Below are positions 1 to 64,000 of a stretch of DNA of 64,000 nucleotides, in pieces. Made by a program: the position numbers and the translations under genes. Source of the DNA: Puniceicoccaceae bacterium (GTDB taxonomy: Bacteria; Verrucomicrobiota; Verrucomicrobiia; Opitutales; JAFGAQ01); NCBI GenBank assembly GCA_028285755.1, contig JANQOQ010000014.1, positions 310,001-374,000 on the forward strand. Reading direction: 5' to 3'. Within the stretch, counting starts at the first letter, position 1, and each line of letters begins with the position of its first letter. The notes under the pieces were generated by a model. It searched no databases. It saw nothing but the letters and a program-made list of their open reading frames with translations, and was not told the origin of the DNA.

Positions 1-474
1 GGTTACCAGCATCCGATTATCCGGCATAAAGTCGATTGACCACAAAATACCATCAGCCTCACCGATTTTCTCTAACTTATAATCATGTTTTTCGGTCTTG
101 AATATACCGCCCTGAGGTTTCAATTTTTCCGCGGTTTTTTCAGTTAAAATTTGTTGCCTGCGTTCCTTGATGTAAATAACCAGAGAGCGGATTTGATTAT
201 CACTCAATGTGCTACCGTATGCCACCATGCCCAATTCAGGAAACCCGTTTTTTATGGACATCGTAAGCGCTTCATCACTACTGCCATGTTTCCATTCATC
301 ATCGAGCAACGATAGGCCGAGGCCGCCTTCCAAGTCTTTGCCGTGGCAGGCAGCACAAAGTTGTTGATAGAGTTCATTCACTTCGCCTGTACCGATTCGG
401 TTTTGGGCATTCAGGTAACTTAAGCTGCAAATACTTAAGCAGAAAAGTAGGGTGGTAAAAAGTTTAGAATTCAT
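1..474 (-). CDS. Cytochrome c / PQQ-dependent sugar dehydrogenase, N-terminal part (cut by window edge)
   Basis: The reading frame is open for 158 codons from an ATG at 474 to the window edge, so only the N-terminus is present. A Sec signal peptide (residues 1 to about 23, ending LNAQ) is followed by a small class I cytochrome c domain: heme-binding motif CAACH at residues 40-44 and a likely axial methionine at Met83 (PELGM). From about residue 117 the sequence changes to one resembling the start of a glucose/sorbosone dehydrogenase propeller (ILWSIDFMPDNRMLVT). The likely role is periplasmic oxidation of sugars or aldoses with PQQ, passing electrons to the attached heme. The enzymatic half lies outside the window, so the substrate and PQQ-binding residues cannot be judged. 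It is divergent from the DUF983 gene, 122 bp away. Confidence 0.75.
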   Translation of the reverse strand, partial: MNSKLFTTLLFCLSICSLSYLNAQNRIGTGEVNELYQQLCAACHGKDLEGGLGLSLLDDEWKHGSSDEALTMSIKNGFPELGMVAYGSTLSDNQIRSLVIYIKERRQQILTEKTAEKLKPQGGIFKTEKHDYKLEKIGEADGILWSIDFMPDNRMLVT

Positions 475-596
475 AAGTATGGATAAAGAGTAGGCAGCCA
501 TCATCAGATTTTATGCAGTTAGTTGCAAGCACTGAGACGTTAATAATAGTCGTAAGATTCATTGAATACTTCAATTAAATTAACTTATATAATTGT

Positions 597-971
597 ATGC
601 TGAATGCCGATATGCCTGAAAATTGTCTGAGAGGTCACTGCCCTAAATGTGGCCGGGGTAAAATTGCGCGGAGTTACTTTAGAATCCGTGAAGCCTGTGA
701 GGTATGTCATTTTCAGTTTCTTCGAGGTGAAGGTTTTTTCCTGGGGGCAATGGTTGTGAGTTATGGCATATTTGTGTTTGGGGTGCTGCCGGTATTGATA
801 GCGCTCTGGATATTGGATGTTTTGAGTGGCAATGCTGCGCTAATCCTCGGTGTTGCCGGAAGCATTGTGTTCCCGGTCATACTCTACCCATTGAGCTGGT
901 ATCTCTGGCTCTATCTGTTTTTTACATTCATCCCCAGCCAGATGGATACGGATGATGAATTGAAGGCATAA
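597..971 (+). CDS. DUF983 family zinc-ribbon membrane protein
   Basis: A 124-residue protein. The N-terminus (residues 11-45) carries a four-cysteine ribbon built from HCPKCGRGK and CEVCHF, typical of DUF983. Two long hydrophobic segments follow (about residues 46-75 and 79-110), then a short charged tail. The family is found in many bacteria and has no established biochemical role; some members sit near cytochrome oxidase genes, but nothing here shows that. The ATG at 597 has no clear ribosome-binding site; an in-frame ATG at 612 would remove five residues and leave the ribbon intact. The gene is divergent from the cytochrome/PQQ gene and ends at a hairpin shared with eno. Confidence 0.75.
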   Translation: MLNADMPENCLRGHCPKCGRGKIARSYFRIREACEVCHFQFLRGEGFFLGAMVVSYGIFVFGVLPVLIALWILDVLSGNAALILGVAGSIVFPVILYPLSWYLWLYLFFTFIPSQMDTDDELKA

Positions 972-1003
972 AAAAGGCGATGACTGAGTGCCATCGCCTT
1001 TTC
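971..1003. terminator. Bidirectional intrinsic terminator between DUF983 gene and eno
   Basis: An 11-bp stem (AAAAGGCGATG paired with CATCGCCTTTT) closes a loop of about nine bases and has an A-tract on one side and a T-tract on the other. It lies just after the DUF983 stop codon and 26 bp beyond the eno stop codon, so it can end both convergent transcripts. Confidence 0.85.
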
Positions 1004-1028
1004 GCTAAATTTAAGTGTTATCGGTGGT

Positions 1029-2369
<1,341 letters not shown>

Positions 2370-2454
2370 TTATTGTGGGCTAAAAGATAGTTTCCGGTTT
2401 GCCAATCAATAAAGTTCAAAGTAATGCGTTTAATCTTATAGATTCCTCAAAATT

Positions 2455-3675
2455 ATGCGTTCAAATCGAATATTGTGGTTATTGTTAAGTTTCATGGGAA
2501 TAGTTATAGCTGCGGTTTGGCTATTGAATCGCAGTGACGAAGTCCAGCCGGATGAGGCTACTGCCACAATCGAAGATGCAAGTATTACCAAGGATGATAG
2601 CGATCTTAAGAATCGTTTAAGTGAAGATTTTTTACCCACTCAAGAGGCAATTCCGGATGTTCCTGAAATTGCAGTAGGCAATGAATTTGAGCAAACACTG
2701 CAGCTCTTGGCTTCGATTCCAGAAGTACTTGGTGGGTTGGAGACGAGCGATTCTATCCAACAGTATTTACAGGGTATCCTGGAGTTATGGGGAGGCTCGG
2801 TAAATAAAGCTGAGATTGCACGTGCCCTGCAATCCTGGCTGGGGGAGGGGATTAATTTTGACACGAATATCCTGTTTCGCCCCGGGCCTGAAGGGGGGTT
2901 GAGATCCTGGTCGAGCGGCCGGATCTTTGCGATGGATGCACTCGCCCGTCTGGATCCTGCGCTTGCCCAGGAATTTGGATGGTCATTGCTTGAGCAGGAT
3001 GCTTCGCCGGAGGAATGGATCATGGCCATGAAGACGACCGCCCAGTTTGGCGGGGATGAAGCACTGGCTGATAGTCGTTGGATGGATCGTTTGCAACAGC
3101 TTTACAACCAGGGAGTTAGAGGAGATCAGGTTGATCACGCATACCTTTATGGTCTCGATCTGTTGGTATATATGGACTCCGGGGATAGCTTTGAAAGACT
3201 TGCAGATATGAGCCGCCGCGCAGATATCCGGGGGCTTGCACATGGCACTCGCCTTGCAATGGCCCGCATGGTGCAAAACGCTTCAGCTGAGTATTTGCAG
3301 CTGATTATAGACTCTCCGCAGACACTTGATCATGATCCCGAATTCCGTGCGTTCTTGTTTTCAAATGCAGATATGCTTGAAAATCAAACGCGCCAGCAAA
3401 TTGAGAGCTACCTTGACAGCACTACCAGTGCAGATGAGTTCGTGCGTTTTACCCAGAATTTCCCTAATTTTAATCGTAGCTTTTCATACAACTTGCTGAC
3501 CGAGTCCACGGCTGCCTCGATGCGAAAAGCGGCCTATGCGGATCGTGAGGCACTGCAAATGGTGGAGGGTTGGCTAAGGTCAAATCGGTATCCCTCACAA
3601 AGGGAAAATCTGGAAGCATTGCGTGATCGGCTTGCCAGATTTGTTGAATCTGCCAGTAAGGGCGGGCATTATTAA
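2455..3675 (+). CDS. Membrane-anchored protein of unknown function
   Basis: A 406-residue protein that I do not recognise. An N-terminal hydrophobic helix (about residues 6-24, LWLLLSFMGIVIAAVWLL) follows a short basic start (MRSNR), so it is either a single-pass anchor or an uncleaved signal with the bulk of the protein in the periplasm. An acidic linker (residues 28-55) leads into a region from about residue 75 to the end that looks almost entirely helical, with repeating short helices rich in Leu, Ala, Met and Trp, reminiscent of an alpha-solenoid. No catalytic motif, cysteine pair or nucleotide-binding loop is visible. The gene stands alone between divergent eno and the protease gene, 134 bp before the chosen protease start. 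Confidence 0.6.
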   Translation: MRSNRILWLLLSFMGIVIAAVWLLNRSDEVQPDEATATIEDASITKDDSDLKNRLSEDFLPTQEAIPDVPEIAVGNEFEQTLQLLASIPEVLGGLETSDSIQQYLQGILELWGGSVNKAEIARALQSWLGEGINFDTNILFRPGPEGGLRSWSSGRIFAMDALARLDPALAQEFGWSLLEQDASPEEWIMAMKTTAQFGGDEALADSRWMDRLQQLYNQGVRGDQVDHAYLYGLDLLVYMDSGDSFERLADMSRRADIRGLAHGTRLAMARMVQNASAEYLQLIIDSPQTLDHDPEFRAFLFSNADMLENQTRQQIESYLDSTTSADEFVRFTQNFPNFNRSFSYNLLTESTAASMRKAAYADREALQMVEGWLRSNRYPSQRENLEALRDRLARFVESASKGGHY

Positions 3676-3809
3676 TACGTGTAATGAACAAAAGAGTGGG
3701 TCGTAGCCTCTAAGGTAGTATAGATTTTAGTCGTTGAACTTATTCACATTTTAATCATTCTTCCATCATCCGCATGCATTGTTATCTTTTTAGGAGAGTC
3801 GTTAAACAA

Positions 3810-5666
3810 ATGCGGGCATTGCTGCCCGTGTGCGCTTTAGCTGTCTTTAATGCTAAGGCTGTGCTCCCCTATCCGGTGTCAGAAAATGCAATTGAGCAAT
3901 ATCCGTATAGCACGGTGGGTATGCTGTCTGCGGGTTCATTTACGGGGAGTGGCACAGCGGTGGCCTCGCGCGTGGTAATAAGTGCAGCCCACGTGTTTTA
4001 TGATGATTCGGAGGGCGCTTTGATTGATGCACCCTTTGAATGGTATCGCGGTTTTGATAGTCGGCAATCTACCAATGTAGAAGCTGCAACTGCGCGTGCC
4101 TGGACGGTCTATGATGACTATGCGAGTGCGGTTGAGGATTTTGGCTCTGCTTCCGCGCAGGCCTTTAACCGAGATATCATTGTACTCCAGTTTCTAAATG
4201 ATATTGCAGGTGTTGTGACTGCAAGCTGGGTGATCAATGCACTGCAGAATGATGATTTTCGCATGTATATCGGGTATCCATCTGGTTTATATGCAGGCTT
4301 TGATGCTCGAGCAGGGCAGATGCATGCGAGTGCCGGGGGTGAGCTTATATACTCTGACTTCAGCCGCTTCAGCAATGCTTCAGGGCTAACCCGTTTTTAC
4401 AATACCGGTGAGTTAACGACTGCTTCCGGCAACAGCGGGGGGCCACTGTTTGCATACAATAATGGAAACTGGGCAGTGAGTGGAGTTGTAGTATCGAGCG
4501 AGGCATTTGGTGGGACATCCGGAGTGGCCATGATCGATAACTCGGTGGATCTGATGATCAGCCAGGCCATTTCCCAGACCAATTCAAATACGGTAGAGCC
4601 ATCAAATATTGTTGATACGAATGCGGATAGTCAGGGCGCCACCGAATTGATTCTCAATCAGGCAAGAATGTCTACGATTGCTCCAAACGGAGATGTGGAT
4701 ACGCACAAATTTACGATTTCTGAAGAGGGCATTTATACAATAGAATCCCTGGGTACTTTGGATGTTGCCGGTTCATTGTTGAGTTCCAATGGTCAGCTTA
4801 TCGCAAGTAATGATGACTCCCAGGGCTCCACAAATTATAAAATAGAGTCTTTCCTGTTACCAGGAGAGTACTACATACGAACGACCCCTTTCTCAGCAGT
4901 GGATGTGGGTGCTTATGGAGTTTTAGTCAGTCAGCAGGAGAACACTACTGTTTATGACGATGCTGGTGTTTCAGCCGATGAGGTTGTGAATTTACCCTTA
5001 AATTCTCAAGGGCTTTACCGCCTGGAGAGTATAGGCAAGACCGATGCGTATCAAATCCAGGTGAATGAAGCGGGTCGATACATGATCACTACTCAGGGCA
5101 CACTAGATATATTTGCTTTTCTCTTTGTATCCGTACCGGGTGCGACTCCCGCTTATGATGAGTCGGAAATCCAGGAGATGATCATTACCAGTGATAATGG
5201 TCCTGCGACCGAGGGTAACGCGTTGATGGATGTATATCTGCAGCCGGGCCAATACACACTGGCCATTATGCCCAGATCTGCTCTTGAAATGGGCGATTAT
5301 CGCCTCGTCACCCAATTTTATGCGGATTTACAGCAATCCACTGAAGCCGATGATACGGATGACTCGCTTGCTGCTGCAAACGTATTGTTTGCGGGTGACT
5401 ACAGCTTCGACTTCAGTGGGGATGGTGATCTGGATAGTTTCTACTTCGATATAGAGCAAACGGCCAATGTCTCCGTTACAATAAGTGCTGGCTCCGGATT
5501 TCTGGTGAAGCTTTATAACGCAAATCTTGACCGATTGTTGAGTGAAGATGCCGCCGTAGGAAATGCGGCGTCTACTTATTCGACGAATTGGCTCCTCGAG
5601 CCCGGACGCTATTATTTGAGTTTGATGGGAACGGCTGCGGAAAGCTACCAACTCTCCATCCAATAA
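3810..5666 (+). CDS. Secreted trypsin-like serine protease with C-terminal PPC-type domains
   Basis: The start at 3810 is preferred to the upstream ATG at 3774 because it gives a clean Sec signal (MRALLPVCALAVFNAKA) and has an AGGAG-like site at 3792. The mature N-terminal 230 residues form a chymotrypsin-fold S1 domain with a full triad: His61 in VISAAHVF, Asp122 in FNRDIIVL and Ser209 in ASGNSGGPLF. The rest, from about residue 275, is three beta-rich modules of roughly 100 residues, each with a pattern like VDTHKFTISEEGIYTIES followed by a LPGEYYIR or LEPGRYYLS strand; this matches bacterial pre-peptidase C-terminal domains. Such modules usually accompany secreted proteases and may be trimmed after export. 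The substrate is unknown. It faces leuB across a terminator. Confidence 0.85.
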   Translation: MRALLPVCALAVFNAKAVLPYPVSENAIEQYPYSTVGMLSAGSFTGSGTAVASRVVISAAHVFYDDSEGALIDAPFEWYRGFDSRQSTNVEAATARAWTVYDDYASAVEDFGSASAQAFNRDIIVLQFLNDIAGVVTASWVINALQNDDFRMYIGYPSGLYAGFDARAGQMHASAGGELIYSDFSRFSNASGLTRFYNTGELTTASGNSGGPLFAYNNGNWAVSGVVVSSEAFGGTSGVAMIDNSVDLMISQAISQTNSNTVEPSNIVDTNADSQGATELILNQARMSTIAPNGDVDTHKFTISEEGIYTIESLGTLDVAGSLLSSNGQLIASNDDSQGSTNYKIESFLLPGEYYIRTTPFSAVDVGAYGVLVSQQENTTVYDDAGVSADEVVNLPLNSQGLYRLESIGKTDAYQIQVNEAGRYMITTQGTLDIFAFLFVSVPGATPAYDESEIQEMIITSDNGPATEGNALMDVYLQPGQYTLAIMPRSALEMGDYRLVTQFYADLQQSTEADDTDDSLAAANVLFAGDYSFDFSGDGDLDSFYFDIEQTANVSVTISAGSGFLVKLYNANLDRLLSEDAAVGNAASTYSTNWLLEPGRYYLSLMGTAAESYQLSIQ

Positions 5667-5695
5667 AAAAAGACCAACTCGGGTGAGTTGGCCTT
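5665..5695 (-). terminator. Intrinsic terminator of the metY-leuB transcript
   Basis: Stem CCAACTC (5674-5680) pairs with GAGTTGG (5685-5691) around a GGGT loop, and the stem can extend past one mismatch. Read on the minus strand it is followed directly by a run of seven T. It lies about 25 bp after the leuB stop codon and overlaps the end of the convergent protease gene region. Confidence 0.75.
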
Positions 5696-5720
5696 CAACA
5701 AAATCTAAGCTCGATATTAC

Positions 5721-6785
5721 TTAGGATACGCGATCCGCGATGAGATCCCCCACTTCTGAAGTGGAATAACCCATCTTGCCTGCCCCGAGCCCTTTGAGCT
5801 TATTGGCAGTCACATCCATGACTGCGGCTTCAATGTCCTTTGCAGCCTCAGTTTCGCCCAGGATGTCCAGCATCATCTGTGCGGAGCAAACCGCAGCGAG
5901 CGGATTGATCACGCCCTGGCCTGTATATTTGGGAGCACTTCCCCCAATCGGTTCAAACATGGAAACTCCTTCGGGATTAATGTTACCGCCGGCGGCGATT
6001 CCCATACCCCCTTGAGTAACGGCACCCAGGTCGGTTATAATATCACCAAACATATTGCCGGTCACAATTACATCAAACCACTCCGGGTTTTTGACCATCC
6101 ACATACAGGTCGCATCCACATGGTAATAGTCTCTGCGAATCTCCGGGTATTCCGCTTCTCCCATCTCGTGGAATGCACGCTCCCAGAGGTCGTAAAGATA
6201 AGTCATTACGTTGGTTTTACCGCAGAGTGCGAGTGTATTTCGCTTATTACGTTTGCGGGTGTATTCAAATGCATACTTGAGTGCGCGATCTACCTGATGA
6301 CGGGTATAAACCCCGGTCTGGACAGCGGCCTCATGGGGAGTGCCTTTCATGGTGACTCCGCCTGCACCTGCATATACGTCGCCGGTATTTTCACGCACCA
6401 CTACATAATCAATATGCTCAGGGCCCTTGTCCTTGAGTGGCGTTTCCACTCCCGGGAACAGTTTCACCGGACGCAGATTGATGTATTGATCCAACTCAAA
6501 GCGGGTGCGCAGCAAAATCCCTTTCTCCAGAATACCCGGCTTTACATCCGGATGGCCAATGGCCCCCAGCAGAATCGCATCAAACTGGCGAAACTCCTCG
6601 AGCACGGAATCCGGTAGGATTTCACCGGTTTCAAGATAACGGTCTCCACCAATGTCATAGTCCTGCAGCTCTACCGAAAAGTTATATTTCGATGCCACCG
6701 TGTTGAGTACTTTCACGGCTTCTACAGTTACTTCGGGTCCAGTACCATCCCCCGGTACCGTCGCAATTTTATAGTGTTTGCTCAT
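5721..6785 (-). CDS. leuB: 3-isopropylmalate dehydrogenase
   Basis: NAD-dependent oxidative decarboxylation of 3-isopropylmalate in leucine synthesis. The 354 residues cover the whole beta-decarboxylating dehydrogenase fold: N-terminal [10 protein letters not shown], substrate-arginine region [29 protein letters not shown], the lysine of [10 protein letters not shown], the metal-binding aspartates in [15 protein letters not shown], and the NAD-binding [16 protein letters not shown]. The sequence is of the shorter LeuB type and lacks the loops of isocitrate dehydrogenase; tartrate dehydrogenase is a less likely alternative. It starts 9 bp after metY on the same strand, so the two are probably cotranscribed, which pairs leucine and sulfur-amino-acid synthesis. 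leuA, leuC and leuD are not in the window. Confidence 0.88.
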
Positions 6786-6794
6786 GCTTAATTT

Positions 6795-8102
6795 TTAAAC
6801 TTTTTCCAGTGCGGATTCGATATCCAGGATGATATCATCAATATCCTCAATCCCAACGGAAAGCCTTACAAAATCCTCAGTCACACCGGATGCAACTTGC
6901 TCCTCAGGAGTGAGTTGGGAGTGAGTCGTGGTTGCCGGGTGGATTGCCAGGGATTTTGCATCGCCGATATTTGCCAGGTGGCTGTGCAGCTCGAGCCCTT
7001 CAATAAAGGTCTTTCCGGCTTCGACTCCACCCTTGATACCAAAGCCCACCAGCGCACCGAATCCGTAGGACAGATACTTGCGTGCGTCCTGATGGTAAGG
7101 GCTTAGGGGAAGGCCGGGATAGTTGGTCCACGCAACCTTTGCGTGATCATTCAAATAGTTTGCCACTTTCATCGCGTTTTCACAATGACGCAGCATGCGC
7201 AGGTGCAGCGTTTCGATGCCCTGAAGTTTTAACCACGAGTTCATGGGTGAAGGCGCAGCGCCGATATCCCGCATCAATTGCAGTCGCATTTTCAGGATAT
7301 AGGCAAGGTTTGCACCCCCCGCAGGAGGGAATGATTGAAAAGCGTCCCAGTGCACGAGGCCGTGGTAGCTTTCATCGGGTTCGGTAAATCCGGGGAACTT
7401 GCCGTTGCCCCAGTTGAAGTTACCGCCATCCACGACAACCCCACCGATAGAAGTGCCATGACCGCCCAAGTACTTAGTCGTGCTGTAAACGACGACATTT
7501 GCACCCCATTCGATCGGGCGGTGCAGGTAGGGAGTAAGTGCCGTATTATCGATAATGACCGGGATGCCTGCTTCCTGGGCAATCGGTACTATCTTATCAT
7601 AAGGGAAGATATTTAAACGTGGATTTCCCAGGCTCTCACCATAGATGAGCTTCGTATTTTCCTTGATCGCGTTTTTATATTCATCGGGATTATCCGCATC
7701 CACAAAGCTGACTTCGATACCCAGTTTTGGCAGTGTGTAGTGGAAAAGATTATAGGTGCCCCCATAGAGCTGATTGACGGATATCATGTGATCGCCTGCA
7801 CCACAGATATTCAAAATAGCATCGGTAATAGCAGCCTGCCCGCTGGAGTGGGCCAGTGCAGCGACTCCGCCATCCATAGAAGCGATTCTACCCTCGAGCA
7901 CATCATTGGTAGGATTATTCAGGCGTGTGTAAATATGCCCCAGCTCTTTGAGCGAAAATAAATTGGCAGCATGATCTGTATCCCGGAACACATAACTGGT
8001 CGTTTGGTGGATAGGCACCGCTCGGGAGCCGGTTTGCGGGTCTGGGGCTTGTGCTGCGTGTACTGCCTTGGTTCCGAGGCCTTTAAATTTAGGATCGAGC
8101 AT
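6795..8102 (-). CDS. metY: O-acetylhomoserine aminocarboxypropyltransferase (sulfhydrylase)
   Basis: A PLP enzyme of the Cys/Met metabolism fold-type I family, making homocysteine from O-acetylhomoserine and sulfide. The 435-residue length and the sequence TTSYVFRDTDHAANLF near the N-terminus are characteristic of the MetY/Met17 branch, which is longer than cystathionine gamma-synthase. The Schiff-base lysine is in VVYSTTKYLGGHG, with the PLP-contacting IIDNTALTPYL just before it; SLAIHPATTTHSQLT and VRLSVGIED lie near the C-terminus. The gene lies 63 bp downstream of tRNA-Ser on the same strand and 9 bp upstream of leuB. Together with metK and ahcY at 11.9-14.5 kb it covers part of the methionine/SAM cycle. 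Confidence 0.9.
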   Translation of the reverse strand: MLDPKFKGLGTKAVHAAQAPDPQTGSRAVPIHQTTSYVFRDTDHAANLFSLKELGHIYTRLNNPTNDVLEGRIASMDGGVAALAHSSGQAAITDAILNICGAGDHMISVNQLYGGTYNLFHYTLPKLGIEVSFVDADNPDEYKNAIKENTKLIYGESLGNPRLNIFPYDKIVPIAQEAGIPVIIDNTALTPYLHRPIEWGANVVVYSTTKYLGGHGTSIGGVVVDGGNFNWGNGKFPGFTEPDESYHGLVHWDAFQSFPPAGGANLAYILKMRLQLMRDIGAAPSPMNSWLKLQGIETLHLRMLRHCENAMKVANYLNDHAKVAWTNYPGLPLSPYHQDARKYLSYGFGALVGFGIKGGVEAGKTFIEGLELHSHLANIGDAKSLAIHPATTTHSQLTPEEQVASGVTEDFVRLSVGIEDIDDIILDIESALEKV

Positions 8103-8165
8103 AGTATCGTAGATTAGGTTATGATTAGGCTTGGCCGGTAACTCGGTTGCCAGCCAGTTTAACTA

Positions 8166-8255
8166 TGGCGGATGGGGAGGGATTCGAACCCCCGGAACCC
8201 TCTCAGGCTCAATGGTTTTCAAGACCACCGCAATCGTCCACTCTGCCACCCATCC
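8166..8255 (-). tRNA. tRNA-Ser (anticodon UGA)
   Basis: A class II tRNA with a long variable arm. The seven-base acceptor strands GGATGGG (5' end at 8255) and CCCATCC pair fully, the discriminator is G, and CCA is encoded at 8166-8168. The anticodon loop reads CTTGAAA, giving UGA, and the T-loop is GGTTCGAATCC. It lies upstream of metY on the same strand. Confidence 0.95.
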
Positions 8256-8339
8256 GTAGGGAGTCAAAAACTGATAATCCTGCAACTTTACAGTTTCATG
8301 TCAAGCCCTTCAATCGCCTACACCCTACCATTTACGAAT

Positions 8340-8360
8340 TGTGAATAACTTTGTGAATAA
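8340..8360. promoter_or_regulatory. Pair of DnaA-box-like nonamers
   Basis: Two identical nonamers TGTGAATAA (8340-8348 and 8352-8360), whose complement TTATTCACA fits the DnaA-box consensus TTATNCACA, lie 12 bp start to start in the same orientation, followed by an AT-rich stretch to about 8440. They sit in the gap between tRNA-Ser and hslR. What they do is unknown; the pair could be a DnaA binding site that regulates hslR, a titration site, or chance. Confidence 0.4.
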
Positions 8361-8374
8361 GTGGATTTCTAGGC

Positions 8375-8403
8375 TTGCATTCTTACAGATTATTTTCTAC
8401 ATT
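8375..8403 (+). promoter_or_regulatory. Possible sigma-70 type promoter upstream of hslR
   Basis: TTGCAT (8375-8380) and TACATT (8398-8403) are separated by exactly 17 bp, just downstream of the DnaA-box pair and 100 bp before the hslR start. The match to the consensus is only moderate (TTG conserved in the -35 box, four of six bases in the -10 box), so this is a candidate only. Confidence 0.3.
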
Positions 8404-8502
8404 TGCATGCGTTGAAACAAACAAATCTGCATATTAAATCCTCAGCTCGTTGGGAGTATGGGGATTTTTGTTTTTTTAAACCAAGGGATTTTTGATTACT
8501 CT

Positions 8503-8883
8503 ATGGAATTAAAACAGAAGATGCGCATCGATAAGTTTTTGTGGCATGTTCGACTTTACAAAACCCGTAGCTTAGCTACACGCGCCTGTCAGGCGGGAGA
8601 CGTCCGGATATCCGGTAAACAAATAAAACCTTCGCGGGAGCTGCATATTGACAGCGATTTTCAGATTTTTTGTGAGGGGGGTGCACGCTCCTTCGTTATT
8701 AAAAATACTGCCCCCCGCAGACTTTCGGCCAGTGAGGTAAAGCAGTATATCTGCGAAACCACGACCGAAGAGGAAAAGCGCAAGATCGAGTCCAGCCAAA
8801 AAAGCGTTCAATACTCGCGGGATTTAGGCTTCGGGAAATTGAAAAAACGCGACATCCGTTTAATCGAGCACTGGATGTCCTAA
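8503..8883 (+). CDS. hslR: S4-domain RNA-binding protein, Hsp15 family
   Basis: A 126-residue protein with an N-terminal S4 domain: MRIDKFLWHVRLYKTRSLAT, then ACQAGDVRISGKQIKPSREL. The Hsp15 family binds free 50S subunits carrying a stalled nascent chain with tRNA and helps recycle them; here that role is taken from the family. The C-terminal half (about residues 85-126) is basic and charged, as usual. The ATG at 8503 is chosen over the one at 8458 because the extra 15 residues (GIFVFLNQGIFDYS) are hydrophobic and unlike the family; an ATG at 8521 is another option. It is the first gene after the DnaA-box pair and lies 78 bp before the sugar-transferase gene on the same strand. Confidence 0.82.
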   Translation: MELKQKMRIDKFLWHVRLYKTRSLATRACQAGDVRISGKQIKPSRELHIDSDFQIFCEGGARSFVIKNTAPRRLSASEVKQYICETTTEEEKRKIESSQKSVQYSRDLGFGKLKKRDIRLIEHWMS

Positions 8884-8961
8884 AGCTTGCTTAAACGAAA
8901 GCTTGAGGATTGACTTATCTTTCGATCTTTTAGACCGAATTTTAAGTAAGTTCCTAATACG

Positions 8962-10383
8962 GTGATAACAAGTAGAGTCAATGGCCTGATGCGCCTTCAA
9001 ATGGGCATCATCTTTATATTCACACCCCTGTGGTTTGCGTTGCACATGGTATTGGGGGTGGAAATCACGGGTAGGATCACCTATGAGCAGACTGAATATA
9101 CCCTCTATTTTCTAGGTATTATTTTTGCACAGTTCAGCCGCTTTACCAGTCAGTCCAATGCCTCTGCAACAGAAGATGGTTCCAATGATTGGCTCGAATC
9201 ACTCAATAAGGCAAACAAGGACATCTTAATCCTGGCTACGGTTCTCTTCGCGATCGTCTTTGTTACCAAGGATAAGGGAATCTCACGTATATTCCTGAGT
9301 AATTTCCTGATCACCCTTTGGCCCATGCTGGCGTTGTTGTATCGCTTTCTTCCCAAATTCATCTCCAACTATGTTTTCGGTAAAAACTACCGCTTTAAAA
9401 CGGCCATTATCGGAGGCACCAATCTGATCAATTCCATAGATTCGCTACTCTATGATTTTCAGCGATCAGGCTTTGAGCTGAAGGGTTTAATCAGTATCGA
9501 TGCCAATGCCAAGGAGCTGCAGGACAGTCCTTACGAGACCTTAGGTTCTGTTGAGAATATTGAAACGATTTTTGACAAACACCAGATCGACCAGGTGGTT
9601 GTGCTTGAGTCGATCAAATCCCGGGAGTGGTTTAATCGCATTTTTCGTGCATGTGATGCCTTCGGTGTACACGTCTTAGTGTATAATTTCTGGCAGGAGT
9701 ATTTTGATCAGCCGGTACACTTTACCAAGCAGGGGGTTCATACCTACTTCTCTTTTCAGGAAGAACCTTTGCAAAGTCCATTCAGCCGCATTGTTAAAAG
9801 ACTCTTTGATATAGTAGTATCTCTACCTGTTGTTGTATTGGTGCTACCCCCGCTTTGCCTCTGGGTTAAACTGGTGCAGATGCGACAGGCGCCCGGACCC
9901 TTGTTCTTTAAGCAGGAACGCACGGGCCTACAAAAGCATCGCTTCGGTATCTATAAATTCCGCTCCATGTATGCGAAGGATTCAACCAAGGAGAAAGAGG
10001 CCAAGCAGGCAACCCCGGGAGATAGCCGTATTTATCCTTTCGGTGCATTCATGCGCAATCGCAGCATCGACGAATTTCCCCAGTTCCTGAATATACTCAA
10101 AGGGGATATGAGCCTCGTGGGACCTCGCCCACATCTTATCCAACACGATGAGCTGTTCCAAAAAAGTGTTTCTACCTATCGTATCCGACATTTTGTTAAA
10201 CCCGGTTTGACTGGTCTGGCGCAGGTCAATGGTTTTCGCGGAGAAGTGACCAGTGAGGAGCTCATTAATGCCCGCGTGCGTTATGATATTGCCTATATTA
10301 ACTCCTGGTCCATTTGGCTGGATATCGATCTGGTCATCAAAACATTCTCTGAGCTTTTGTATCCTTCCCAGAAAGCTTACTAG
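8962..10383 (+). CDS. Polyprenyl-phosphate sugar-1-phosphate transferase (WcaJ-type initiator of polysaccharide synthesis)
   Basis: An integral membrane enzyme that should transfer a sugar-1-phosphate, usually glucose or galactose, from a UDP-sugar to undecaprenyl phosphate as the first step of exopolysaccharide assembly. Four N-terminal membrane segments (within residues 12-130) are followed by a soluble CoA-binding-3-type domain (about 140-250, TAIIGGTNLINSID) and a C-terminal bacterial sugar transferase domain with a re-entrant hydrophobic segment (about 285-305), FFKQERTGLQ, YKFRSMY, DEFPQFLNILKGDMSLVGPRPH and KPGLTGLAQVNGFRGE. The start is a GTG at 8962; an in-frame ATG at 8989 would remove nine residues. 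It is isolated here, but the large glycosyltransferase cluster at 54-64 kb shows no initiator of its own inside the window. Confidence 0.88.
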   Translation: MITSRVNGLMRLQMGIIFIFTPLWFALHMVLGVEITGRITYEQTEYTLYFLGIIFAQFSRFTSQSNASATEDGSNDWLESLNKANKDILILATVLFAIVFVTKDKGISRIFLSNFLITLWPMLALLYRFLPKFISNYVFGKNYRFKTAIIGGTNLINSIDSLLYDFQRSGFELKGLISIDANAKELQDSPYETLGSVENIETIFDKHQIDQVVVLESIKSREWFNRIFRACDAFGVHVLVYNFWQEYFDQPVHFTKQGVHTYFSFQEEPLQSPFSRIVKRLFDIVVSLPVVVLVLPPLCLWVKLVQMRQAPGPLFFKQERTGLQKHRFGIYKFRSMYAKDSTKEKEAKQATPGDSRIYPFGAFMRNRSIDEFPQFLNILKGDMSLVGPRPHLIQHDELFQKSVSTYRIRHFVKPGLTGLAQVNGFRGEVTSEELINARVRYDIAYINSWSIWLDIDLVIKTFSELLYPSQKAY

Positions 10384-10412
10384 AGCGGTTTGTCAGTAAG
10401 AACAGTATCCCC

Positions 10413-11717
10413 TTAAGGTTGCCATTCTAGAATGTAAACTGGTTGAGGGGGCATATCTTCGACACCTTCACTATCTCCTTGTCCCACCCTTTGTACATAG
10501 ACGTGCATCTGCTTTTTTCGATTCCACAGCTCGGTATCGTAACTGGGCTCCCACATATCTACCGAAAATTGAGTGAGATCCTTAAAATACCAGTCATTTT
10601 TGCGGATATCCTCATTAATGGCTACGCTTACACGATTCCCGCGTTCGATATCCCTGAATAATAGGTAAGCTCTAGTGGTTTCGCCTCTCGAGTCGGCAAG
10701 AATCTGGCAACGGGATATGGGAATCCGTTTGGTACCTCCTCCACTGAGCGTGAAAGGTGTCGTACGTTTACTGATTTGCCTTGTCTGCCATTGTGCACCA
10801 TCGTGATAGACCAGATGATACTGAGGCACTAATTCGCCCTCGGGCCTCCAATAGCTAGCGATGTAAGGGTTGCCCTCAGTATCGGTGGTCATGGAAGTGG
10901 TATTGATGAGCTCGTGAGCCTGGGGAATGTAGGCGGCATACTCAGCGGTGGCTTGCGTAATGGGTAGCTCGTAGACCTCCGCATTGCTCTTTTGCCAGGT
11001 AAGGCCACCATCCGTTGATTTCGCATAAGCCATATCATGATTCGTAGCCACATTCGGGGATTCACGCCATACCCAGGAGAGGTGTATATTCCCCCTTGGG
11101 TCTACGCACATTTGCCAGTAGGCATTACGTTCTCCCTCACCGCTGATCAGGTTTTCATGGAGTTGTGTCCATTCTTGGGTCTGGGTGTCGTAATGATTTA
11201 GAATGAGGTTTCCAGCGCCGGATTTTCCACTGCGATAGGCAAAAATGAGATTACCATTAGCGAGGCGGTAAAATTCGGGATAAGTGACTCTATCTTCGTT
11301 TTTCCCGGTCATAGCCATTTTGGAGGTAAGTTCCAGAGATCCGGGAGCAACACTGCGACTATAACGTAACGGGTGATTATGGTGATCCCAGGACATATGC
11401 AGGTAACCCTCCCCATCTACCATTATGCTAATTGAGTTGTGAGCGTCGTATATATCACCTTTATACTGAGTCTTTTGAATATCCCATTGCTCACTCTTCA
11501 GGTGTCTTTTTGCGAGCATCACATGCCCACCCTTATCATAGTAGGCCACGTATTGCGTACCTTCATGGCTGACTACTGAATTTCTCCTCAGGATATTGGC
11601 ATTTATTGAATTTTTGGACCACGCCTTCTCCAAAGGAATGAGATTTGGGTTACCCTGGGCGGTACTACTTGGATAAAAGAAAAGTAAAACGAGTAAGATC
11701 GTGTATAACAGATTCAT
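10413..11717 (-). CDS. Secreted BNR-4 repeat beta-propeller protein, possible polysaccharide lyase or hydrolase
   Basis: A 434-residue protein. The start at 11717 is chosen because it opens directly on a Sec signal (MNLLYTILLVLLFFYPSSTAQ); the upstream ATG at 11789 would add 24 residues unlike a signal. The mature protein shows repeated beta-propeller blades with BNR-like turns (STDGGLTWQ, VDGEGYLHMSWDH, VDPRGNIHLSWVW), and two conserved His-rich stretches, DAHNSIS and WDHHNHPLRY. This pattern fits the BNR-4 family, some members of which are linked to ulvan-type polysaccharide lyases that use histidine and tyrosine; that link is from memory and inference, and no catalytic residue is proven here. 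It could equally be a non-catalytic binding protein. It is convergent with the sugar transferase and divergent from metK. Confidence 0.65.
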   Translation of the reverse strand: MNLLYTILLVLLFFYPSSTAQGNPNLIPLEKAWSKNSINANILRRNSVVSHEGTQYVAYYDKGGHVMLAKRHLKSEQWDIQKTQYKGDIYDAHNSISIMVDGEGYLHMSWDHHNHPLRYSRSVAPGSLELTSKMAMTGKNEDRVTYPEFYRLANGNLIFAYRSGKSGAGNLILNHYDTQTQEWTQLHENLISGEGERNAYWQMCVDPRGNIHLSWVWRESPNVATNHDMAYAKSTDGGLTWQKSNAEVYELPITQATAEYAAYIPQAHELINTTSMTTDTEGNPYIASYWRPEGELVPQYHLVYHDGAQWQTRQISKRTTPFTLSGGGTKRIPISRCQILADSRGETTRAYLLFRDIERGNRVSVAINEDIRKNDWYFKDLTQFSVDMWEPSYDTELWNRKKQMHVYVQRVGQGDSEGVEDMPPQPVYILEWQP

Positions 11718-11880
11718 TTGTATGCGATATATTGCTAGCGTATTGGAAATCACTCTAAATTCAATAGCGACCTGGCATTGTAATTGCACTCCTCAAGCGG
11801 CATATTTGAGCGCTTAACGATTCAAAACTTGATTTTGCAGGATAAAATTGCAAGGTTCGCCGTTTCGTCACAATAAGATC

Positions 11881-13059
11881 ATGTTAAGTAAGTTTATTTT
11901 TTCCTCAGAGTCGGTAGGCGAGGGCCATCCGGACAAGGTAGCAGATTATGTTTCGGACAGCGTGCTGGATGCATGCCTGGAGCAGGATCCTAAAAGCCGG
12001 GTTGCTTGTGAGACACTCGTAAAGAGTAACTGTGTTTTTCTCGCAGGAGAGATTACCACATCTGCTAAATTTAACTACGAAGAGGTCGTCAAGGATGCCA
12101 TTCGTGAAATCGGATATGTGAATGATGATGATGTCTTTCACGCGGATAAAGTATTTCTGGTAAACGCACTCACTTCCCAGTCGCCGGATATCGCCCAGGG
12201 CGTAGATGCAGCAGGCGCGGAAGGTAAGAAAACTGAAGAGCAGGGTGCGGGTGACCAGGGTATCATGTTTGGGTATGCCAGCAATGAAACGCCCGAGCTT
12301 ATGCCGGCTCCGGTCATGTTTGCACACCGCATTTTGCGCAAGCTTGCCGATATCCGCAAAAAAACAGACCAGGCTCCCTGGTTGCGCCCGGACTGTAAGT
12401 CGCAGGTGGCTGTGCGTTATGATGAAGGCAAAATGGTCTCGATTGAAAATGTCGTCATTTCCACCCAGCACGCCGAGGGCGTTACTCAGCCCGAAATTGA
12501 GTCTTTCTGCATCGAGAATGTGATCAAAGACATCATTCCGGCAGAGCTGCTTACGGAGGAGACTGAGTATTTTATTAATCCTACCGGTAAATTCGTAGTG
12601 GGTGGCCCTCAGGGAGACGCAGGTCTCACCGGTCGTAAGATCATCGTAGATACTTACGGAGGTTGGGGACGTCACGGGGGGGGTGCCTTCTCCGGTAAAG
12701 ACCCTTCAAAGGTAGACCGTTCGGCTGCATATATGTGCCGATGGGTTGCCAAAAATATCGTCGCAGCGGGCCTGGCCGATATCGTCGAAATCCAAATCGC
12801 TTATGCGATTGGCTATCCGGAGCCCCTCAGCATTGCGATCGATACCTTTGAAACCGGTAAGTATTCAGACGAGCTCATTGCCAACGCAGTGCGTGATACT
12901 TTCAGCTTTAAACCGGCAGCCATTGTTGAGCAACTGGACCTGTTGCGTCCGATTTATCGGGGCACAACTCATTATGGTCACTTTGGAAAAGCAGATCTGC
13001 CCTGGGAGCAGACAAATAAGGCCGAGGCGCTTGCAGCATACATCAAAGCCAATAGCTAG
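11881..13059 (+). CDS. metK: S-adenosylmethionine synthase
   Basis: Makes SAM from methionine and ATP. The start at 11881 ([19 protein letters not shown]) gives a normal 392-residue protein; the upstream ATG at 11848 adds 11 residues not seen in the family. Signatures include [14 protein letters not shown], the [12 protein letters not shown] substrate loop, [18 protein letters not shown], and the phosphate-binding loop [19 protein letters not shown] short 17-bp gap leads to ahcY, so the SAM-forming and SAH-recycling enzymes are probably one transcript. I looked in the 163-bp upstream gap for a SAM riboswitch and saw no convincing one. Confidence 0.97.
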
Positions 13060-13076
13060 TAAATTAACTTATAAGC

Positions 13077-14516
13077 ATGAAAACTCAAAATTCCGTAGAA
13101 GCACCGGTAGTCACTGAAGACTACAAGGTGGCAGATATTTCACAGGCAGATCACGGACGCCGCGAAATTAACATCGCTGAAAAGGAGATGCCGGGCCTCA
13201 TGGCGATTCGTGAAAAGCACAAAGCATCCAAACCGCTCTCCGGCGTACGCATTATGGGTTCATTGCACATGACCATCCAAACGGCCGTGCTCATTGAGAC
13301 CCTTGTCGATCTGGGTGCGGATGTGCGCTGGTGTAGCTGCAATATCTTTTCAACCCAGGATCATGCAGCTGCAGCGATTGCTGTTGCAGGCGTGCCGGTA
13401 TTTGCATGGAAGGGCGAGACCCTTGAGGAATACTGGTGGTGCACCTACAAAGCACTCACCTGGCCGGACGGCAAGGGCCCTCAGCTCATCGTGGACGATG
13501 GGGGAGACGCCACATTGCTCATCCACAAAGGTTATGAGCTCGAAAATGGAGATGATTGGGTAAACACCCCATCCGGAAGCGAAGAAGAAGGTATCATCAA
13601 AGAGAAGCTTAAGGAAGTTTACCAGGAAAACCCGCTTCATTGGCAAGGCGTTGTCAAGGAGTGGAAGGGTGTCTCTGAGGAAACCACCACAGGTGTTCAC
13701 CGCCTCTATCGCATGCAGGAAGAAGGTAAACTGCTCGTACCCGCGATCAATGTAAATGACTCGGTCACTAAGTCCAAATTCGACAATCTCTATGGCTGCC
13801 GCGAATCCCTGATCGACGGAATCAAACGTGCCACCGACGTAATGATTGCCGGTAAAGTTGCAGTCGTTTGTGGTTACGGCGATGTTGGTAAAGGTTGCGC
13901 GCAGGCACTTCGTGGTATGGGCGCGATCGTAATCGTTACCGAGATCGACCCGATCTGTGCATTGCAGGCTGCGATGGAGGGTTACCGGGTAATGACCGTG
14001 GAAGATGCGCTTCCTGAAGGAGACATTTACGTAACCACTACGGGTAATTACGACATCATTACCTATGAGCACATGAAGGCGATGAAGGATCAGGCTATCG
14101 TGTGCAATATCGGCCACTTCGATAACGAAATCCAGATGGCCAAGCTCAATGATGATCCTACCGTAAAAAGGCTTCAGGTAAAGCCACAGGTCGATCAGTA
14201 TTTCTTCGCAGATGGTAAGTCCATTTTTGTGTTGGCCGAAGGCCGCCTCGTGAATCTGGGTTGTGCGACCGGTCACCCCTCATTCGTAATGTCCAACTCG
14301 TTTGCGAATCAGGTACTGGCACAGGTTGAGTTGTGGGAGCAGCTTGAAAAATACACACCCGGAGTATATATTTTACCTAAACATGTGGATGAGGAGGTAG
14401 CGCGTTTGCACCTGGACCGCATCGGTGCAAAACTCACCAAACTCACCCTCGAGCAGGCAGACTACATCGGCGTAAAAGTCGAGGGCCCCTACAAACAGGA
14501 ACACTACAAATATTAG
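13077..14516 (+). CDS. ahcY: S-adenosylhomocysteine hydrolase
   Basis: Reversible hydrolysis of S-adenosylhomocysteine to adenosine and homocysteine, which relieves product inhibition of methyltransferases. All hallmarks are present in 479 residues: [41 protein letters not shown], the NAD-binding loop [32 protein letters not shown], and the C-terminal [10 protein letters not shown] that closes the neighbouring active site. The insert near residues 160-200, typical of the longer bacterial form, is present. It is cotranscribed with metK, and a hairpin follows about 12 bp after its stop codon. Confidence 0.97.
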
Positions 14517-14525
14517 TCACTTTTT

Positions 14526-14560
14526 TAGGGTCCGAGGTTAAATTCGGGCCCTTATTGTTT
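14526..14560 (+). terminator. Intrinsic terminator after metK-ahcY
   Basis: Stem GGGTCCGA (14528-14535) pairs with TCGGGCCC (14544-14551), with one G-T pair, around an eight-base loop; a T-rich tail (TTATTGTTT) follows. It separates ahcY from the next operon, whose first ATG is at 14565. Confidence 0.6.
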
Positions 14561-14564
14561 AATC

Positions 14565-14972
14565 ATGGCGGAAAAGAGCTTCTCAGAAGTTGTTGATGTT
14601 ATCATCAAGAAGGACCCCCGCTACCGCAAGGGGGTTTACTTTTTTGTGAGAAGTGCACTGGACTTTACGCTCAAAAACATGAAAAAGCGCGGCGATACCG
14701 GACCCACCAGCCATGTTTCGGGGCAGCAGCTGCTGAGTGGCATTCGTGAATTCGCGATTGATCAGTTTGGCCCGCTGACGCCCACTGTATTTGATTATTG
14801 GAATATCCGGCAGAGCGGTGATTTTGGAAATGTCGTGTTTAATCTTATCGATGTCGGGGTGCTGGGTAAAAATGAGCAGGACAGTATCCAGGATTTCGAA
14901 AACGGGCTCGATTTCAAGGAAGCCTTTGTAGATCCCTACCTGCCGAGCGACTTTCAGAAGAAAGCGGAATAA
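14565..14972 (+). CDS. Minf_1886 family conserved protein
   Basis: A 135-residue soluble protein of the family named after Minf_1886, known mainly from Verrucomicrobia and Planctomycetes, with no assigned biochemical role. Recognisable conserved stretches are DPRYRKGVYFFVRSALDFT near the N-terminus, HVSGQQLLSGIREFAIDQFGP in the middle, and RQSGDFGNVVFNLIDVGVLGKN. No catalytic or metal-binding motif is apparent. It begins the operon that continues with hisC only 5 bp downstream and is the clearest taxonomic marker in the window. Confidence 0.8.
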   Translation: MAEKSFSEVVDVIIKKDPRYRKGVYFFVRSALDFTLKNMKKRGDTGPTSHVSGQQLLSGIREFAIDQFGPLTPTVFDYWNIRQSGDFGNVVFNLIDVGVLGKNEQDSIQDFENGLDFKEAFVDPYLPSDFQKKAE

Positions 14973-14977
14973 GTGCG

Positions 14978-16072
14978 ATGAGCTTTGATGTGCAGGATTT
15001 TTTACCCGAGCGTGTGCAGTCTGCGCGTGCCTATGTACCAGGTAAGCAGATAAACACAACGGACTGGCTTAAGATCAATACGAACGAGTTTCCTTATGCC
15101 CCAAGTCCCAAGGTCGCAGAAGCAGTCACAAAGGCCTGTAAGGATTTGCGACTTTATCCCGAGCCCACAGGGGAGGCGCTGCGTATGGCTTTGGCCAAGA
15201 AGCACGAGGTTAAGCCTGAGCAAATATTACTCGGCAATGGTTGTGATGATATTCTCAATATCGCACTACGCACCTATTCAGATACTGGAGATATCATCGC
15301 GTATCTCAACCCCAGCTATTCACTCTACCCGGTGTTGATTCACAATCACGCAGCCCGGGGCCTGCCCATTGAGTATTTGCCTGACTTTGAGTTTCCACTG
15401 GAGGCCGCTACCGGTGCAGACTATCGGATGCTCTTTTTGACCTCACCGAATGCCCCCTCGGGTGTTGGCATTTCCAATGTGTCGATCCGCCAAGTTCTCA
15501 GCCAGAAACGGGCGATGACCGTGATCGATGAGACATACAGCGATTTTGCTGAAGAAACTACAGTACCTTTAATCGCCGAATATCCCCACTTAATCATCGC
15601 AAAGAGCTTTTCCAAGACCTACGGACTTGCAGGCCTGCGGGTAGGCTACGCGATCGGCCACGCGTCCGTGATTGCTGAAATGCACAAGATTCGGGATGTC
15701 TACAATGTGAATCGCCTTTCACAGGCCGGAGCACTCGCGGCATTGCAGGATACTGAATATTATGGCACAAAACAGGCGGAAATCATGCGAGCCCGTGAGG
15801 ATTTCCAGATTTTCCTACAAAACGTACTGCGCTGGAAAACGCTTCCGAGTCAGACCAATTTTTTATTCACTTATCCGCAACGACCGGGTGATTCAGAACC
15901 AACTGGTAACCTGGCTAAGGAATTATATAACTTTCTCGTTGAGAAAAAGATATTAGTACGCTACTTTTCCAGCCATCCTTCTATTGAGTCCGGCATACGC
16001 ATATCAATTGCTCAGCCCGATGAAATGGAGTTTTTAAAATCACAATTATTAGCATGGACGCGCAACGTATAG
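14978..16072 (+). CDS. hisC: Histidinol-phosphate aminotransferase
   Basis: A PLP aminotransferase of fold type I that converts imidazole acetol phosphate and glutamate to histidinol phosphate. The 364-residue length is normal. Evidence: the N-terminal [15 protein letters not shown] pattern, [15 protein letters not shown], the region [23 protein letters not shown] with the PLP-binding Asp and Tyr, the Schiff-base lysine in [18 protein letters not shown], and the late arginine of SGIRISI. It lies 5 bp after the Minf_1886 gene and overlaps hisB by 19 bp, implying translational coupling. Confidence 0.95.
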
Positions 16073-16650
16073 CGAAAATCGAACGCAATACCCGTGAAAC
16101 GCAGATAAGCCTGGAGCTTTCTGTGGATGGGCAGGGCGTATTTGAAGGAAGCAGCGGGGTTCCTTTTATGGATCACCTCTTCACGCTTTTTTGCCGTCAT
16201 GGTGCATTTGATATCAAGCTTGAGGCAACCGGTGATATCGAAGTGGATTATCACCACCTCGTAGAAGATCTCGGCATCGTCTTGGGTGAAGCCTACAAGG
16301 AAGCATTGGGCGAAAAACGGGGCATCAACCGCTACGGTATGATGTATCTCCCCATGGATGAGACTCTGGTTCGCTGTGTTGTGGATATCAGCAACCGAGC
16401 CTACCTGGTCTACGAAGTTCGCTACCAGACACGCTTCATCCGAGACTTTAACGCGATGCTCCTGCGCGAATTCTTCCAGGGCTTCGTCAATGCCCTCGGT
16501 GCCAATTTACACATCAAGCTGGAGTATGGGGAAGAGCCACACCATGTCGCCGAAGCGCAATTTAAGGGTTTTGCGAGGGCGATGGATCAGGCGACAGCGA
16601 TCGATCCCCGTTTTCAGGGCGAAATCCCTTCCACTAAGGGTAAACTTTAA
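16054..16650 (+). CDS. hisB: Imidazoleglycerol-phosphate dehydratase
   Basis: The sixth step of histidine synthesis, a manganese-dependent dehydratase that forms 24-mers. The 198-residue single-domain form is present, without the phosphatase domain of enteric HisB. Motifs: [32 protein letters not shown], the second half repeat [15 protein letters not shown], and [16 protein letters not shown], which supply the histidine and glutamate metal ligands. Its start lies inside the end of hisC, and it is followed 11 bp later by hisH. Confidence 0.97.
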
Positions 16651-16661
16651 GCCATTTCATA

Positions 16662-17282
16662 ATGTCAGCGGTTAAACTAGGCGTTATCGATTATGGTATG
16701 GGCAACCTCCACAGCGTGAAAAAGGCTTTTGAGCGGCTGGGGGCGGACGTGGATATCCTCACATCCCCGCCATCGCAGAATGGGTATGAAAAAATCGTAC
16801 TGCCGGGCGTGGGCAGCCTCGGGGATTGTATGGAGGGGCTGCGAAATCGCAACTTTGTGGACTTTATCAATGAGTGGATTGCTGCGGATCGGCCGTTTTT
16901 GGGCGTATGTCTCGGCTTGCAGGCGCTGTTTGATTATTCGGAGGAGAACGACACGGTGGGCCTCGGCATATTTCCGGGCAAAGTCATCCGCTTTCGGATC
17001 CCGCACGAATTCAAGGTGCCCCACATGGGCTGGAATGCCGTAAGTTTCAGCCCTAATCGGCAGGCCATGAATACGGGGCTTTCACCCTATCAGGATCAGT
17101 TTTATTTTGACCACAGCTACTATGTTTCCATCGAAGACGATTCGCTCATTTGGGGGAGCACTCAGCACAACCTTTCTTTTGTGAGTGCGGTTTCGCGCGG
17201 AAACTGCTATGCTACGCAATTTCACCCGGAAAAAAGTCAGGCTAAGGGTTTGCAAATATATGAAAACTTTTTGAATTTGTGA
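16662..17282 (+). CDS. hisH: Imidazole glycerol phosphate synthase, glutaminase subunit
   Basis: A class I glutamine amidotransferase that supplies ammonia to HisF. In 206 residues it shows GVIDYGMGNLHSVKKAFER, ILPGVG-type LPGVGSLGDCM, the nucleophile in LGVCLGLQALFD, and the His-Glu pair in ATQFHPEKSQAKG. The partner hisF and also hisA are not in the window, so this his operon is incomplete and the remaining genes must lie elsewhere. It lies 11 bp after hisB and 51 bp before gltA on the same strand. Confidence 0.95.
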   Translation: MSAVKLGVIDYGMGNLHSVKKAFERLGADVDILTSPPSQNGYEKIVLPGVGSLGDCMEGLRNRNFVDFINEWIAADRPFLGVCLGLQALFDYSEENDTVGLGIFPGKVIRFRIPHEFKVPHMGWNAVSFSPNRQAMNTGLSPYQDQFYFDHSYYVSIEDDSLIWGSTQHNLSFVSAVSRGNCYATQFHPEKSQAKGLQIYENFLNL

Positions 17283-17333
17283 GAGCAACTACAACGACAT
17301 ACACTATATTACTACGCTAACACCATTCCTAGC

Positions 17334-18623
17334 ATGGATAAAAAAGCAACGATTACTATTGAAGATCAGTCCTACGAATACCCCGTCATGGTTGGGACTG
17401 AAAATGAACACGCCATTGATCTGCGCAGTCTTCGCAAAGACACCGGGCATATTACTTTTGATGAGGGCTACGGAAATACGGGATCGTGCGAAAGTGAGAT
17501 CACATTCATCGATGGTGAAAAGGGTATATTGCGCAATCGCGGCTACTCCATTGAAGAACTGGCAGAACACTCATTTTTTATCGAAACCGCCTACCTGATC
17601 ATCTACGGGGAATTACCAACCAATGATGAATTGAGCGCCTTTCGCCTGAATATCGCGCACAATGCAAATGTACATACCCGTTTGGAAAATTTTATGTTGG
17701 GCTTCCCGCGTCGTTCGAGTCCCATGGCTGTGCTATCATCCATGCTGAATGCGCTGGGCACATATTATCCGCAGATGGCATCTAACAATCGCCAACAGGA
17801 TCTTGAGTATTTTGATGACGCTGCTGCATTCCTGATCTCAAAGGTGCGCACCCTGGCTGCCATGATCTATCGCAACCAAACGGGGCAGCCCTACATCTAC
17901 CCGCGCAACGATTTACATTACGCAGGCAATTTTCTGCACATGATGTTCTCGGAACCCTACCATGATTATGAGGATCGCAGTGGATTAACGAATGCGCTGG
18001 ACCTCTTCTTTATGTTGCATGCGGATCACGAGCAAAATTGTAGTACATCCACCGTGCGCATGGTAGCCTCCAGCGGTGCGAATCTGTTCGCATCCATTTC
18101 TGCAGGGGTTTGCGCTCTTTGGGGCCCGCTTCATGGCGGCGCGAATACAGCGGTAGTGCGTATGCTTGAGGAGATCTACCGCACTGGGGATGATGGTAGT
18201 AAATTCATAGAAAACGCGAAAAATGGTAAAGCCAAGCTCATGGGCTTTGGCCACCGCGTTTATAAAAATTACGACCCACGCGCTAAAATCGTAGGCCGCG
18301 TTGCCGAGGGTATAGTGCAGAAAATGGGAATCAAGGATCCGCTTCTGGACATTGCTAAAAACCTGGAGCAAGCTGCATTAAATGACGACTATTTTGTAGA
18401 GCGCAAACTCTACCCGAATGTGGACTTCTACAGCGGTATAATCCTGAAGGCTGCAGGCATTCCGGTAGATATGTTTACGGTGATGTTTGCCATTGGTCGT
18501 ATGCCCGGCTGGATCGCCAATTGGCGTGAGATTGCACTGAATCCTGCGTCGCGCATCCACCGCCCACGTCAGATTTACACAGGCTCGCATCTGCGCCCGT
18601 ACGTTCCGATAGATCAACGATAG
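17334..18623 (+). CDS. gltA: Citrate synthase
   Basis: Condenses acetyl-CoA and oxaloacetate at the entry of the TCA cycle. The 429 residues match the type II (hexameric, Gram-negative) form, with an N-terminal beta-rich segment of about 50 residues. Catalytic regions are present: [46 protein letters not shown] with the second histidine, and [16 protein letters not shown] with the aspartate. C-terminal [11 protein letters not shown] and RPRQIYTG are also typical. It follows hisH by 51 bp and precedes the SRPBCC gene by 12 bp, so it may share the histidine operon transcript. Confidence 0.97.
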
Positions 18624-18635
18624 AAGAACCTCCTT

Positions 18636-19088
18636 ATGCCCCAAAAAACCCTCAGCTTCAGTATAGATATCAATGCACCGCGTGAGCATGTATGGAAGTG
18701 CATGCTCGATGCCGAAACCTTCAAGCAGTGGACGGCTGCCTATACGCCCGGTTCCCACTATGAAGGGAGTTGGGAGCAGGGAGCGACCATCCGTTTCCTG
18801 AATCCTGAGAAGGATGGAATGTTAGCGGAAATTGCGGAGAATCGATACCTGGAACATATTTCGATTCGCCATTACGGCTATGTCATGAAAGGGGTGGATG
18901 ACACAACAAGCGATGCAGTCAAAGCAATGCAGGATTCATACGAAAAGTATACGTTTGCCGAAGTTGCTGGCGGAACTAAGCTCGAAATCACCATGGATAC
19001 CTCGGAGGACTATGAATCATTTCTTAATGAAACCACCCCTAAAGCCATGGCGCTTCTGAAGGAGCTTTGCGAAGCCGCAGAGTCTTAA
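18636..19088 (+). CDS. SRPBCC (START-like) family protein
   Basis: A 150-residue soluble protein of the Bet v1/AHSA1-like fold. The N-terminal strand SFSIDINAPREHVWKCMLD, then TFKQWTAAYTPGSHYEGSWEQG and later EITMDTSEDYESFLNE, follow the usual helix-grip pattern that forms a hydrophobic cavity. Members bind lipids or other hydrophobic ligands or act as Hsp90 co-chaperones, but the ligand cannot be read from sequence. It starts 12 bp after gltA and is probably the last gene of that transcript; the sulfatase 63 bp downstream has a different character and is treated as a separate unit. Confidence 0.75.
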   Translation: MPQKTLSFSIDINAPREHVWKCMLDAETFKQWTAAYTPGSHYEGSWEQGATIRFLNPEKDGMLAEIAENRYLEHISIRHYGYVMKGVDDTTSDAVKAMQDSYEKYTFAEVAGGTKLEITMDTSEDYESFLNETTPKAMALLKELCEAAES

Positions 19089-19151
19089 AAAGATTTCATC
19101 CTTTTACGCTCGTTCGCAAGCGGGAATCACATACCTTTATATGTGATGACC

Positions 19152-20582
19152 ATGAATCGTAGGCAGTTTGTCGGAGCACTCGGTGCCACAGCGATGGCTA
19201 GCCCTTGGTTGCATTCCATGAATCAACCTCGAAAGCCGAATGTGCTCATCATTCAGCCGGATCAGCATCTGGGTCTGTTCATGGGGTGCGCAGGGCACCC
19301 GCAGATTCAAACACCGAATTTGGACAAACTCGCTCAGCAGGGTACCCGTTTTCACAACTCGGTTGCCAACTCCCCCGTATGCTGCCCCTGGCGCGGCTCC
19401 ATGCAGACAGGCCTGTATTGGCATCAGCATGGTGTGATTTCCAATAATCTGCAGCTCGATTTTAAACATCGCTGTATCGCGGAGATTTTTGCGGATGATG
19501 GTTATGACACCGGTTATATCGGCAAGTGGCACCTGGATGGGGGAGATCCGAAAACCCGACCCACCGGTAATGCAATCCCCCCCGGCCCAAATCGGCAGGG
19601 TTGGCAGGAATGGTGGGGCCACCAGAAAGGGCATACCTTCTATCAGCCCCATTACTACAGGGATAATGGAGAAGAAGTGCGACTGGAGAATTATGAATGG
19701 GAGCCCGCATGGCATACCGATAGGGCGCTCGATTTTGCTCGGCGCAAATCCAGGGAAAATAAGCCCTGGCTTTATTATGTATCTTACGGCCCTCCCCATA
19801 ATCCTACCGATTGTCCACAGCGTTTTTTAGACATGTATCCGCAGGCGGATATCCAGCTTAATCCGGCTCAACGGCGGTCCCTAAAGACTAAAGACGAGGA
19901 GATGAAATTGCGGCAACTGATGCAAGTCTACATGGGCCAGATCACCTGGGTGGATTACGAAGTCGGTCGTTTGCTTAAAGGACTGGAAGAACAGGGAATC
20001 GCCGATAATACCCTGATCATGTACACCTCCGATCACGGCGATAACCTTTTAACCCATCGTTATGATAAGGGCGGTGGCGGACTCGCATATCGCGGAAAGT
20101 CCACTCCCTTACAGTATGCCTACAATGTCCCCCTGATTTTTCGGTGGCCTGGTAAGGTTAAGGCGGGCCAGGTTCACGATACCCTGACCTCGGGTGTAGA
20201 TCTTACGCCCACATTGCTGGATATGGCGGGTTTGGGAAAGCATACCGCTCACATGCCGGGGCATTCCCTGAAAGACTGGCTGATTCAGGGAGAAGGTCAC
20301 AAACAGCAAGCGATCTACATGGGTCTGGGGGGTACGGATATGCAAGATAAAGGCAGCTGGAGAGCCGTCTACGATGGACGTTACTGCTACTCACCCGATT
20401 TCCAGTATATGGGAGACAAATCAAACCGGGGAGTCCTATGGGACTATCGCAATGATCCTCATGAGCTGGAAAATCGGATTTCGAATAAACCAATAACAGG
20501 CTCACTCAAGGATACCTTATTTGAATTCATGAAAGATACCGAAGACCCTAGGCTCCGAAATCTTCGGCAACTTCTGGCGTAG
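19152..20582 (+). CDS. Tat-exported sulfatase (type I, formylglycine-dependent)
   Basis: A 476-residue arylsulfatase-type enzyme that should remove sulfate esters, probably from a sulfated glycan. The leader MNRRQFVGALGATAMASPW is of twin-arginine type. The sulfatase signature CCPWRGSMQTG contains the cysteine for conversion to formylglycine (C-x-P-x-R); metal-binding residues sit in IIQPDQHLGL and YTSDHGDN, and GYIGKWHLDGG carries the usual Lys and His. Three in-frame starts (GTG 19143, ATG 19146, ATG 19152) exist; 19152 is chosen because the two following genes also begin MNRR. The substrate is not readable. No formylglycine-generating enzyme is in the window. Confidence 0.9.
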   Translation: MNRRQFVGALGATAMASPWLHSMNQPRKPNVLIIQPDQHLGLFMGCAGHPQIQTPNLDKLAQQGTRFHNSVANSPVCCPWRGSMQTGLYWHQHGVISNNLQLDFKHRCIAEIFADDGYDTGYIGKWHLDGGDPKTRPTGNAIPPGPNRQGWQEWWGHQKGHTFYQPHYYRDNGEEVRLENYEWEPAWHTDRALDFARRKSRENKPWLYYVSYGPPHNPTDCPQRFLDMYPQADIQLNPAQRRSLKTKDEEMKLRQLMQVYMGQITWVDYEVGRLLKGLEEQGIADNTLIMYTSDHGDNLLTHRYDKGGGGLAYRGKSTPLQYAYNVPLIFRWPGKVKAGQVHDTLTSGVDLTPTLLDMAGLGKHTAHMPGHSLKDWLIQGEGHKQQAIYMGLGGTDMQDKGSWRAVYDGRYCYSPDFQYMGDKSNRGVLWDYRNDPHELENRISNKPITGSLKDTLFEFMKDTEDPRLRNLRQLLA

Positions 20583-20708
20583 GCCTGATTCTAACAGTTA
20601 GTTTGGAAAAATTTTCTCTTTGGCCTTTACTCAAACGTTTTAGTATTTATTTTGGCGATTGGCTATATTTTCAACTAGTCTACAGAATAACCCTAAATCC
20701 CATTTACC

Positions 20709-22055
20709 ATGAATCGAAGAACCTTCCTTGAAAAATCCGCAGTTGCCAGTGCCGGTGTTTTGGCCGGTAGTGTTGCCTTAAACTCTAAATCTTACGCCCG
20801 GGTACCGGGAGCAAACGATCGCATCCGCGTGGGTGTTGCCGGCTTTGCCAATCGCTTTAAAGGCTCATTAGGGCCTGCTTTTATGGCATTGGCCGAAGAG
20901 TATAATGTAGAATTTGTGGGGGTTTCGGATATTTGGAACCGCCGCAGAGATGAAGCCCAGCAGTTCTTCAAGGAAAAGTATGATCTGGATATGCCGGTTT
21001 ATCGCAACAATGAGGAACTCTACGAGAAGGCAAAGCCCGATGCGGTCATTATAGCTACCGCAGATTTTCAACATGGGTTACACCTTATTGAGGCTGTCGA
21101 AGCCGGTGCAGATGTTTATTGTGAAAAACCGTTTGCAGAAACCATGGCGGATGCGCGTGCTGCGCTGAAGGTAGCCAACGCATCCGATCGCGTTATCACC
21201 ATCGGTTCTCAACGCCGCAGTGGTACCAGTTATCATGCTGCCTATGACTATCTACAAAGCGGTAAATTCGGGGATATTGTCTGTGTCGAAATGACCTGGA
21301 ATGTGAACCAGCCCGGTCGCTGGCGTCTACCTCATCTGACTTCCACGATCAAGGAATCGGACACGGATTGGAAGCGCTACCTCATGAACCGTCCCTATGA
21401 AAAATGGGATCCTCGCAAGTATTGCGAATACCGCCTCTTCTGGCCTTATTCATCCGGAATCCCGGGTCAATGGATGTGCCACCAGATTGATACCGTGCAC
21501 TGGTTCACCGGCCTGCCTCATCCCCGCAGTGTGAGCGCGAATGGGGGTATCTATTTATGGAAGGACGGTCGTCAAAATTTTGATACGATGACCGCCGTAT
21601 TCGATTATGGTCCATTGGATGATCCTTCCACCGGATTCCAGGTAATCTACTCATCACGATTCACGAATTCTGCCGGCCGCACCAAGGAAATTTATTATTC
21701 CAATGGGGGCGAGCTAAACCTCAACACCCGTAAGGTAAGCGCAAATGGAGGCCTCGAAGAACGTTATGCATCTGCTATGGATATGAAGCCGAACTTGCTC
21801 GATGAATATAATCTGGAAGGACAGGCCGCTACTACCGCAGCGAATACCGGTGCCGATAATATGACTACGGCTCACATGCGTAACTGGCTTGAGTGCCTCC
21901 GCACCCGCAAAAAAACCAATGCACCCGTTGAAGCCGGTTATCAGCACGCGATCGCCTGTATCATGGCTAACGCAGCGGCACGCACTGGAAAACGCGTTAC
22001 ATTTGATGAAAAACGGCAGGAGGTACTTGCTGGGGGCGAAGTCTTTCATATCTAG
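20709..22055 (+). CDS. Tat-exported Gfo/Idh/MocA family oxidoreductase
   Basis: A 448-residue NAD(P)-dependent sugar oxidoreductase family member. The twin-arginine-like leader MNRRTFLEKSAVASAGVLAGS precedes a Rossmann domain that begins IRVGVAGFANR and carries the family motif DVYCEKPFAETMADA with the catalytic lysine (about residue 141). The C-terminal half is the Gfo/Idh alpha/beta domain, including SGIPGQWMCHQIDTVHWF with likely catalytic histidine. Relatives act on glucose, fructose, inositol or glycosides, and exported forms such as glucose-fructose oxidoreductase are folded with bound cofactor before Tat export. It is 126 bp after the sulfatase and 16 bp before the isomerase-like gene. 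Confidence 0.88.
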   Translation: MNRRTFLEKSAVASAGVLAGSVALNSKSYARVPGANDRIRVGVAGFANRFKGSLGPAFMALAEEYNVEFVGVSDIWNRRRDEAQQFFKEKYDLDMPVYRNNEELYEKAKPDAVIIATADFQHGLHLIEAVEAGADVYCEKPFAETMADARAALKVANASDRVITIGSQRRSGTSYHAAYDYLQSGKFGDIVCVEMTWNVNQPGRWRLPHLTSTIKESDTDWKRYLMNRPYEKWDPRKYCEYRLFWPYSSGIPGQWMCHQIDTVHWFTGLPHPRSVSANGGIYLWKDGRQNFDTMTAVFDYGPLDDPSTGFQVIYSSRFTNSAGRTKEIYYSNGGELNLNTRKVSANGGLEERYASAMDMKPNLLDEYNLEGQAATTAANTGADNMTTAHMRNWLECLRTRKKTNAPVEAGYQHAIACIMANAAARTGKRVTFDEKRQEVLAGGEVFHI

Positions 22056-22071
22056 TTAGGAGACACTTATT

Positions 22072-22953
22072 ATGAACCGACGTGACTTTGTAAGAAACTC
22101 CGCAGGTCTCGCGACCGTTGCAGCCTGGCAGTTATCCCAACCCTCTCAACTGCTTGCAGGTAATCACGCCCTGTTTTCCAAAATGGGGATCACCGCATCC
22201 TTTGATAATTCCAAAGCCTTAAAGGCGGCCGGTGCCCAATTCATTACTGAAAACACAGGCAGGTTTTTAATGCCTGATCAGCCGGAAGAAGCCTTTGATG
22301 CTAAACTGGCTGAATTCAAAGCAAAATCGGCACTCCCGCTCTTTGCATGTAATAGTTTCATCCGACCCAAGCACTTACGCTGTGTGGGCGCAGATGCAAC
22401 TCCGGAGCAAGTGCTCGATTGGGCAGCGATATGCTTTAGGCGGCTCGCGAAAGCTGGCGGCAAGTATATCGTCTTCGGCAGTTCAGGCTCACGCAGACTC
22501 CGGGATGGATGGACGAAGGAACAGGCGGACGAACAGTTTATACCGTTGCTGCGACGCATGGGCAGACTTGCGGAAGTTGCGGGCGTAACCGTAGCCCTTG
22601 AACAACTCCGCGACCAGGAAGTGAACTACATCAACCATATTGAAGAAGGTGCCGAGATTGTGCGCGCAGTAGATCATCCCAACGTGCGCTTATTGGCCGA
22701 CTTCTTCCACATGTTGCATGTGGGGGATACTCCCAAGGATCTGGATAAAGCCATGGATGTAGTCGTGCACTGCGAGATTGCTGAGAAAGAAGGCCGTACG
22801 GTTCCGGGCATAAACGGAGAGGACTTCACTCCATTTTTCAAGGTCTTGAAGAAAAATGGCTACAAAGGAGCCATCTCGATCGAAGGTCGCTGGGAAATCG
22901 AACAGCTTCCGATTGGCTTTAAGACGATCGCCGAGCAGGCCAAAAAGGCCTAG
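22072..22953 (+). CDS. Tat-exported sugar isomerase/epimerase-like TIM-barrel protein
   Basis: A 293-residue protein of the AP-endonuclease-2-like TIM-barrel superfamily, which contains sugar isomerases and epimerases. The leader MNRRDFVRNSAGLATVAAW has the RR-D-F Tat pattern. Candidate metal ligands appear in the expected order: Glu in VALEQLRD, Asp in LLADFFHMLHVGD, His in VVHCEIAE, and Glu in ISIEGRW. A good AGGAGA site lies 11 bp before the ATG, and the gap to the oxidoreductase gene is 16 bp, so the two are translated together. It probably acts on the same sugar as its neighbour. It is convergent with the next sulfatase gene, 14 bp away. Confidence 0.85.
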   Translation: MNRRDFVRNSAGLATVAAWQLSQPSQLLAGNHALFSKMGITASFDNSKALKAAGAQFITENTGRFLMPDQPEEAFDAKLAEFKAKSALPLFACNSFIRPKHLRCVGADATPEQVLDWAAICFRRLAKAGGKYIVFGSSGSRRLRDGWTKEQADEQFIPLLRRMGRLAEVAGVTVALEQLRDQEVNYINHIEEGAEIVRAVDHPNVRLLADFFHMLHVGDTPKDLDKAMDVVVHCEIAEKEGRTVPGINGEDFTPFFKVLKKNGYKGAISIEGRWEIEQLPIGFKTIAEQAKKA

Positions 22954-22967
22954 GCAAGCGTATTGAC

Positions 22968-25109
22968 TTAGCTAAGTCTTTTCAGAGAAACGCTATCTTC
23001 CTTATAAATAATCTGGAAGGTAGCGTTTTCTGTTTTTACGAGATCATCCGGGTTGTTGAAGTTTCCTTCTACCGACTTCGCTTCAATGATCACACGACTC
23101 TCTCCCGCTTCTAGCGAGCGGATATGTTCAGCATTAATCGCCAGTGTCCCATTTAAGGTTAGGCTACCGCTCACGGTTAAACTGGGCGCTTCTTTAAGTA
23201 TAGACAATTCCAGTTCTCCGGACACGTAAAAATCGCTCGAGATCTTGCCGTGCCCCACTAAACGAGCCCCTCGATTGAGCTCTACCCAGCGCATTGATCT
23301 AAGCCGTGCGCCATTTAAATAAGTGACTGAGAGGGGTGCCATCCGCACTTCATTGCGCCCGTTAAGTGTTATTTTTGGCGAAAGCTTGAGACTGATTTTG
23401 GAACCCGATTCAAGATCGCCTCGTACTTCCAGGCCCAGGACATTGATTGAATCTTTGAGTCTGACAGTCTGGTCTTTACCCGTGGTATTGGTCACAACTG
23501 CATTCCAGTTTTCGGTAGGCGTTTCACTCTGCGGCCATTTCCGCTCAAAGGGCCATTCTCCCGTTTCCTGCCAGCTCGATGCGTCATTTACATCAGCTCC
23601 GTCCTTACCTATCCACGTCGGCCAAACATTAGCGTAGAAATCATGGGCATCCAGATTATCAGCATAAGCAATGGCCTTGAGTAAATCAGCTGTTTTTGCG
23701 TATTGAGCCTTATTGATGAGACTGTCAGATTCGGACGGATCTTTTTTGATATCATACAAGTCAAAGCTTCCATCCCGGCGTTTTATCAGCTTGATATCAT
23801 CCCGAATAACCGCCCATGTGGTAGTATCACGAAGATTCGCTTCATAGCTGAAATGGGGTCTTATGCGCTGTTTACCTTTACCCGTAATGAGTGGAGCGAT
23901 GGAAACTCCATCGAGCCCAACCGGCGCTTCGACTCCCGCAAGCTCACAAAATGTTGGGAAAATATCCGTGACACACGTTTTAAAATCAGTCGTTTGGCCC
24001 GGTTCAATAACCCCCTCCCAATAAAAGGCCAGCGGTGTCCGCAGGCTCCCCTCATCGATTCCGGTTTTAAAACCTTTGAGATGTCCATTTGCATTAAAGA
24101 ACTCCAGCATGGGATTACGTGCTCCCCCATTGTCAGATGAAAAAATTACGAGCGTATCTGCCATCAGTGAGTCAGACTCATCTCCATCGCCGTTGGGATC
24201 ACGCAGAGTCGCCATAATTTCACCAATACGCTTATCCATAAGCGTCATCATCGCAGCATACCACTTCGTCCGTTGATCCCATGTCGAGGTATCAGTATCC
24301 GCATAATCATCAAACCACCCCTCTACAGTCTCAATTTCATCAAAGGGTGCGTGCGGCACCTGAAACGAAACCTGCACGAAAAATGGAGATGGCTCTTTTG
24401 CTTCCTCACGAATAAATTTCATGGCTCCGGCCGCAAAGTAATTATCCGCATACAAATCGTATTCGGGAAACTGCTTTCGGTTATCCAGAAGAGTGGTGGG
24501 TAGCGTAATCGTGCCATCGCGTGCAATGTGGGAATACCATAGGGTGGGCTGCAGAAAGGTGTGCGCCCGGATATGGTGTAGCTCGACTACGCAATCATGG
24601 TAGCCATGCTCGATCGGGATCGTTTGTTGGTTAGTGATTACCGGGGCATCGATATCGCGGGTCGCCCCATAGCCCCATTTGCCATACATTCCATTGCGGT
24701 ATCCGGCGGCTGCGAGCACTTTGCCGATTGTAGGGTCTTGTGTGCGCATTGCCTTATCATCTGCGGGGTCATTGCGGTCTGCCCAGGTGTGGCCCTGGTG
24801 AAAGCCGGTCTGTTGGCTGGAACGTGCGGGAGAGCAAACCGTCGCCCCATAGGAATGCGTAAAATTGATACCTCCGGCAACGATCTTGTCGATATTGGGC
24901 GTGATGATCTTGGAGACTTCTGTAATGTCCACACCGTAGCTTTGAGCGACTTTCGCGTTAGCCCGGATGCCCGCCCATCCCATGTCATCTGCATAAAAAT
25001 AGACGATATTGGGTCGGTCATCTGCCGATAATGCTGAAAGTGATAATATGGTAGCTAATCCTGCAACATGTGCAAGACGGACTAGGGAATACTTATTCTG
25101 GGGTATCAT
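22968..25109 (-). CDS. Secreted sulfatase with C-terminal beta-rich domain
   Basis: A 713-residue exported arylsulfatase-type enzyme. A Sec signal (about residues 1-29, ending LSALSA) is followed by the catalytic domain: PNIVYFYADDMGWAG with metal-binding aspartates, the formylglycine site GATVCSPARSSQQTG (C-x-P-x-R), MYGKWGYGATR, and FSSDNGGARNP. The catalytic fold ends near residue 510. The remaining 200 residues form a separate beta-rich region with short strand-turn repeats (VSGSLTLNGTLAI, VIIEAKSVEGNFNN) seen in surface or autotransporter-like proteins of this phylum. Such a domain may hold the enzyme at the cell surface or bind glycan. It is divergent from the beta-helix gene. Confidence 0.9.
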   Translation of the reverse strand: MIPQNKYSLVRLAHVAGLATILSLSALSADDRPNIVYFYADDMGWAGIRANAKVAQSYGVDITEVSKIITPNIDKIVAGGINFTHSYGATVCSPARSSQQTGFHQGHTWADRNDPADDKAMRTQDPTIGKVLAAAGYRNGMYGKWGYGATRDIDAPVITNQQTIPIEHGYHDCVVELHHIRAHTFLQPTLWYSHIARDGTITLPTTLLDNRKQFPEYDLYADNYFAAGAMKFIREEAKEPSPFFVQVSFQVPHAPFDEIETVEGWFDDYADTDTSTWDQRTKWYAAMMTLMDKRIGEIMATLRDPNGDGDESDSLMADTLVIFSSDNGGARNPMLEFFNANGHLKGFKTGIDEGSLRTPLAFYWEGVIEPGQTTDFKTCVTDIFPTFCELAGVEAPVGLDGVSIAPLITGKGKQRIRPHFSYEANLRDTTTWAVIRDDIKLIKRRDGSFDLYDIKKDPSESDSLINKAQYAKTADLLKAIAYADNLDAHDFYANVWPTWIGKDGADVNDASSWQETGEWPFERKWPQSETPTENWNAVVTNTTGKDQTVRLKDSINVLGLEVRGDLESGSKISLKLSPKITLNGRNEVRMAPLSVTYLNGARLRSMRWVELNRGARLVGHGKISSDFYVSGELELSILKEAPSLTVSGSLTLNGTLAINAEHIRSLEAGESRVIIEAKSVEGNFNNPDDLVKTENATFQIIYKEDSVSLKRLS

Positions 25110-25280
25110 GCCCTATTTCTGCTTGTTTTGATTCCTAAAAACAAGCTCAATCCTAGATAGTGTAGCGGGTTATCAACGATTGTATGGCTAACGAATAAAA
25201 TATGCTGTATTTGCTTTATCTAACTTTTAGCCTAAGAAAAGTGTGTGGTTCTCCCCATTTGATTTTATATACTCCTTGTT

Positions 25281-26837
25281 ATGACCCCCCGCTTCGCAAT
25301 AGCCCGACATCATAAACTCAGACAGCTCATTCAAATATGGGTTTATGCAAGTCTTTTGCCCGCTACGATAGGTAGTGCGAAGGATTATGTAACTTACGAG
25401 GAGTTTGGGGCTGTCGGAGACGGGGTTCATGATGATTTACCGGCAATCGTTAAGGCGCACGACTATGCCAATACCCATGGAAAAGCTGTAAAATCAAAAT
25501 CAGAAGCCACCTACCACCTCGGCTCCAGGGCATTAACGGCTATCATTGCTACCGATACTGACTGGAATACCTCGCGATTTACGATTGATGATCGGAAGGT
25601 CGAAGATCACAAGAAGGCACTGTTTGAAGTGCGTTCTCAGCTGGAGCCTACGACATTACCTATAGAGCGACTGAAAAAAGGCCAGCAGGCTATCAATTTG
25701 CAAATTGCTAAAGATTACTTTGTAAAAGTAACAAATGACCGGATCATGCACTACATCCGGCGCGGGCCGAACCAGAACAATGGACGCCCCCAGACAGATT
25801 GCTTCATCCTAAAGCGAGACGGTACAATCGAGGGACCGATCGACTGGGATTACGATCATATCAGTACGGTCGAAGCACGACCCATTGATGAGGATACGCT
25901 AACGATCCGGGGTGGGGTATTCACGACTGTCGCCAATAACATGCGACAGGAAGTGGGTTACAACTATTGGTCCAGAAACATTGAGGTCATGCGTTCCAAC
26001 ACGATTATCGATGGGCTAACTCACTACGTAGCCGGAGAGACTTCAATCGGGCATCCCTATCGGGGTTTTGTTTCCATCTCAGATTGTGCGAACATCACGA
26101 TTCAAAATAGCTTCTTCACCGGTCGCAAACGATACACCACGATTGGAAGCGCCGGTAAACCCGTGAGCATGGGTTCCTATGACATTCACGCCAATAGTGT
26201 CGTCAATTTCAGTATGATCAATTGCCGGATGAACCACATCCTGGACAGAACCCGCTGGGGCGTCATTGCTACGAATTTCTGCAAAAACATACTACTCGAA
26301 GATTGTATACTCTCCCGGATGGATGCGCATATGGGTGTATCCGGTTACTATATTATTCGGAGATCCACTTTGGGCCACATGGGGCTGAATGCGATTGGCC
26401 GGGGCCTCCTGGTCATCGAAGATTCGACTTTGCATGGCCCGAGCTTGATCAATTTTCGCGGAGATTACGGCAGCACCTGGGAGGGCGATATTGAGATTCG
26501 CAATACCCGCTGGAAACCCTTACCGGGTAACCGGTCGTCCTTATACGTATTTAATACAAGCAACGATGGCCAGCACGACTTCGGGTATCAGTGCTTCATG
26601 CCCAGAAACATCTCGATTGAGGGGCTCACCATTGACGATTCTCACCATTCCGGCGATTTGTATTACTTCAGAGATCTTGGAAAAACCAATCCTGCAAACA
26701 CCCCTTATCCGTATGTCCTGACTGACAAGCTCACGGTTCACAAAGTATCCACTGCAAGCGGCAGAAGACCCCGCTTGTCCGGTAATCCATACCTCAATGA
26801 AAATGTGATCTTCGCGGATAAAGATATGACCCCGTAG
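25281..26837 (+). CDS. Secreted right-handed beta-helix protein, pectate-lyase-3 type
   Basis: A 518-residue protein with a hydrophobic leader ending near residue 33 (ASLLPATIGSA) and then YVTYEEFGAVGDGVHDDLPAI, the standard opening of the pectate-lyase-3/GH28-related beta-helix superfamily. From about residue 150 to the end the sequence runs through many short turns with Asn/Ser ladders (ISDCANITIQNSFFTG, NILLEDCILSRMD, LVIEDSTLHG), as expected for stacked coils. No obvious lyase or hydrolase catalytic triplet can be assigned. Next to two sulfatases, a carbohydrate-active or glycan-binding role is likely but inferred. The ATG at 25281 has no clear ribosome-binding site. It ends 18 bp before tRNA-Tyr. 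Confidence 0.75.
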   Translation: MTPRFAIARHHKLRQLIQIWVYASLLPATIGSAKDYVTYEEFGAVGDGVHDDLPAIVKAHDYANTHGKAVKSKSEATYHLGSRALTAIIATDTDWNTSRFTIDDRKVEDHKKALFEVRSQLEPTTLPIERLKKGQQAINLQIAKDYFVKVTNDRIMHYIRRGPNQNNGRPQTDCFILKRDGTIEGPIDWDYDHISTVEARPIDEDTLTIRGGVFTTVANNMRQEVGYNYWSRNIEVMRSNTIIDGLTHYVAGETSIGHPYRGFVSISDCANITIQNSFFTGRKRYTTIGSAGKPVSMGSYDIHANSVVNFSMINCRMNHILDRTRWGVIATNFCKNILLEDCILSRMDAHMGVSGYYIIRRSTLGHMGLNAIGRGLLVIEDSTLHGPSLINFRGDYGSTWEGDIEIRNTRWKPLPGNRSSLYVFNTSNDGQHDFGYQCFMPRNISIEGLTIDDSHHSGDLYYFRDLGKTNPANTPYPYVLTDKLTVHKVSTASGRRPRLSGNPYLNENVIFADKDMTP

Positions 26838-26855
26838 GATTATGAAGGTATTAAA

Positions 26856-26943
26856 TGGTGGTGAGAGAGGGATTCGAACCCCCGAAGGGCTGAGCCCGGC
26901 TGATTTACAGTCAGAGTCCTTTGGCCAACTTGGATATCTCACC
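26856..26943 (-). tRNA. tRNA-Tyr (anticodon GUA)
   Basis: A class II tRNA with a long variable arm. Acceptor strands GGTGAGA (5' end at 26943) and TCTCACC pair fully, the discriminator is A and CCA is encoded at 26856-26858. The anticodon loop reads CTGTAAA, giving GUA, and the T-loop is GGTTCGAATCC. It is convergent with the beta-helix gene. Confidence 0.95.
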
Positions 26944-27087
26944 ACTGAAAGTAAAGATCGGATAAAATGGGCTATTCTGCTGCAAGTCAAACCTTTGATT
27001 TAAAAAAAATCGGAGAGCCTCTGGAATGCCGTTTTGCCTAGTAGAAACTGTTATAAAGCAATATTTATGAAAAGATTAGGAAATAAA

Positions 27088-27144
27088 TTGGAAAATCTTT
27101 CCAAAACAGTTGCTTTCGTGGGGAGAACTACTAAAACAGCAACT
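27088..27144 (+). promoter_or_regulatory. Two inverted repeats upstream of the first DUF11 gene
   Basis: A perfect 7-bp stem TTGGAAA/TTTCCAA (27088-27104, ATC loop) is followed by a second 7-bp pair AGTTGCT (27108-27114) and AGCAACT (27138-27144). They lie 60-115 bp before the ATG of the DUF11 pair. They may be operator or leader structures; function is unproven. No clear promoter boxes could be assigned in the 261-bp gap. Confidence 0.35.
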
Positions 27145-27204
27145 TTTGGGGAATACCCTAGGCTTTAAACTTTAGTTTTTAAATATCCTTAAATCCAAGC
27201 AGAT

Positions 27205-28770
27205 ATGAAATCAAACAAGATCAAACCGTGGACCTGCCTTAGCGCGGTAGTTGTCCTGTTTACTTTGCTGTTGGCTCCATTGTCCTCTTTTGGGCAGCTT
27301 GTGGGCGAAGACAGCTCAAGTTCTAACACCCTGGTCGTTGGCAGTGCCGAGTCCATCCAGCAAAACACTGCCTACGCATGGCAAGGTTTCCCACAAGGAG
27401 CAGCGACTCCTGAGGACACAATGGTACTCATCAGCAAAGAAGTGCCTCGTGAAGTACGCCCCGGGGTCGACTACTCCTACAAAATCATGGTAACGAATAA
27501 TTCTTCGTTCCAAGTGGATAACGTAGTGCTCACTGAGCGCATCCCACCTAATTTCGACTTTATCAGCGCGTCTCCGGACGGTGAAGTGCGTGATAACTTC
27601 ATTCGTTTTGAATTTGAAGCATTGGCTCCCCGCCAGGTAGAAGTGATCACGATCACTGGTGCAACAAATGGTCCGGGAGATGTGAATCACCTTAACGAAA
27701 CGGATCTTGATTTCGCTATTGGGCCTTTAACTTCCATCACCAGTGTGGTTCAGCCCCAAATGGGTCTTCTTGTGGAAGCACCAGAGGATACCATCATCGG
27801 TGATCTTATCCCCATGAAGCTTACTTTCCGCAATGGCGGAAGCGCTCCTGTTTTCGATGCGAACCTTTCCCAAACCCTGCCCAGCGGTTTGATCACTGAT
27901 CAGGGCCTGGATCGCTTTGAGCTGCCCATCGGTAACTTGTTCCCCGGAGACATCAAAATTTTTGACGTAGCGCTCAGGTCTACTGCAGTTGGCGACTATC
28001 GCCTGGATCTGCTTGCAACTGCCCGTGACGGCATCAGCGCTGAAGCGGTAGTTGAGACAGCCGTTTACAAACCATCACTAGACATCGTTGCTGAAGCACC
28101 TGCAATGCGCTTCTTGGGTAACCAGATCCGCAGCTCCATCAGCGTGACCAACCGGGGTGACGGTGAAGCCCGTGACACAGTGATCACCCAATACCTGGCT
28201 GCAGGCACTGATTACGTGACCGCAGATGAGGGTGGTGCCTTACTGGACAACACGGTTGTCTGGAATATTGGTACACTCAACCCGGGTGAAACCAAGGTAG
28301 TGACTTCCAGCGTGGGAACCAGCAACATCATGATGGTGCGCACTTCTGCAATCGCTGAGGCATATGCTGCGGACACCGTTGAAGATGCCATGGTAACCGA
28401 CGTTCAAGGGGTTGCAGCGGTACTACTCCGCCTGGGTGACATTAATGACCCGGTACCTGTAGGAGATAACGAGGTTTATGTTGTTCAGGTAGACAATCAG
28501 GGAAGCCTCGCAGGCACTGGTATCCAGCTGCGCTGTATCCTTGAAGAAGGTATGGAATACGTAAGCTCTTCAGGACCTACAGAAGCGTCAGTTGAAGGTA
28601 ACAGCATCTTCTTCGAAACCCTGCCTGTTCTTGAGCCGGGTGCAGTCGCTGAATGGCGCGTAGTCATCAAGGCACGCAAGGCGGCAGACGTTCGTTTCAC
28701 CGCAGTCATCGAAACCGATCAACTCACCGAGCCGGTTCAAGAAAATGAAGCAACCAACTTCTACAACTAA
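27205..28770 (+). CDS. Secreted DUF11-repeat protein, first of a tandem pair
   Basis: A 521-residue exported protein with a Sec signal (about residues 1-33, ending PLSSFGQ). A short linker precedes four successive DUF11-type Ig-like domains of about 100-115 residues (roughly 70-175, 185-285, 290-400 and 405-515). Each shows the family pattern of a strand such as VDYSYKIMVTNNSSFQVDNV, then LTERIPPNFDFISASP, and a late LNPGET or LEPGAVAEW turn. DUF11 is found in bacterial surface proteins and in the chlamydial OmcB envelope protein; unlike OmcB, this one has almost no cysteine. Codon use looks well optimised, which suggests abundant expression. It is 31 bp upstream of a colinear paralogue. Confidence 0.8.
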   Translation: MKSNKIKPWTCLSAVVVLFTLLLAPLSSFGQLVGEDSSSSNTLVVGSAESIQQNTAYAWQGFPQGAATPEDTMVLISKEVPREVRPGVDYSYKIMVTNNSSFQVDNVVLTERIPPNFDFISASPDGEVRDNFIRFEFEALAPRQVEVITITGATNGPGDVNHLNETDLDFAIGPLTSITSVVQPQMGLLVEAPEDTIIGDLIPMKLTFRNGGSAPVFDANLSQTLPSGLITDQGLDRFELPIGNLFPGDIKIFDVALRSTAVGDYRLDLLATARDGISAEAVVETAVYKPSLDIVAEAPAMRFLGNQIRSSISVTNRGDGEARDTVITQYLAAGTDYVTADEGGALLDNTVVWNIGTLNPGETKVVTSSVGTSNIMMVRTSAIAEAYAADTVEDAMVTDVQGVAAVLLRLGDINDPVPVGDNEVYVVQVDNQGSLAGTGIQLRCILEEGMEYVSSSGPTEASVEGNSIFFETLPVLEPGAVAEWRVVIKARKAADVRFTAVIETDQLTEPVQENEATNFYN

Positions 28771-28801
28771 CACTGCTAACTTTTAAATAGGGATTACGAA
28801 A

Positions 28802-30358
28802 ATGAAATTTTCACACATCAAATCATTATTCGCAACATCAGCAGTACTTGGACTGCTCTTCGTGATTGCTGGCTGTGCTCCCCCTCCTCCTCCGGAAGAA
28901 CCCGTTGAAGAAGTGGCTGAGACGGATAGAGTTTGGGGTCCAACTACTCCAGAAACTCAATACTCATGGACAGGCTTCCCGCAGTCTGCACAATCACCGG
29001 GTGAGGCACTGATCCTCATCGAGCGTGAAGTGCCTGGTGAAGTTCGCCCTGGGGATGACGTAAACTACCTGATCCGTATCACCAACCAATCTACATTTAC
29101 CGTAGATGAGCTGGTTCACACAGAGCAACTCTCAGCTTCTCTCGACTTCGTGGGTGCAAGCCCATTCCCGGAAGAGCGTGATGGTGACTACACCTGGACA
29201 TTGAATAACTTCGGTCCTGGTCAGGTTCAGGAAATCACTGTTGACGGTAAAAGTAATCGCACTGGTTCTATGCGCTACAGTGGTGACACAGATCTGTCAT
29301 TCGGTCTCGGCTCTCTCTCACTGATAGCGAGTGCTATTCAGGCTGAGCTGGATCTTGCCGTTTCTAACCCGAACGTTTCACTCATCGATGAGTTGATCCC
29401 CGTTAACCTGAGCTTCCGTAATAGCGGAACTGCACTGGTTGAGGATGCACAGCTTGTGCACACCTTCCCGGAAGGTCTTTTGACTGAAGATGGAAAGAGC
29501 CGTCTGGAGCTTGAAATGGGTGACTTCAATCCTGGTGAAATCAAAACCTTTGACACGAACCTGCGCGGTGTTGCTACCGGTCGTTATGAGACTCAGCTGA
29601 CAGCAACTGCCAAGGGTGGTTTGAGTGCATCTGCGACATTGAGCACTTCGGTAGTTAAGCCTGAGCTTCAAATCACAGCAAATGCTCCACAACTTCGCTA
29701 CGTAGGTAACATCATCCCTTACCAAATCGAAATCAGCAACGTGGGTGACGGAGTTGCTAACAATACAGAAGTCCGTCAGACCCTTCCGGCAGGCACTACA
29801 TTGGCATCTGCCGATCAGGGCGGTATAGCTGAAGGTCAGACCGTTGTCTGGAATCTCGGCACTTTGAATCCGGGCCAAACCCGCATTGTTTCTACACGCG
29901 TTGTAGGTGAGCGAATCATGATCGCACGTTCCACTGCGCTTGCGGATGCAAATGCTGCGGATCAGGTGCGCGCAGTTATGGTAACCGATGTTGAGGGTAT
30001 CCAAGCGTTGCTTGTTGAGGTGGTTGACGATAACGACCCGGTTCCGGTCGGCGAGCTGATTACTTATCTGATCGAAGTGACCAATACGGGTTCGCTGGAA
30101 GCAACCGGCATCTCAGTCGATGTTGGGCTTACTCCTGAAATGGAATTTATTGAGTCTGAAGGCGCGAGTAAGTCTCGTCTGAATGGTAGCAATTTGCAGT
30201 TTGACGTATTACCATCGCTCCCCCCAAGCGCGAAAGCAACCTGGACGGTTGTTGTACGTGCAACTGGCGGAGGTGACATGCGTTTAATCGTAAACGTTCA
30301 GAGTGATCAGCTTGACCGTCCCGTTACTGAGGAAGAGGCCTCAAACTTCTACGAATAA
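28802..30358 (+). CDS. DUF11-repeat lipoprotein, second of a tandem pair
   Basis: A 518-residue protein aligning end to end with its upstream neighbour: the same opening (YSWTGFPQS against YAWQGFPQG), matching VPGEVRPGDDVNY and LNPGQTR turns, and the same ending (EEASNFYE against NEATNFYN). The difference is at the N-terminus: LFVIAGCAPPPPPEEP contains a lipobox with Cys24, so this copy should be lipid-anchored, while the first is released. The proline-rich stretch after the cysteine may act as a spacer. The pair probably arose by duplication and works together in the envelope; the actual role is unknown. Transcription ends at a strong terminator 28 bp downstream. Confidence 0.82.
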   Translation: MKFSHIKSLFATSAVLGLLFVIAGCAPPPPPEEPVEEVAETDRVWGPTTPETQYSWTGFPQSAQSPGEALILIEREVPGEVRPGDDVNYLIRITNQSTFTVDELVHTEQLSASLDFVGASPFPEERDGDYTWTLNNFGPGQVQEITVDGKSNRTGSMRYSGDTDLSFGLGSLSLIASAIQAELDLAVSNPNVSLIDELIPVNLSFRNSGTALVEDAQLVHTFPEGLLTEDGKSRLELEMGDFNPGEIKTFDTNLRGVATGRYETQLTATAKGGLSASATLSTSVVKPELQITANAPQLRYVGNIIPYQIEISNVGDGVANNTEVRQTLPAGTTLASADQGGIAEGQTVVWNLGTLNPGQTRIVSTRVVGERIMIARSTALADANAADQVRAVMVTDVEGIQALLVEVVDDNDPVPVGELITYLIEVTNTGSLEATGISVDVGLTPEMEFIESEGASKSRLNGSNLQFDVLPSLPPSAKATWTVVVRATGGGDMRLIVNVQSDQLDRPVTEEEASNFYE

Positions 30359-30385
30359 TCACGTAGATTCGATTTCATATTTACG

Positions 30386-30419
30386 AAAAAGCTGCCTCTG
30401 GGAAGAGGCAGCTTTTTTT
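30386..30419 (+). terminator. Strong intrinsic terminator after the DUF11 pair
   Basis: A stem of about 13 bp, including GCTGCCTCT paired with AGAGGCAGC plus flanking A-T pairs, closes a four-base GGGA loop and is followed by a run of seven T. It sits 28 bp after the second DUF11 stop codon. Confidence 0.95.
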
Positions 30420-30490
30420 ATGCATGCGCAGAATGTGCGACTTTTAAATACTGGTATTAAATTCGCTGCATGTATATTGTATTTTGAACC

Positions 30491-31363
30491 ATGTTATCGC
30501 CCGAACTGAACATACGCAAAGCTGCTAGAGAAGACCTGGATTTTCTTTTAAATCTGGCGGCCGGTGAAGGATGGAATCCCGGTTACCATGATGCCGATGC
30601 CTACTGGGCTGCGGATCCGGATGGTTTTCTAATCGTTGAGAAGGCGGACAAAACAATAGGAGGGGGTAGCGTGGTAGCCTATGATGCCCGCATCGGGTTC
30701 ATGGGGCTATTTATAATAATACCTGAAGCACGGGGCCATGGGGCAGGTGGGGAACTCTGGCACTACCGACGCGACTTACTGAAAAGTCGTCTTGGTCCCG
30801 AAGGCTCAATCGGGCTTGACGGGGTGGAGCACATGCAGCACTTCTACGCAGCAGGCGGCTTTGTCTTCCAGCATAGCACTACCCGTTTTGTTGGACCGAT
30901 TAAAGCAGTCGCGCCAGAGGACAGCGACTGTCTTGTACCCCTGGAATCGGTGCCATTTGAAGAGATCGCGGCTTTTGACTTGCAACACTTTGGAGTCCCC
31001 AGGGAGGCGTTTTTGAAAAAATGGTTTAATGCTGAGGGCACGAAGGCGTTTGCCGCATTCGATGACTCGGGAAAAATCCGGGGGCTGGGCAGTATTCGCC
31101 CCGGTCGGAAAGATGGTTATCGCATCGGCCCATTATTTGCCAATGACGCCCAATCTGCAGAAAACCTCTTATTCGCTCTGACTCAGCATACAGGAGATTC
31201 CAATGTTTATATGGATGTGCCGCATATCAATCCGGATGGTATGGCACTCGTGCAGCGTTACAATCTGCAGAAAGTATTTACCTGTGGGCGTATGATACTC
31301 GGACCTCCACCGGCGCTCCCCTGGCAGCAAATCTACAGCGTCGCCAGCTTCGAACTGGGTTGA
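30491..31363 (+). CDS. GNAT family N-acetyltransferase (YitH-like, two-domain)
   Basis: A 290-residue protein. Residues 6-140 form an acetyl-CoA-binding GNAT domain: LNIRKAAREDLDFLLNLA at the start, then FMGLFIIIPEARGHGAGGELW, whose ARGHGAG is the pyrophosphate-binding motif A. Residues from about 150 resemble the second GNAT-like module of YitH-type enzymes (FAAFDDSGKIRGLGSIRPG and IGPLFANDAQSAENLL). The acceptor substrate, small molecule or protein, cannot be told. It is monocistronic between the DUF11 terminator and the convergent MORN-repeat gene, whose stop codon lies 2 bp away. Confidence 0.82.
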   Translation: MLSPELNIRKAAREDLDFLLNLAAGEGWNPGYHDADAYWAADPDGFLIVEKADKTIGGGSVVAYDARIGFMGLFIIIPEARGHGAGGELWHYRRDLLKSRLGPEGSIGLDGVEHMQHFYAAGGFVFQHSTTRFVGPIKAVAPEDSDCLVPLESVPFEEIAAFDLQHFGVPREAFLKKWFNAEGTKAFAAFDDSGKIRGLGSIRPGRKDGYRIGPLFANDAQSAENLLFALTQHTGDSNVYMDVPHINPDGMALVQRYNLQKVFTCGRMILGPPPALPWQQIYSVASFELG

Positions 31364-31365
31364 TC

Positions 31366-32241
31366 TTAGCTTTGGATGATGCGGCCGTCGCGGAACGACT
31401 GGGTGCTCTTTACGCGCCCTGATTCGTAGTAGATAACTACTTCGCCCTCTAGTTTGTCATCCTCAAAGGTGCCTTCCATTTGCAGAGCGCCATTCTCGTA
31501 GAATTGTTTGATTGTTCCATTACGCACACCGGCTGAGAATTCGACTTCTGCCCGAAGTGCTCCTGATTCGTAATAGAGTCTTTGGGTGCCCTCTGGTCGG
31601 CCATTGGTGAAATTCATTTCTGAGCGGGGACTACCGGTAGAGTAGTAGAGCCGTGTGAGGCCGTTCTTTTCGCCGTTTTGAAAATTACTTTCACCCTTGA
31701 TCGCGCCGTCCTGATAGTAGTTCTTGCTCAGACCTTCTTCAAGACCGTTGATGATGGTGCTTTCCCGCTCCAAAACGCCGGAGGCGTAATACTCCTGACA
31801 AACACCGTTAAGATTCCCGTTTTCGACACGGTAGATCTTTTCAATCCTGCCGGAAGGGAAATATTCATTATACTCCCCATCGGGCAATGATCCCGAAGTG
31901 ACGCGGAACTTACCCTCGTCATACCATTCGCCCTGAGCGATGGGTTGCCCATTCATAAAAAACTGAAACTGCACGGGAGTGGTAGTGCCATCCATTTTCT
32001 CCATGGTAAGCACACGGAGCTCGTAAATGATCTCCCCATTGTCTCCCTCAACCCGGAAGACGCGATCTTTGGAAAGGGTTACACTGCGAGTACCATCCTG
32101 ATAGATAAATACACTCTCAAACTCCCGCAAATCCCTAACATCCGAAATCACCTGCCCGTCCCGTAGAAAAATCGTGGCGGCATAAGCGGGGAGTGCGGTG
32201 AAAATTATCAAAAATACTATGCTGAATAATCTGGGCATCAT
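31366..32241 (-). CDS. Secreted MORN-repeat (YwqK-like) protein
   Basis: A 291-residue exported protein. The start at 32241 is preferred because MMPRLFSIVFLIIFTALPAYA is a good signal peptide, whereas the ATG at 32328 adds 29 non-signal residues and would overlap the divergent gene. After a domain of about 100 residues, seven tandem repeats of 23-24 residues follow, of the form YYESGALRAEVEFSAGVRNG; these are MORN-2 repeats as in YwqK-family proteins, sometimes annotated as antitoxins. The signal peptide argues against a cytosolic antitoxin role and for a periplasmic or surface protein. The function is unknown. Confidence 0.75.
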   Translation of the reverse strand: MMPRLFSIVFLIIFTALPAYAATIFLRDGQVISDVRDLREFESVFIYQDGTRSVTLSKDRVFRVEGDNGEIIYELRVLTMEKMDGTTTPVQFQFFMNGQPIAQGEWYDEGKFRVTSGSLPDGEYNEYFPSGRIEKIYRVENGNLNGVCQEYYASGVLERESTIINGLEEGLSKNYYQDGAIKGESNFQNGEKNGLTRLYYSTGSPRSEMNFTNGRPEGTQRLYYESGALRAEVEFSAGVRNGTIKQFYENGALQMEGTFEDDKLEGEVVIYYESGRVKSTQSFRDGRIIQS

Positions 32242-32353
32242 TGGATTTTGACGGCCCCAAAGGGCACTTTGTTCTAAAAAATTGGGATCTGCGGATTTAA
32301 ATCTTGGGAAATCTGAATTTAACCTCATAAAAAGAACTCGTAGCTGGCTGTCT

Positions 32354-34048
32354 ATGAAAAACCAATCCGGATACTTCTTTTATGCCCTCCTGCTCCTATT
32401 TTTCGGTGCATTTTTCTTCTGGCCTATTTTTATAGTCATAAAAGGGGGTTTTATCAACGCTTCCGGCCATTTTACAGTGAGCTATATCACTGAAGTATTC
32501 GCAAATCCCGTCTATGTGGAGGGGTTGGTGAATGCGCTGGGTATTGCCGTATATAGCACGATCTTGTGTATCCTAATCGCGTTGCCGCTTGCATATCTTT
32601 ATGATCGGTACGAGTTTTTCGGCAAAAAGACCCTCGCAGCTCTCATTCTGCTACCGATCATGTTGCCCCCGTTTGTAGGTGCGATCGGGTTTCGCCAGTT
32701 GCTCGGGCAATACGGGGTGGTCAATTCCGGTCTTGAATACCTGGGAATCCTGGAAGCCGGGCAGACAATTGACTGGTTGGGGCAGGGCAGATTTTGGGGG
32801 ATCGTTGTGCTCAATGCACTGGGTCTATACCCCATACTCTATTTGAACCTTGTTGCATCCTTTGCACAAGTGGATCCCGCTATGGATGAAGCCGGCGCAA
32901 ATTTGGGGGCTCAGCGCTGGAAACGTTTTTTCAAGATTACCTTCCCACTCATCCGACCCGGTCTTTTTGCTGGATGTACGATTGTGTTTATCTGGTCGTT
33001 CACCGAGCTGGGGGTACCTCTGGTCTTTGATTATGATCGTGTGATCTCGGTGCAGATTTTTAAGGGGATCAAGGAGATCGGCGGCAATCCGTTCCCTTAC
33101 GCAATGGTTGCTGTAATGCTTGTGATCTCGGCAATCATGTATTTGTTGGGTAAGGGTATGTTCGGCAGGCAGGGGCATGCCATGATGTCAAAGGCAAGCC
33201 ATGCCAGCCAGGCTACTCAATTAGGAAAGTGGGGACAGACTCTCTGCTTCATTGGGTTCAGCAGCGTTACTTTTATCGCAATCCTGCCCCACATTGTCCT
33301 GGTGCTTATTTCCTTTTCGTCGGACTGGTATGACAGCATTTTGCCGGGGCAACTCACGCTTCAGAACTATGAATTGGCGCTCGGCAGCAGCCTAACGGTA
33401 CCTGCAATCCGCAACAGTCTGGTCTATTCGAGCCTGGCTACCGTGTTGAACGTAGCTATCGGCATAGGGGTGGCTTTTATCCTTGTGAGAACGCGCTTGT
33501 GGGGGCGTTCTATTGTGGATACTTTAGTGATGATGCCGCTGGCCGTGCCTGGTATTGTGATCGCATTCGGTTACTTATCGATGACCCAGGAAGGGCGCTT
33601 TTTTGCATTTCTAAACCCTATTGATAACCCCACTGCGTTACTAATTATTGCATATGCGATACGCAAACTCCCTTTTGTGGTTCGCTCAGCGGTGGCAGGT
33701 TTGGAGCAAAGTAGCCCAGTCTATGAGGAAGCGGCACAGAACCTGGGGTGTTCGCCTTTCAAGTCTGCATTCAAGATTACTCTGCCCCTTATCGCAGCAA
33801 GCCTTATTGCTGGGGCCATGTTGGCATTTTCGCAGTCCATGCTCGAAGTTTCGGATTCATTGATGCTTGCCCAAAAGCAGCAGTTCTACCCACTTACGAA
33901 GGCGATCTATGAATTATTGGGTTTTCTGGGGGATGGACGCTTTATCGCCAGTGCCCTGGGTGTCTGGGCTATGGCCTTCCTTGCCTTGGCGATTTTCGGG
34001 GCTTCTGTGTTGCTGGGTAAAAAACTCGGTTCTGTTTTCCGCCTTTAA
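32354..34048 (+). CDS. ABC transporter permease with two fused membrane domains (iron/thiamine type)
   Basis: A 564-residue inner-membrane protein with two BPD-type permease domains, about six membrane segments each. Both halves carry the EAA loop that contacts the ATPase: DEAGANLGAQRWKRFFKITFP and YEEAAQNLGCSPFKSAFKITLP. The layout is that of FbpB/ThiP-like importers for ferric iron, thiamine or related small solutes. The start at 32354 (MKNQSGYFFYALLLL) is chosen over 32282 because the extra residues are not membrane-like and overlap the divergent gene's leader. No binding protein or ATPase gene is adjacent, so the substrate is unknown. Its stop codon is 1 bp from the convergent glmM stop. 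Confidence 0.85.
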   Translation: MKNQSGYFFYALLLLFFGAFFFWPIFIVIKGGFINASGHFTVSYITEVFANPVYVEGLVNALGIAVYSTILCILIALPLAYLYDRYEFFGKKTLAALILLPIMLPPFVGAIGFRQLLGQYGVVNSGLEYLGILEAGQTIDWLGQGRFWGIVVLNALGLYPILYLNLVASFAQVDPAMDEAGANLGAQRWKRFFKITFPLIRPGLFAGCTIVFIWSFTELGVPLVFDYDRVISVQIFKGIKEIGGNPFPYAMVAVMLVISAIMYLLGKGMFGRQGHAMMSKASHASQATQLGKWGQTLCFIGFSSVTFIAILPHIVLVLISFSSDWYDSILPGQLTLQNYELALGSSLTVPAIRNSLVYSSLATVLNVAIGIGVAFILVRTRLWGRSIVDTLVMMPLAVPGIVIAFGYLSMTQEGRFFAFLNPIDNPTALLIIAYAIRKLPFVVRSAVAGLEQSSPVYEEAAQNLGCSPFKSAFKITLPLIAASLIAGAMLAFSQSMLEVSDSLMLAQKQQFYPLTKAIYELLGFLGDGRFIASALGVWAMAFLALAIFGASVLLGKKLGSVFRL

Positions 34049-34049
34049 A

Positions 34050-35405
34050 TTACTTAACACCCAGCTCGCTTTGGGCAGCCTGAACCAACTGATCAACCGC
34101 CTGTTCAAGATCGCTGATGGAGGCACACTCCACCAATATCCGCAGCTTATTTTCAGTGCCTGAGTATCTGAGCAATACCCGGCCGGCTCCTGCAAACTTT
34201 TCCTCGATTGAAGTCTTGGCTACCATCAATTCGGTTAAAGACTCCAAGGGCTTCTTTTCAGCGACTTTCAGGTTTACGAGCTTACTGGGAAACAAGGTGA
34301 AATCACTGCGATGTTGTTCCAGGCTGACCCCACTCAACTGTATGGCCTTCAATACATTGAGTGCTGCGATTAATCCACCCCCGGTAGGCATAAAGCGGGA
34401 GAAAATATAATGCCCTGAGTTTTCTCCGCCAAATGTAGCTTCGCAGGCACGCATCTCATAATAGACATTACGATCCCCGATATCGGTTCTCAGGGTCTTG
34501 GCCTGCAGCTCATCCCGGATATAGGCATCCAGAGCGAGATTACTTTGGATCGTGGTCACCAGTGGATTAGTTTCGGTAGATTTCTCAGCTTGACCTGCAT
34601 AGCTAGCAACGTATGCCATAATATGTTCGCCTGAGAGTATTTCGCCGGTTCGATCACAGAAAATGACTCGATCTCCATCTCCATCATGGGCAATTCCCAG
34701 ATCGCAGTTTTGCTCGACGACCATTTGCTGTAAGGCTTCGGGGTGTTCACTGCCGCAGCCAGCGTTTATATTACTTCCATCAGGCTTATGGGCGTAGAGT
34801 AAGATTTCTGCACCCAGTTCTTCTAGTAATCTTGGAGTATGCCCGGTTGTCGCCCCATTAGCGGTATCCACAGCGATCTTCATGCCCTGCAAATCAAGCT
34901 CACCGATTACCTGTTTAATATGCGCGAAATAGGCATCCGTCAGACCACGTCCGGTATCCGTAATTTCTCCGTTCTCACCTAAAGGAACTTCTAAAGGATT
35001 ATCGATACAGGTTTCAATTTCGAGCTCCTGTGCAATGGTGAATTTGCTGCCTTCCTGATTAAAGAGCTTAAACCCGTTATCACTAGCGGGATTGTGCGAT
35101 GCCGTGATTGCAATCCCCAGGTTGGCCCGCAGGTGAGTAACCGCAAAGGCGATCTGGGGAGTCGGCCTTACTCCCAATAGATGCACGACAAAGCCATATT
35201 TCGAAAAGTGATCTGCAAATACCTTTGCAAATCCTGGCCCGGATGCGCGCGTATCCATACCGATCACGATGCTTTTGGGGCCATCAGTAGTTTTGAGCAG
35301 GTAGGTGGATATTCCAGCCGCCAGATACCCGACAAACTCATCATTGATGAATTTGGAACCTGCTTTGCCTCGAATGCCGTCCGTTCCGAAATACTTAGGC
35401 TTCAT
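34050..35405 (-). CDS. glmM: Phosphoglucosamine mutase
   Basis: Interconverts glucosamine-6-phosphate and glucosamine-1-phosphate on the way to UDP-GlcNAc for peptidoglycan and LPS. The start at 35405 (MKPKYFGTDGIRGKAG) gives the canonical N-terminus and 451 residues; the upstream ATG at 35429 adds eight extra residues. The phosphoserine loop is ITASHNPASDNGFKLF, the metal loop DGDGDRVIF, the sugar loop GGENSGHYIF, and the phosphate-binding loop RYSGTENKLRILVE. It overlaps the end of trpD by 11 bp on the same strand, so translation of the two is likely coupled although their pathways are unrelated. Confidence 0.95.
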   Translation of the reverse strand: MKPKYFGTDGIRGKAGSKFINDEFVGYLAAGISTYLLKTTDGPKSIVIGMDTRASGPGFAKVFADHFSKYGFVVHLLGVRPTPQIAFAVTHLRANLGIAITASHNPASDNGFKLFNQEGSKFTIAQELEIETCIDNPLEVPLGENGEITDTGRGLTDAYFAHIKQVIGELDLQGMKIAVDTANGATTGHTPRLLEELGAEILLYAHKPDGSNINAGCGSEHPEALQQMVVEQNCDLGIAHDGDGDRVIFCDRTGEILSGEHIMAYVASYAGQAEKSTETNPLVTTIQSNLALDAYIRDELQAKTLRTDIGDRNVYYEMRACEATFGGENSGHYIFSRFMPTGGGLIAALNVLKAIQLSGVSLEQHRSDFTLFPSKLVNLKVAEKKPLESLTELMVAKTSIEEKFAGAGRVLLRYSGTENKLRILVECASISDLEQAVDQLVQAAQSELGVK

Positions 35406-36462
35406 TTTTGTAGAAGTCGATAGTGGCATTCAACCAGTCTCTGGTTTTGCCGGACTCTAGTAAAGTCTGCGCCATATCGTACCCTTCAGCAAAAGTGGCC
35501 GCTTTTGCGCAAACGCGTAGTGCGGCACCCGCATTTAAACAAATGGTATTGAGCAGTGCCTGGGGGGCTTCAAAGTTCAGTAGTTGCTTGAGGATTTGAA
35601 TATTCTGTTGATTGTCGCCTCCCTTGAGCTCACTCAGTGAACCGCCCTGGATTTTTGAAAATAAATCCTTGAGCTCGCTCAGTTCGGATTCATCCAGTTC
35701 ACCGGCGGCCGCTGCAGTGTAGCTGCCTACGGTCGTTAACTCGTCGATGGACTGCTCTTCTATTTGGGAATTTACCACTAGGCCGCGGTGTAGGGGGATG
35801 CGGGTTAGCGTTTGAGCAAGAGGTGCCACCCAATCCTTGCTAAAAACCCCCATGAGCTGGTAGTTGGGTTTGGCCGGATTGATTAAAGGACCCAGAATAT
35901 TAAAAACGGTTTTCTTGCCCTCGGCGGCAAGTGCTTTGCGCACAGGGACGATTTCCTTGAATGCCGGGTGGAATGCTGGGGCAAACAGAAATACGAAGTT
36001 CGTTTTGGCTACGGCTTTTTTGAGCAGTGCAGGCTCAGACTGCAGGGGGATGCCCAACGCTTCGAGCAAATCTGCGCTTCCCGATTTCGAGGTGATCGAG
36101 CGATTACCGTGCTTGAGCACAGGAACCCCTGCCGAAGCGACTATAAATGAGGTTGCGGTGGATATGTTGAAGGTGCCGGATTTATCTCCTCCCGTGCCAC
36201 ACAGGTCAATCGCGCATTCGCTAAATTGACCAAGGCCCGGATTTGTGGAAACCTCTCTGAAAAATTGTGCCAGATAAGTGACCTCATCTGAATGCTCTCC
36301 ACGCTCTTGCCAGCGGGTAAGCAATTGCTTTTTAAGCTCTGCGGATACGGAGGCTTCAATCAGTGCTTTACCCACCGTAAGCACTTGTTGCTCGCTTAAG
36401 CTCTCAGTTGCAGGAATAAGCTCAACAATGTCTTGCAATTCTGTTTCCAAAGAATGGCTCAT
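35395..36462 (-). CDS. trpD: Anthranilate phosphoribosyltransferase
   Basis: The second step of tryptophan synthesis from chorismate, adding the phosphoribosyl group of PRPP to anthranilate. The 355 residues show the family signatures DLCGTGGDKSGTFNISTATS, the substrate-binding VLKHGNRSITSKSGSADLLEALG, NFVFLFAPAFHPAFKEIVPVR and NILGPLINPAKPN. No other trp gene is nearby; the downstream partner is glmM, with which it overlaps by 11 bp. A hairpin in its leader covers the ribosome-binding site (listed separately), pointing to translational control. Confidence 0.95.
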   Translation of the reverse strand: MSHSLETELQDIVELIPATESLSEQQVLTVGKALIEASVSAELKKQLLTRWQERGEHSDEVTYLAQFFREVSTNPGLGQFSECAIDLCGTGGDKSGTFNISTATSFIVASAGVPVLKHGNRSITSKSGSADLLEALGIPLQSEPALLKKAVAKTNFVFLFAPAFHPAFKEIVPVRKALAAEGKKTVFNILGPLINPAKPNYQLMGVFSKDWVAPLAQTLTRIPLHRGLVVNSQIEEQSIDELTTVGSYTAAAAGELDESELSELKDLFSKIQGGSLSELKGGDNQQNIQILKQLLNFEAPQALLNTICLNAGAALRVCAKAATFAEGYDMAQTLLESGKTRDWLNATIDFYKNEA

Positions 36463-36486
36463 ATTAAGCCTTGAGGATTAAGGCTT
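36463..36486 (-). promoter_or_regulatory. Leader hairpin covering the trpD ribosome-binding site
   Basis: In the trpD mRNA a perfect 7-bp stem AAGCCTT/AAGGCTT with a seven-base loop ends 3 bases before the ATG. The AAGG that would serve as the Shine-Dalgarno sequence, 6 bases before the ATG, lies in the 3' arm, so folding would hide it. The loop contains TCCTC. This is a sequence-level prediction only. Confidence 0.45.
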
Positions 36487-36545
36487 TGTGCGCTATGTCA
36501 ATGGCATCATTTCAATCTATACCTTCTTTTAAGAAGATTTAACGT

Positions 36546-37490
36546 ATGCAATTTCGATTTTGGCTCATATTTATCCTCTTTTTTGTGCATGGTCTGTTCT
36601 CATTACATGCAGAAGAAACACAAGCGGCTGAAGCATCCGATCCCATTGCTTATGATGCGCTGGGGTATACCGATGCCCTGATACTTGGGGTTGTGGAGGG
36701 GTTGACCGAATATCTGCCCGTTTCATCAACCGGCCATTTGATCCTCGTTGACGAAGCGATTTCAGATGGAGAAGCCGGTCAGGAAGCACGAAATGCCTAC
36801 CTTATTGTCATTCAGGGCGGTGCAATCCTGGCTGTGATCTTCATTTACTGGCGCAAAATCCTGGCCATTCTAATGGGTTTACTGGGGAGGAATAAAGCTG
36901 GTTTAAATCTGGGCCTGAAAGTGTTGGTGGGCTTTTTGCCGGCGGCAATGCTGGGCCCTCTGCTCGACGACTTTATTGAATCAAAGCTATTCAACCCGCT
37001 TGCTGTTACCGTAGCGCTTGCTTTGGGTGCAATCCTAATGATTTTTGTAGAGAAAACCCGTAAGCCGGTGAAGATTGAGGATGCTGAAGGCCTTGAAAAT
37101 GATGAAATCGTTAAATTACCGTATTCGAAGACCCTGATCATCGGTTGTTTACAATGCGTAGCAATGTGGCCGGGTATGAGCCGGTCGATGATGACGATTG
37201 TCGGAGGCTACTTTGTGGGCTTGAGTGCAAAGGCGGCAGCAGAATACAGCTTTCTGCTCGGTTTGGTCACCCTTACAGCGGCATCCGCCTACAGTTTACT
37301 CAAATCCTGGGACGTCATATCCACGCAAATCAAGCTGGGCCCCGCCGTTTTGGGTATAGTCATCGCAACGGTTGTCGCCTTCCTGGCAGTGAAGTGGTTT
37401 GTCTCCTTTTTAACGAAATATGGCTTAATTCCGTTCGCAATTTATCGCCTGATACTCTCGGCGGTTATAATCTGGGTATTAGTTGTGTAA
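36546..37490 (+). CDS. uppP: Undecaprenyl-diphosphatase
   Basis: A polytopic inner-membrane phosphatase that regenerates undecaprenyl phosphate, the lipid carrier used by peptidoglycan and polysaccharide synthesis; it also gives bacitracin tolerance. Signatures are GVVEGLTEYLPVSSTGHLIL near the N-terminus and WPGMSRSMMTIVGG in the middle. At 314 residues it is longer than usual because a signal-peptide-like leader (FWLIFILFFVHGLFSLHA) and a polar linker precede the normal start by about 35 residues. The carrier link with the polysaccharide cluster at 54-64 kb is functional only. rpmF follows 77 bp downstream. Confidence 0.93.
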   Translation: MQFRFWLIFILFFVHGLFSLHAEETQAAEASDPIAYDALGYTDALILGVVEGLTEYLPVSSTGHLILVDEAISDGEAGQEARNAYLIVIQGGAILAVIFIYWRKILAILMGLLGRNKAGLNLGLKVLVGFLPAAMLGPLLDDFIESKLFNPLAVTVALALGAILMIFVEKTRKPVKIEDAEGLENDEIVKLPYSKTLIIGCLQCVAMWPGMSRSMMTIVGGYFVGLSAKAAAEYSFLLGLVTLTAASAYSLLKSWDVISTQIKLGPAVLGIVIATVVAFLAVKWFVSFLTKYGLIPFAIYRLILSAVIIWVLVV

Positions 37491-37567
37491 TGGAGCTTGA
37501 CGAATGCCGCTACAAAGGTAATATCAGCTACTTTTTTAATTTTATTCGCGAACAATAAGGCGTAACC

Positions 37568-37744
37568 ATGGGTCAACCAAAGAGAAAACAGTCCAAATCA
37601 AGAAGTCGTAAACGACGAGGCGCTCAGAACTTCAAGGCACCATTGCTTTCGAAGGATCCGACTGATGAGACACATTTCATGCCTCACCGCGTTAACCCTG
37701 CGAACGGTATGTATCGTGGCAGGCAGGTGATAGAGGTAGATTGA
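37568..37744 (+). CDS. rpmF: 50S ribosomal protein L32, cysteine-free form
   Basis: A 58-residue protein, below the size limit of routine ORF calls but clearly L32. It begins MGQPKRKQSKSRSRKRRG and ends RGRQVIEVD, as in the family, and precedes plsX as rpmF commonly does. An AAGG site sits 7 bases before the ATG. The four cysteines of the usual zinc ribbon are replaced by other residues (the region ETHFMPHRVNPANGMY has none), so this copy cannot bind zinc there. Such zinc-independent variants are known for several ribosomal proteins. Confidence 0.9.
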   Translation: MGQPKRKQSKSRSRKRRGAQNFKAPLLSKDPTDETHFMPHRVNPANGMYRGRQVIEVD

Positions 37745-37789
37745 TTTGCATCCGCAGATCGAAGCTCTTAATACTCTCAGTATTTATTT

Positions 37790-38857
37790 ATGGATGACGT
37801 GGTGGGATGCCTGGCGCTGGACGCAATGGGAGGTGATATGGGCCCATTGGAGTTTGTAGAAGGCGTCAAGCTTGCACTCAATTCCGATAAGAACGATTCA
37901 TTTCAGGAGCCCATTCTGCTGGTGGGTCGGGAGAGTGAGCTCACCGAAGCACTTGGCAAAGTAGGCTTATCGGGGGATCCCCGTGTGAAAATCATTCACG
38001 CTGAGCAAGTGGTGGATATGGAGGATAAACCGATGGATGCTTTGAAAAAGAAGAAGCAGTCCTCCATGATGGTGGCGCTCGATCTCGTTAAGGAGGGTGC
38101 TGCCAAGGCGATACTCAGCACCGGGAATACCGGAAGCCTCATGGGGGGTGGTACCATCAAGTTGCGACCTCTTGAAGGGGTGGAAAGACCGGCTCTTGCC
38201 ACGATTATTCCAGGGAGAGATCGTTACCGTGTATTGATTGACGGTGGTGCGAATCCGGAGTCGACGCCTACCCATATTGCTCACAACGCGGTATTGGGCA
38301 GTAATTTTGCGAAAATCGTGCTGGGTATCGATATGCCTAAGGTGGGCTTGCTCACAATTGGTACCGAAGAAGGTAAAGGTACTGAGAAAATCGCAGAAAC
38401 CCACCATTTATTGAAAGCAGCCCAGGGCGTGATCGATTATCACGGGCTCGTAGAAGGCTTTCATGTATTTGATGGGGATGCGGATGTAATTGTATGCGAT
38501 GGATTTGTAGGCAATGTCGTGATCAAGGCCTGTGAATCCCTCTTTCACGCAATCGGCAGCTTCCTCAAGAAAGAGCTCAACGCAAATCCCATCCGCCAGT
38601 CAGGTGCGTTGCTTTGTAAGGGTGCCTTTAAAAATATGAAAGCGCACTTTAATCCATCCGAATATGGGGGAGCACCCTTTCTCGGGTTAAAAGCACCGGT
38701 CTTTAAAGCCCATGGGTCTTCAGACCGCTATGCAATCGAGGGCGCTATTAAAATTGCAATGCGTGTGGTCAAGCACGACATGACCGAACATATCCTGGAA
38801 GACATCCGCGAAATCAATAAAGCAACCCAACCCGAAGCGATTGCCAGCGAGATCTGA
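37790..38857 (+). CDS. plsX: Phosphate acyltransferase PlsX
   Basis: Makes acyl-phosphate from acyl-ACP for phosphatidic acid synthesis, linking fatty-acid and phospholipid pathways at the membrane surface. The 355 residues contain LALDAMGGDMGPLEFVEG, the loop STGNTGSLMGGGTIKLR, RPALATIIPG, VLIDGGANPEST, and VCDGFVGNVVIKACES, all typical. It sits 45 bp after rpmF and 125 bp before fabH, the conserved rpmF-plsX-fabH order. Confidence 0.95.
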   Translation: MDDVVGCLALDAMGGDMGPLEFVEGVKLALNSDKNDSFQEPILLVGRESELTEALGKVGLSGDPRVKIIHAEQVVDMEDKPMDALKKKKQSSMMVALDLVKEGAAKAILSTGNTGSLMGGGTIKLRPLEGVERPALATIIPGRDRYRVLIDGGANPESTPTHIAHNAVLGSNFAKIVLGIDMPKVGLLTIGTEEGKGTEKIAETHHLLKAAQGVIDYHGLVEGFHVFDGDADVIVCDGFVGNVVIKACESLFHAIGSFLKKELNANPIRQSGALLCKGAFKNMKAHFNPSEYGGAPFLGLKAPVFKAHGSSDRYAIEGAIKIAMRVVKHDMTEHILEDIREINKATQPEAIASEI

Positions 38858-38982
38858 TCACTACCGTTAACAATTTTAATGGTTGATTGCTTCCTAAGAA
38901 TCTTTCAAACAATACCCCAGAGTAAATAATAACCTTTCCAGGGAATCATTTACATCCAGACACCTAATTAATTTTTATCCGA

Positions 38983-39981
38983 ATGAGTTTCGAAAATAGT
39001 TCAGTGGTTATCCGTGCGATTGGGTCCTATGTGCCTGAAAAGCGACTCACCAATGAAGAACTATCCAAAATCGTTGATACCAACGATGAATGGATAACAA
39101 CAAGAACCGGTATCAAGGAAAGGCGCATTGCTGGCGAAACTATACAAGTCAGCGATATGGCCACTGAAGCCGCGAAGCTTGCTCTGGAACGCTCAGGCGT
39201 TGCACCTGAAGACATTGATCTGGTGATCGTTGCAACTTTGAGCCCGGAGACCCTTTCCCCTTCATCCGCTTGCCTGATTCAAGACAAGCTGGGGCTGCGG
39301 AAAGTTCCGGCATTTGACCTGAATGCAGCCTGTAGCGGGTTCATCTATGGCCTCGATATTGGCAAGGCGATGTTATCCACGGGCAAGTATCGTAATGCTC
39401 TCGTTGTGGGTGTTGAGAAGCTCAGCGCCTTTACCAATATGGAAGATCGAGGTACCTGCATATTATTTGGCGATGGTGCGGGGGCTTGCGTGATTTCCTA
39501 CGTGGATGAGCCGGATCAGGGCATTATTGATTGCCAGTTGGGCTCAGATGGGATTAACGCCCGTCACATTGTTATTCCTGCGGGCGGTTCGAAATTACCG
39601 GCTAACGAGCAAACCCTCAAAGACGGGAGTCAATTTTTGCAGATGAATGGCCGCGAGGTGTTTAAGGTAGCCGTACGCGCCATGGGTCAGGCCTGTGAAG
39701 ATATCCTAAAGAAAAATGACCTCACTTCAGACGATATAACCGTGGTTATTCCCCATCAGGCAAATATCCGGATAATCGAGGCGATCGCCTCTAAGTTGGA
39801 GTTGCCAATGGATCACTTTTTCGTGAACATTCAGAAATATGGTAACACCTCAGCCGCATCCATCCCGATCGCAATTGATGAAGCAAATATTGAACGAAAC
39901 TTTAAAAAAGGTGATCTTATTCTTTTAGTTGCATTTGGTGCTGGTCTTACTTGGGGCGCGTCTTTAATTAAGTGGTATTAA
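38983..39981 (+). CDS. fabH: Beta-ketoacyl-ACP synthase III
   Basis: Starts fatty-acid synthesis by condensing acetyl-CoA with malonyl-ACP. The 332 residues carry the catalytic cysteine in FDLNAACSGFIYGL, the histidine in IPHQANIRIIEAIA, and the asparagine in YGNTSAASIPIAI; TRTGIKERRIA lies near the N-terminus. It is the third gene of the rpmF-plsX-fabH set, and the BamD-like gene begins 4 bp after its stop codon, joining the lipid genes to envelope-assembly genes. Confidence 0.95.
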   Translation: MSFENSSVVIRAIGSYVPEKRLTNEELSKIVDTNDEWITTRTGIKERRIAGETIQVSDMATEAAKLALERSGVAPEDIDLVIVATLSPETLSPSSACLIQDKLGLRKVPAFDLNAACSGFIYGLDIGKAMLSTGKYRNALVVGVEKLSAFTNMEDRGTCILFGDGAGACVISYVDEPDQGIIDCQLGSDGINARHIVIPAGGSKLPANEQTLKDGSQFLQMNGREVFKVAVRAMGQACEDILKKNDLTSDDITVVIPHQANIRIIEAIASKLELPMDHFFVNIQKYGNTSAASIPIAIDEANIERNFKKGDLILLVAFGAGLTWGASLIKWY

Positions 39982-39985
39982 TTCT

Positions 39986-41005
39986 ATGGAGATCCGCAAA
40001 TTCTATACGTTTTTCTATCTACTAGTCGTCACTCCCTTTATTTGGGTGACTCCGGCTCAGGCTATCTCATGGAACCCGCTCAAATGGTTTGATGGCGAAG
40101 ATGATGATGAAGACGTCGTCGTTGTCGCAACCCCGGAGGAGCAGGCTGCCGCAAAGGAGATGTTTGACCGCGCCGTGGCGTATCAATTTGAAGGGCGCGA
40201 GGGTAGGGCAGCTGATCTCTACGAGGAAATTACTGAGGATTATCCCTTTACCGATGTAGTGCCTGAAGCCATGTTCAACTGGGCAGGCATTTATGCGGAA
40301 ACCAATCGCTTTAAAAAGGCATTTACGCTCCTGCAGTCCATCATCCTTGTCCAGCCCCAGTATGAGGGTTTTGACAATGTGATTGCCGAGCAGTTTGAAA
40401 TTGCTACCCGCATCATGGAAGGGGAGCGTGAGAAGCTTTTTGGTACAATACCGATTTTTAGATATTACACACGGGCGATTCAGTATTTTCAGGTGATTGC
40501 GCGTAACGCGCCCTACAGTGAATATGCTCCCCTATCGCTCATGAATATTGCGATCCTGGGTCGGGATCTGGAAAAGGAAGTCATCGCGGTGGACGCGCTC
40601 GACCAACTGATCAATTTTTATCCGGATCATGAACTCGCACCTGAGGCTTACTTCTTGTTGGCAGAAGTCTTTTCATCGCTCATAGATGGGCCGAATTATG
40701 ACCAGGGATCTACCCGTGAGGCGATCAGTTACTATGAGGATTTTCTTATCCTTTTCCCCGACAGTCCACGCGTGCCTGAGGCTGAGCAGGGATTGGCGGC
40801 GGTTGAAGAGGTATTTGCCCAGAGTAAATTCCTGATGGGTGATTATTACTTGCGGCACATCCGCAATGAAACTGCAGCGCTTACACTTTATAATGAAACG
40901 ATTACGGTCGCTCCCAATTCCGAAACCGCTAAGCGCGCTCAGGAGCGGATCGACCGCATCCGGGCACGTGCGATCGCACCAGTCATTGGTGTGGAAGGTT
41001 CCTGA
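39986..41005 (+). CDS. BamD-like outer-membrane assembly protein (tetratricopeptide type)
   Basis: A 339-residue exported protein. After a Sec signal (cleavage near TPAQA at residue 26) and an acidic spacer (GEDDDEDVVVV), residues 48 to the end form TPR-like helical repeats with the BamD/YbgF-type pattern: FDRAVAYQFEGREGRAADLYEEI, YPDHELAPEAYFLLAEVF, and FPDSPRVPEAEQGL. BamD helps BamA insert beta-barrel proteins. Here no cysteine follows the signal, so unlike E. coli BamD it is not a lipoprotein by sequence; another TPR periplasmic role is possible. The LptE-like gene 21 bp downstream supports an outer-membrane assembly role. Confidence 0.65.
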   Translation: MEIRKFYTFFYLLVVTPFIWVTPAQAISWNPLKWFDGEDDDEDVVVVATPEEQAAAKEMFDRAVAYQFEGREGRAADLYEEITEDYPFTDVVPEAMFNWAGIYAETNRFKKAFTLLQSIILVQPQYEGFDNVIAEQFEIATRIMEGEREKLFGTIPIFRYYTRAIQYFQVIARNAPYSEYAPLSLMNIAILGRDLEKEVIAVDALDQLINFYPDHELAPEAYFLLAEVFSSLIDGPNYDQGSTREAISYYEDFLILFPDSPRVPEAEQGLAAVEEVFAQSKFLMGDYYLRHIRNETAALTLYNETITVAPNSETAKRAQERIDRIRARAIAPVIGVEGS

Positions 41006-41026
41006 TCTCAAGCAGCTCTATTACCA

Positions 41027-41536
41027 TTGAGGGCAGCCTTACCAGTTCCACTGATCTTTTTTGCGGCCACTCTGTTTATATCGGGTTGTAGCCATTATAA
41101 ACTCGGCAGGCCTGGGGAAATTACAGCACAGCGTGTATACGTGGAGCCGGTAATCATGGAGGTCGCAATTCCCGAATTTCAGGTGATTTTTACTCGGGAG
41201 TTGCGCAACGCGATTATTCAGACCGGCACCTACGGGGTTACGAATAATCGTTCTATGGCGGACTCCCTGCTCAAGGTGTCCATCACTGAGCAAGCCCGTG
41301 ACAGCCTCGCACGTGTATCCGATGATACCGGGCTATCCGATGTGCTCAGTGTGGAAATCATTGCAAATTACGTGCTCGAAAATACATCGGGAGATACTTT
41401 GCGGGAAGGAGAGCGTGTAGCGAGGGGGCAAATCCTGCGGGATGAAGGATTTGCTGAGTCCTTCAGGCAGACCACACCCGCGCTTGCCAAATCCCTGGCG
41501 GAGGGAGTTATCCAAAACGCATTCGTGACCTGGTAA
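41027..41536 (+). CDS. LptE-like LPS-assembly lipoprotein
   Basis: A 169-residue lipoprotein: the signal ends in the lipobox LFISGC (Cys21), followed by SHYKLGRPG, which resembles the start of mature LptE. The rest, with EFQVIFTRELRNAIIQTGTYGV and repeated short strands, follows the LptE/RlpB-like pattern of a small alpha-beta plug protein that works with the LptD barrel to place lipopolysaccharide in the outer leaflet. The start is a TTG at 41027; a stop codon at 41003 in the same frame excludes any upstream ATG. It lies 21 bp after the BamD-like gene and 1 bp before rpe. Confidence 0.7.
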   Translation: MRAALPVPLIFFAATLFISGCSHYKLGRPGEITAQRVYVEPVIMEVAIPEFQVIFTRELRNAIIQTGTYGVTNNRSMADSLLKVSITEQARDSLARVSDDTGLSDVLSVEIIANYVLENTSGDTLREGERVARGQILRDEGFAESFRQTTPALAKSLAEGVIQNAFVTW

Positions 41537-41537
41537 T

Positions 41538-42236
41538 ATGAAAGACTACTCACAGCTATGGAATCCGGTTAAGCCGCTCTTGGCTCCCTCCATTTTGGCA
41601 GCCAATCATGCGAATCTGCTCGAAGGCGTAAAACTTGTGGAGAGTTTATCCCTCGATTGGTTGCATGTGGATATCATGGATGGCCATTTTGTGCCCAATC
41701 TTACGTTCGGTCCGCAAACAGTGGCAGACCTGCGCAGTGAAACCGGGCTGTTTTTGGATGTTCACCTCATGCTCGATAATCCCCATCAGTTTGTGGAACC
41801 TTTTGCAAAGGCAGGAGCCGATTTGATTAGCATACACGTAGAGCCGGACTATGATGTAGCGGACACCCTAAGCCGGATCCGGGATTTGGGGGCTCGCCCG
41901 GCGATTGTTATCAACCCGAAAACACCCTTTGAAGCAGCGGTGCCCTATTTAGACCAGGTAGAACTCTTCCTGCTCATGACTGTCCAGCCCGGATTTGGAG
42001 GCCAATCCTTTCAAATGCCGGTACTGGATAAAATCCGCAAGGCTTACGAATACCGTCAGCAGCATAATCTGAATTACCGCATAGAAGTGGACGGAGGCAT
42101 CGATCTGCAGACTGTCGAACATGCATATCAGGCGGGGGCGGATACCATTGTTTCCGGCAGCTCCTTTTTTAAGTATCCTGACAAAGCTGAATTTGTAGCC
42201 AGCTTTGAGAATACGTTCAATAATCCCCGAACTTGA
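41538..42236 (+). CDS. rpe: Ribulose-phosphate 3-epimerase
   Basis: Interconverts ribulose-5-phosphate and xylulose-5-phosphate in the pentose phosphate pathway. A 232-residue TIM barrel with the expected residues: LAPSILAANHANL, WLHVDIMDGHFVPNLTFGP with metal-binding His and Asp, DVHLMLDNP, LMTVQPGFGGQSF, and EVDGGIDLQTVEHAYQAGAD. It starts 1 bp after the LptE-like gene and ends 8 bp before the chosen ispE start (a TTG start for ispE would overlap it by 4 bp), so it is in the same transcript. Confidence 0.96.
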   Translation: MKDYSQLWNPVKPLLAPSILAANHANLLEGVKLVESLSLDWLHVDIMDGHFVPNLTFGPQTVADLRSETGLFLDVHLMLDNPHQFVEPFAKAGADLISIHVEPDYDVADTLSRIRDLGARPAIVINPKTPFEAAVPYLDQVELFLLMTVQPGFGGQSFQMPVLDKIRKAYEYRQQHNLNYRIEVDGGIDLQTVEHAYQAGADTIVSGSSFFKYPDKAEFVASFENTFNNPRT

Positions 42237-42244
42237 TTCAGGCG

Positions 42245-43117
42245 ATGTTATCCCCGGCTAAAATCAACTGGTATTTACGGGTAGCCGGCAAGCGATCGGA
42301 TGGGTTTCATGAAATCGCATCCATAGTATCCCTCTTAAACTTCGGTGATGAGCTAACGATTGAGACGTCGGCACAGGATTCGTTTGAATCCAATCATCTT
42401 GAGATTACGGATGATTCCGGTAACTTAATAATCCAGGCGCGGGATCTCTATCGAGAGGCCACTGGCTACGCTCAGCCGGTCGCGATCCGGCTTGATAAGC
42501 AAATTCCGCTGGGTTCTGGATTTGGGGGTGGCAGCAGCAATGCATCGACCACACTGATCGCACTCAATAATTTGAATAATCGGGCATTAGAAGCTCAGTC
42601 ATTAATGCAACTATCCGCCCAAATAGGATCGGATTGCCCCCTGTTTTTTAATGCGGGTTTTAGTATTATCCGGGGCAGGGGAGAAATGGTTGAACCGATT
42701 CAAATCCCTGCATCGGAGGTACTTTCTCAAAAGCACATTTGTTTAATGCATCCAGGGTTTCCGATATCAGCAGCCTGGGCTTATCAAACGTTGGCGATGG
42801 ATGCTCGGAGTTATACTCCGGAACACCAAATTAAGAAGGAATTACTAGACTGGAAAAACAACCCTTCGAGCTATCAAGCGGGTATAAAAAACGATCTTTC
42901 CAAAAGTGTATTCCACAAGTATGTGAGCCTTCCTACATTGATCGATTTTGTTTATGAGCAGACGGGGATTCGCATATATATGTCTGGTAGCGGGAGCGGT
43001 TGCTTTGCGACTCTGGATAACTTTGAGGGGATTGAATCTCTCAAGGAATGTGTGCAACAATGCTGGGGGCATTGCTTTTTTGAGATATGTAACATTCTTG
43101 AAGCGAACGGCATTTAA
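42245..43117 (+). CDS. ispE: 4-diphosphocytidyl-2-C-methyl-D-erythritol kinase
   Basis: A GHMP kinase of the non-mevalonate isoprenoid pathway. The start at 42245 (MLSPAKINWYLRV) is chosen because AKINxxL opens the family; a TTG at 42233 would add four residues. The ATP-binding glycine-rich loop is PLGSGFGGGSSNASTTL, with SDCPLFFNAG and a C-terminal SGSGSGCFATL. Isoprenoids made here feed the undecaprenyl carrier used by uppP and the polysaccharide genes. It follows rpe closely and is 130 bp before ptsI. Confidence 0.93.
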   Translation: MLSPAKINWYLRVAGKRSDGFHEIASIVSLLNFGDELTIETSAQDSFESNHLEITDDSGNLIIQARDLYREATGYAQPVAIRLDKQIPLGSGFGGGSSNASTTLIALNNLNNRALEAQSLMQLSAQIGSDCPLFFNAGFSIIRGRGEMVEPIQIPASEVLSQKHICLMHPGFPISAAWAYQTLAMDARSYTPEHQIKKELLDWKNNPSSYQAGIKNDLSKSVFHKYVSLPTLIDFVYEQTGIRIYMSGSGSGCFATLDNFEGIESLKECVQQCWGHCFFEICNILEANGI

Positions 43118-43247
43118 ATTTTTTATGCTTGGCTTCTAGCTTGATTTCGGTACGTTTTTTGCATGGGTTACCCTTAATCCTCCTGAACGATATCTGGGCT
43201 GATTATTAGGCCGCGCTTCGGCATTTCCAGATCATTTCAGAAATATA

Positions 43248-45011
43248 ATGCAAGATTCGAACAAAGAAGAAGTCCGCCTGAAAGGGATACCTGCTTCTGC
43301 AGGGATTGCGCAGGCAAAGGCGTTTCTTTTGTTCAAAAAAGAGCTCGATATACCCACTTATCAAATCGAGCCCGAAAAAATCGATGAAGAGCTTTCACGC
43401 TTTGATGAGGCCTTACTGAAGACCCGTCAGCAAATAACCAACATAATCGCAGACATTACAGAGTCTCTGGGTGAGGATGAGGCAAAAATCTTTGATGCGC
43501 ATTTGCTGGTTCTCGAAGATATGGCGCTGATCGGTGAAACGCAGAACATGGTGAGGCAAACCCGATATAATGTAGAGCACGCCTTTAACCAGGTTTCGCA
43601 GAAATACATCGCTTTTTTTAACCATATTGATGACGAGTACCTCAAGGAACGTGTTTACGATATCAAGGACGTTACACGACGGGTGCTCGGCGTATTATTG
43701 GGAGACGGAGAAAATACGCATTTTTCCAAAATGTATGACCAGCGGATTCTGGTGGCTGAGGATCTTAGTCCGTCCGACACCGCATCCCTGGATTTTCGCA
43801 TCCTGAAAGGTATCCTAACAGACAGCGGGAGTGTAACGAGCCATACTGCGATCATAGCCCGTTCATTAAGGGTGCCGGCCATCGTTAGTTTGCATAATGC
43901 GACCGACCATATCAGTGCCGATGATGATATTCTGATCGATGGGTATGAAGGTCTTGTGATTGTCAACCCCACTCAAGCAACGCTGGAGGAGTATCGGGCA
44001 TTTCAGATCAAGCGTGAAAGTGTCGATCAAATATTCAGTACCGAAGCGACGGCCCCGGCGCTTTCGCTGGATGATAAGAAGATACCCATACTTCTGAATA
44101 TCGAAGGCACCAACGATATTGATTCCATTCGTCAATTGCAGCCGGATGGGATTGGTTTGTTCCGCACGGAGGGTATCTTATTGCGCGATAATCGTTTCGT
44201 ATCCGAAGAAGAACAGTATGCACAGTATAGTGAAGTCTTAGAAGCTGCAGATGGTAAACCTGTTACCTTTCGCACCTTTGATCTGGGAGGGGACAAAGTT
44301 ATTTCTACCCAGAATTACCGGGAGGTAAATCCATTTATGGGCTTGCGGGGTATTCGTTACAGCCTGAAATATCCCGATATATTTAAGACACAGCTCAGGG
44401 CTATTTTACGGGCGAGTGTGCACGGTAATACGAAGATTATGTATCCGATGATTTCGGGCGTAAATGAGCTCCAGGCGGCAAATGTATTGCTCCAGGAAGT
44501 GAAAAACCAACTGCAGGATCAGGGCTATTCATTCGATCCCGAGGCTATTTCCACAGGCTGCATGATCGAGGTGCCGAGTGCTGCAGCGACAATCGATATT
44601 ATTACACAGGAGTGTGATTTTGTAAGTATTGGTACGAACGATTTAATCCAATACCTGCTCGCTGTGGATCGGGTAAATGACATGATTTCCGATCTATATG
44701 AACCTTGCCATCCGGCTGTATTAAGAACTCTGCGTGATGTCACTGACAGCAGCCATGCACAAAATGTTTCAGTGAGTGTATGCGGAGAAATGGCCGGAGA
44801 TCCGATTTTGGCAACGATGCTGATCGGTCTGGGTGTGGATGAGCTCAGTATATCTCCGGGATTGTATGCGGAGATCAAGTATTTAGTAAGGCATATCTCG
44901 GTAGCGGATGCACAACGGATCGCTGAAGAGTCCCTCGGTACGGGCGATGCCTTTCGCACCTATCGCATTCTTAAGCAGTTTTATACCGATATTTTCAAAG
45001 GGATCATTTAG
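43248..45011 (+). CDS. ptsI: Phosphoenolpyruvate-protein phosphotransferase (PTS enzyme I)
   Basis: Takes phosphate from phosphoenolpyruvate and passes it to HPr. The 587 residues follow the enzyme I layout: N-terminal HPr-binding and swivel domain with GIPASAGIAQAKAF and the phosphohistidine in SGSVTSHTAIIARSLRVPAIV, then a C-terminal TIM barrel with GIGLFRTEGILLRD, the arginines of RTFDLGGDK, SIGTNDLIQYLLAVDR, and VCGEMAGDP. No HPr or sugar-specific EII gene is adjacent, so a regulatory rather than a sugar-import role is possible. It overlaps the convergent ribD stop by 4 bp. Confidence 0.95.
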   Translation: MQDSNKEEVRLKGIPASAGIAQAKAFLLFKKELDIPTYQIEPEKIDEELSRFDEALLKTRQQITNIIADITESLGEDEAKIFDAHLLVLEDMALIGETQNMVRQTRYNVEHAFNQVSQKYIAFFNHIDDEYLKERVYDIKDVTRRVLGVLLGDGENTHFSKMYDQRILVAEDLSPSDTASLDFRILKGILTDSGSVTSHTAIIARSLRVPAIVSLHNATDHISADDDILIDGYEGLVIVNPTQATLEEYRAFQIKRESVDQIFSTEATAPALSLDDKKIPILLNIEGTNDIDSIRQLQPDGIGLFRTEGILLRDNRFVSEEEQYAQYSEVLEAADGKPVTFRTFDLGGDKVISTQNYREVNPFMGLRGIRYSLKYPDIFKTQLRAILRASVHGNTKIMYPMISGVNELQAANVLLQEVKNQLQDQGYSFDPEAISTGCMIEVPSAAATIDIITQECDFVSIGTNDLIQYLLAVDRVNDMISDLYEPCHPAVLRTLRDVTDSSHAQNVSVSVCGEMAGDPILATMLIGLGVDELSISPGLYAEIKYLVRHISVADAQRIAEESLGTGDAFRTYRILKQFYTDIFKGII

Positions 45012-46120
45012 CTATATTGGATGAAGCCATGCATGAGCTGGTCTGCCCCCAATATTTCGTGACTGATATCGCTTAGATGAATTGCATCGCTCGGGGTATT
45101 CGGCTGAAAGCCACGAACGGCTCCGGGCGCATGGGAATCGCCAAACAACTTGGGAGCACGATAACTAAAGACGTAGTCGGCTGCCTTGTTTTTCAAAAAA
45201 TCGGAGTGCAGGCCAGCCCCTCCCTCAATGTATACCCCCGTTATGCCTTCAACAAAGCAACGTTTTTTAAATTGTTCATGGAAGTCATCGGTTTCCATTT
45301 GCCACACCTTCACTCCCATAGAGTCTTCAAAAGCCTGAATCATATTTGAATCACCTGATCCGGTCACAACGATGGTCCGATCCTTGTATTCATCTGTATA
45401 GACTTTGAAGAATTGAGGCTCCTTGAGCGTTTTTTTCTGGCGATCAAAGATAAACCGGATGGGGCAACCTTGAATACTATCTCCTGAGCGAATGGTTAAT
45501 GAAGGATTATCCTTGAGCACTGTATCTGCGCCTACTCCGATTGCTGGAAAGTATCTACGCCAATGCATGACGTTTTCGCGTGCTTCTGCTCCGGTTATCC
45601 ATTGGGATCTTCCAGAGTGGGTGGCGATCTTCCCATCCAGAGTACTTGCAAACTTGAGTGCTATCAGCGGTATACTCTGAGTAATCGCGTGATTAAAAAT
45701 AATGTTCAGTCGCGAGCATGCGTGCTTCTCGACCCCTGTCTTAACTTCTATTCCGGCTGTTTTGAGAATATCGATGGCGCGGCCGGAATGCAGAGGATTG
45801 GGGTCCAAGGTGCCTACTATCACTTTTTTAATACCACTTTCGAGGATTGCATCCGTGCAGGGTGGGGTACGGCCATGGGTACTGCAGGGTTCGAGCGTTA
45901 CATACAGGGTAGTATTTTCTGCTGATATCGCTTTGTGCTTGAGGCTGTTGATCGCCATGCGCTCCGCATGTGCTTCACCGGCTTTAGGGTGATATCCTTC
46001 TGCAACTTCCTGATCATCTTTTACTATAATACAGCCGACCATGGGGTTGGGGTGGGTTTGACCCCAAGCCTTCCTCGCCAACTCCAGTGCACGTTGCATC
46101 CAGTATTCGTCCGTTTTCAC
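45008..46120 (-). CDS. ribD: Bifunctional riboflavin biosynthesis deaminase/reductase
   Basis: Catalyses two consecutive steps of riboflavin synthesis. Residues 1-145 are the zinc deaminase domain: NPMVGCIIVKD, GEAHAERMAI with the ligand histidine, and VTLEPCSTHGRTPPCTDAI with the two cysteines. Residues 150-370 are the NADPH-dependent reductase: ALKFASTLDGKIATHSGRSQWITG, VGADTVLKDNPSLTIR, and YIEGGAGLHSDFL. The 370-residue length is normal. It lies 44 bp downstream of the sigma-factor gene on the same strand and may be read through from it. The other rib genes are not in the window. Confidence 0.95.
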   Translation of the reverse strand: MKTDEYWMQRALELARKAWGQTHPNPMVGCIIVKDDQEVAEGYHPKAGEAHAERMAINSLKHKAISAENTTLYVTLEPCSTHGRTPPCTDAILESGIKKVIVGTLDPNPLHSGRAIDILKTAGIEVKTGVEKHACSRLNIIFNHAITQSIPLIALKFASTLDGKIATHSGRSQWITGAEARENVMHWRRYFPAIGVGADTVLKDNPSLTIRSGDSIQGCPIRFIFDRQKKTLKEPQFFKVYTDEYKDRTIVVTGSGDSNMIQAFEDSMGVKVWQMETDDFHEQFKKRCFVEGITGVYIEGGAGLHSDFLKNKAADYVFSYRAPKLFGDSHAPGAVRGFQPNTPSDAIHLSDISHEILGADQLMHGFIQYS

Positions 46121-46164
46121 AATACGAATATCAAAACGCAGCTACTCTGATTTGCGAATCTTAT

Positions 46165-46767
46165 TTAAGACTCGGGGGCTTCGTCACCAAGTAAACGCAG
46201 CTTTAATTTGCGTTTGAGCTGCTTACGCGCTCGATAAAGGCGCGATTCTACGCCTCTTACTGAGCATCCCAGACTTTCGGAGATGTCTTCATAGCTTAGG
46301 CCTTGGTAATAGTGAAGGAGCACCGTGGTCTTCAGCGCATAAGGCAGTGATTCGATTGCGCGTATGACCTGCTGGTTTGATTCATCCTTGAGTAATTGTT
46401 TGCTCGGTTCTGCGGCATTTTTATCTGCAATCGAGAGGGTATTCGCTTCTTGCCAGTCCTCAAAATAGGGCTGATCAATGAGCGTGCGTCGCTTGTTCCA
46501 CTTCAGCCAGTTTTTGCAAAGGTTACCCGCGATCGCGTATATCCAGGATGAAAATTTACGGTCGGTTTTAAACCGATCGGAGTGCATGTAGAGTTTTACA
46601 AATGTCTCCTGAGTCAGATCCTGCGCCCACTCATAATCCAGGATAAAGCGATAGATAAAGGCCATGATGGGCTTCTGCCAGCGGTCGATCAGCGTATCTA
46701 GCGCTTGTCGATCTCCTTGTTGAAGCCTTTGCATGAGCTCATTATCAGTTAGCTCGCTTGAAGGCAT
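46165..46767 (-). CDS. ECF-type RNA polymerase sigma factor
   Basis: A 200-residue two-domain sigma factor. Region 2 (about residues 15-80) includes FIYRFILDYEWAQDLTQETFVKLY, the polymerase and -10 binding part; region 4 (about 130-185) includes GLSYEDISESLGCSVRGVESRLYRARKQLKRKL, the -35 binding helix-turn-helix. The start at 46767 is chosen because it follows the upstream membrane-protein stop codon by 25 bp; a GTG at 46830 would overlap that gene. ECF factors usually control a small envelope- or stress-related regulon and are held by a membrane partner; the gene directly upstream is the candidate. Confidence 0.88.
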   Translation of the reverse strand: MPSSELTDNELMQRLQQGDRQALDTLIDRWQKPIMAFIYRFILDYEWAQDLTQETFVKLYMHSDRFKTDRKFSSWIYAIAGNLCKNWLKWNKRRTLIDQPYFEDWQEANTLSIADKNAAEPSKQLLKDESNQQVIRAIESLPYALKTTVLLHYYQGLSYEDISESLGCSVRGVESRLYRARKQLKRKLKLRLLGDEAPES

Positions 46768-46792
46768 GGATTTGGGTATTTGGGATAAAGTC

Positions 46793-47506
46793 TTAATAAC
46801 GGGCGAAAAGCAGTTGACCGTAACGTTCACGTTGTTCCTCGTTGAGCAGGGTCAAAATTTCATTCATCAGCGCTTGTTGCTCCAATATAGCAGTTCGGTA
46901 GATTATATTGCGCTGTTGCTGATTCTGATACACCGAAAATAGATCCACCTCGCCGGACTCAAGGCGTTTGCGCTCGTAGGCTCGGTAATCGTTTTCAAAA
47001 TTGATCAGTGCTGAGTAAAAATCTTCAAAGCGTTCAATGTAGCTATTATGGATGGTCTTAAATGCTTCTGCCTGTTCAGGGCTCAGATGCACTGCATTGT
47101 AGACCTTGCTCAATGCCTCAGGCAGGTAGGTTTCCATTTGCAGGTATGCATTGGCAAGTTGGGCATCAGGGTTCGAGCGGTTGATCTGGCTTTTAAAGTA
47201 ACCGCAGGGATCAATCAAATTATTGTAGGCGACAAGCAGATTGCGGTCGTTCGCACTCATGGGTGGCCTTGTGGTCAGTTGTGTTGTGAGCATTGTCGCC
47301 ACTATAATCATAGCGATGCAGGCAGTTACAGTGATTGGCTTTAACCAAAGGGTGCTTATCCAGGTTTTTAAATCCAGCCCATCATCTTGTTTTAAGCTAT
47401 TCAAAGCCTGCTCATGAATACGGCGGTTTACTTTCGCTTTCAAACCATTCTGCCGGGGAAGCTCAACTTCCCAGTTCCTGATTAGCTGCTCGAGTTTCTT
47501 ATCCAT
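46793..47506 (-). CDS. Single-pass membrane protein, candidate anti-sigma factor
   Basis: A 237-residue protein. The start at 47506 (MDKKLEQLIRNWEVELP) is preferred over 47542. Residues 1-60 are charged and would face the cytosol, one hydrophobic helix follows (about residues 64-82, PITVTACIAMIIVATML), and the remaining 150 residues are a helical, Gln/Glu-rich periplasmic domain with LSPEQAEAFKTIHNSYIERFEDFY and ILTLLNEEQRERYGQLLF. The late part resembles CpxP/Spy-like sensor helices in style. It has no recognised zinc anti-sigma motif, so the anti-sigma role rests on its membrane topology and on lying immediately upstream of the sigma gene in one transcript. Confidence 0.55.
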   Translation of the reverse strand: MDKKLEQLIRNWEVELPRQNGLKAKVNRRIHEQALNSLKQDDGLDLKTWISTLWLKPITVTACIAMIIVATMLTTQLTTRPPMSANDRNLLVAYNNLIDPCGYFKSQINRSNPDAQLANAYLQMETYLPEALSKVYNAVHLSPEQAEAFKTIHNSYIERFEDFYSALINFENDYRAYERKRLESGEVDLFSVYQNQQQRNIIYRTAILEQQALMNEILTLLNEEQRERYGQLLFARY

Positions 47507-47631
47507 AATAAATTGCTGCAATGTAACTAATACAACTCTCAAACAGCATACCCTTCATCTATTATTTTTGAAGTATAGCCGCGTGGACAACGTGTATTAC
47601 TTGTTATAAATAATAAAGCAAATTAACTGAA

Positions 47632-48342
47632 ATGAGCAAACGATACCAAATACTTACCATCTTAACCTTGGCTGCGATCAGTATAGCCAGTGCGCAGAAA
47701 GATGAAGAGCTTGCCCTAAAGCTAATCGAATTTGAAGAGCCCTATTTAAATGCATCCCGTAATCTCGCAATCAACGGGGAAGTCACCATGAGGATGGCTG
47801 TTTTAATTGATGAGGAGGGCAATATCTTTGACTGGATGCCTACTCACACCAGCGATCGCATGCTAATTCCCGCCATGAAGAACGTGATCAATAAGTGGAA
47901 ATTTGAACCAGTACTCGATGAAGAAGGGGAACCTTCCTGGCTCTATGCGACCATATCATTCAAGCTGATAATGACCGGTCAGCTCGTGAACCTCACAATG
48001 ATGGAGGCGGCACAGAGTAAATTTCCCCATTTATTGGATGATGATTTTGATCTCGTTATCCCTTTTAGCCGTCTGGATTCTATACCCCGACCCGTCTATA
48101 TGGAGGAGCTGACGGTTTACGAAGGTATGTTGGATGCACCGCATACAGAGTTTATTTTTTATGAGTTCTTTATCGATGAAGAGGGTAACGTCCGCATGCC
48201 GGTTTTAAGGAATTCGGATGCAAGTTACGACGTACTTGCAGTGATTTATGAGTCCCTCATGAAGTGGAAGTTTGAGCCGCCGACACGCAATGGTCGGCCG
48301 GTTGTAACGCGTGTTATACAGCCATTCAAGCTTCCCCGCTAG
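47632..48342 (+). CDS. Periplasmic protein with two TonB C-terminal-like domains
   Basis: A 236-residue exported protein with a Sec signal (about residues 1-21, ending SIASA). Two similar modules follow, about residues 30-115 and 130-235. Each ends in the TonB-type pattern: INKWKFEPVLDEEGEP and LMKWKFEPPTRNGRPV, with preceding VLIDEEGNIFDWMP and FFIDEEGNVRMPVL strands. Canonical TonB has an N-terminal membrane anchor and one such domain; here there is no anchor beyond the signal and two domains, so it is not a standard energy transducer. It is divergent from the membrane-protein/sigma pair across 125 bp and might be a target of that sigma factor. It ends at a strong terminator. Confidence 0.65.
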   Translation: MSKRYQILTILTLAAISIASAQKDEELALKLIEFEEPYLNASRNLAINGEVTMRMAVLIDEEGNIFDWMPTHTSDRMLIPAMKNVINKWKFEPVLDEEGEPSWLYATISFKLIMTGQLVNLTMMEAAQSKFPHLLDDDFDLVIPFSRLDSIPRPVYMEELTVYEGMLDAPHTEFIFYEFFIDEEGNVRMPVLRNSDASYDVLAVIYESLMKWKFEPPTRNGRPVVTRVIQPFKLPR

Positions 48343-48390
48343 TATTTCCGGGTTCCTCTTAATCTCTGGTTAGTATCAGATTGTGGTTGA

Positions 48391-48416
48391 AAGCTGCCTT
48401 CGGGCAGCTTTTTTTT
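48391..48416 (+). terminator. Intrinsic terminator between the TonB-like gene and alaS
   Basis: Stem AAGCTGCC (48391-48398) pairs perfectly with GGCAGCTT (48403-48410) across a TTCG tetraloop, followed by a run of T to 48416. It ends only seven bases before the alaS ATG at 48424, so it also lies in the alaS leader if alaS has an upstream promoter. Confidence 0.9.
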
Positions 48417-48423
48417 GTGCCTT

Positions 48424-51087
48424 ATGGATTCAGCCTCCATCAGACAATCGTATTTAAAATTCTTTGAAGGCAAAGGGCACAAAATTGTGCCTTCGGCCTC
48501 CCTCTTGCCACAGGCGCCCAATCTGCTCTTTAACAATGCGGGCATGAATCCGTTTGTACCGTATTTTCTGGAAGAACGGCAGGCACCGCATCCAAGGCTT
48601 GTGGATACCCAAAAGTGTATCCGTGCGGGAGGTAAACACAATGACCTGGAGGATGTGGGCCTCGATACCTATCACCACACGTTCTTTGAAATGCTGGGTA
48701 ACTGGTCCTTCGGTGATTACTTTAAAAAGGAAGCGATCGAATGGGGTTGGGAACTTCTGACTGAAGTCTGGAAACTGCCCAAGGAACGTCTCTATGTGAC
48801 GGTCTACAAACCTGCTAATGGGGAACCCGCTGACTTTGATCAGGAAGCCTATGATATTTGGGCCAATGTATTGGAGAAGTCAGGACTGGATCCGCAAATC
48901 CATATCGTCACCGGTTCTGCTAAAGATAATTTCTGGATGATGGGGGACACGGGCCCATGCGGCCCCTGTAGTGAGGTGCATGTCGATCTCACTGAAAAAG
49001 GGGATACCCAAGGTTCCCTGGTCAACAAGGACTCGGCATTCTGCATGGAAATCTGGAATCTGGTCTTCATCCAGTTCAATGCACAGCCGGACGGCTCATT
49101 TGAGCCACTTGCGAATAAGCATGTGGATACCGGGCTTGGACTCGAGCGGGTTGCCGGTATGTTCGCAAGTACCGATGGTTTTACAAAATTCGGGAAAGTG
49201 CCTTCCAATTACGACAGCGACCTGTTTACGGATATTTTTAGTGAAATCAGTAAATACGCGCCGATCCAATACACTGCAACCGTACCGGATTCGATCGATA
49301 CCGCTACTGAGCAGGAGCAGGTGGATGTGCGCATGCGGGCACTCGCTGATCACTTGCGGGCGGTCACTTTCGCGATTGGTGATGGTATATTGCCAGGCAA
49401 TGAGGGTCGCAATTATGTGATTCGCCATATTCTTCGGCGCGGCGTTCTAGCTGCCCAGCGACTCGGGCTTAAGTGTGGTGATTTTGCAAAACTGATTGAG
49501 CCTTTGATTCTAAAAATGGCACCTTTTTTTCCTGAGTTGGATAAACGTAGAGTGCTCATACAGAAGGTGATCGCAGGAGAGGAAGAGGCATTTTACAAGA
49601 CCATCGATAAGGGCCTGCAGATATTTAATGAGCTCGCTGAAAAAAGCGCGGGTGAAGTTGCTGGAGCAGATGCGTTTCTGCTCTATGACACCTATGGCTT
49701 CCCGCTGGAAATGACCGAGATGATTGCACGGGAACGTGGAATGACCGTAGATACAGAAGGATTTGAGGCGTCCATGGAAGAACAACGCCAGCGTGCACGT
49801 GCGGCCCAGAAAAAGACGGTCATTTCCGTTAAGTCCGGCGATCAGGAACCCACGATTTTTGACGGCTACAAACCTGAAAATCTGGAAGACTATGAAGCAT
49901 CGCTACTGGAAGTGATTCCCACTGAAGAGGGAAAGAGCCTATTAGTTTTTGATAGAACTCCATTCTATGGCGAAAAGGGTGGACAAGTCGGCGATACAGG
50001 CGGTGTGCTTCTAGAGGGTAACCCTTACATCATTACCAACACTACCATCGATGCGAACGGGCGATACCTGCATCATGTGGATGCAGCGATTGATCCGAGT
50101 TTAGCAGGAAATCAGGTGTTGATGGGGGTGGAGCCGATTCGACGTATGGAGATACAGCGCCATCATACTGCGACGCACTTGTTGCATTGGGCATTGCGCG
50201 AGGTGCTGGGGGATCACGTACACCAGGCGGGTTCGTATGTAGATGATATGCGCCTGCGTTTTGACTTTTCGCACTTCGAAAAAGTAAGTCCCGAGCAAAT
50301 CGCCGAGATTGAAAAGCGCGTGAGAATTAAAGTGCTTGAAAATACCCGGGTCGTTGATTTTGAAACCCCATTTGACGAAAAGCCGGATGACGTCCTTGCA
50401 TTTTTCGAGGATAAGTATGGCGATGTTGTTCGTGTGGTGGATATCGGCGGGTATTCGAAAGAGCTTTGCGCGGGCACGCATGTGAAAACCACCTGCGAGG
50501 TGGGATTCGTGAAGATTATTCAAGAATCTTCAATTGCTGCGGGTTCAAGGCGGATTGAAGCGATCACGGGCAACGCATTTCAGGAATGGTTCACCCAAAA
50601 CATGCTGGCAGCAGAAGCGGCCGCAAAATCCCTCAGTTGCCAGATCCCGGAATTACCAGAGCAGGTTTCCCGATTGCTGGAGGAAAAGAAAAACCTGGAT
50701 AAGAAGCTGAAGGATTTAAGCATGAGTGCCTCGTCCAGGGGTGCGGATGCCTTGTTGGAGAATGCTCAGGAAATCAACGGCATGAAGTGGGTGATCGGCA
50801 AACTGGATGTGGCTAACCCCAACGATTTGCGTGGCCTCGGAGTGCGATTGCTTAAGGAGCTGGGGGAGGGAGTTGTTTTACTCGGAGCTGAGCTGGGCGA
50901 AAAGGTTTCCGTAGTTGCTCTTTGCTCGCCGGATGCGGTCACTAACGGGTTCAAGGCTGGAGAAATCGTGAATAAAACCGTGAGTGAACTGGGTGGCAAA
51001 GGCGGGGGTAAGCCCGACTTTGCGATGGGTGGCGCCAAAAATAACGGCAAGCTCCAGGAGGTCCTCGACGCGCAGCTTAAGAGATAA
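48424..51087 (+). CDS. alaS: Alanyl-tRNA synthetase
   Basis: Charges tRNA-Ala with alanine and edits misacylated tRNA. The 887-residue protein is full length. Catalytic domain: FFEGKGHKIVPSASLLP, NAGMNPFVPYF, FEMLGNWSFGDYF, and MMGDTGPCGPCSEVH. Editing domain: zinc-binding RHHTATHLLHWALR and ELCAGTHVKTTCEVG with the HxxxH and cysteine/histidine ligands. The oligomerisation C-Ala domain ends with GGKGGGKPDFAMGGAK. The ATG at 48424 is chosen over a TTG at 48415. Its end overlaps the convergent ygfZ stop by 11 bp. Confidence 0.98.
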   Translation: MDSASIRQSYLKFFEGKGHKIVPSASLLPQAPNLLFNNAGMNPFVPYFLEERQAPHPRLVDTQKCIRAGGKHNDLEDVGLDTYHHTFFEMLGNWSFGDYFKKEAIEWGWELLTEVWKLPKERLYVTVYKPANGEPADFDQEAYDIWANVLEKSGLDPQIHIVTGSAKDNFWMMGDTGPCGPCSEVHVDLTEKGDTQGSLVNKDSAFCMEIWNLVFIQFNAQPDGSFEPLANKHVDTGLGLERVAGMFASTDGFTKFGKVPSNYDSDLFTDIFSEISKYAPIQYTATVPDSIDTATEQEQVDVRMRALADHLRAVTFAIGDGILPGNEGRNYVIRHILRRGVLAAQRLGLKCGDFAKLIEPLILKMAPFFPELDKRRVLIQKVIAGEEEAFYKTIDKGLQIFNELAEKSAGEVAGADAFLLYDTYGFPLEMTEMIARERGMTVDTEGFEASMEEQRQRARAAQKKTVISVKSGDQEPTIFDGYKPENLEDYEASLLEVIPTEEGKSLLVFDRTPFYGEKGGQVGDTGGVLLEGNPYIITNTTIDANGRYLHHVDAAIDPSLAGNQVLMGVEPIRRMEIQRHHTATHLLHWALREVLGDHVHQAGSYVDDMRLRFDFSHFEKVSPEQIAEIEKRVRIKVLENTRVVDFETPFDEKPDDVLAFFEDKYGDVVRVVDIGGYSKELCAGTHVKTTCEVGFVKIIQESSIAAGSRRIEAITGNAFQEWFTQNMLAAEAAAKSLSCQIPELPEQVSRLLEEKKNLDKKLKDLSMSASSRGADALLENAQEINGMKWVIGKLDVANPNDLRGLGVRLLKELGEGVVLLGAELGEKVSVVALCSPDAVTNGFKAGEIVNKTVSELGGKGGGKPDFAMGGAKNNGKLQEVLDAQLKR

Positions 51088-51991
51088 TCTTGAGGGGAAT
51101 ATCCGCACCACCACTCTTCACATGCAGTGCTTTTTCCAAGGCGCGCATTCTGAGCATTCCCAACCCATAGCTATTATGGTCTGAGTGGGCCAAACTGCTT
51201 AAGGTGCCCACTTGCAATGTATCTGCATAAATAGGCGAGGGTAGGTCGATTTCTTTGGGGTCTTCGATTTCAAATTTCAGTAGCTGCTTGGTCAATTTTC
51301 CGGTTTTTCGAAAGTGCGCCATGAGCTCCTGCCCCGGGAAGCAGCCTTTTTTGAAGTCGATCGCGTGCGTTTCCAGCTTTGCCTCCTGAGGAATGTTTTT
51401 GCTGCTCAGATCTTTGGGAATCGCAACTTGCCCGGCATGGATACGCAGAAGCTCCCGCTCGTTGGAATTGAATGGATGTGCTTCTTCAATACCTGCATTT
51501 ACGGACAGTTGAAATTTGATTTGGCTGATAATTTCGATTGGTGCAATGAACAGAAGCTGATCCTGACCACCCAAATTACCCTTAATCGAAATCGCGTCAT
51601 CCGTTTCGTTCACATCTTCCAGAACATAAACTCTCAAATCCTCGGGTAGATCAATCGTATCCAAATCTCCAACCAACTCCAGTGCGGCCATCGAATCTCC
51701 CAGGTCGGTTACCTCCACATTATCGGCAACGATGTGGTGGGTAATGGCTTCAGTGAGTATTTCGGTGGGGCAATATTGGCTCCAAACCAGCAGTGACTCA
51801 GGGCTTTGTGCATAGACGTTGAGATCTGCGGCAATCTTACCGCGCGTATCCAGTATGAGCCCATACCTCCACTGCCGGCTCTCCGGTTCAGGGATGGATA
51901 CCGTCATCTGCGAATCCAGATAACGCAGTGCGTCATCCCCATGGATATGCAGGCAACTGGTGAGTTTTCCTTCAAATAGCATCGCGCACAT
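51077..51991 (-). CDS. ygfZ: Folate-binding YgfZ/GcvT-like protein
   Basis: A protein of about 304 residues in the GcvT-fold YgfZ family, which helps in iron-sulfur cluster protein maturation through folate. The diagnostic motif FKKGCFPGQELMAHFRKTGKL contains the conserved KGCxxGQE cysteine, and residues 5-30 (FEGKLTSCLHIHGDDALRYLDS) match the family start. The start is uncertain: an ATG at 52048 gives 19 more residues but shares its bases with the divergent DAHP synthase start, so the ATG at 51991 (or 51982) is chosen. It is convergent with alaS, overlapping by 11 bp, and divergent from the DAHP synthase gene. Confidence 0.82.
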   Translation of the reverse strand: MCAMLFEGKLTSCLHIHGDDALRYLDSQMTVSIPEPESRQWRYGLILDTRGKIAADLNVYAQSPESLLVWSQYCPTEILTEAITHHIVADNVEVTDLGDSMAALELVGDLDTIDLPEDLRVYVLEDVNETDDAISIKGNLGGQDQLLFIAPIEIISQIKFQLSVNAGIEEAHPFNSNERELLRIHAGQVAIPKDLSSKNIPQEAKLETHAIDFKKGCFPGQELMAHFRKTGKLTKQLLKFEIEDPKEIDLPSPIYADTLQVGTLSSLAHSDHNSYGLGMLRMRALEKALHVKSGGADIPLKIIS

Positions 51992-52046
51992 ATTATGAGG
52001 TTGATCATAAGCACCCAACTGTTCAAGTAATAGGATTACTTTTGTC

Positions 52047-53087
52047 ATGTCACAAGTATCAGATATTAACATCCAGGTAACGGATCCCTTGCCTACCCCA
52101 AGGGAGATTCGCAATGAGCTGCCGATCACTGAGGCCCAGGCAACCCAGCTTACCGAGTATCGCAAAGCAATCGCTGAAATTCTATTTGGAGATGACCCGC
52201 GGCTGATGGTGATCGTGGGGCCGTGCTCAATTCACGATACCGAAGCGGGATTGGAATATGCGAGGCGCCTCAAAGCGCTCTCCGATGAATTATCGGACCG
52301 CATGTTTATGGTGATGCGCGCGTATTTTGAGAAGCCACGCACCTCCGTCGGCTGGAAGGGCTTGATTATGGACCCCGAGCTGGATGATTCCTGCAATCTA
52401 CCACTGGGGCTACGTCGCGGACGTCAATTTTTACGTGACCTGCTTGCCATGGGCATCCCCACAGCGACTGAGCTGTTAGATCCCATTACGCCCCAATATA
52501 TAGCGGATGTGATCGCCTGGTCTGCCGTAGGGGCTCGGACTTCAGAGTCGCAGACTCACCGGCAGATGGCATCCGGTCTCTCGATGCCGTTAGGATTTAA
52601 GAATACGACCTCTGGTAATTTGCAGGCAGCAGTCAACGCGATCAAAGCCGCGTCCGCGAGTATGACCTTTATGGGGATTGATGAAGATGGCAAGGCCTCT
52701 GCGGTCACGACGAAGGGTAATCCCCATTGCCATATTATTCTACGCGGCGGTAGTAATGGACCCAATTATTCTGATGAGGATCTCGATGCTTGTGCAGAGT
52801 TGTTGCGCAAAAACGGGTTGATCGAGTCGATTACCGTGGATTGCAGCCACGCCAATAGTAACAAGGATCATCGATTACAGCCCGAAGTTATGAGATCGGT
52901 TATCGCCAAAAGGTTATCCGGTTTAAAGGCGATGCGTGCAGTTATGATCGAAGGTAATATAAACCCCGGAAATCAGAAATTCCCATCGAACGGAGAGCTG
53001 GCTTATGGCGTCTCAATCACCGATGCATGCCTCGGTTGGGATGAAACGGAAGCCCTGCTTCGTGAAACCTACCAAAAACTCGGATAA
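52047..53087 (+). CDS. 3-deoxy-7-phosphoheptulonate synthase (DAHP synthase)
   Basis: The first step of the shikimate pathway, condensing phosphoenolpyruvate and erythrose-4-phosphate. The 346 residues are of the type I AroFGH class: MVIVGPCSIHDTEAGLEYA, VMRAYFEKPRTSVGWKGLI, GLRRGRQFLRDLL, ATELLDPITPQYIADVIAWSAVGART, GFKNTTSGNLQAAVNAI, and DCSHANSNKDHR with metal-binding residues. Which of aroF, aroG or aroH feedback types it is cannot be read from the sequence. It starts at 52047 and precedes mdh by 62 bp. Confidence 0.96.
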   Translation: MSQVSDINIQVTDPLPTPREIRNELPITEAQATQLTEYRKAIAEILFGDDPRLMVIVGPCSIHDTEAGLEYARRLKALSDELSDRMFMVMRAYFEKPRTSVGWKGLIMDPELDDSCNLPLGLRRGRQFLRDLLAMGIPTATELLDPITPQYIADVIAWSAVGARTSESQTHRQMASGLSMPLGFKNTTSGNLQAAVNAIKAASASMTFMGIDEDGKASAVTTKGNPHCHIILRGGSNGPNYSDEDLDACAELLRKNGLIESITVDCSHANSNKDHRLQPEVMRSVIAKRLSGLKAMRAVMIEGNINPGNQKFPSNGELAYGVSITDACLGWDETEALLRETYQKLG

Positions 53088-53149
53088 ACTTATAAAATTT
53101 CTCTAATAAATATTGTCATTGTATCAATAAAACTTATACCTAACTCATA

Positions 53150-54136
53150 ATGAACGATCCTATACGTGTTTCAGTAACGGGCGCAGCCGGCAATATTGGC
53201 TATGCGCTCCTTTTCCGTATCGCGTCCGGTGGGGTATTTGGCCCTGACCAACCGGTTGCCCTCAACCTCATCGAGATTCCTCCTGCGATGGATGCATTGA
53301 AGGGGGTTGTGATGGAATTGGATGACTGTGCTTTCCCATTATTAACGGATATTGTGGCCACTTCGGATCTTAACGAGGGCTTCAAGGATACAAACTGGGC
53401 GTTGCTCGTAGGCAGTGTGCCTCGCAAGGCGGGTATGGAGCGTGGGGATCTCCTTGGCATTAACGGAAAGATTTTCACCAGTCAGGGACAGGCGATCGCC
53501 AACAACGCTGCTGCAGACGTGCGTGTGCTCGTAGTGGGTAACCCCTGCAATACGAATTGCCTGATCGCCATGAACAACGCTCCGGGAATCCCCAAGGATC
53601 GATTCTTTGCAATGACTCGCCTGGACGAAAACCGTGCGAAGTCGCAGCTTGCCCAAAAAGCGGGTGTCCCGGTTTCTCAGGTGACTAATATGACTATTTG
53701 GGGTAACCACTCAGCCACTCAATATCCTGATTTCTACAATGCTCAGATAAATGGAGTCTCCGCTGCTGAGGTCATCAACGATGAAGCGTGGCTAAAAGAC
53801 ACTTTCATACCCAAGGTGCAAAAACGGGGTGCTGAAATCATTCAGGCACGCGGTGCGTCATCTGCCGCTTCGGCTGCCAATGCAGCGATCGATACTGTGA
53901 AATCCTTGATCGGCGAAACGCCCGAGGGGGATTATCACAGTGTGTGTGTATGCTCCGATGGTAGCTATGGTGTTCAAGAGGGCCTCATTTCATCCTTTCC
54001 GATTAAATCCAGCGGAGGTAGCTGGGAGATTGTCCAGGGAGTGGACATCAACGAATACAGCCGTGAGAAGATCGACGCATCCGTTAACGAGCTCAAGGAA
54101 GAGCTGGATGCCGTAAAAGATCTGATTCCGTCCTAG
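53150..54136 (+). CDS. mdh: Malate dehydrogenase
   Basis: Oxidises malate to oxaloacetate in the TCA cycle. The 328-residue, type 2 cytosolic-like form shows the NAD-binding loop [19 protein letters not shown], substrate-binding [43 protein letters not shown], and the catalytic histidine in [13 protein letters not shown]. Together with gltA at 17.3 kb it supplies the oxaloacetate/citrate end of the cycle. It is followed by a bidirectional terminator that also ends the polysaccharide cluster. Confidence 0.96.
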
Positions 54137-54164
54137 TCTTTTCTTATTGTATTCATGTTCCGAC

Positions 54165-54196
54165 AAAAAAGGCTTCCCTTTTGGGAAGCCTTTTTT
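54165..54196. terminator. Bidirectional intrinsic terminator between mdh and the polysaccharide cluster
   Basis: Stem GGCTTCCC (54171-54178) pairs with GGGAAGCC (54183-54190) around a TTTT loop, extended by six A-T pairs, with an A-run on the left and a T-run on the right, so it can stop transcription from both sides. Confidence 0.95.
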
Positions 54197-54215
54197 AATT
54201 TCAAATCTGATTAAC

Positions 54216-54770
54216 CTATTTCCAGCGTAGCCCTATAAATTCGCAGGGGTTTCCTTGGTATATCTGGTTTTCAGCGAGTGATCGAGTCACTACCGAACCC
54301 GCAGTGACGACCGTTTCCATACCTATAGTGACCCCGGGGCCAACAAATACCTGGGCGCCAATCCACGCACCCGGCTCAATGGTTATCGGTGCATTTCGGT
54401 ATTCGAAGTCCTTACTGCGAAAGTTATGATTCCCTGTGCAAAGGAAAGCCCTCTGCGAAACACAAACATTGGCTCCGATTTCAACCGGTTCAAAATTGAG
54501 TATAAAAACCTCCTCGCCGATCCAACTGTGATCGCCGATTTTCAGTTTCCAGGGAAGGTGGATATTAATCCGCGGCTTAAGGACGACCCCTTTGCCTACT
54601 TCAGCCCCAAAAGACCTCAGTAGAGAACGTTTCAACGACTGTGGCCAGGGGAAGGCACTTAAGAAAAAGGTGACCTTACAAAGATACCAGAGTCCTTCCG
54701 TTAACTTTCCCGCACCCCGGGTTAGGTTTTTCTGGGGGTTAAATCGACTCAGATCCGTTTTAGCTTCCAT
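54216..54770 (-). CDS. Hexapeptide acetyltransferase, WcaF-like
   Basis: A 184-residue left-handed beta-helix acyltransferase, probably O-acetylating a sugar of the exported polysaccharide. Hexapeptide repeats run from about residue 65 to 175 (IGDHSWIGEEVFIL, IGANVCVSQRAFLCTGNH with the catalytic-type histidine, IGAQVFVGPGVTIGMETVVTAGSVV). The C-terminal QGNPCEFIGLRWK is typical of WcaF-like colanic acid acetyltransferases. It is the last gene of the minus-strand cluster, overlapping the upstream glycosyltransferase by 11 bp, and is followed by the bidirectional terminator. Confidence 0.85.
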   Translation of the reverse strand: MEAKTDLSRFNPQKNLTRGAGKLTEGLWYLCKVTFFLSAFPWPQSLKRSLLRSFGAEVGKGVVLKPRINIHLPWKLKIGDHSWIGEEVFILNFEPVEIGANVCVSQRAFLCTGNHNFRSKDFEYRNAPITIEPGAWIGAQVFVGPGVTIGMETVVTAGSVVTRSLAENQIYQGNPCEFIGLRWK

Positions 54771-55956
54771 GATTAATTACCTCTTGAATCAATGATCTTA
54801 ATTGCCCGTAATTATCCTTCGCACGAAAGCAGTCTTCGTAGCACGACTTCGCCTGGGTAGCCATGGATTTACGCGATGATTCATTCTGTTGCATCCAATT
54901 ATCGATTAATTGATAGGTTCCTTCAAGATCATCTTCTCCTGCAAATCCTGCCCGGTGTTCAACGACCTCGCGCCAGATATTCACACGCTGTGTTGTTAAA
55001 ACAGGAGTGGCGGTAGCCAGTGCTTCGACTACTGCAATCCCGAAATTCTCCTGATGCGATGGCAGTAAGAATACCTCTGCTGCTCGAAATGCCCCCCACT
55101 TGATGTCGCCACTTACACTCCCTGCGAAAATGATCTCGTTTATACCATGATCTTGAGTTTGAGGTTCTTCTGCAAGCCCCTGGATTTTTTTCACAAAAGG
55201 AGTTTCCTCTAATCCCCCGCAAATCAGCAGGACCGGATAATCCACCTTTGGTTGGGCTCTCTTCAGATTCCAGCGCTTCAAGGCCTCAAGCAGCAGATTC
55301 AGTCCCTTTTTCTCATGAATACGCCCCAGATACAGTAATATCCGGCGACCTTTCAAATACGGGATTTTTGCATATAGACTCTCGATTTGGGCTTGTGAAT
55401 TATCAGGGGGTTCTTCAATTCCCAAAGGAATGATTGCTGGATTTACCCGATAGAGCCAGAAAGACTCTGCAGCGAGTAGATATTCATCTTCGCTGGTAAA
55501 GATTACGCGGGTTGCGTTCTTTAGGATGCGGTATTCCGCCCAGGGCCAGTAAAGCCATTTCTTCAAGTGCTTAAGTGGGTATTTCCTTTTGAACCATGGG
55601 TCGAGCATTCCATGTGTATACTGAAAATAGGGAACGTTTGCCCGCTTACAGGCACGGAAACTGGCCAGGCCATGATATTGCCAGCATCCATGGATAATGA
55701 TGATGTCGTACTGTTGGATGTTCTCTTTCAGCCATGTGTCCAATTGGGGATTGTAGCCGTAAAAAGTTTTTGTGGGCCCCATCCAATGGATCGTTAGTGA
55801 ATCGGGTGTGGGGAATCCATGGTCCGGGGCATCCAGACAAATAATCTCATGGGATTCATCGCCCCCATCGGATGCACGAATCAATTGATATAATGCCTGA
55901 ACGGTGCCGCCCATTTTGGGATCCAGTGAATAAATGCTGTGCAGTATGCGAATCAT
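54760..55956 (-). CDS. Glycosyltransferase family 4
   Basis: A 398-residue GT-B enzyme of the polysaccharide cluster. The N-terminal domain opens ILHSIYSLDPKMGGTVQALYQL with the donor/acceptor loop; the C-terminal nucleotide-sugar domain has RILLYLGRIHEKKGLNLLLEAL and the EX7E motif in SHQENFGIAVVEALATATPVL. The sugar is not readable. It overlaps both neighbours (11 bp with the acetyltransferase, 4 bp with the next glycosyltransferase), which shows a tightly coupled operon. Confidence 0.88.
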   Translation of the reverse strand: MIRILHSIYSLDPKMGGTVQALYQLIRASDGGDESHEIICLDAPDHGFPTPDSLTIHWMGPTKTFYGYNPQLDTWLKENIQQYDIIIIHGCWQYHGLASFRACKRANVPYFQYTHGMLDPWFKRKYPLKHLKKWLYWPWAEYRILKNATRVIFTSEDEYLLAAESFWLYRVNPAIIPLGIEEPPDNSQAQIESLYAKIPYLKGRRILLYLGRIHEKKGLNLLLEALKRWNLKRAQPKVDYPVLLICGGLEETPFVKKIQGLAEEPQTQDHGINEIIFAGSVSGDIKWGAFRAAEVFLLPSHQENFGIAVVEALATATPVLTTQRVNIWREVVEHRAGFAGEDDLEGTYQLIDNWMQQNESSRKSMATQAKSCYEDCFRAKDNYGQLRSLIQEVINHGS

Positions 55957-57128
55957 GACGGATTCAAAATGCTCTGATAAATCTCCCAGTATTGATCTGT
56001 GGCTTTACCAGGTTTGAATTTCTCAGCATGCGCTATACTCATTTCTGCGTGGCCTTGGCGTTCTGGTTTATCCCAGGATTGAACCAGGTTTATTTTGGAT
56101 ACCCCATCATTTAGCCATTCCTTGTATTCCTTACTTTCCTGGTCGGGCATAGAGGGGATGAGCAGCTCTGAGTCAGCCGCGATTTCGGACATCGGTGCGT
56201 TGTCAGTTGTGATGACGGGGCATCCGCAGGCAGCGGCTTCAATGATGGGCCATCCAAACCCCTCAGTGATAGATGGAAACAGCAGCGCGAGGGCCCTACT
56301 ATAGAGTGCCTCCAGACTTTCAGACGAAATGCCGCTTAGAAACAATACTCTTTGGGTTAGACTGTGCTCGCTAATGTAAGATAGGTCGTCGTCAGTAGCT
56401 TCATCCCCCACAATTACGAGTTTAGTGTCCCCATCATGATTTTTTATGATATACTCACCGAATAAAGCCAATACCCCCCGGCGGTTTTTATACCACAGCG
56501 AGTTACCCACATGCAGAAAGTAAGCGCTGAAATCCTCATTGACCGGATAGGGAAGTGTTGAGGTATCAATATTGCGCGTAAAGGGATAGTTAAGCTCATT
56601 ATAGACGACGTCGATGGATCGATCCCCCAAGAGTCTCAATGCATCTTTCCGCGTTGCATTGGAGATACTAATATAATGCGAGCCTGCCTTTAGACCCTTG
56701 AGTATTCGGGCCTGGAGTAGTTTGCCGAGGTACCCTATTTGAATGTTTGGGTATTCGCCTAATGCGGACTTAATCGCAATAAAATCATGCAGATGAATAG
56801 CGTGCGGATATTGGGATATGTAGGGAACGTAAATCCCGTGAGAGTGATCTGGAATAATCACGAATATCTGTCGCCCCATACGCGTAATTTCTTTCAGTTT
56901 CTTTTTTAGTTTCTGCGGGAAGAGTATATACTTATCGATATAGCCCAACCATTTCCTTATGAATTGAAAGCATCCCAGTTTTCCAAAAATGGCAGAGGGT
57001 TGCAGGAAAACTGTTTGAGCTCCCTTTTGTTCCAGCATTTTCAGGATTAATGTATCAAAACGCTGCATACTCGCCTGGTTATCCAGTGGGTAGTGCCCGA
57101 TCAGAAAGTATGTAGGTTCTTCAGCCAA
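55953..57128 (-). CDS. Glycosyltransferase family 4
   Basis: A 391-residue GT-B enzyme. The region around residues 225-290 gives the C-terminal donor domain: TKLVIVGDEATDDDLSYI, RVLFLSGISSESLEALYSRA, and the EX7E motif in FPSITEGFGWPIIEAAACGCPVI. The N-terminal part is less typical, with several aromatic and basic stretches (RKWLGYIDKYILFPQKLKKK) that may touch the membrane. It overlaps its downstream neighbour by 4 bp and the upstream sulfotransferase-like gene by 8 bp. Confidence 0.85.
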   Translation of the reverse strand: MAEEPTYFLIGHYPLDNQASMQRFDTLILKMLEQKGAQTVFLQPSAIFGKLGCFQFIRKWLGYIDKYILFPQKLKKKLKEITRMGRQIFVIIPDHSHGIYVPYISQYPHAIHLHDFIAIKSALGEYPNIQIGYLGKLLQARILKGLKAGSHYISISNATRKDALRLLGDRSIDVVYNELNYPFTRNIDTSTLPYPVNEDFSAYFLHVGNSLWYKNRRGVLALFGEYIIKNHDGDTKLVIVGDEATDDDLSYISEHSLTQRVLFLSGISSESLEALYSRALALLFPSITEGFGWPIIEAAACGCPVITTDNAPMSEIAADSELLIPSMPDQESKEYKEWLNDGVSKINLVQSWDKPERQGHAEMSIAHAEKFKPGKATDQYWEIYQSILNPS

Positions 57129-57810
57129 CAGGTAAAAATTGTTGATAAAGTGCTTGGGCTTTGTGGATCAAACGCTTCGTTTTATCAGCCTCAAGTTCAT
57201 GTTCGATTTGGACTTTGATTGCATCGCGGTCAACATTGGGTGATAGATGTGTGCCCCCCTCTTTGAATACCTGGGTTTTCTCGTCAGGCGTCAGTTCGCG
57301 CGCAATATACTGAGTTTGATACAGTGCATTCAATCTATGGATGGATGGAATGAGTGTTTGAGTAACTTCCTCAAATGGAGCTACCACAAATTTTCCACGC
57401 CACTTTAAAAGCTTTCTATAAAAGTAGATATATTCCTCAAAATACCTGCTTAGTGGTTTCTTCATCATCCTGTGCAACTGATCCGGATTACACTGGCAAT
57501 CCAGGGCCTTGTACGATTTGCATGCATCGATGGGATCACGAAGCAGCACTACGGTCGGTATGCCCAACTGACAAGCCCGAATGATTTGGGCAGGTGCATG
57601 CACGTGGGTGGCGATGCGCAATGAGCCAACCTGAAGCAATTGGAAGGCACTCAAATAATAGCTATTCGCTGACCTCGGAAAGCCCTCGATGACTATATCG
57701 GTATTCGGGTCGACAATCCAGTCCTGAGACCAATGGCCTCTCCTTTTTATGCGTAATATGCCCAGATATAGGGCGGGATTGAATTGTAAAGTTCTTTTAA
57801 GCAAGTGCAC
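57121..57810 (-). CDS. Sulfotransferase-like protein
   Basis: A 229-residue protein with the two phosphosulfate-binding signatures of sulfotransferases: an N-terminal IEGFPRSANSYYLSAFQLL, equivalent to the PAPS 5'-phosphosulfate loop, at about residues 42-60, and VVLLRDPIDACKSYKAL, equivalent to the 3'-phosphate loop, at about 106-122. It has no signal peptide and would act in the cytosol. Located between glycosyltransferase and polymerase genes with 8- and 14-bp overlaps, it probably sulfates a sugar or lipid-linked intermediate. That is inference; an unrelated P-loop role cannot be excluded. Confidence 0.72.
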   Translation of the reverse strand: MHLLKRTLQFNPALYLGILRIKRRGHWSQDWIVDPNTDIVIEGFPRSANSYYLSAFQLLQVGSLRIATHVHAPAQIIRACQLGIPTVVLLRDPIDACKSYKALDCQCNPDQLHRMMKKPLSRYFEEYIYFYRKLLKWRGKFVVAPFEEVTQTLIPSIHRLNALYQTQYIARELTPDEKTQVFKEGGTHLSPNVDRDAIKVQIEHELEADKTKRLIHKAQALYQQFLPVG

Positions 57811-59176
57811 GTTGTTTGCGAGAACCGGGAGGGGGAGGCGGCGGGGGTTTGGGCTGCGAACTTTGAAGATTGGATTTTGCGGACGGCTTCGGTTGTTGTT
57901 TCTTCTTCATGGCTGCCAGGGTAAATCCTGCGCCCACCATCGTAAATCCGAGAGTCGTAGGCTGGCCCCATTGCCCGTTAAAAACCAGGAGGGCAGAGGT
58001 TGCGAACATCAGCCAAGGCAAAAGATTTTGCTGCCCCAAAGTTTTGTGTGCCATGGAGGCTAGTTTATATGTCAGAATTACGCGATAAGCGATAACGATT
58101 AATCCAAGTAAAGCCCCCATTTCAAAAATGAGGCGCTCCCATTCTCCCTCACCGACGAGAAAACCCCGTTCGCCCGTAAGTAGTTTTGCGCCGGCTTGAG
58201 TCCCGATACCGATACCCTCTCCGAAGAATTTGGCAGAGCTTATGTTCCTTAAAGGTCGGGTGAGTTCACCAAAAAAGCGTTCAACGATCGCTTCCTGAAA
58301 TCCTCCTTGCTGTTCACCGGTAGAGTTTTCCCATCGTGCTGAGGATGCTTCGATCGCTTCGTCAAACGAGTCAAACTGCGTAGCTACTGCAAAACCAATC
58401 GCTCCGACGACTACGAAGCGGATAACAAATTTCATCGAACCTCCTGCGCGATACACCCCATAAAACGCAAGAATTGCAACGATGGCAGTGTTCAGCATCA
58501 GGGTACGGCTAATGGAGATCGGAATAGCAATGAGCAGGGCTCCACTCACAATGGCTGCAATCCACATCGGCAGGTATTTGCGCTCCAGAAAGTGGCTCAT
58601 GAGGAAACCGATGCACAGTGTATAAAATTGAACCACTCCGGTGATGAAGCTGAAGGTTCCGGGCGGACGGTATTTGCCAAGCGCACCGGTTATGCTCGCT
58701 CCATATGTACCTCCCGGTGCACGATTCACAAAAGAAGACTGTGGGGTATTAAACTGCAATATCAGCAGGAGAGTCATCGGTATGCTGATCAGCAAAAATG
58801 CCTTGCCGATTTGAATCACGTCTTCGCGATCCAGGTGATATGCAATTACAAAAATTATAGGTATATGTAGTATCAGCGTACGAAGCCCGAATACGCTAAC
58901 AAACATATTGCCGTGGCCCAGCGCCAGCGTAGTTGCAAAGCTGATGCATCCAATAACGATTACCGTGATCGTGTACGGATTGATTACCGATTTGGGAATC
59001 TTTTGGTAGGCAACGACATAAATTAGTAATGCTAGCGGGTCCCGAATGATGAGGAGTGGATCTGAAAATGCAGGTAACATCCATTTTCTCAGTGCACCTT
59101 CAAATACCAGTAAAAATAAATACAGCCAGATTAGGTATTTTATAAGGGTAGGGCTGTTTTGAGCAGATTTTACCAT
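57797..59176 (-). CDS. Polytopic membrane protein, Wzy polymerase / O-antigen ligase type
   Basis: A 459-residue inner-membrane protein with about ten hydrophobic segments between residues 12 and 425 and one large polar periplasmic loop around residues 260-345 (SFDEAIEASSARWENSTGEQ, EGIGIGTQAGAK), the layout of Wzy polymerases and O-antigen ligases. It should join or polymerise repeat units at the periplasmic face. The cytosolic tail (residues about 430-459) is unusual: Lys/Gln-rich and ending with a seven-proline run and a basic end. Its coding end overlaps the sulfotransferase-like start by 14 bp. Ligase versus polymerase cannot be decided by sequence. Confidence 0.75.
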   Translation of the reverse strand: MVKSAQNSPTLIKYLIWLYLFLLVFEGALRKWMLPAFSDPLLIIRDPLALLIYVVAYQKIPKSVINPYTITVIVIGCISFATTLALGHGNMFVSVFGLRTLILHIPIIFVIAYHLDREDVIQIGKAFLLISIPMTLLLILQFNTPQSSFVNRAPGGTYGASITGALGKYRPPGTFSFITGVVQFYTLCIGFLMSHFLERKYLPMWIAAIVSGALLIAIPISISRTLMLNTAIVAILAFYGVYRAGGSMKFVIRFVVVGAIGFAVATQFDSFDEAIEASSARWENSTGEQQGGFQEAIVERFFGELTRPLRNISSAKFFGEGIGIGTQAGAKLLTGERGFLVGEGEWERLIFEMGALLGLIVIAYRVILTYKLASMAHKTLGQQNLLPWLMFATSALLVFNGQWGQPTTLGFTMVGAGFTLAAMKKKQQPKPSAKSNLQSSQPKPPPPPPPGSRKQRALA

Positions 59177-59240
59177 GTCAATTTGGCAATCGGTTGATTA
59201 ACAAACAAGTTAACAAATGCAGGTGAAAATTCGAGATTAT

Positions 59241-60479
59241 TTACCTGTCGCTTAATAAGCTTAACACGATGGATTTTAAAGAACTCCCGTACTGTTCCCA
59301 ACTTAAATCGATTACTTTTGCACGGCACGCATTTTGAATATCCGTCCATTCCTGCTCTTTTTGCAGTAGTTGCTCGATAGCTTCTGCGATGCCTTCTGGA
59401 TTTCTGATTGGAACTAAGTAGCCGGTTTTACCCGCATCAATCAGATCTTCACCCCCGGCGTTGGTTGTTACAATAAGCGGTAAGCCGCACGCCAGGGCTT
59501 CCTGCTGTACCTGGGCACGACCCTCCAGAATGGATGGTAAAATGAGCGCATGACATTGTTGCATGAGATCGAGTACTGCTTCGTGGTTTCGGGTAATATG
59601 GTATGTAAAGTCCGCATAATGCTTACGGTAAAAATCCATACTCATCAAAGGATCACCGAGGATATGAAGTTCTACATGGTGACTATTGAGCAATTCGAGT
59701 GCTTTAAAAACATCAGCCAGTCCCTTGCGCTGGCTCATCCCACCTACGAATAGTAGTTTAAAGGGATTGAATGGTTTGGGTGTTATTGCTCGGGGCTTAA
59801 TACCGGGTGTACCGAACGGAACGACTTCCACCTGGTCGGGCTTTTGGGGATCAACGGGGATACTGTTTTTTACGAAGTAGCTCGGGCAAATTACTTTATC
59901 AGCCAGTTTAAGTTCGCGGGTTTTGCGTGCTTTCTTAATTTCCGGCATATCGCCGGCTAACAGAGTGGATGCCCAGTCGGGATATCTGAGAGCTTCCTCA
60001 CTCAAGAGTGTTTCCATCGTCTCCCAATAGGCAATGGGTAGATCGAGCACCGTTTTCCAGCCCCGGTCTTTAGCGGATTCAAAGCTCCTGAGTGCTCCAT
60101 CATCGTAAGCATAAACGAGCCCCTTGCTACTCTTTGAACGTTTAATGGTATTTGCCATTTTCCGATCCAGAGCCCAATAGACCTGATCGACCCCTAATGC
60201 TGCATGAACACCCCTCGTCATACCCTTTAAGCCGATTCGATTCGCGAAAAGTCGCCCGAGCTCACGCCATGGCATGAGGTGCATCACATCCGCCAACTCG
60301 TCCGGGTAGGTGCGTCTTCTGATCTCAGACAGACCGGGTATACCGCTTAACTTTTTGAATAGGTTACCATCAGTGGCTGCAATGCAGGTCCAGAGAGCCT
60401 CCAGTTTACCGGTTTCCAAAAAAGCAAGTGCCGCTTGTTTGAAGAATTGATTGCCTGTTGGATGCCCGTGAACGATCAT
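59241..60479 (-). CDS. Glycosyltransferase family 4
   Basis: A 412-residue GT-B enzyme. The donor-binding half shows PFKLLFVGGMSQRKGLADVFKAL, VELHILGDPLMSM, and the EX7E motif in LPSILEGRAQVQQEALACGLPLI; the N-terminal half contains a long acceptor domain with RTYPDELADVMHLMPWRELG. It starts in a TAATG overlap with the end of the upstream glycosyltransferase and is separated from the Wzy-like gene by 64 bp, the widest gap inside the cluster. Confidence 0.88.
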   Translation of the reverse strand: MIVHGHPTGNQFFKQAALAFLETGKLEALWTCIAATDGNLFKKLSGIPGLSEIRRRTYPDELADVMHLMPWRELGRLFANRIGLKGMTRGVHAALGVDQVYWALDRKMANTIKRSKSSKGLVYAYDDGALRSFESAKDRGWKTVLDLPIAYWETMETLLSEEALRYPDWASTLLAGDMPEIKKARKTRELKLADKVICPSYFVKNSIPVDPQKPDQVEVVPFGTPGIKPRAITPKPFNPFKLLFVGGMSQRKGLADVFKALELLNSHHVELHILGDPLMSMDFYRKHYADFTYHITRNHEAVLDLMQQCHALILPSILEGRAQVQQEALACGLPLIVTTNAGGEDLIDAGKTGYLVPIRNPEGIAEAIEQLLQKEQEWTDIQNACRAKVIDLSWEQYGSSLKSIVLSLLSDR

Positions 60480-61528
60480 TACACAACTGCAGATCCAGGA
60501 AGTGAAAGTGGGTAACGTCTCAGAAATACATCCATTGATTTCAAGTAAATATCGAGTTCCTCATACACAGTTTCAGCCCTTTGCTCATACTCCTTAATGG
60601 GCATCTTTACGGCTTTCTCGAGGGCGGCCTGCAAAGAATCAACAGAGCCGGGTTCACTGATAATGGCTGCTGAACCTGCCGCTTCGGGTAAACCGCCGTC
60701 CCGGGTAATTACGGAGGGGGTCTTACAATGACGCGCTTCGATGGGGGTGAGCCCCATGTCTTCCAGTGTATTGGGAGGAGCTACATTCCAGCGAACTTTG
60801 GAATAGTATTCAAATTTTTGTTCATCCGTTAGAAATCCCAGGATTTTTATTCCTGCCGGTTTTTTGGATTTAATTCGTTTCGAGATACTTTCAAACAGAG
60901 GTCCTTTGCCAGCTAAATAGAGTGGATGATCTTCTTTATCAAAATTAGCTCTTTCGTAGGCTTCTATAAGCGTGTCGATGCCTTTGTTTTCGATCCATCT
61001 TCCAATGAAAAAAAAGCCGTGACGCTCCCGGACTGGTTTCGGAGTTACCTTAGGGAGTCTTGAAACGGAGGGATAGACTGAGGATGTGGTGCGCTGTTCA
61101 CTACTCCAGCTGTTGCGAACAAAACTGGAGTTATATACACGGTAATTGGAAACATGTTGCAAAAATCTGCCGATAAAATGCCGCCAGTTGTTTTTATGGT
61201 AGCGATTATGGATCGTGAGATAAATGGGTTTTGAGAGAATCAAGGAGGTGATCATTACATCCGGGGATACATTATGCGCGTGGACGATGCTTGCTGAGCG
61301 AATACTCTCCCAGAGAGCGGGTATACCCCGCTGGCTTACCCGATAGGGAATTCCGGATTCCTCCAAGACCGTTTTCAGGCTATCCTGAAATGCGTAACCC
61401 TGAGTCAACTTAAGGTGGAGACGGGTGTCCACCATACGCTCCAGTTGCTCTACCTGGGATATCGCCGTGATTTCGATACCTCCATAACTGCCTTGAGTGG
61501 GAGCGATTACTAAAACTTCAGGCTTCAT
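60479..61528 (-). CDS. Glycosyltransferase family 4
   Basis: A 349-residue GT-B enzyme. It begins VLVIAPTQGSYGGIEITAI, typical of the N-terminal domain, and carries GFFFIGRWIENKGIDTLIEAY and the EX7E motif in NTLEDMGLTPIEARHCKTPSVI. It shares one base of its stop codon with the downstream start codon and overlaps the upstream gene by 4 bp. The donor sugar is unknown. Confidence 0.88.
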   Translation of the reverse strand: MKPEVLVIAPTQGSYGGIEITAISQVEQLERMVDTRLHLKLTQGYAFQDSLKTVLEESGIPYRVSQRGIPALWESIRSASIVHAHNVSPDVMITSLILSKPIYLTIHNRYHKNNWRHFIGRFLQHVSNYRVYNSSFVRNSWSSEQRTTSSVYPSVSRLPKVTPKPVRERHGFFFIGRWIENKGIDTLIEAYERANFDKEDHPLYLAGKGPLFESISKRIKSKKPAGIKILGFLTDEQKFEYYSKVRWNVAPPNTLEDMGLTPIEARHCKTPSVITRDGGLPEAAGSAAIISEPGSVDSLQAALEKAVKMPIKEYEQRAETVYEELDIYLKSMDVFLRRYPLSLPGSAVV

Positions 61529-62613
61529 AGGGCATCTAAGTCGGCCATCATTTGTTTTGAGACTTCTGCGACCTTATTTCGCTTTTCAATTTTTCCGGGG
61601 ATCGGTGAGCGGCCGATCTCTTCGAGATTAACGAGGGGGACTTGAAAGTAACGGCGTTCCCTCAGCTCAGTTGGAATTTTGCCCGCTCGGGCGCAAAGTA
61701 TGGGCAACCCATGCTCATCAAAGGCGGCAGCCGTACCACTTTTGCAGAGTAAATGGGGTCTTGCGAGACCCACTCCGAAGTTTCCTCTTTGAATGGTTTG
61801 GGATATCTCACTTTCAGGCAGTTCACCCACGTTCTCGATGCTGAGTGCAGGCTGTTCTTTGAGTATCGCTTGTTCAAATGTCTCGTAGTGTGCTCCATTC
61901 CTGCCAATACATCGCAGGTGGATGAGTTTTCCCTCGATTTGACTCAGCTTTGTCAGCTTCTCAGCGAAGCGTGGAATGTCCCAACCATCGGGAATACTGC
62001 CAAAGACGATACCGGTCATTTTGCCTTCATCCGAAGCTATATTCTCTGCAGCTTGATGAATATCAATGTTGCTGAAAAGGGGAAGTAACTCAGCGTTGAC
62101 GCCTATCTTTCGGAGTTGCGTCTGATAAAAAGGCGCCTGGGTGTGGATGCATTGGGGCGCCCATGTTTTTAGGAGTTTTTTGAAGGATCGTTTTTGCAGC
62201 TGCCCCAGGAGTTTGTGCTTTAGGGGACTGTCTTTTTCGGCACCTATCCAGATTTCGTGAATCATGATATGGCGGAATATGGCTTCAGTATTAAGGGCCA
62301 TGAGGACTTTGCGTAAACGGGTCGTTATTCCGTTTCCGTCATAGGCGTAAGCGACATATTGCAAGCTTATGCAATCAGTTTTTTGTTTCTTCAGGAATGC
62401 GCGGATTCTTTCAATTTTTTGAGATTCCTTTGTGGATGTCCCAAACCGTAGCCATTGATCAGTTTCGTCACATTCATTTACATACAGATCATTCCATGCG
62501 ATGTAAGTCACGTGATGGCCTGATTGGTTGAGCGTGTTTCCCAGCTTTCGGCTGTAGTCGCCCACTCCGTCCTTACCCGGTTCAAAGGATCCGACTATAA
62601 ATGTTATTTTCAC
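61525..62613 (-). CDS. GT-B type glycosyltransferase, divergent
   Basis: A 362-residue protein. The N-terminus KITFIVGSFEPGKDGVGDYSRKLG is typical for GT-B family members that process an acceptor, and residues 200-300 show a likely nucleotide-sugar-binding fold (GIVFGSIPDGWDIPRFAEKL, GVGLARPHLLCKSGTAAAFDEHGLPIL). The usual EX7E motif is missing, so catalytic activity is less certain than for its neighbours; it may be a divergent or accessory transferase. It overlaps the downstream gene by 4 bp and lies 7 bp after the GT2 gene. Confidence 0.7.
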   Translation of the reverse strand: MKITFIVGSFEPGKDGVGDYSRKLGNTLNQSGHHVTYIAWNDLYVNECDETDQWLRFGTSTKESQKIERIRAFLKKQKTDCISLQYVAYAYDGNGITTRLRKVLMALNTEAIFRHIMIHEIWIGAEKDSPLKHKLLGQLQKRSFKKLLKTWAPQCIHTQAPFYQTQLRKIGVNAELLPLFSNIDIHQAAENIASDEGKMTGIVFGSIPDGWDIPRFAEKLTKLSQIEGKLIHLRCIGRNGAHYETFEQAILKEQPALSIENVGELPESEISQTIQRGNFGVGLARPHLLCKSGTAAAFDEHGLPILCARAGKIPTELRERRYFQVPLVNLEEIGRSPIPGKIEKRNKVAEVSKQMMADLDAL

Positions 62614-62620
62614 TTAAAAA

Positions 62621-63460
62621 TCACTCTTTTCGGAATAGTGCCCTAATGCCTTGCCAGAAGTAAAAGGCATCTGCACCCAGTGCTGTGCCTGCTCCCTTGA
62701 ATCGATATTTAAAAAGTCTGGGGAACGTGACTTTTATAAATGTTCGAAAAGAGCGATGAAAGAAATAACGGGTTAAACTGGGAGGTCTAAGCTCAGGATA
62801 CAGCCCGAGTAGATAATACCAGCTGGATAACTCCTGCTTTAAATGGGTGATTCCTTTGCTGCGTCTCCAGGGGTGGACAACGATAGCTTCTTTACAAAAG
62901 GGAATGGGAATCTGAGCTTTCTTAATCTTCTCGTTCAGTTCGACATCCTCTATGGCAGGATAGGGGAAACCTTCATTGAAGCCGCCCATATTTTGGAATA
63001 GTTCCCTGTGGGTGGCCATGTTGCAGCTCCAGAGATACCCGCCGGTTTCGTTGACGGGAGACTCTTCATCCAAGCGTAGGCGGGGTCTATCGGTTATGGT
63101 TTTGCCCTCCAGGACTTCTGCATGGTTGGTTTGGTTTGCAAAAGCCTGTAACCAATGGGCATCGGGCAGGCAATCATCATCTGTAAATGCGATCCACTCG
63201 CCCTGAGCTTGGTCGGCCCCGTGATTTCGATTGGCAGCGGGTCCTTTCTGCGGTCCTTTTGTATATTTTACCCAAGGATAGTAACTTTCAACCATGTTGG
63301 CGGTCTCTTCCGAACGACTATCATCAGTTACGATCACCTCATATTTATTACCTTCGATGCCGTATGATTGGGTATCGTTTCGAAGGCAATCCAGTGTCAG
63401 CCTGAGCATCTCCGGGCGCTCATACGTCGGGATTACTACTGAAAACAGGATGTTATTCAT
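62621..63460 (-). CDS. Glycosyltransferase family 2
   Basis: A 279-residue GT-A enzyme. Motifs: SVVIPTYERPEMLRLTLDCL at the N-terminus, the metal/nucleotide-binding WIAFTDDDCLPDAHWLQAF (DxD type), and the acceptor-side PYPAIEDVELNEKIKKA with the likely catalytic ED. The C-terminal 60 residues are basic and aromatic and may associate with the membrane. It overlaps the upstream glycosyltransferase by 8 bp. Confidence 0.88.
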   Translation of the reverse strand: MNNILFSVVIPTYERPEMLRLTLDCLRNDTQSYGIEGNKYEVIVTDDSRSEETANMVESYYPWVKYTKGPQKGPAANRNHGADQAQGEWIAFTDDDCLPDAHWLQAFANQTNHAEVLEGKTITDRPRLRLDEESPVNETGGYLWSCNMATHRELFQNMGGFNEGFPYPAIEDVELNEKIKKAQIPIPFCKEAIVVHPWRRSKGITHLKQELSSWYYLLGLYPELRPPSLTRYFFHRSFRTFIKVTFPRLFKYRFKGAGTALGADAFYFWQGIRALFRKE

Positions 63461-64000
63461 TTAATCCCAAATATTCCAGGAGTCGCTGCTTCAGGCTATC
63501 TTTGTTGTATCGCTCTTGAATAAGTTTGCCTCCCCATTCCTGAAATTCTGAACGCTTGTTCCGGATGCTGATAATTTCGTCGGTATTTTCCAGATTTATA
63601 CCGAAGCGATATTGTTCGTTCATCTGCTGGATCTCCGAATCCAAAGGTGCATGAAAAATCACCGGTAAGCGGGCTTCGAGATAAGTAATGAGCTTCGTAG
63701 GAACTGAGTATTTGCCGAAACCGTCAGTTTCTTTAGGCATGTTCAAATATCCGGCGTCAAACGACTGCAGATGCGTAGCGATTTCATCCCGTGGAAGCAA
63801 TCCCCGTTTGACGAGCTTCACATTCTGCGGCCATACGCGGCCATCGGCGACTTTCAGGTTTTGATTATTGCCGAACCAGTGGATTTCAATGGCTCCAGCA
63901 ATCGATAGTTTGCTGAGCTTATCAATCAGGTGCTGAAACATTTCACCGCCGTATATCTGGCCTGTAATAGCAATGCGAAATGCATCCGGTTTGGATGTAG
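63453..64000 (-). CDS. Glycosyltransferase, C-terminal part (cut by window edge)
   Basis: The frame is open from the right window edge to the stop codon at 63453, so an internal methionine at 63941 is not the true start. Visible sequence begins DAFRIAITGQIYGGEMFQHL, the strand-loop seen at the start of a GT-B donor domain, continues with VKLVKRGLLPRDEIATHLQS and FGKYSVPTKLITYLEARLPVIFHAP, and ends in LLEYLGLNE. This matches the C-terminal half of family 4-like transferases. Polysaccharide genes therefore continue beyond the window. It overlaps the GT2 gene by 8 bp. Confidence 0.75.
   Translation of the reverse strand, partial: TSKPDAFRIAITGQIYGGEMFQHLIDKLSKLSIAGAIEIHWFGNNQNLKVADGRVWPQNVKLVKRGLLPRDEIATHLQSFDAGYLNMPKETDGFGKYSVPTKLITYLEARLPVIFHAPLDSEIQQMNEQYRFGINLENTDEIISIRNKRSEFQEWGGKLIQERYNKDSLKQRLLEYLGLNE

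Follow-up and report, generated by a model that had tools for sequence, protein, structure and literature searches.

An oxidoreductase of the Gfo/Idh/MocA family and a xylose-isomerase-like TIM barrel, encoded side by side in the 64,000-nucleotide stretch of DNA that was analysed (the window), are a recurring, leader-bearing unit. We lean slightly towards reading this pair as a two-gene exported module that would rearrange a sugar or glycoside through a keto intermediate. A sequence-only reading of the same DNA had joined the two genes with an upstream sulfatase gene into one periplasmic route for a sulfated sugar. A dehydrogenase-TIM barrel pair as the conserved unit is a sharper claim than such a three-enzyme route, and the model suggested for the pair is keto-glycoside chemistry outside the cytoplasm.

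The sulfatase, Gfo/Idh and TIM-barrel genes had been placed consecutively at 19152-22953, and both the coordinates and the Pfam families agree with this assignment (Table 1). In profile searches, the sulfatase scored 190 bits with PF00884 (cut-off 25), and this score together with the C/S-x-P-x-R motif, present as C-x-P-x-R from Cys77 (CCPWR), classes it as S1. The oxidoreductase scored 62.8 bits with PF01408 (gathering cut-off 24) and the TIM barrel 95.7 bits with PF01261 (gathering cut-off 31.1), which makes them members of the Gfo/Idh/MocA and AP_endonuc_2 families, respectively. The sulfatase frame is also open from an alternative GTG start at 19143. Only 16 bp separate the oxidoreductase and TIM-barrel genes, and the AGGAG falls inside them. 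A motif scan found no consensus promoter or terminator in the gap behind the sulfatase gene; promoter-like sites numbered 2 in 4.8 kb, against 5.2 expected, none was in this gap, and at such a rate their absence from it is uninformative. The sulfatase and the oxidoreductase may share a transcript or have separate ones. A foreign origin of the three genes was considered from composition, for which their G+C content (50.5-51.9%, window 48.4%) is not telling.

Table 1. Features of the three-gene region (positions in the window)
Feature	Position	Strand	Description
Sulfatase (PF00884 + SGSH_C)	19152..20582	+	476 aa; Tat-type leader of roughly 22 residues; C77-C-P-W-R as formylglycine motif
A+T-rich gap between sulfatase and oxidoreductase	20583..20708		126 bp, 33% G+C
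Gfo/Idh/MocA oxidoreductase	20709..22055	+	448 aa; Tat-type leader MNRRTFLEKSAVASAGVLAGSVALNS
AGGAG	22058..22062	+	probable ribosome-binding site for the TIM-barrel gene; read directly
Xylose-isomerase-like TIM barrel (AP_endonuc_2)	22072..22953	+	293 aa; Tat-type leader MNRRDFVRNSAGLATVAAW

All three proteins begin with MNRRxF followed by a hydrophobic stretch. The three leaders satisfy a home-made rule for Tat signals, which asks for RR-x-hydrophobic followed by an uncharged hydrophobic 12-mer, and TatC is encoded in the same genome. The three proteins are predicted Tat substrates on these features, as had been proposed from the leaders. By the same rule, Tat-type leaders were found in this genome on 30 of the 50 Gfo/Idh matches, on 7 of the 26 AP_endonuc_2 matches and on 2 of 51 sulfatases (batches of 0/19, 2/19 and 0/13), which were an even-step sample of the 133 PF00884 matches longer than 600 bp. 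In this genome, then, most Gfo/Idh proteins carry a Tat leader and few sulfatases do. Because 30 of the 50 Gfo/Idh matches share such leaders, the leaders alone were rejected as proof of a joint route. By eye, the leader of one of the two Tat-positive sampled sulfatases (L202) resembles a Sec leader. Among homologues, the arginine pair was invariant across the seven aligned oxidoreductase rows. Of 25 TIM-barrel rows, 16 have RRxF close to the start of the protein (regular expression, with leaderless rows excluded by hand), and 8 have no leader. In one TIM-barrel relative, L069, the barrel and a cytochrome c domain are joined in a single protein, which agrees with a periplasmic location of these TIM barrels.

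The oxidoreductase and TIM-barrel genes were adjacent in all four genomes in which both were found, namely the genome of the window, G259, G402 and G157. In G157 the gene order is reversed and the TIM barrel is more distant in sequence. Co-occurrence was counted in a draw of 384 genomes of the class, the genome of the window included: the TIM barrel was present in 4 of the 8 oxidoreductase-bearing genomes and in 21 of the 376 others (Fisher p 8e-4, phylogeny ignored). At the thresholds used, five of the eight other oxidoreductase genomes were without the TIM barrel, and 21 of the 25 genomes with a TIM match were without this oxidoreductase. Further, tblastn located a 70% oxidoreductase orthologue in L059, and only two relatives of the TIM barrel, both from Bacteroidota, came out of a genome contig scan. 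The homologues of G158, G092, G006, G007 and G088 (32-36% identical) were left out of the TIM-barrel tree and of the main set of 21 TIM loci whose flanks were searched for sulfatases. Within the genome of the window, 9 of the 50 Gfo/Idh matches have an AP_endonuc_2 match on the same strand within 1.6 kb. It is very unlikely that the three genes encode unrelated exported enzymes that are neighbours by chance and have no common substrate. Their patchiness would suit such an origin, since none of the three was matched at the thresholds used in four genomes of the same family (two of them less than 90% complete), as would the many TIM-barrel relatives that stand without an oxidoreductase neighbour and the frequency of such leaders on Gfo/Idh proteins; the adjacency in four of four genomes, with the order reversed in one, argues against it. 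Thus, the part of the sequence-only reading that paired an exported NAD-type oxidoreductase with a TIM-barrel partner is upheld by a recurring adjacent pair.

The sulfatase behaved differently. A search that recovered both sulfatases of the region when the window served as positive control saw no sulfatase in the flanks visible at any of the eight other oxidoreductase loci, one of which is on a contig of just 3 kb. Among 132 genomes, the only relative of the sulfatase at E 1e-100 was a protein of 52% identity in G031, the only genome with near relatives of both the sulfatase and the TIM barrel, and there the two are on different contigs. This G031 protein also has an RRQF leader by eye. A same-strand sulfatase was found within 2 kb of 8 of the 50 Gfo/Idh matches, while random placement expects 4.5 (sd 2.2), and Gfo/Idh-sulfatase adjacency by itself is near chance in this genome. 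Nine other sulfatases stand beside Gfo/Idh or TIM matches, and none of the seven examined carries a Tat leader. A conserved three-gene operon, with 0 of 8 other loci flanked, was not borne out. Of the gene order expected to be conserved in related genomes, the oxidoreductase-TIM barrel part was recovered and the sulfatase part was not, and the proposal that the sulfatase is a step of the same route is not supported by these loci or by G031. It looks like a local neighbour and not a fixed partner of the pair.

A sulfated-sugar route for the three enzymes is possible. In its full form, a periplasmic sulfatase would desulfate an algal or other sulfated sugar, and the oxidoreductase and TIM barrel would process the sugar so freed; we regard this as unlikely, given the loci without a flanking sulfatase, the separate contigs of G031, the near-chance adjacency and the seven sulfatases without a Tat leader just described. 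The sulfatase gene nevertheless lies on the same strand, 126 bp away, and has a type of leader that is rare on sulfatases here. In addition, a sulfatase directly adjoins the TIM-barrel relative in G177, G153 and G088 (3 of 26 TIM loci; the TIM barrel of G088 is distant), and the checked flanks of the TIM loci of G158, G092, G006 and G007 had no adjoining sulfatase. The 143 PF00884 sulfatase matches of the genome point to a role of sulfated polymers in the life of the organism. No comparable sulfatase-Gfo/Idh-TIM-barrel triple was recognised in a literature search that covered few subscription papers.

The oxidoreductase is best read as a predicted exported NAD-dependent sugar or glycoside dehydrogenase. 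The EKP motif (E139-K140-P141) was invariant in seven of seven aligned rows, D74 follows the second strand, and Q254, H258 and D261 are in the presumed substrate site. The best NCBIfam model was the glycoside 3-dehydrogenase BT_2158_fam (NF058561, E 1.9e-22), on which the protein scored 79.5 bits, far below the curated cut-off of 750; three orthologues scored 74.8-82.5 bits. The closest solved chains were the dehydrogenases 8tdh and 8tdf, and the Asp of their GDMACH motif is replaced by Gln (Q254) in all seven aligned rows.

A link to 3-keto-glycoside chemistry was also found in gene neighbourhoods. In G063 and G090 (2 of the 8 other loci), a 72% orthologue of the oxidoreductase lies directly downstream of a gene with two 3-keto-disaccharide hydrolase (DUF1080) stretches. 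On another contig (C2:511780-513126), the genome of the window encodes a 58% homologue of the hydrolase that stands beside the oxidoreductase in G090, and this double-DUF1080 hydrolase occurs in 5 of the 8 oxidoreductase genomes versus 32 of the 376 others (p 3e-4). The genome has 18 DUF1080 domain matches above the cut-off; none lies within 2 kb of the window oxidoreductase, and a 3-keto-glycoside pathway within one cluster was not found there.

The TIM barrel is best read as a predicted keto-sugar epimerase or isomerase of the 3-keto-glycoside type. Its nearest solved relatives include TM_0416, the putative sugar isomerase 3kws, D-psicose/D-tagatose 3-epimerases and the 3-keto-D-glucoside 4-epimerase 6wn6. 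The presumed active-site residues E177, D210, H213, R242 and E271 are the same in all 18 aligned rows. Ketose 3-epimerases have an E-D-H-E metal and acid-base set, in which the second His of H-x-H binds the metal. In the TIM barrel E177, D210 and E271 are kept, and E235 occupies the position of this His, as it does in 4 of the 17 other aligned rows, those of its nearest relatives; His stands there in the remaining 13 rows and in all five solved relatives compared. H233 was rejected as the metal ligand, the His of the epimerases being aligned with E235. With Glu in place of the metal His, the TIM barrel may catalyse a reaction other than the one known from ketose 3-epimerases. The protein was under the cut-off of every NCBIfam model that it matched, including the epimerase equivalogs IolO (71.6 of 300 bits) and D-psicose 3-epimerase (47.7 of 300). 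An AlphaFold model, made from three sequences (P0003, L015, L016), had a mean pLDDT of 48.9 and was discarded.

The altered site also bears on a rival reading of the TIM barrel, as a 3-keto-glycoside beta-eliminase (AtOGE/CGE type) with which the pair would cleave glycosidic bonds instead of epimerising; this is doubtful. AtOGE is described as a TIM-barrel Mn enzyme in an operon with a Gfo oxidoreductase (part of PMC10628242), and it and the C-glycoside beta-eliminases resemble the present pair in having a metal site, predicted here, and a Gfo oxidoreductase nearby. E235, which makes the site a non-standard epimerase site, and the position of the oxidoreductase gene behind a 3-keto-disaccharide hydrolase gene in G063 and G090 are consistent with it. 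However, the metal ligands given for AtOGE are His132, Asp163, His189 and, weakly, Glu233, with His134 as the base (part of PMC10628242), and the presumed places of both His132 and His189, assigned without direct alignment to AtOGE, are occupied by Glu (E177 and E235) in the window TIM barrel.

For the epimerase or isomerase reading, we propose the following order of steps. The oxidoreductase would fold around NAD in the cytoplasm, and Tat would carry the enzyme out together with its bound cofactor. It would then oxidise a ring hydroxyl of the substrate, at C3 by analogy with the BT2158-type glycoside 3-dehydrogenases. The TIM barrel, holding a divalent metal through E177, D210, E271 and probably E235, would abstract the proton alpha to the ketone and so epimerise or isomerise the keto sugar. 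The product would then either be reduced again or undergo cleavage by a DUF1080 3-keto-glycoside hydrolase. The sulfatase would be a separate exported enzyme that may at times supply the same substrate. The turnover of an NAD enzyme in the periplasm is a question common to all 30 Gfo/Idh matches with Tat leaders. A bolder reading of the three genes, which we hold to be improbable, is a redox-neutral relay with a captive NAD outside the cytoplasm: the Tat-exported sulfatase would first uncover the hydroxyl to be oxidised, the oxidoreductase would oxidise the glycoside, the TIM barrel with its altered metal site (Glu235 for His) would invert or shift the carbon next to it, and reduction of the product would fall to the oxidoreductase again, which would never release its NAD.

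Precedents for parts of this scheme are known. The glucose-fructose oxidoreductase of Zymomonas mobilis is exported by Tat together with its cofactor, and as a Gfo/Idh protein with an export leader it illustrates how NAD(P) could leave the cytoplasm. Its structures (1evj, 1ofg, 1ryd, 1h6a) matched the window oxidoreductase weakly (E 1.6e-7 to 3.8e-7), and no long N-terminal arm was seen by eye in the latter. The TIM barrel shares E177, D210, H213, R242 and E271 with TM_0416, the D-tagatose/D-psicose 3-epimerases and 6wn6, but differs from them in Glu235 for His and in its export leader. Sulfatase-rich Verrucomicrobia and Kiritimatiellales are described as having very many PF00884 genes (parts of PMC5615132 and PMC6388578), often beside other exported polysaccharide genes (part of PMC5615132). 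The genome of the window is like them in its sulfatase number, and the difference lies in the window sulfatase, whose Tat leader is rare in that genome.

The nearest comparison is with BT2156-BT2160 of Bacteroides thetaiotaomicron, in which BT2158 is described as a periplasmic glycoside 3-dehydrogenase (part of PMC11300592) and BT2157 as a DUF1080 3-ketotrehalose hydrolase (part of PMC9007349). The loci of G063 and G090, where the oxidoreductase directly follows the double-DUF1080 gene, resemble this cluster as far as these accounts go. In contrast, the partner in the window is a TIM barrel, with the DUF1080 homologue elsewhere, and the oxidoreductase itself differs from BT2158 in its low score on the BT_2158 model and in Gln254 for the motif Asp of 8tdh/8tdf. 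The word unusual, which the sequence-only reading applied to the periplasmic route, was too strong, because periplasmic BT2158 is already described, the oxidoreductase matches the NCBIfam family of BT2158 best, and such leaders are common on the Gfo/Idh proteins of this genome. The pair is best read as belonging to a known kind, a 3-keto-glycoside type dehydrogenase with an epimerase or isomerase, and its sugar chemistry outside the cell membrane is probably of a known style.

The sulfatase, Gfo/Idh oxidoreductase and TIM-barrel genes had been placed correctly by the sequence-only reading, as the coordinates re-read in the window confirmed. The formylglycine motif of the sulfatase is located at Cys77, and an Asp after the second Rossmann strand, as in the oxidoreductase, favours NAD. 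The Tat-type leaders proposed for the three proteins were also found: RR-x-F followed by an uncharged hydrophobic stretch was present in 3/3, which predicts their export, and TatC is encoded in the source genome. The second sulfatase (713 aa), convergent with the TIM-barrel gene, has a Sec-type leader, and roughly 230 aa at its C-terminal end match no Pfam family.

Features of the window around the oxidoreductase-TIM barrel pair
Feature	Position	Strand	Remark
Sulfatase	19152-20582	+	Pfam match; PF00884 and SGSH_C domains
Gfo/Idh oxidoreductase	20709-22055	+	Rossmann domain, EKP motif, Asp D74 behind second strand
AGGAG	22058-22062		ahead of TIM-barrel start
TIM barrel	22072-22953	+	starts 16 bp after end of Gfo/Idh gene
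E235 codon of TIM barrel	22774-22776		
Second sulfatase	22968-25109	-	

Verrucomicrobia are described as having many sulfatases, placed near exported sugar genes (PMC5615132). The 4.25-Mb source genome gave 143 sulfatase (PF00884), 50 Gfo/Idh, 26 AP_endonuc_2 and 19 DUF1080 domain matches, in which a few genes are counted twice and the last three lists each include one or two matches below the curated cut-off. By a home-made rule, Tat-type leaders were assigned to 30 of the 50 Gfo/Idh and 7 of the 26 AP_endonuc_2 matches, but to only 2 of 51 sulfatases sampled from the 133 matches longer than 600 bp. Therefore, the leader of the oxidoreductase is ordinary, while that of the sulfatase is out of the ordinary. 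The sole other clear Tat-type sulfatase in this sample (L235:7079-8458, C15) had no relative of the oxidoreductase or the TIM barrel among its neighbours. Same-strand sulfatase neighbours were found for 8/50 Gfo/Idh matches, against 4.5 (sd 2.2) expected under random placement; this neighbourhood is near chance.

Eight other genomes encode an orthologue of the oxidoreductase, at 59-72% identity; the tally was 3/132 relatives and 8/384 genomes of the class draw, with the source genome counted in both. The TIM-barrel gene directly follows the oxidoreductase in G259 and G402; in G157 the order is reversed and the TIM barrel is a more distant one. In family f31, the oxidoreductase (G165) or the TIM barrel (G134, G149) lies ahead of a small gene common to these loci (84% and 83% identity), and oxidoreductase and TIM barrel seem to share one genomic site. 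The sulfatase, which had been proposed to act with them on a sulfated sugar, did not hold up as a gene-order partner: none was found in the visible flanks of the eight other oxidoreductase loci, of which the one in G157 sits on a contig of just 3 kb. In the 132 relatives, the only set searched for this sulfatase, a single match reached E 1e-100; it was in G031 (52%), on a different contig from the TIM barrel of that genome (63%). Counting against this separation, a sulfatase directly adjoins a TIM-barrel relative at 3 of 26 TIM loci: those of G177 and G153, which belong to one genus, and that of a distant TIM-barrel relative in G088. Synteny separates the oxidoreductase-TIM barrel pair from the sulfatase.

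Leaderless TIM-barrel relatives in G204 (L070) and G395 (L237) adjoin short leaderless Gfo/Idh-like genes, so that a cytosolic counterpart of the exported pair seems possible. In a tree of 25 TIM-barrel homologues, the RRxF-bearing rows were clustered (3 label changes versus 7.6 in shuffles). A relative in G374 (L069:7103-8971; 40% identity over 264 aa) has a Sec-type leader and a C-terminal cytochrome c fusion, which unusually combines a sugar-isomerase fold with an electron carrier. Divergent beside the TIM-barrel orthologue in G031 is an HpcH/HpaI-type aldolase (L025:6772-7731) with a Sec-type leader, as judged by eye, and an apiosidase-like hydrolase lies just past it; these are possibly another exported sugar-breaking set.

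A profile of 18 TIM-barrel rows retrieved TM_0416, a putative sugar isomerase (3kws), and then epimerases including the 3-keto-D-glucoside 4-epimerase 6wn6. E177, D210, H213, R242 and E271 were invariant in 18/18 rows. E235 stands at the place of the second His of H-x-H in the solved epimerases, which is a metal ligand. Glu also occupies this position in the four nearest relatives (G031, G402, G259 and G377; L025, L057, L058 and L062), and His in the remaining 13 rows. The five Glu-bearing proteins form one supported clade; three are paired with the oxidoreductase, and the partner in G157 has His. The alignment suggests that the active site has shifted in this clade, perhaps to four carboxylates around the metal. 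The beta-eliminase AtOGE uses two His (PMC10628242), unlike the window TIM barrel with its E235, and is therefore no closer to it.

The closest solved chains to the oxidoreductase were 8tdh and 8tdf. Gln254 replaces their motif Asp in 7/7 aligned rows, so the enzyme may differ in chemistry or substrate. In G063 and G090, the gene directly ahead of the oxidoreductase orthologue has two DUF1080 stretches. The 58% homologue of this gene in the source genome lies elsewhere, and none of the three proteins has a relative next to it. Nine further loci of this hydrolase were read, out of 37 genomes with a match; five of these loci have another Gfo/Idh gene on the same strand no more than 1.4 kb away, with a visible RRxF leader on four of the five. 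In G254, a homologue of the hydrolase is neighboured by a sulfatase.

According to the literature, BT2158 acts as a glycoside 3-dehydrogenase in the periplasm, and its mutant fails to grow with trehalose, leucrose or palatinose (PMC11300592); BT2157, which has a DUF1080 domain, hydrolyses 3-ketotrehalose (PMC9007349). Deletion of either is reported to leave growth on raffinose-family sugars unimpaired, unlike in an earlier transposon study (PMC11501099). The rare Tat-type sulfatase is a neighbour of the pair rather than an established member of its route. The leader-bearing dehydrogenase-TIM barrel pair is real and belongs to an already known kind of system: the best NCBIfam match of the oxidoreductase is the BT_2158 glycoside 3-dehydrogenase family, although its score is far below the cut-off of that family.
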